Assembly: GCA_023247875.1 (NCBI GenBank)
Contig: JAHFFQ010000028.1
Location: 1 to 12,129 of the forward strand
Length of the DNA stretch: 12,129 nucleotides
From: Candidatus Omnitrophota bacterium
GTDB lineage: Bacteria; Omnitrophota; Gorgyraeia; Gygaellales; Profunditerraquicolaceae
Reading direction: 5' to 3'
The notes beneath the pieces are model-generated. The model ran no database searches and was not told the DNA's origin. It was given only the letters and a program-made list of their open reading frames with translations. The position numbers and the translations under genes were made by a program. Below, in pieces: positions 1-12,129 of the stretch (the first letter of the stretch is position 1; each line of letters starts with the position of its first letter).

Positions 1-316
1 GCTCATAAGATATATTGGTGCTGCCGGCGACGGGCTTAAGGGGATCAATCAATAGGAGGATATCTTTTTTTGTCAGCCAGTGGCCCTGGAATGGAATTGT
101 CAACTCTTCAGCCTCCTGCGGAGAAAGCTTCCAGTTCCCTTTCAGAATGATCTTATTGACAAGAAATTTCTCATCCTGCTCAATTTTACGCCTTAAAGCC
201 TCATCATCCCGGATCATCTCCTGGCTGCGGTCAATACTGCCGATAGTGGGAGTTTCGGCAAAAGCATAGCCTGCCACAAGCACGAATAGGCATATATAGG
301 TAAGAATGATCTTCAT
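1..316 (-). CDS. Exported POTRA-like domain protein (3' part outside the window)
   Basis: ATG at 316 opens a frame that runs off the left edge, leaving 105 visible residues and no stop. Residues 1-20 are a clear Sec signal peptide: MK, a hydrophobic core, then GYAFA before ETPT, giving an AxA-type cleavage site. After cleavage comes a charged helix (about residues 28-50, rich in D, E, R and K). Then a stretch with V..I.LKGN..L...E, TIPFQGHWLTKKDI and LLIDPL (about 51-94) resembles the POTRA fold of ShlB/FhaC-type outer-membrane transporters, where the next element would be the end of a POTRA repeat. Whether a beta-barrel follows or this is a short periplasmic protein cannot be seen. It starts 5 nt after the yajQ stop with no clear Shine-Dalgarno sequence, so translation is probably coupled. 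Export is well supported; the POTRA call is a family-pattern inference. Confidence 0.6.
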   Translation of the reverse strand, partial: MKIILTYICLFVLVAGYAFAETPTIGSIDRSQEMIRDDEALRRKIEQDEKFLVNKIILKGNWKLSPQEAEELTIPFQGHWLTKKDILLLIDPLKPVAGSTNISYE

Positions 317-321
317 ATTGT

Positions 322-816
322 TTACCGGTAATTGCAGAAACTAAGCGGGATAGGGAAATCCAGGCCTTTCAGGTGGACGATAACCGCCTGAAGTTCATCT
401 TTTTTGGCGGAACTGACCTTTATCTTTTCCCCTTCTATCTGGGACTGTACCTTTAAACCCAGCCCTTTTATTATACCGGCCAGCTCCTTTGCCCTCTCCC
501 GGTCAATACCCATGCAGATCTCTACTGCCTGGCGCAAATAACCCTCAAATGCCTTTTCCGGGTCATTGAATTTAAGGGATTTTAGAGAAACCCCTCTTTT
601 TGCCAGCCGCGTTGCCAGGATATCCGTAAGGCTGCGCAGCTTGAAATCATCATCCGCGAGCAGGGTGATCTTCTTTTCCTTACGGTCAAAGGCGATCGAG
701 GATTTACTGCCCTTAAAATCATAACGCTGGCTTAATTCTTTCACCGCCTGATTTACCGCGTTATCAACCTCCTGCAGGTCTACCTCGGAAACAATATCAA
801 AAGAAAAATTTGCCAT
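322..816 (-). CDS. yajQ: YajQ family nucleotide-binding protein, candidate c-di-GMP receptor
   Basis: The 164 residues match the YajQ family in length (about 160) and along the whole chain. The N-terminus FSFDIVSEVDLQEVDNAVNQA, the block RYDFKGSKSSI (31-41), the central CMGIDRERAKELAGIIKGL (101-119) and the C-terminal KVSSAKKDELQAVI (133-146) are all characteristic. The fold is two ferredoxin-like domains and the protein is cytosolic. Family members bind nucleotides or tRNA; in Xanthomonas a YajQ homologue was reported to bind cyclic di-GMP and act as a co-regulator. That role is not universal, so it is only a suggestion here, strengthened by the HD-GYP and PilZ genes in this window. The start is fixed by a perfect AGGAGG 7 nt upstream. 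It lies 18 nt after the GIY-YIG gene in the gpmA transcription unit. Confidence 0.93.
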   Translation of the reverse strand: MANFSFDIVSEVDLQEVDNAVNQAVKELSQRYDFKGSKSSIAFDRKEKKITLLADDDFKLRSLTDILATRLAKRGVSLKSLKFNDPEKAFEGYLRQAVEICMGIDRERAKELAGIIKGLGLKVQSQIEGEKIKVSSAKKDELQAVIVHLKGLDFPIPLSFCNYR

Positions 817-823
817 AAACCAA

Positions 824-829
824 CCTCCT
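824..829 (-). promoter_or_regulatory. Ribosome binding site of yajQ
   Basis: AGGAGG on the minus strand, 7 nt before the ATG at 816, is full anti-Shine-Dalgarno complementarity. The neighbouring genes of this unit lack a good site, so yajQ is probably translated independently and strongly within the operon. Confidence 0.85.
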
Positions 830-834
830 GTAAC

Positions 835-1074
835 TTACCCTATCAACTCCAGTTTTTTCAGCCGCGGCAGGCGCTTTATCTGCGCTTCGCGCTTTAACGC
901 CTTGGGCCTGCTGCTTGCTTTTTCACTATGCACCAGCTTGACCGGCGCCCTGTATTTGGTAAACCTGCAGCCATTGCCGCTGTTATGCTCTTTTACCCGG
1001 CGCTCAAGATCTTTGGTAATGCCGGTATAGAGCTTGTCATCCTTACAGCGGATTATATAAATATACCAGCTCAT
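835..1074 (-). CDS. Small GIY-YIG nuclease-superfamily protein (UPF0213/YhbQ-like)
   Basis: This 79-residue protein is a minimal GIY-YIG domain. Strand one is WYIYIIRC (residues 3-10), the 'YIG' half is YTGIT (16-20), followed by the conserved Arg in LERRVKEHN (23-31). The conserved Glu lies in the helix ALKREAQIKRLPRLKKLELI (59-78), the typical end of the short UPF0213-type proteins. Length matches the family (about 80-100). Related stand-alone proteins are linked to DNA repair or are uncharacterised, so the substrate is unknown. ATG at 1074 follows the stop of the PEBP gene by 7 nt with only a weak ribosome site, implying coupled translation. Residues needed for the nuclease fold appear present; activity is inferred. 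Confidence 0.88.
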   Translation of the reverse strand: MSWYIYIIRCKDDKLYTGITKDLERRVKEHNSGNGCRFTKYRAPVKLVHSEKASSRPKALKREAQIKRLPRLKKLELIG

Positions 1075-1081
1075 GAAACCG

Positions 1082-1606
1082 TCACTTTTTCTTATATAAG
1101 CCGATCAATTCAGCCTTAGCCAATATGTGAGGGCCGATCGCCTTCTCTAGATCCGGCTTGCGCAGCCCTTTTTCTAAATTCAACATTTTATCAAGGGCGT
1201 AAACTTTGAAAAAGTAACGGTGCGCTCCTGTGGGCGGGCAGGGGCCGACATAATCCTGCCTCCCCGAGCTGTTAACCCCCTGTTCCCCCGGGATGCTTTT
1301 TTCTTCTATGCCGGCGTTAACAGGGATATCATAAACTACCCAGTGCACAAAATCGCCGCTTGCGGCATCAGGGTCATCCATGATCAGGGCCAGGCTTTTG
1401 GTCCCCGCGGGAATACCCTCAATGGTCAAAGCAGGATTTATAGAATCCCCCTGGCAGGTGAATTTTTCCGGTAGAGATCCGTTGTGCTCAAATGCCGGGC
1501 TTGATAAACGCATATCACTACCCTCCTCTGCCTTGGATTCAACAATTAATGTTAATGATATAAATCCTGCTAAGAGTATAACGACAAACTTCCTGATTTC
1601 CACCAT
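1082..1606 (-). CDS. Exported PEBP / YbhB-YbcL family protein (Raf-kinase-inhibitor-like)
   Basis: 174 residues. Residues 1-26 form a signal peptide (MVEIRK, a hydrophobic core from 7 to 22, ESKA), so the mature protein should be periplasmic or envelope-bound. The mature part is a bacterial PEBP domain: LSSPAFEHNGSLPEKFTCQG (34-53), DDPDA (77-81), FVHWVVYDIP (86-95) and GPCPPTGAHRYFFKVYALD (121-139). Those include the conserved Asp, His and GxxPP..HRY residues of the anion-binding pocket. E. coli YbhB is cytosolic and starts near the internal Met32, whereas YbcL-type members are exported; this is the exported layout. Cellular role in bacteria is largely unknown. ATG at 1606 lies 9 nt after the gpmA stop, so it is cotranscribed with gpmA. 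The family call is firm; function is not. Confidence 0.93.
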   Translation of the reverse strand: MVEIRKFVVILLAGFISLTLIVESKAEEGSDMRLSSPAFEHNGSLPEKFTCQGDSINPALTIEGIPAGTKSLALIMDDPDAASGDFVHWVVYDIPVNAGIEEKSIPGEQGVNSSGRQDYVGPCPPTGAHRYFFKVYALDKMLNLEKGLRKPDLEKAIGPHILAKAELIGLYKKK

Positions 1607-1615
1607 CTACCCGCC

Positions 1616-2362
1616 TTACTTTGCTTTACCCTGGTTTGCCACTGCCTCCATAGCCTTCTTTACCGCTTCCGGATCACCCAGATAATAGCTCTTTAATGGT
1701 TTTAAATCATCATCCAGTTCATAAACCAGCGGTATGCCGGTGGGTATATTTAAATTCACGATCTTCTCTTCGGAAATATTGTCCAGGTATTTGACCATGG
1801 CGCGCAAAGAATTTCCGTGCGCGGCGATGATCACCCGCTTGCCGCTTTTTACTACGGGGGCAATCGTTTCATGCCAGTAAGGCAGAAAACGGGCTACGGT
1901 ATCCTTCAGGCATTCTGTAAGCGGCAGCTCTTTCAGGCTAAGCTCCTTGTAACGCGGATCAAGCCCCGGATAACGCGGGTCCTTCTTATCCAGCGGCATG
2001 GGGGGAATATCATAACTTCTCCTCCAGATCAAAACCTGCTCCTCCCCGTATCTTGCTGCGGTCTCGGATTTATTCAATCCCTGCAGAGCGCCGTAATGCC
2101 TTTCATTCAGCCGCCAGGAGTTATATACCGGGAGCCACATCAAGTCCATTTCATCAAGGACCAGCCAGAGGGTGCGGATCGCCCTCTTTAAAACTGAGGT
2201 ATAGGCCAAATCAAATATAAAGCCTTCTTTCTTTAGCAGCTCTCCGGCCTTCTTTGCCTCCTTAACACCTTTCTCTGAAAGATCCACATCAGTCCAGCCG
2301 GTAAAACGGTTCTCTTTATTCCAGGTGCTTTCTCCATGCCTCAACAAAACCAGCTTTTTCAT
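1616..2362 (-). CDS. gpmA: 2,3-bisphosphoglycerate-dependent phosphoglycerate mutase
   Basis: It interconverts 3- and 2-phosphoglycerate in glycolysis and gluconeogenesis in the cytosol through a phosphohistidine. The 248 residues match GpmA length (E. coli 250). LRHGES with the nucleophilic His9 is followed by [21 protein letters not shown] (Arg60), [11 protein letters not shown] with catalytic Glu87, and AAHGNSLRA with the second catalytic His182. The C-terminus keeps the dPGM-type tail, with [12 protein letters not shown] and [13 protein letters not shown] codon sits immediately before the ATG, but the AGGAGG is only 2 nt from the TTG and 5 nt from the ATG at 2362, so ATG is chosen. It is first in a unit with the PEBP, GIY-YIG and YajQ genes, behind its own promoter. 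Confidence 0.96.
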
Positions 2363-2367
2363 CAAAT

Positions 2368-2373
2368 CCTCCT
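2368..2373 (-). promoter_or_regulatory. Ribosome binding site of gpmA
   Basis: AGGAGG on the minus strand, 5 nt before the ATG at 2362. Its position argues against the TTG at 2365 as the initiator. Confidence 0.8.
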
Positions 2374-2395
2374 ATTGTCTTCTAATTTATGCTTT

Positions 2396-2424
2396 ATTCT
2401 AACCCTCAAACATCTTTTTGGCAA
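2396..2424 (-). promoter_or_regulatory. Predicted sigma-70 promoter of the gpmA unit
   Basis: On the minus strand a -35 box TTGCCA (2424-2419) is followed by exactly 17 nt and a -10 box TAGAAT (2401-2396). Each differs from consensus at one position. Transcription should start near 2389, giving a leader of about 27 nt before the gpmA ATG. It lies in the only gap between gpmA and DUF2062, just downstream of a repeat/hairpin. Predicted from sequence only. Confidence 0.65.
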
Positions 2425-2435
2425 GCTAAAAAGCA

Positions 2436-2453
2436 AAAAGTGGGGACACTTCT
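2436..2453 (-). terminator. Hairpin with T-tract; possible weak terminator or REP-like repeat unit
   Basis: On the minus strand AAGTG-TCCC-CACTT forms a 5-bp stem with a 4-nt loop, extendable to 7 bp through a G-T wobble. It is followed by TTTTT, GC and TTTTT. It lies about 35 nt after the DUF2062 stop and before the gpmA promoter, a sensible place to end the upstream transcript. The stem is short, so it may equally be part of the adjacent repeat. Confidence 0.4.
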
Positions 2454-2465
2454 CCGATTGGATCC

Positions 2466-2501
2466 AGAAACGTCCCTGCTTTGGGTTAAGAAACGTCCCT
2501 G
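2466..2501 (-). repeat. Two 13-bp direct repeats overlapping the 3' end of the DUF2062 gene
   Basis: CAGGGACGTTTCT on the minus strand occurs identically at 2501-2489 and 2478-2466, so the period is 23 bp. The first copy encodes the last residues (RDVS) of the DUF2062 protein and runs into its TAA. The hairpin at 2436-2453 follows 12 nt later. Motifs of this GGGACGTTTC / GTGTCCCC kind recall intergenic REP-like repeats of environmental bacteria mobilised by REP-associated tyrosine transposases. That link is from memory, and no transposase gene is in the window. Confidence 0.6.
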
Positions 2502-2953
2502 AAAATATTGATTATGGATAGGGTTAGCAGGTAGCTTGCCGCGGCCAACAATAAACCGATGATCAGATAACCGGTAATCACCGGCAGGAGCACATCCAGA
2601 AAAGAAAGCTTGAAGAATTTAGCCCAGCTAAAATCATGGAGCAGCCCCTGCATCTTCCGGTCCACATCCTGCCAGTGTAATCCAAGCGCAAGAGAACCCG
2701 CTTTTATCGCCAGCACAAGAGTCACCAGGCTAAGCCAGGTATTGGTCAGTAAACTGCCCAGGAGGGCTGCTGCCCTGTTTGCCCGGAAGATAAATGCCAG
2801 GAATAACGCCGCCACCGGCCCGGTCCCAGGCATAAACCCGGAAAATACCCCCAGGCCTACCCCTAAAGCGATTCTTTGCGGAGAGTCATTGATCTTAAAG
2901 AGCTTGCTGACAATGACACTGAACAATTTCTTAAGCACCGGTTCTCCAGGCAT
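2486..2953 (-). CDS. DUF2062 domain membrane protein
   Basis: 155 residues with the DUF2062 signature: NDSPQRIALGVGLGVFSGFMPGTGP (22-46), then FRANRAAALLGSLLTNTW (56-73). Hydrophobic segments at about 29-57, 61-91 and 117-150 make it an integral inner-membrane protein with a basic, cytosolic N-terminus. Family function is unknown; DUF2062 also occurs as a tail on some glycosyltransferases. ATG at 2953 follows the radical SAM stop by 2 nt with no Shine-Dalgarno sequence, implying coupled translation. It is the last gene of the PilZ/DUF4416/radical SAM unit. The last four residues and stop codon come from a 13-bp repeat, so the native C-terminus may have been altered by repeat insertion. Confidence 0.85.
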   Translation of the reverse strand: MPGEPVLKKLFSVIVSKLFKINDSPQRIALGVGLGVFSGFMPGTGPVAALFLAFIFRANRAAALLGSLLTNTWLSLVTLVLAIKAGSLALGLHWQDVDRKMQGLLHDFSWAKFFKLSFLDVLLPVITGYLIIGLLLAAASYLLTLSIINIFRDVS

Positions 2954-2955
2954 AT

Positions 2956-3915
2956 TTAAGCGGGCTTAATGTTGACTCCGGCAAAACGCTCGGAGCCGTA
3001 TGAGTCCTGGATCCAGCCGTTAAGCAGATCATAACTCTCCAGTATTTTCTTTGCCTCCTCATACTCTTCTTTCTTCAGGCGACGGCTGATCTCCGGATAA
3101 CCGGATGCTTTATGGTAGGGAAGATACTGGCTCATCAGGCTGATATAGGTATCCTTTGATATTTCTTCGGCGATAAACCGCATTATCTTGTCCGTACCTG
3201 AGGCCCGGTTTGGCAGCACCAGGTGCCTTATGATCAAGCCCCTCCTGATCAATCCATCAGAATCAAATTCCGCTCTCCCCACCTGGCGGTACATCTCCCT
3301 GACCGCTTCCTGATTATATCGCGGATAATCCACGGCTTGAGATAATTTCTTGGAGATCGCGCCATCCGCGTAACGCATATCCGGGAGATATATATCAATT
3401 ATACCGTCGAGCAATTTTATGGCCCCGGGCAATTCATAACCGCTGGTATTATAGACCAGGGGGATCTTTAATCCCTGCTCGCAAGCCGGCTGAAGGGCTT
3501 TAAGTATCTGCGGCAAAACATGCGTGGGGGTAACCAGGTTGATATTATGGCAGCCCATGCCTTGCAGTTTTAACATAACTTCGGCCAGCTCCTCAGATGT
3601 ATATTCTTTCCCCGCTCCCAGTTGACTGAACTCATAGTTCTGGCAATAGACACATCCCATATTGCAGTGACTAAAGAATATGGTCCCGGAGCCTTTAGTG
3701 CCGGAAATGGGCGGCTCCTCACCGTGATGGCTCAAAAAACTGTAGACTTTGGCGAGTTTTCCGGCCTTACAAAAACCGGTTTTATTTTCCAGGCGGTTAA
3801 CTTTGCATTTACGCGGACAGATAGCGCAAGAACTCAAAGTATCAAAAAGCCGGGCGGCTATTTCTCCTAATTTTCCGCTTTCAAACGCTTTAAGGTATGA
3901 GGGATAATCCGGCAT
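2956..3915 (-). CDS. PflX-like radical SAM protein (COG1313 type)
   Basis: 319 residues. A radical SAM cluster motif CNMGCVYC (Cys84, Cys88, Cys91; CxxxCxxC) would bind a 4Fe-4S cluster and S-adenosylmethionine. It is preceded by a second cysteine set, C30-x2-C33-x3-C37-x11-C49, in CAICPRKCKVN...GFCKAG, probably another metal site. GEEPPISGTKGSGTIFFSHCN, TPTHVLPQI, YNTSGYE and DIYLPDMRY follow as in the 'putative pyruvate formate-lyase activating enzyme' family PflX. No formate-lyase partner is nearby, so activation of a glycyl radical enzyme is unproven and the substrate is unknown. The ATG at 3915 lies 2 nt after the DUF4416 stop. Family assignment is firm; reaction is not. Confidence 0.9.
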   Translation of the reverse strand: MPDYPSYLKAFESGKLGEIAARLFDTLSSCAICPRKCKVNRLENKTGFCKAGKLAKVYSFLSHHGEEPPISGTKGSGTIFFSHCNMGCVYCQNYEFSQLGAGKEYTSEELAEVMLKLQGMGCHNINLVTPTHVLPQILKALQPACEQGLKIPLVYNTSGYELPGAIKLLDGIIDIYLPDMRYADGAISKKLSQAVDYPRYNQEAVREMYRQVGRAEFDSDGLIRRGLIIRHLVLPNRASGTDKIMRFIAEEISKDTYISLMSQYLPYHKASGYPEISRRLKKEEYEEAKKILESYDLLNGWIQDSYGSERFAGVNIKPA

Positions 3916-3917
3916 TG

Positions 3918-4430
3918 TCAGGCAGCATAAAGTTTTCTGATCTGGTTAAAAATAGCGATATACTCGGCAGTGCGATAATCCGGATAGGTCCAATCATTGG
4001 GAGAGAATGAATCATTCCTGTAGGATAGGGTTATCTCGGCGAGGATGCCTTTACGCAGATATATCCTGTGGGCATAATCCTTAGTTGAGGCCAACACAAG
4101 TTTAGCCATATCCACATATCCCGGGTCAATATTGACCAGGCGGGATTTTCCGCTTAAAAACCTGGACTCCAATCTATTGGTATATAGCTTGACCCGGTAA
4201 AGACCCTCCGGGCGGATCAGCCTGCGGAAGCTGATAAATTTCCTTTTAAGCCCCTTACCCATCTCCGGCTCATAGTAATCCGTATAATTAAAATCAATCG
4301 CCGGCGACTGAAAATCAATGCTGCCGAATTTTCTTCTTAGTTTATTTTTGGCTCCGGCAAATACGGCTTCATCCTTATAGATGAAGCCGACAATCAGCTT
4401 TACCGGGTTATATTTTCTGGTTTTTCCCAA
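3918..4430 (-). CDS. DUF4416 family protein
   Basis: 170 residues matching DUF4416 from end to end: PVKLIVGFIYKDE (9-21), KFGSIDFQSPAIDFNYTDYY (34-53), EMGKGLKRKFISF (56-68), NIDPGYVDMAKLVLASTKDY (100-119), HRIYLRKGILAEITL (121-135) and WTYPDYRTAEYI (147-158). It is soluble with no signal peptide. The function of the family is unknown. The start is TTG at 4430, 11 nt after the upstream PilZ stop. No ATG is available before the conserved PVKLIVG block, and no good ribosome site is visible, so the exact initiator is less sure than the frame. It directly precedes the PflX-like radical SAM gene with a 2-nt gap. Confidence 0.9.
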   Translation of the reverse strand: MGKTRKYNPVKLIVGFIYKDEAVFAGAKNKLRRKFGSIDFQSPAIDFNYTDYYEPEMGKGLKRKFISFRRLIRPEGLYRVKLYTNRLESRFLSGKSRLVNIDPGYVDMAKLVLASTKDYAHRIYLRKGILAEITLSYRNDSFSPNDWTYPDYRTAEYIAIFNQIRKLYAA

Positions 4431-4441
4431 TTGAGGAATTC

Positions 4442-4786
4442 TTAAGGCAGGAACCGGCTTATATACTGAGTGATCTTTTTACGCTGCTCAGGCCGGATCT
4501 GATTAAAGAATATGGCGATGTTGAAGCCGCCCCTGGCCTCATCTTCGGTCCTGACCACTACACCCTTGCATTCGACAACCACATTCTTATGCGCCTGCTT
4601 ATTATCAGGCAGGCACAACTTTACGGAGATCTTGGTAAAAGGAGGCATATATTTATCCAGGTGGCAATAAGCGCCCACGCAGCTGAGATTATGGGTGGAG
4701 GTGGAGAAATCATAGCCGTTTACCGCCACGTTAAGCGGCAGCTTATGATCTAACCTGGGATTGACCCTGCGTTCTCTGATATTCAT
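4442..4786 (-). CDS. PilZ domain protein, second copy in the operon
   Basis: A 114-residue single-domain PilZ protein, the usual cyclic-di-GMP receptor fold. The RxxxR ligand motif is R7-VNP-R11 and the (D/N)xSxxG motif is N33-L-S35-CV-G38, with Asn in place of Asp, a common variant. The strands V.LCLPDNK (55-63), VVECKGVVVRTED (70-82) and GGFNIAIFFNQI (87-98) and the helix RPEQRKKITQYI complete the barrel. It has no output domain, so it would act by binding a partner. ATG at 4786 overlaps the stop of the four-cysteine protein in TAATG, so translation is coupled. Ligand binding is expected from the motifs but not shown. Confidence 0.88.
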   Translation of the reverse strand: MNIRERRVNPRLDHKLPLNVAVNGYDFSTSTHNLSCVGAYCHLDKYMPPFTKISVKLCLPDNKQAHKNVVVECKGVVVRTEDEARGGFNIAIFFNQIRPEQRKKITQYISRFLP

Positions 4787-4986
4787 TACGCCTTCTTTTC
4801 TTCCTTTGCCTCTGTTTTGGACTTAGCGATAAACGCCCGCCAGCATTTTTTGCCGCAATAGAATTTACCGTCGCGGTAATAACGTTTTAATTTCTTGATC
4901 GGTTTATTGCAGGAAAGGCAATTGGTCTGCTTTTCCGCCTTTGGTTTTGCCTCTGCTCCCTGCTCCTTAACTGCTTCGGGTGACAT
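4786..4986 (-). CDS. Small four-cysteine (zinc-ribbon-like) protein
   Basis: 66 residues: a charged, low-complexity N-terminus (1-20), a compact core with C23-x2-C26-x17-C44-x3-C48, and a Lys/Glu-rich tail (54-66). The core NCLSCNKPIKKLKRYYRDG then KFYCGKKCWRAF resembles small treble-clef or FCS/TRASH-type zinc fingers, with aromatic and basic residues that could contact nucleic acid or protein. I cannot name a family. AAGGAA about 8 nt before the ATG at 4986 supports the start. Its stop overlaps the downstream PilZ start by 1 nt, and it follows another PilZ gene by 30 nt. The tight coupling suggests it is made with the PilZ proteins and may work with them. Confidence 0.8.
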   Translation of the reverse strand: MSPEAVKEQGAEAKPKAEKQTNCLSCNKPIKKLKRYYRDGKFYCGKKCWRAFIAKSKTEAKEEKKA

Positions 4987-5016
4987 TTCTTATCTTCCTT
5001 TCCTTAAAAAGACCGG

Positions 5017-5361
5017 TTAACTAAGCTGCCCGTCCACAAAATCTTCAAGGTATTTCCGTTCAAGCACGTCGAACTCCATAAACTGTATCCCCATCTGGTT
5101 ACGGTATGAATGCGGCAACGGGCTTGACCAGGCTACCCTGCCAACCGGCCTTAATACGCGGTTTAAAAGGTTGATTTCAAGCACTACCGGAGTAGAGGTG
5201 GGAATAAATCTATCGCTACTGAACTTTAAACCACCGCAGCTGATATCGCTGCTGACAGCGCTCTCAAAATCAGGCCGGCCCCTGAACTGATAACGGAACT
5301 GTACCTGAGAATCTATCCTGGGGAAAAACCGCGCGACTTGCTTCTTTTCCAGAATTGCCAT
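5017..5361 (-). CDS. PilZ domain protein, first gene of the operon
   Basis: 114 residues forming a stand-alone PilZ domain. The ligand motifs are intact: R11-FFP-R15 (RxxxR) and D39-I-S41-CG-G44 (DxSxxG). LKFSSDRFIPTSTPVVLEI (45-63), RPVGRVAWSSPLP (71-83) and NQMGIQFMEFD (88-98) are the barrel strands, followed by an amphipathic helix LERKYLEDFV. It is probably a cytosolic cyclic-di-GMP receptor with a partner protein for output. It differs strongly in sequence from the other PilZ gene at 4442-4786, so it is not a recent duplicate. GGGAG just before the ATG at 5361 is the ribosome site. It is the first gene behind the promoter at 5416-5444, with a leader of about 48 nt. Confidence 0.9.
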   Translation of the reverse strand: MAILEKKQVARFFPRIDSQVQFRYQFRGRPDFESAVSSDISCGGLKFSSDRFIPTSTPVVLEINLLNRVLRPVGRVAWSSPLPHSYRNQMGIQFMEFDVLERKYLEDFVDGQLS

Positions 5362-5415
5362 TTGCTCCCTTTGTTTACGAGGCAGCCGTGGCTATCTCTC
5401 TTACCCCTTTAAAAA

Positions 5416-5444
5416 AATATAACACATATTCATAAATATGTCAA
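5416..5444 (-). promoter_or_regulatory. Strong predicted sigma-70 promoter of the PilZ operon
   Basis: On the minus strand a perfect -35 TTGACA (5444-5439) is separated by exactly 17 nt from a -10 box TATATT (5421-5416), preceded by TG in the extended -10 position. The -35 box overlaps the aroB stop codon (5443-5441). A 6-bp dyad CATATT-N4-AATATG (5440-5425) fills most of the spacer and could be an operator or simply AT-rich sequence. Transcription should start near 5409. Predicted from sequence only. Confidence 0.75.
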
Positions 5445-6529
5445 TGCCTTACAGTTTTGACCGCTTCCTTTATCAAGCTTAAGGGTATATTGCGCACGAT
5501 CTTAGGCCGGCCTATGCCGCGGAGCAAAACCAGTTTATTTTCTTTACCGATAAACTTTTTATCGCGGTAGTGCGCCCTTATGATCTTTTCAATTGGCACT
5601 CCCTTTAGCTTCACGGGCAGGCCGTAAAGCCGCAACAAATCGCTGACGCGTAAAACCGTCCCCAAATCAACCAACCCAAGGCGCCTGCTCAAATCCGCGG
5701 CAGCAACCATCCCTAATCCTACCGCCTGTCCGTGGTTATAAGCTTTATACCCGCCGGCAGCCTCAACAGCATGGCCTATAGTATGGCCAAAATTAAGCAG
5801 GGTCCTTAAACCTGAAAGCTCCTTTTCATCCCTGCTCACTATACCGGCCTTGATGGCGCTGCAGGTAGCGACTATTTTCTCCAGAACAGCAGGTTCTTTT
5901 CTAAGCACATCCTTATATTTATTCTCCAGGAGAGTAAATAGCCTCCGGTCTTTTATAACCGCGTATTTGATCACCTCAGCCATTCCGGAAGCAAGCTGCT
6001 TTTTATCCAGGCTTTTCAGGAAATTGACCTCGCTGAAAACAAGCCTGGGCTGATAAAACGCGCCGACTAAGTTCTTGCCCAGGTCAAGGTCCACCGCGGT
6101 CTTACCGCCGATGCTGGAATCCACCTGCGCAAGGAGGGTCGTGGGGATCTGCACGTAGCTGACTCCCCGCTTATAAAGGCTGGCAACAAATCCCGCCAAG
6201 TCTCCTATGACCCCGCCGCCAAAAGCAATAATAAAAACCTTCCTTGATTTATCCCACCCGGCCAGTTCTTTGAGCACCAGGCCTGCTGCCTCCAGGGATT
6301 TGCTTTTTTCGCTGTCAGGGACTATTTTAAAATGAGAATTAAATCCGTTCTTACGCAGCTCCTGGCGGAGTTTTTCTCCATATTTATTCTTAAGCCACAG
6401 GTTGGTGATGATATAAGCATCGGTGCCAACCCTCAACTTCAACAACTCCTGCCCCAGCCTGTTCAATATACCCCTGCCGATGATTATATCGTATGAGCGC
6501 GGGCCTAAATTAACTTTTATCCCATGCAT
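5441..6529 (-). CDS. aroB: 3-dehydroquinate synthase
   Basis: Second enzyme of the shikimate pathway: it converts DAHP to 3-dehydroquinate in the cytosol using NAD and a divalent metal. The length of 362 residues is typical. Visible motifs are PDSEKSKSL (71-79), the NAD loop FGGGVIGDLAGFVASLYKRG (103-122), PTTLLAQVDSSIGGKTAVD (129-147) and KNLVGAFYQP (152-161). The metal ligands are Glu185 in GMAEVIKYA, His249 in LNFGHTIGHAVE and His266 in NHGQAVGLGM. No key residue is missing. ATG at 6529 directly follows the TAA of the SH3 gene with no spacer. No other shikimate gene is present in the window, so it is separated from its pathway. Its stop overlaps the -35 box of the PilZ promoter. Confidence 0.97.
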   Translation of the reverse strand: MHGIKVNLGPRSYDIIIGRGILNRLGQELLKLRVGTDAYIITNLWLKNKYGEKLRQELRKNGFNSHFKIVPDSEKSKSLEAAGLVLKELAGWDKSRKVFIIAFGGGVIGDLAGFVASLYKRGVSYVQIPTTLLAQVDSSIGGKTAVDLDLGKNLVGAFYQPRLVFSEVNFLKSLDKKQLASGMAEVIKYAVIKDRRLFTLLENKYKDVLRKEPAVLEKIVATCSAIKAGIVSRDEKELSGLRTLLNFGHTIGHAVEAAGGYKAYNHGQAVGLGMVAAADLSRRLGLVDLGTVLRVSDLLRLYGLPVKLKGVPIEKIIRAHYRDKKFIGKENKLVLLRGIGRPKIVRNIPLSLIKEAVKTVRH

Positions 6530-7336
6530 TTAATTTAATGCCTCGATTACAGCGACCTGGATAATAGGATGTTTGCTGTCAAGCGGAGTGATCAATTTGC
6601 CGGTAACCTTGACCCTGTGGTAATTAAGGCTGTCTAAACCCTTACGGTTGCTTTTTAAGAAATATATTTTATTTTCCGCGGTGATCAACTTATGGGTAGC
6701 CTGGCGCCAAAGAACCACCCCATACGGGCTGACCGTGCCTTCGACAACAACCGGCTGCAAGGCCGTGGTTTGGCTTCCGATAGCCAAAGCCGGCGCAGGT
6801 TGAATAACCGCAATTTCTCCATTATCCTTATCCACAAATTTTTTGTGCACCCAGCCAAAACTCTGATGCACCGGCTCGATCTTATACCAGGCGCCTTTAT
6901 CCGCAAGGATACTTACAACAGAAAGCTTATCCGCTTTTCCCAGTATCCAGGAGTCCTCGCCGGGGCCAAGCCGGATATTCACCTTTTCACCGATGACCTT
7001 TGCATTCAGGCATTTTACCGGTTCAGAGGGAGAAGCAGTCCGGTCAATACATTCAACCAGGTTTTTCTTTATATAAGAGGGGGCTGTTTTTGGCAGGCGG
7101 ATCTTATACCAGTCATAAGCTTCCCGGACAACTTCTACAGACTGGCCCTTGGCCAGGGTACAGACGACGGGAGCGCCGGTAGTAGCGTCAACCCGGACAT
7201 TTATATTGTTGGCGTTGACCTTGCCGGTAAAAACGTGGCTTTGGCTATCGGAAGCCAAACCAAGGCCTTGCGGCCTGCAAACTAACAATTCCGCGAGAAT
7301 TATTGCGGCTATTATGTGTTTTAGGCTTAGCTGCAT
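6530..7336 (-). CDS. Secreted protein with two bacterial SH3 domains and an OB-like C-terminus
   Basis: 268 residues. The N-terminus (2-20) is a signal peptide core. Cleavage is plausible after GLA (residues 26-28), or a Cys20 in LLVC could be considered, though this is a poor lipobox. SH3b domain one is about 36-97 (TGKVNANNINVRVDATTGAPV, then DWYKIRLP) and SH3b domain two about 111-170 (NAKVIGEKVNIRLGPGEDS, then GAWYKIEPV, GWVHKKFV). After a linker, residues 196-268 (VVVEGTVSPYG to VAVIEAL) look like a small beta-barrel. SH3b domains usually bind peptidoglycan or envelope peptides, so an envelope role beside the SPOR gene is likely but inferred. Two inverted copies of a 35-bp palindromic repeat encode residues about 22-34 and 182-194. 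ATG at 7336 is 6 nt after the previous stop. Confidence 0.82.
   Translation of the reverse strand: MQLSLKHIIAAIILAELLVCRPQGLGLASDSQSHVFTGKVNANNINVRVDATTGAPVVCTLAKGQSVEVVREAYDWYKIRLPKTAPSYIKKNLVECIDRTASPSEPVKCLNAKVIGEKVNIRLGPGEDSWILGKADKLSVVSILADKGAWYKIEPVHQSFGWVHKKFVDKDNGEIAVIQPAPALAIGSQTTALQPVVVEGTVSPYGVVLWRQATHKLITAENKIYFLKSNRKGLDSLNYHRVKVTGKLITPLDSKHPIIQVAVIEALN
6757..6791. repeat. Palindromic repeat copy B, inside the SH3 gene
   Basis: A 35-bp sequence beginning GCAAGGCC and ending CCAAAGCC on the plus strand. Its core TTTGGCT-TCCGAT-AGCCAAA is a 7-bp perfect palindrome with a 6-nt loop. It matches copy A (7237-7271), inverted, at 34 of 35 positions. In the gene it encodes the linker PALAIGSQTTAL (about residues 182-193) between SH3 domain two and the C-terminal barrel, without breaking the frame. 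Confidence 0.85.
7237..7271. repeat. Palindromic repeat copy A, inside the SH3 gene
   Basis: Inverted partner of copy B: its minus strand reads like the plus strand of 6757-6791, with one mismatch (GGCCT for GGCCG) in 35 bp. It encodes QGLGLASDSQS (about residues 23-33), directly after the signal-peptide core, and may include the signal peptidase site. The two copies are read in opposite orientation, so they give different peptides. Confidence 0.85.
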
Positions 7337-7342
7337 GTATAG

Positions 7343-7627
7343 CTACTTCTTATCCTGGGCCTTAGGAGCGGCTTTGGCTGTTTCTTTTGCCCCGGGTGCT
7401 GCAGCAGGCGCGGCTGCTCCTTCCGCGGGTGTGGCGCTTTCAGCCTTCTCAGCCTTCTCCTTCTTGATCTTTATTCTCAGGGTTTTTATTTTAGGAAGGT
7501 TGTAAACCGGATCCCCTGCCTTCCACTTGCCCTTTTCCTGCATCTGCCTGATGCGTTCGGTGCGTTTTAATACCGAACGGGTCTTTTTGTCCTTTTCCGA
7601 AACGGTTAATGACGGATGTATTGACAT
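7343..7627 (-). CDS. Small basic protein of the Chlamydiae/Verrucomicrobia type, with Ala/Lys-rich tail
   Basis: 94 residues. The N-terminal 60 match a small basic protein family described in Chlamydiae, Verrucomicrobia and relatives: MSIHPSLTVSEKDKKTRSVL, then KRTERIRQMQEKGKWKAGD, then PVYNLPKIKTLRIKIKKEK. That family has been suggested to be ribosome-associated; this is unproven. The last 35 residues are a low-complexity tail of A, K, P, E and G. The frame is open further upstream to 7723, but an AAGGAGG placed 8 nt before the ATG at 7627 and the conserved MS.H.SL start fix this start. The ribosome site lies inside the last codons of the SPOR gene, with a 2-nt gap between genes. It is the best phylogenetic marker in the window. 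Confidence 0.85.
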   Translation of the reverse strand: MSIHPSLTVSEKDKKTRSVLKRTERIRQMQEKGKWKAGDPVYNLPKIKTLRIKIKKEKAEKAESATPAEGAAAPAAAPGAKETAKAAPKAQDKK

Positions 7628-7629
7628 CT

Positions 7630-8073
7630 TTATAACCTCCTTATGCGGCAACCGGCGTAGGCCTTCTGTAGCTGGTTCAACAAAGGCTGCGCGCTCTTTT
7701 GATTGGGAAACCTGCCTACGCACAAAATAACATAATCCCCTTTAGCAAAAGCCAAAGGGCTGAATCCTTTCTTTGCTAATATCAGCGCTTCGCGGCCGGC
7801 CAGTTCTCTGCTCCTGAAGGCGGCAACCTGGACAGTATATCCGGATAGGCTGCTTGAGCCCTCCGGGGAAAAAGCCAGCCGCTTGCCCTTTTCCACTCCC
7901 AGGGAAAAAGAAACAATGCTTATCAGAACCAGAAGCATGATCAGAAGCATGGTTTTCTCATAACCGCGGATGCGCGTAAAAAAAGAGCTTCTGGCGATAT
8001 GCCCCTTAAACTGTCCGCTCTCCGGCGACTGGCTGAAAAGCTCCCCCTGTGAATAATCCTGTTTTTCGGCCAT
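7630..8073 (-). CDS. Membrane-anchored SPOR domain protein
   Basis: 147 residues: a hydrophilic cytosolic N-terminus (1-40, ending FFTRIRGYEK), one transmembrane helix (41-60, TMLLIMLLVLISIVSFSLGV), a short linker, and a C-terminal SPOR domain (79-147; YTVQVAAFRSRELAGREAL, GDYVILCVGRFPNQKSAQPL). SPOR domains bind glycan strands lacking stem peptides at division septa. A single-pass inner-membrane protein of this layout, like FtsN or DedD, is therefore probably linked to septal peptidoglycan; this is inferred. Its ATG at 8073 is 6 nt after the HD-GYP stop. Its last codons, ATA AGG AGG TTA TAA, double as the ribosome site of the next gene. Confidence 0.88.
   Translation of the reverse strand: MAEKQDYSQGELFSQSPESGQFKGHIARSSFFTRIRGYEKTMLLIMLLVLISIVSFSLGVEKGKRLAFSPEGSSSLSGYTVQVAAFRSRELAGREALILAKKGFSPLAFAKGDYVILCVGRFPNQKSAQPLLNQLQKAYAGCRIRRL
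7636..7642 (-). promoter_or_regulatory. Ribosome binding site of the small basic protein gene
   Basis: AAGGAGG on the minus strand, 8 nt before the ATG at 7627 and embedded in the 3' end of the SPOR gene. It decides the start against an in-frame extension reaching back to 7723, and suggests high translation. Confidence 0.85.
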
Positions 8074-8079
8074 GCGATA

Positions 8080-9153
8080 TTATGCTTTTACGCTGTCCTG
8101 TTGCAAATAGATCCTTTTATTGAACCTCTTGATCACTTTTAAGAAAGACTCAACCACTTTGGGATCGAATTGCGTGCCAATTTTTTTCTTTATCTCTTTG
8201 ATCGCCGAGGCGATGTCCATCCTCTCGCGGTATGGACGGCCGTAAACCATCGCCTCAAAGGCATCTGCCACGGCCATAATCCGCGCCCCCAGCGGGATCT
8301 GGCCTTTCTTAAGGTGAGAAGGATAACCGGTGCCGTTATATTTTTCATGGTGGTGCATGATGATAGGGATGACCGGACGCAATATCTGCAAAGGCCTCAG
8401 GATCTGCGCCCCCTTAACCGGGTGCTTCTTGATAATGTCATATTCTTCGGGAGTAAGCTTGGCGGTCTTGGTCAAAATCTCCGCCGGTATATCCACCTTC
8501 CCGGTATCATGCAGGAGGCTGGCGAATTTAAGGGTTTCGATCTGTTTCTCATCCAGGTGCATTTCACTGCCCAGGGCGCAGACCAGCTTGCTGAAATACG
8601 GGGAATGCGTGTACTCCTGCGGCACGCGGGTATCCAAAAGCGTGACCAGGGATTTGATGCTTCCGAAAACTATCCTTTGTTGATCATCATAAAGCTGCAG
8701 GTTCTTTATCCCGATGACCGCCTGCTCCGCCATAGTCATCAGCATTTCCTGGTCGAATATGTCAAATCCCGGATTTTGCCGCGCGCGTTTTATAATGATG
8801 AAACCCAATACATCTTCGCAAATAAGCGGGATACCCAGGAGGTTGCCTTTTCTTATGGATGAAGATGTCCTTAAAATCCTCTTCTCGACCCTGCCGGTGA
8901 TCTTTGCTTTCTTGTCAAGCACCAGCCTTTTCTTCTCATTGACCAGGCATTTGATGATCGAATACTTCCTGCTTGAATCCAAGAGGACGATCAGGCAATA
9001 TTGGGCATTGAAAAACTGGCAAAAGAGCCGGCTCATGCGGCTGATCAATTCCTTGAGCCCATAAGTAGAATTGACCAGGCGATAAATGCTGTGCACCGCG
9101 GAGATCAGGGACCTATACTTTTTCGTAGGGGTTGAATAGTTTTTTGTATTCAT
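8080..9153 (-). CDS. GAF / HD-GYP domain protein, probable cyclic-di-GMP phosphodiesterase
   Basis: 357 residues. Residues about 28-155 form a GAF-like sensor domain (FFNAQYCLIVLLDSS, then LGIPLICEDVLGFIIIKRA, ending in the helix MLMTMAEQAVIGIKNLQLYDDQ). Residues 165-340 form an HD-GYP domain. Its metal and substrate residues are present: His183, LLHDTGKVDIP with His215-Asp216, HPVKGAQIL with His244, HHHEKYNGTGYP (267-278) and ADAFEAM with Asp297. The family hydrolyses cyclic di-GMP to GMP or pGpG. There is no signal peptide or membrane helix, so it is cytosolic, with an unknown ligand for GAF. Its 5' end overlaps the dGTPase gene by 41 nt; the next Met is residue 40, inside the GAF region, so the ATG at 9153 is kept. 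Confidence 0.92.
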   Translation of the reverse strand: MNTKNYSTPTKKYRSLISAVHSIYRLVNSTYGLKELISRMSRLFCQFFNAQYCLIVLLDSSRKYSIIKCLVNEKKRLVLDKKAKITGRVEKRILRTSSSIRKGNLLGIPLICEDVLGFIIIKRARQNPGFDIFDQEMLMTMAEQAVIGIKNLQLYDDQQRIVFGSIKSLVTLLDTRVPQEYTHSPYFSKLVCALGSEMHLDEKQIETLKFASLLHDTGKVDIPAEILTKTAKLTPEEYDIIKKHPVKGAQILRPLQILRPVIPIIMHHHEKYNGTGYPSHLKKGQIPLGARIMAVADAFEAMVYGRPYRERMDIASAIKEIKKKIGTQFDPKVVESFLKVIKRFNKRIYLQQDSVKA

Positions 9154-10264
9154 CTAACGCATACCGGTCGGTCATCCCGGCGATATAATCGCAAACTACG
9201 CGCCTTAAGCCATCCCTGGGGATCTTAAGCTGCACTTCAGAAGGCAGTTGAGCAGGAGCACGCAAATATTCGCGAAATAATTCCCGGATAAAACGCTTGG
9301 CCTTGATACTCATGCGCATAACCCGGTAATGGTGGTACAGGCGCTGCATTAGAAACTGGCGCAGCGGTTTTCTCAAAGCCCTTACATCCTTGCTGAAATC
9401 CACTATCCTGCCATGGGTCTTCGCCAGGTCAGCGTATTTTTTTATCCTAAAACGCGCGATATTTTTCCGGGTCTCCTGGATCAGGTCGCTTACCTGAAGG
9501 TCGATCAGGGAGCGGATGATCAGGTATTTCCTCAAGGCAGGATCAATTTTAGCATATTTCTGGTCAATTTTGCGATTTATTTTTTCCCAGATCTCAAAAC
9601 TCTCCAGGTCCTTTTCCTTGATCAACCCCGATGTCAGGCCATCATCAAGGTCATGGTTGTCATAAGCGATCTCGTCGGCAACGTCAACGGCCTGGGTTTC
9701 TAATGTTGGCGCCCTTTTGGGAAAAAATTCCTTGATCCTGCCTGCCACATCAAAAGATGATGAATGTTTGACTATCCCCTCCCTGACCTCCCAGCTTAGA
9801 TTCAGGCCGGGAAAATCCGGATAACGCTCCTCCAGGCAATCCACCACCCGTAAACCCTGAAGATTATGATTGAACCCGCCCCAAGAACGCATCAAGTCAT
9901 TAAGCGCCTCCTCCCCTGAATGGCCAAAAGGGGTATGGCCCAGGTCATGCGCCAGGGCGATCGCCTCGGTCAGGTCCATGTTCAAACGCAGGGTGCTGGC
10001 TACGGTGCGGGCTATCTGGGAAACCTCAATACTGTGGGTCAGGCGGGTACGGTAGTAATCCCCCTCGTGGTTTACAAAAACCTGGGTTTTATATTCCAGC
10101 CTCCTAAAGGCGGCTGAATGGATGATGCGGTCACGGTCACGCTGATAGCAGGAACGGTAGGGATGTTCATCTTCTTTATATACGCGGCCCCGTGAATTAT
10201 AGCTCTTCATGGCGTAGGGAGCCAGAAACATATCCTCAAACTCTTTGACTTTATTTATCGGCAT
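9113..10264 (-). CDS. dgt: dGTPase-like deoxynucleoside triphosphate triphosphohydrolase
   Basis: 383 residues, the length of the short (type 2) dGTPase-like family. It removes tripolyphosphate from dNTPs, affecting nucleotide pools. Motifs: YQRDRDRIIHSAAFRRLEYK (40-59), TRLTHSIEVSQIA with His77, ALAHDLGHTPFGHSGEEAL with His106-Asp107 (103-121), FNHNLQGLRVVD (131-142), VKHSS (165-169) and DVADEIAYDNHDLDDG with Asp197 (194-209). The HD metal residues are all present. The C-terminus has the usual DRYALDEYKKLF. It overlaps the HIT gene by 14 nt in another frame, with no Shine-Dalgarno sequence, so translation is likely coupled. Actual nucleotide preference cannot be read from sequence. Confidence 0.93.
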   Translation of the reverse strand: MPINKVKEFEDMFLAPYAMKSYNSRGRVYKEDEHPYRSCYQRDRDRIIHSAAFRRLEYKTQVFVNHEGDYYRTRLTHSIEVSQIARTVASTLRLNMDLTEAIALAHDLGHTPFGHSGEEALNDLMRSWGGFNHNLQGLRVVDCLEERYPDFPGLNLSWEVREGIVKHSSSFDVAGRIKEFFPKRAPTLETQAVDVADEIAYDNHDLDDGLTSGLIKEKDLESFEIWEKINRKIDQKYAKIDPALRKYLIIRSLIDLQVSDLIQETRKNIARFRIKKYADLAKTHGRIVDFSKDVRALRKPLRQFLMQRLYHHYRVMRMSIKAKRFIRELFREYLRAPAQLPSEVQLKIPRDGLRRVVCDYIAGMTDRYALDEYKKLFNPYEKV

Positions 10265-10724
10265 TTTTTAAACGTTTGGCCAATTGCGCCAGGGATTGCG
10301 AGATGATCTTGGTATCCGAGAGCACCGGCATAAAATTATTATCCCCTGACCAGCGGGGAACGATATGCAGATGCAGATGCCCGGTTATTCCTGCCCCCGC
10401 GAAATGTTCAAGATTAAGCCCAATATTATATCCCTGCGGCTTGAGCGTCTTATGCAGTAATTTCTTTGCCCGGTCCAAGCATTTGAAGAGGTCCAGCATC
10501 TCATCATCTTTAAGCTGGGATATATCCCGGATATGCCTTAGCGGAGAAATAAGGAGATGGCCGTTATTGTAAGGATAGATATTCAGCATGACAATGGAAA
10601 ATCCCGTCTTAAAAATAAGGTAATCCGCGGAGCCGGCCTTCTTTGCGCGGCAGAAGACACAACCCTTCTCCTTCTTCTTGCTGCGCACGTAATTGATCCG
10701 CCAGGGAGCCCAAAGCCTTTCCAT
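10251..10724 (-). CDS. HIT family hydrolase/phosphorylase (Ap4A-type)
   Basis: 157 residues. The N-terminus MERLWAPWRINYV is diagnostic of the bacterial HIT subgroup often annotated Ap4A phosphorylase-like. C22-VF-C25 is the usual zinc pair. YPYNNGHLLISPLRHI (50-65) precedes the histidine triad H116-L-H118-L-H120 in TGHLHLHIVPRW, where the central His forms the nucleotidyl intermediate. Substrates are probably dinucleoside polyphosphates or AMP conjugates. It sits between a metallophosphoesterase (2-nt gap) and a dGTPase (14-nt overlap), so it forms a nucleotide or phosphoester sanitation group. ATG at 10724 is supported by the conserved N-terminus. Confidence 0.94.
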   Translation of the reverse strand: MERLWAPWRINYVRSKKKEKGCVFCRAKKAGSADYLIFKTGFSIVMLNIYPYNNGHLLISPLRHIRDISQLKDDEMLDLFKCLDRAKKLLHKTLKPQGYNIGLNLEHFAGAGITGHLHLHIVPRWSGDNNFMPVLSDTKIISQSLAQLAKRLKNADK

Positions 10725-10726
10725 AT

Positions 10727-11212
10727 TCAGATTTTAATTATCCGGGCATTAATTCCATTATTTATTTCGATTATGCCGTAAGAGTTATGGGGAGCCGCTT
10801 CATCAGTGGCGCTCCCGGGGTTAAAAAAAAGTGTTCCTCCTATCGACTCATTCATGGGCTTATGCGAATGCCCGAAAATAATAACATCGCAGTTATCCTC
10901 CTTAAAAGCATTTTTAAGTATATCGATCAGGCTAGAAGGAGCCCCCCAGCCGTGCATGATCCCGATCTTAAGGCCTCCGATATTCAAGATCTGCTTTACC
11001 GGATACTTTTCCCTCACAGCGGCATCATCCATATTTCCGGAGACGCCGATTACCTTTGGGCATACCTTTTCCAGCTCCGCGATGACCCCTAAACCGACCA
11101 TATCCCCGGCGTGCACAATCATATCCACCGACCTGAAGGCATCGAGGATTGTGGAGGGAAGATAATCTGATTTTTCCGGAATATGGGTGTCAGAGATCAC
11201 CCCGATCTTCAC
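10727..11212 (-). CDS. YfcE/MJ0936-type metallophosphoesterase
   Basis: 161 residues from a GTG start at 11212, where the protein reads VKIGVISDTH, the standard start of the family. The frame is open 20 codons further, to a TTG- or ATG-like position near 11272, but that part is not conserved and lies inside the ATPase gene. Dimetal ligands: D8 and H10 (SDTH), D37 (HAGD), N60 (GNMD), H87 (MHG) and H115/H117 (GHSHKP). NPGS (131-134) is also typical. Family members hydrolyse phosphodiesters or phosphomonoesters; the substrate is unknown. It overlaps the upstream ATPase by 4 nt (GTGA), a standard coupled junction. Confidence 0.92.
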   Translation of the reverse strand: MKIGVISDTHIPEKSDYLPSTILDAFRSVDMIVHAGDMVGLGVIAELEKVCPKVIGVSGNMDDAAVREKYPVKQILNIGGLKIGIMHGWGAPSSLIDILKNAFKEDNCDVIIFGHSHKPMNESIGGTLFFNPGSATDEAAPHNSYGIIEINNGINARIIKI

Positions 11213-12129
11213 GCTATCACCCGCGGCCTTGAAAAAAGATCCATGACCTGGTTTAAACTGCTCAGATCCCATGTCCAGATCTTCTCCTCCAGCGCCCTTA
11301 ACCTGGCATTCGCCTCAACTTCCTTTAAGGTAACCATGATCTTGCGCTGTGATTTATGATGGTATCTTTTGCATTCCTTGGCGAATTCGGCGATATCCTG
11401 CTCGGTAAGGGCACCGGGCTTGATCGCCATTATCCATAACGCCTCGCTTGAGCGGCCAAGCAGCCCATCCTTTAATAAGCGGTGCTTGAATTCCAGGGGC
11501 TTTATTTCCCGGAAATGATTAAGCCGGATCTTCTTGCGTTCAATCTGCATAAGGTCATCTTCAAATAACTGCATCAGCTCATATACCCGCCCGGCGAGCG
11601 GCTTTTGGCAGTTTTTCAGGAAATCCTGGATGAGCCCCTTGACCCCGTCGCGGAACCTCTCCTTCTGGCTCCTGGCGTCAAATGTCAATGAGCCCAACTT
11701 TTGCCGATACACAAAACGCATCCAATAAGCAAAGAGGCGGTCGCTGGCCTTCAGGAAATCACCGCTGCGGGTGATAGCGTCCAACTGAAGGAGGTAATTT
11801 ATCTTGGAGTTCAACTCTTTTTTCTGCTTACGCAGGATGTGGGCGATATCCTTGATCCGGTTATTACCGCTTGAGATCAAATAAAGTATGGAGATATAAT
11901 CATTGGCTTCAGCCTGATCCAGAAAACGCTTGATATAATTGGAAAACCTCTGGTTCAGGATCCCCGATGTATCAAAGAGCAATCCTTCCAGGATATCGGC
12001 CAACTCCACGGAGATATCCCCCCGCCTAAGGCATAAGGCATCGCAGATAAGCTCAAGGTACAGGGGATATCCGCCGGTAAAATCAATTATGAAATCCTTC
12101 AATCCCGGCTCAAGGGTTATCTCCGGCAG
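11209..12129 (-). CDS. Archaeal-type AAA ATPase, C-terminal part (5' end outside the window)
   Basis: 306 codons are visible and the frame is open to the right edge; the Walker motifs must lie beyond it. Visible residues begin just before DFTGGYPLYLELICDAL, the sensor-2-like region of archaeal-ATPase/STAND proteins. Then comes a winged-helix segment (SILYLISSGNNRIKDIAHILRKQKK, followed by YLLQLDAITRSGDFL and ASDRLFAYWMRF) that usually follows this ATPase. The C-terminal 130 residues (LEFKHRLLKDGLLGRSSEALWIMAIKPGALTEQDIAEFAKE) resemble the DUF234-like restriction-endonuclease fold. In that fold I would expect E-x-K at WIMAIK, but Ala stands in place of Glu, so nuclease activity is doubtful. 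An apparent start at 12102 is a TTG and probably not the initiator. Role unknown. Confidence 0.78.
   Translation of the reverse strand: MPEITLEPGLKDFIIDFTGGYPLYLELICDALCLRRGDISVELADILEGLLFDTSGILNQRFSNYIKRFLDQAEANDYISILYLISSGNNRIKDIAHILRKQKKELNSKINYLLQLDAITRSGDFLKASDRLFAYWMRFVYRQKLGSLTFDARSQKERFRDGVKGLIQDFLKNCQKPLAGRVYELMQLFEDDLMQIERKKIRLNHFREIKPLEFKHRLLKDGLLGRSSEALWIMAIKPGALTEQDIAEFAKECKRYHHKSQRKIMVTLKEVEANARLRALEEKIWTWDLSSLNQVMDLFSRPRVIA

Follow-up and report, generated by a model that had tools for sequence, protein, structure and literature searches.

A 42-nt double-hairpin element dispersed in Omnitrophota genomes and often read in frame within protein-coding genes, probably a non-autonomous mobile family

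Protein-coding palindromes and an inverted pair in an SH3 gene

Palindromic elements within protein-coding genes have been on record for Rickettsia since 2000 and were subsequently described in Wolbachia, according to the references given in the relevant passages of PMC2229807. The Rickettsia palindromic elements (RPEs) have a length of 105-146 bp (PMC2229807, passage on element size), and at least one RPE host protein with an insert remains active, as passages of PMC10969869 and PMC2229807 report, with further passages on RPEs in PMC5656822 and PMC2694212. Among the REPs, the GTAG type, which goes together with RAYTs in REPtrons, forms hairpins of 20-40 bp that are sometimes intragenic and carry a tetranucleotide at one end, and the CGTC type consists of intragenic units for which no dedicated transposase is known; CGTC is also the tag of RPE-4 and RPE-6 (PMC3733652, in its parts on these repeats). 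The element that we describe here has in common with the palindromes of Rickettsia and Wolbachia that it is dispersed in frame in unrelated genes, with 97 of 124 copies in open reading frames (ORFs) of at least 150 aa and with inserts in aroK, murB, and asd. However, its unit is 42 nt long and consists of two separate hairpins, which is unlike RPEs, its tag at the one position tallied is RTGG instead of CGTC, and its hosts are Omnitrophota instead of Rickettsiales. The preliminary description of the locus had recognised in it the pattern of RPEs, which is appropriate for the behaviour of the element but not for its length and tag. We treat it as a family separate from the RPEs, set apart by comparison with the published descriptions of RPEs. 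With CGTC REPs the element shares the intragenic location and the lack of a known dedicated transposase, but it differs from them in its bulged stem and second hairpin, and CGTC is absent among 81 tetranucleotides. The assumption that the family may be undescribed in this lineage agrees with the open-licence literature on Omnitrophota or Omnitrophica, in whose accessible passages no description of such elements was found, an absence that is no proof. The words “palindrom” and “repeat” do not occur in an Omnitrophota genome survey (PMC10066038), nor does the word “Omnitroph” in a REP survey (PMC12306157).

The window, which is the whole analysed stretch of 12,129 nt from a Candidatus Omnitrophota contig (JAHFFQ010000028.1), contains a minus-strand gene (6530-7336) for a protein of 268 aa that combines a hydrophobic leader with two stretches of bacterial SH3 domain (PF08239), and both copies of the element lie in frame inside this ORF, as had been claimed. 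Direct reading confirmed that the 35-bp segments at 6757-6791 and 7237-7271 match at 34 of 35 positions in opposite orientation; they are part of inverted-repeat arms of 39 nt (6753-6791 and 7237-7275) that are 95% complementary (37 of 39 bases), and no longer inverted pair is listed for the window. Both copies contain a perfect core, TTTGGCT/TCCGAT/AGCCAAA (copy 1, 6769-6788, plus strand; copy 2, 7240-7259, minus strand), so that the feature was correctly seen as a 7-bp palindrome with respect to its core. Its extent, however, is larger, since a second hairpin adjoins the first; the 4-bp stem of this second hairpin, GGCC/GGCC, is intact in copy 2 and has one mismatch (C-A) in copy 1. A chance match had been considered very unlikely, and indeed the 20-nt core with up to three mismatches is present twice in the window and not once in 200 dinucleotide shuffles. 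Fitted to a model of 44 columns with a repeat unit of 42 nt, copy 1 spans 6751-6794 on the minus strand, which is the strand of the gene, and copy 2 spans 7234-7277 on the plus strand, opposite to the gene. The reading frame stays open through both: copy 1 reads PALAIGSQTTALQP (residues 182-195) in the linker preceding the C-terminal part of the protein, and copy 2 reads RPQGLGLASDSQSH (residues 21-34) directly after the hydrophobic leader peptide, which corresponds to the domain-boundary positions suggested before. In the single-strand fold of copy 2 both hairpins are present and the energy is below that of shuffled sequences (z -3.0 and -3.4), whereas the energy of copy 1 is only moderately lower than that of its shuffles (z -1.5 on one strand and -2.65 on the other) and its best minus-strand fold is not the two-hairpin form.

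The SH3 gene is matched in 26 of 27 genomes of the genus, and the element (E<=0.05) was found in two of these 26 loci, namely the window's own with its two copies and L114 with one copy in the same linker. Orthologues without the segments had been proposed as a check, and the element is indeed mostly absent from them; a clean insert of 14 residues was not found at either site, as the orthologous segments are variable at both places and the net gain in length is less than 14 residues. At 7234-7336 the element follows the leader directly and seems to replace the residues that end the leader in orthologues, and the signal-peptide cleavage site of the SH3 protein, if there is one, may now be encoded by the element. 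Elsewhere in the window, at 2458-2501, two 21-nt direct repeats (..AGAAACGTCCCTG) that are 86% alike and 23 nt apart lie between two minus-strand ORFs and are possibly another small repeat.

Unit, base pairing and distribution

The repeat unit of 42 nt corresponds to 14 codons and forms two adjacent hairpins, and the gapless alignment of 14 copies from the window's genome gives the consensus n GTGG C TTTGGCT ATCGGA AGCCAAA CCAC / GGCC CTCT GGCC / TG. From the same 14 copies the 44-column covariance model R1 was built, in which, compared with the terminal repeats of MITEs, hairpin 1 begins at column 2 of 44 and hairpin 2 fills the other end. Double-sided changes affect 8 of the 15 pairs in at least one of the 14 copies (mean of shuffles 3.5) and amount to 20 compensatory cells (shuffled 5.5), and the count of further pair types shows no excess (11 vs. 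10.6 shuffled). Among 83 distinct sequences, 13 of 15 pairs covary (shuffled 5.9), with 95 compensatory cells (shuffled 25.8) and 94.8% of the cells paired vs. 19 to 50% (maximum 50.4%) when the partner is slid, counts that lean to the structure as alignment A2 was fitted to the model, but with which the ungapped alignment A1 agrees. In hairpin 2 the outermost position is weakly supported, being paired in 48 of 83 sequences. Stem subfamilies with TTCGGCT/AGCCGAA and TTTGCCT/AGGCAAA are present in several genomes, and the paired changes in the stem alter the peptide, e.g., from GLASDSQS to GSASDSRS. Since these double changes replace encoded residues, it can be assumed that the base pairing is kept and not the peptide. 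Rfam gave no match for window positions 6500-7500.

A search for further copies in the source genome (1.38 Mb, 177 contigs), which had been suggested as a check, gave 16 matches at E<=0.01. The 14 of them at E<=2e-9 are the copies used for the model, and three additional ones with E values up to 5 fall on the opposite strand of known copies. With up to three mismatches the nearly palindromic core yields 15 matches at 12 places, three of which therefore count on both strands, and the reversed control pattern yields none. The relatives carry the element as well: it is present in 69 of 108 genomes of the same GTDB family (E<=0.001), with 42, 48, and 27 copies at E<=0.01 in the high-copy genomes G006, G007, and G063, respectively. 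Across the phylum, 384 sampled genomes include 67 with a match at E<=1e-6, 44 of them from the same family, 6 from the same order, 16 from the same class, and one from beyond. For the control, the phylum to which one Kerfeldbacteria assembly belongs, the only match at this threshold among 192 genomes is a single copy in that starting assembly. At least 112 stretches of named genome contigs contain the element, and 108 of the 112 are titled Omnitrophota or Omnitrophica; nearly all records with titles shown are metagenome assemblies. The other four are L162, whose copy has the same place and the same score as that in G025 of the window's family, L202 from a Kerfeldbacteria contig, and L225 and L227, which are titled only as bacterium. 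The single copy in L202 (7280-7305) lies on a contig of 7.8 kb and represents either a misbinned contig or a rare transfer. No copy was found in viral contigs with one degenerate pattern or in plasmids and phages with one 44-nt query each. The family is dispersed at low to moderate copy number in Omnitrophota.

Placement in genes, occupied and empty sites

The position relative to genes was determined for 124 copies on the 112 listed stretches, two more copies being cut by a contig end, with ORFs defined as stop-to-stop frames. Among the matches listed, the copies in ORFs of at least 150 aa amount to 78% compared to 84.8% of random positions, those in ORFs of at least 250 aa to 57% (71 of 124) compared to 69.6%, and 27 are located outside long ORFs. 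Placement in long ORFs is slightly rarer than at random positions and not commoner, and because the copies are found in ORFs nearly as often as random positions, genes are avoided little. Frame -0 of the consensus has a stop, whereas the other five of the six frames are open; as 42 is also divisible by 3, an insertion normally adds 14 residues. Frame -1 dominates among the 97 listed copies in ORFs, with 67 copies vs. 12 in frame +1, 10 in -2, 6 in +0, 2 in +2, and none in -0, and after merging sites with similar flanks it still accounts for 47 of 69 sites on all 112 listed stretches. From the availability of T[A/G]T in the five open frames, 26% (17.8 of 69) would be expected in frame -1, but 48 were observed, in a test that covers 80 of the 112 stretches and takes their 69 copies to be independent; copies in orthologous genes are not independent. 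Frame -1 encodes [KR]PEGxGLASDSQSH and is the most hydrophilic open frame with a consensus hydropathy of -1.26, the values of the others ranging from -0.50 to 1.32. We read this skew as selection against inserts that disturb the protein.

Pfam domains were matched in 32 of 34 host ORFs scanned, including that of the window. The hosts comprise NadA, an electron transfer flavoprotein, glutamate synthase, Asd, shikimate kinase (AroK), MurB, leucyl-tRNA synthetase, IF-2, UvrA, UvrD, LpxC, exonuclease VII, FtsK, and CO dehydrogenase/acetyl-CoA synthase, and two hosts are presumably LysS and CheA, judging from their domain sets. Copy C68 of the window's genome is more likely intergenic.

The clearest comparisons of filled and empty sites come from aroK, which is matched in 25 of 27 genomes of the genus. 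In 24 aligned loci, that of the window's genome is longer by 14 residues, G091 carries a tandem array at this position that includes a run of unknown bases, and 22 have no such insert, among them the relative G096, which is 88% identical. Aligned to solved structures, AroK as well as MurB shows a gap of 14 residues at the element, and in NadA a solved homolog has gaps of 11 and 1 residues where the element lies. An AlphaFold2 prediction of AroK with the insert, based on an alignment of 11 rows, reached a mean pLDDT of 89.8 and a pTM of 0.87 in the best of five models (60.0 in the worst), with a pLDDT of 65 for block 31-40, which covers most of the insert, and values below 70 elsewhere only at the last two residues. 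For asd, which is matched in 96 genomes, 30 loci were compared, of which four carry the element (L252, L253, L254, L256) and 21 show the flanking residues without an insert; the remaining ones comprise two with only a family B palindrome, two with other inserts, and one fragment. Insertion in frame into proteins is clean in the alignments of aroK, murB, and asd.

The family B palindrome mentioned for asd (ACCCCGTTAGAAA...TTTCTAACGGGGT) is unrelated to the 42-nt element, mostly 52-55 nt long, and reads PVRN...SNG or TPLx...TG. In the loci examined it has 14 copies, 8 of them in open frames of more than 300 aa, and one tandem pair is spaced at 57 nt, which equals 19 codons. In asd it occupies the same spot as the 42-nt element, which it adjoins in L071/L253. 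Copies are located in L255 and L257 (both 1850-1901), L071 (1440-1491), L183 (7573-7684), L147 (3422-3476), L172 (504-558), and L181 (4222-4276).

Several occupied sites are shared between records. In a polyketide-cyclase-like gene, seven records (L027, L061, which equals L157, L137, L152, L153, L166, and L180) share one site of insertion, with an element sequence that diverged but was kept; this insert is old and inherited, and possibly domesticated. In a fusion of electron transfer flavoprotein alpha and ferredoxin (L053, L067, L084, L159, L163, L189; Pfam assignment from L053 only) the element follows the CPFDAIR motif and precedes the next 4Fe-4S stretch, and in L067 it is nested in another copy. 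Furthermore, C4 and C144 of G000 hold two versions of one gene, which we take to be mnmG-like. In both versions the same degenerate element sits at the C-terminus and overlaps with the open frame that follows; this pair suggests a strain mixture in the assembly (contamination 4.03%).

Junctions, mobility and alternative explanations

Tandem copies occur at exact steps of 42 nt in several genomes, and other spacings between neighbors include 54 and 63 nt and, in one case (G006:C3), 77 nt, a distance not divisible by 3. Nested copies in L064 (which equals L205), L067, and L208 enter at the same point, GLASD^SQSH, and suggest TAT at the junction. The left and right ends of the copies agree above shuffles at columns 0, 1, and 2 (46, 54, and 62 of 75, p<=0.0005) and weakly at columns -4 to -2 (p 0.008-0.03). 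A duplication of 4 nt at the junction was considered and rejected, as the agreement at all four bases in 11 of 78 copies was also reached by shuffles (mean 4.8, maximum 11) and columns 3 and 4, taken singly, do not exceed shuffles; the first two junction bases agree in 47 of 78 (shuffled 19.9). Two junction subfamilies, TA and TG, can be distinguished. Moreover, columns 2, 30, and 44, which are the second base of the left junction, its partner in hairpin 1, and the matching base of the right end, agree jointly in 58 of 75 copies vs. 17.8 in shuffled ones. The tetranucleotide 5' of hairpin 1 is GTGG in 46, ATGG in 31, GTAG in two, and TTGG and GCGG in one each of 81 copies, and on the other strand GTGG or ATGG (77 of 81) is located directly 5' of the hairpin, with its complement at the other foot beside the junction. 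That a junction base matches an internal base hints at a choice of the target by base pairing, but the agreement is also compatible with conservation of the stem together with a requirement for identity at the junction.

Taken together, the family very probably represents a mobile, non-autonomous 42-nt element whose insertion into protein genes leaves the reading frame intact. A trans-acting enzyme would recognise the folded single strand; that the fold may be the recognised form follows from the subfamilies with different stems, each of which keeps its pairing although residues change. With somewhat less confidence, insertion would take place at T[A/G]T and leave a repeat of 2-3 nt. Copies in harmful frames or positions would be purged by selection, and the survivors would be found where the protein tolerates them, e.g., in loops, linkers, or at its ends. 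Mobility is deduced from sequence comparison, and recent movement is suggested solely where copies are near-identical. Against mobility it counts that many copies are old and inherited, that some of the near-identical G006 copies probably lie within a longer repeat, and that a tandem array can arise by slippage. The G006 copies in question (L077, L080, L083, L086, L089) are identical, lie in short ORFs with the flanks cctgca..atacgg / ..ctcgcaatgac where printed, and are probably inside a longer repeat that is dispersed between genes.

It is unlikely that the element is an ordinary REP mobilised by a RAYT, i.e., a Y1 tyrosine transposase, and merely intragenic more often than usual. Its small bulged hairpin with a tetranucleotide 5' on one strand would fit this type, Y1 genes are present in 90 of the 108 genomes of the family, and intragenic REPs are on record, although REPs are described as mostly intergenic (PMC3733652, passages on REP location), which does not correspond to the 78% of copies in ORFs. 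The tag differs too, as GTAG was found in two of 81 copies and another tag in 79, GTGG or ATGG in 77 of them. A link to the Y1 transposase had been our first mechanistic idea, which was given up as neither the surroundings of the genes nor the correlation with copy number nor presence and absence supported it. In 44 stretches around Y1 genes, some of which end early at contig ends, no copy (E<=0.01) was located within 1 kb of the 42 Y1 genes examined, which are part of those listed; three strong matches are about 2 kb away, in stretches extended to include them, and L307 has one weak match (E 2.3) within the Y1 gene. Copy number and number of Y1 genes are uncorrelated (Spearman 0.12, p 0.21), and 60 genomes have both the element and Y1, 9 the element without a detected Y1 gene, 30 only Y1, and 9 neither (Fisher p 0.19).

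There is a low probability that the copies arose and spread without any transposition, by template switching at hairpins or by local duplication. The exact tandem steps of 42 nt and the inverted pair in one gene could arise in this way, but the copies are spread over many contigs and unrelated genes, and neither the repeated junction dinucleotide nor the empty sites in relatives would be expected. Even less can be said for the idea that the peptide was selected as a useful linker or binding motif and that the likeness of the DNA is a by-product: one frame dominates with 67 of the 97 copies listed in ORFs, and the cyclase-like insert was kept in seven records, but long ORFs (at least 150 aa) read the element in five frames and from both strands, paired changes save the stems while residues change, and the hosts (LysS, IF-2, AroK, MurB, UvrA, LpxC, LeuRS, NadA, and others) have no evident common function. 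Chance, assembly error or ordinary protein conservation can practically be dismissed, for although metagenome assemblies can carry errors, no match arose in 200 shuffles, many different isolates and projects carry the element, and only two of 26 SH3 loci have it.

The non-autonomous mobile element thus remains the preferred reading, and a more far-reaching version of it can be proposed only tentatively. Elements of the IS200/IS605 type transpose as single strands, and their target is chosen by pairing with an internal guide. The Omnitrophota element similarly has a tetranucleotide 5' of the hairpin, complementary to the other foot beside the repeated junction, but differs in that no transposase is linked to it and that a repeat at both ends lies outside this scheme unless both cleavage sites are alike. 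It is conceivable, though rather doubtful, that the element is a self-guided single-stranded DNA transposon in which the pairing of RTGG with CCAY sets the T[A/G]T target, that its length of 42 nt, the absence of stops, and its hydrophilic peptide are adaptations, and that together with family B it forms part of a process common to the phylum.

Compared with the palindromes described before, the family presented here is separate and shorter and extends over a phylum of uncultured bacteria; it comes with orthologous sites that lack it, copies nested within copies, and subfamilies defined by two types of junction. What moves the element, how its target is chosen, and how often peptide segments of essential proteins begin as mobile DNA can now be tested. 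If the self-guided version was true, the length of 42 nt, the lack of stops, and the hydrophilic main frame would be adaptations to the genes of compact genomes, and the element and family B would represent a phylum-wide process that adds short peptides to essential proteins. Caution is advisable for inserts in Omnitrophota proteins, which may stem from such elements instead of being features of a domain.
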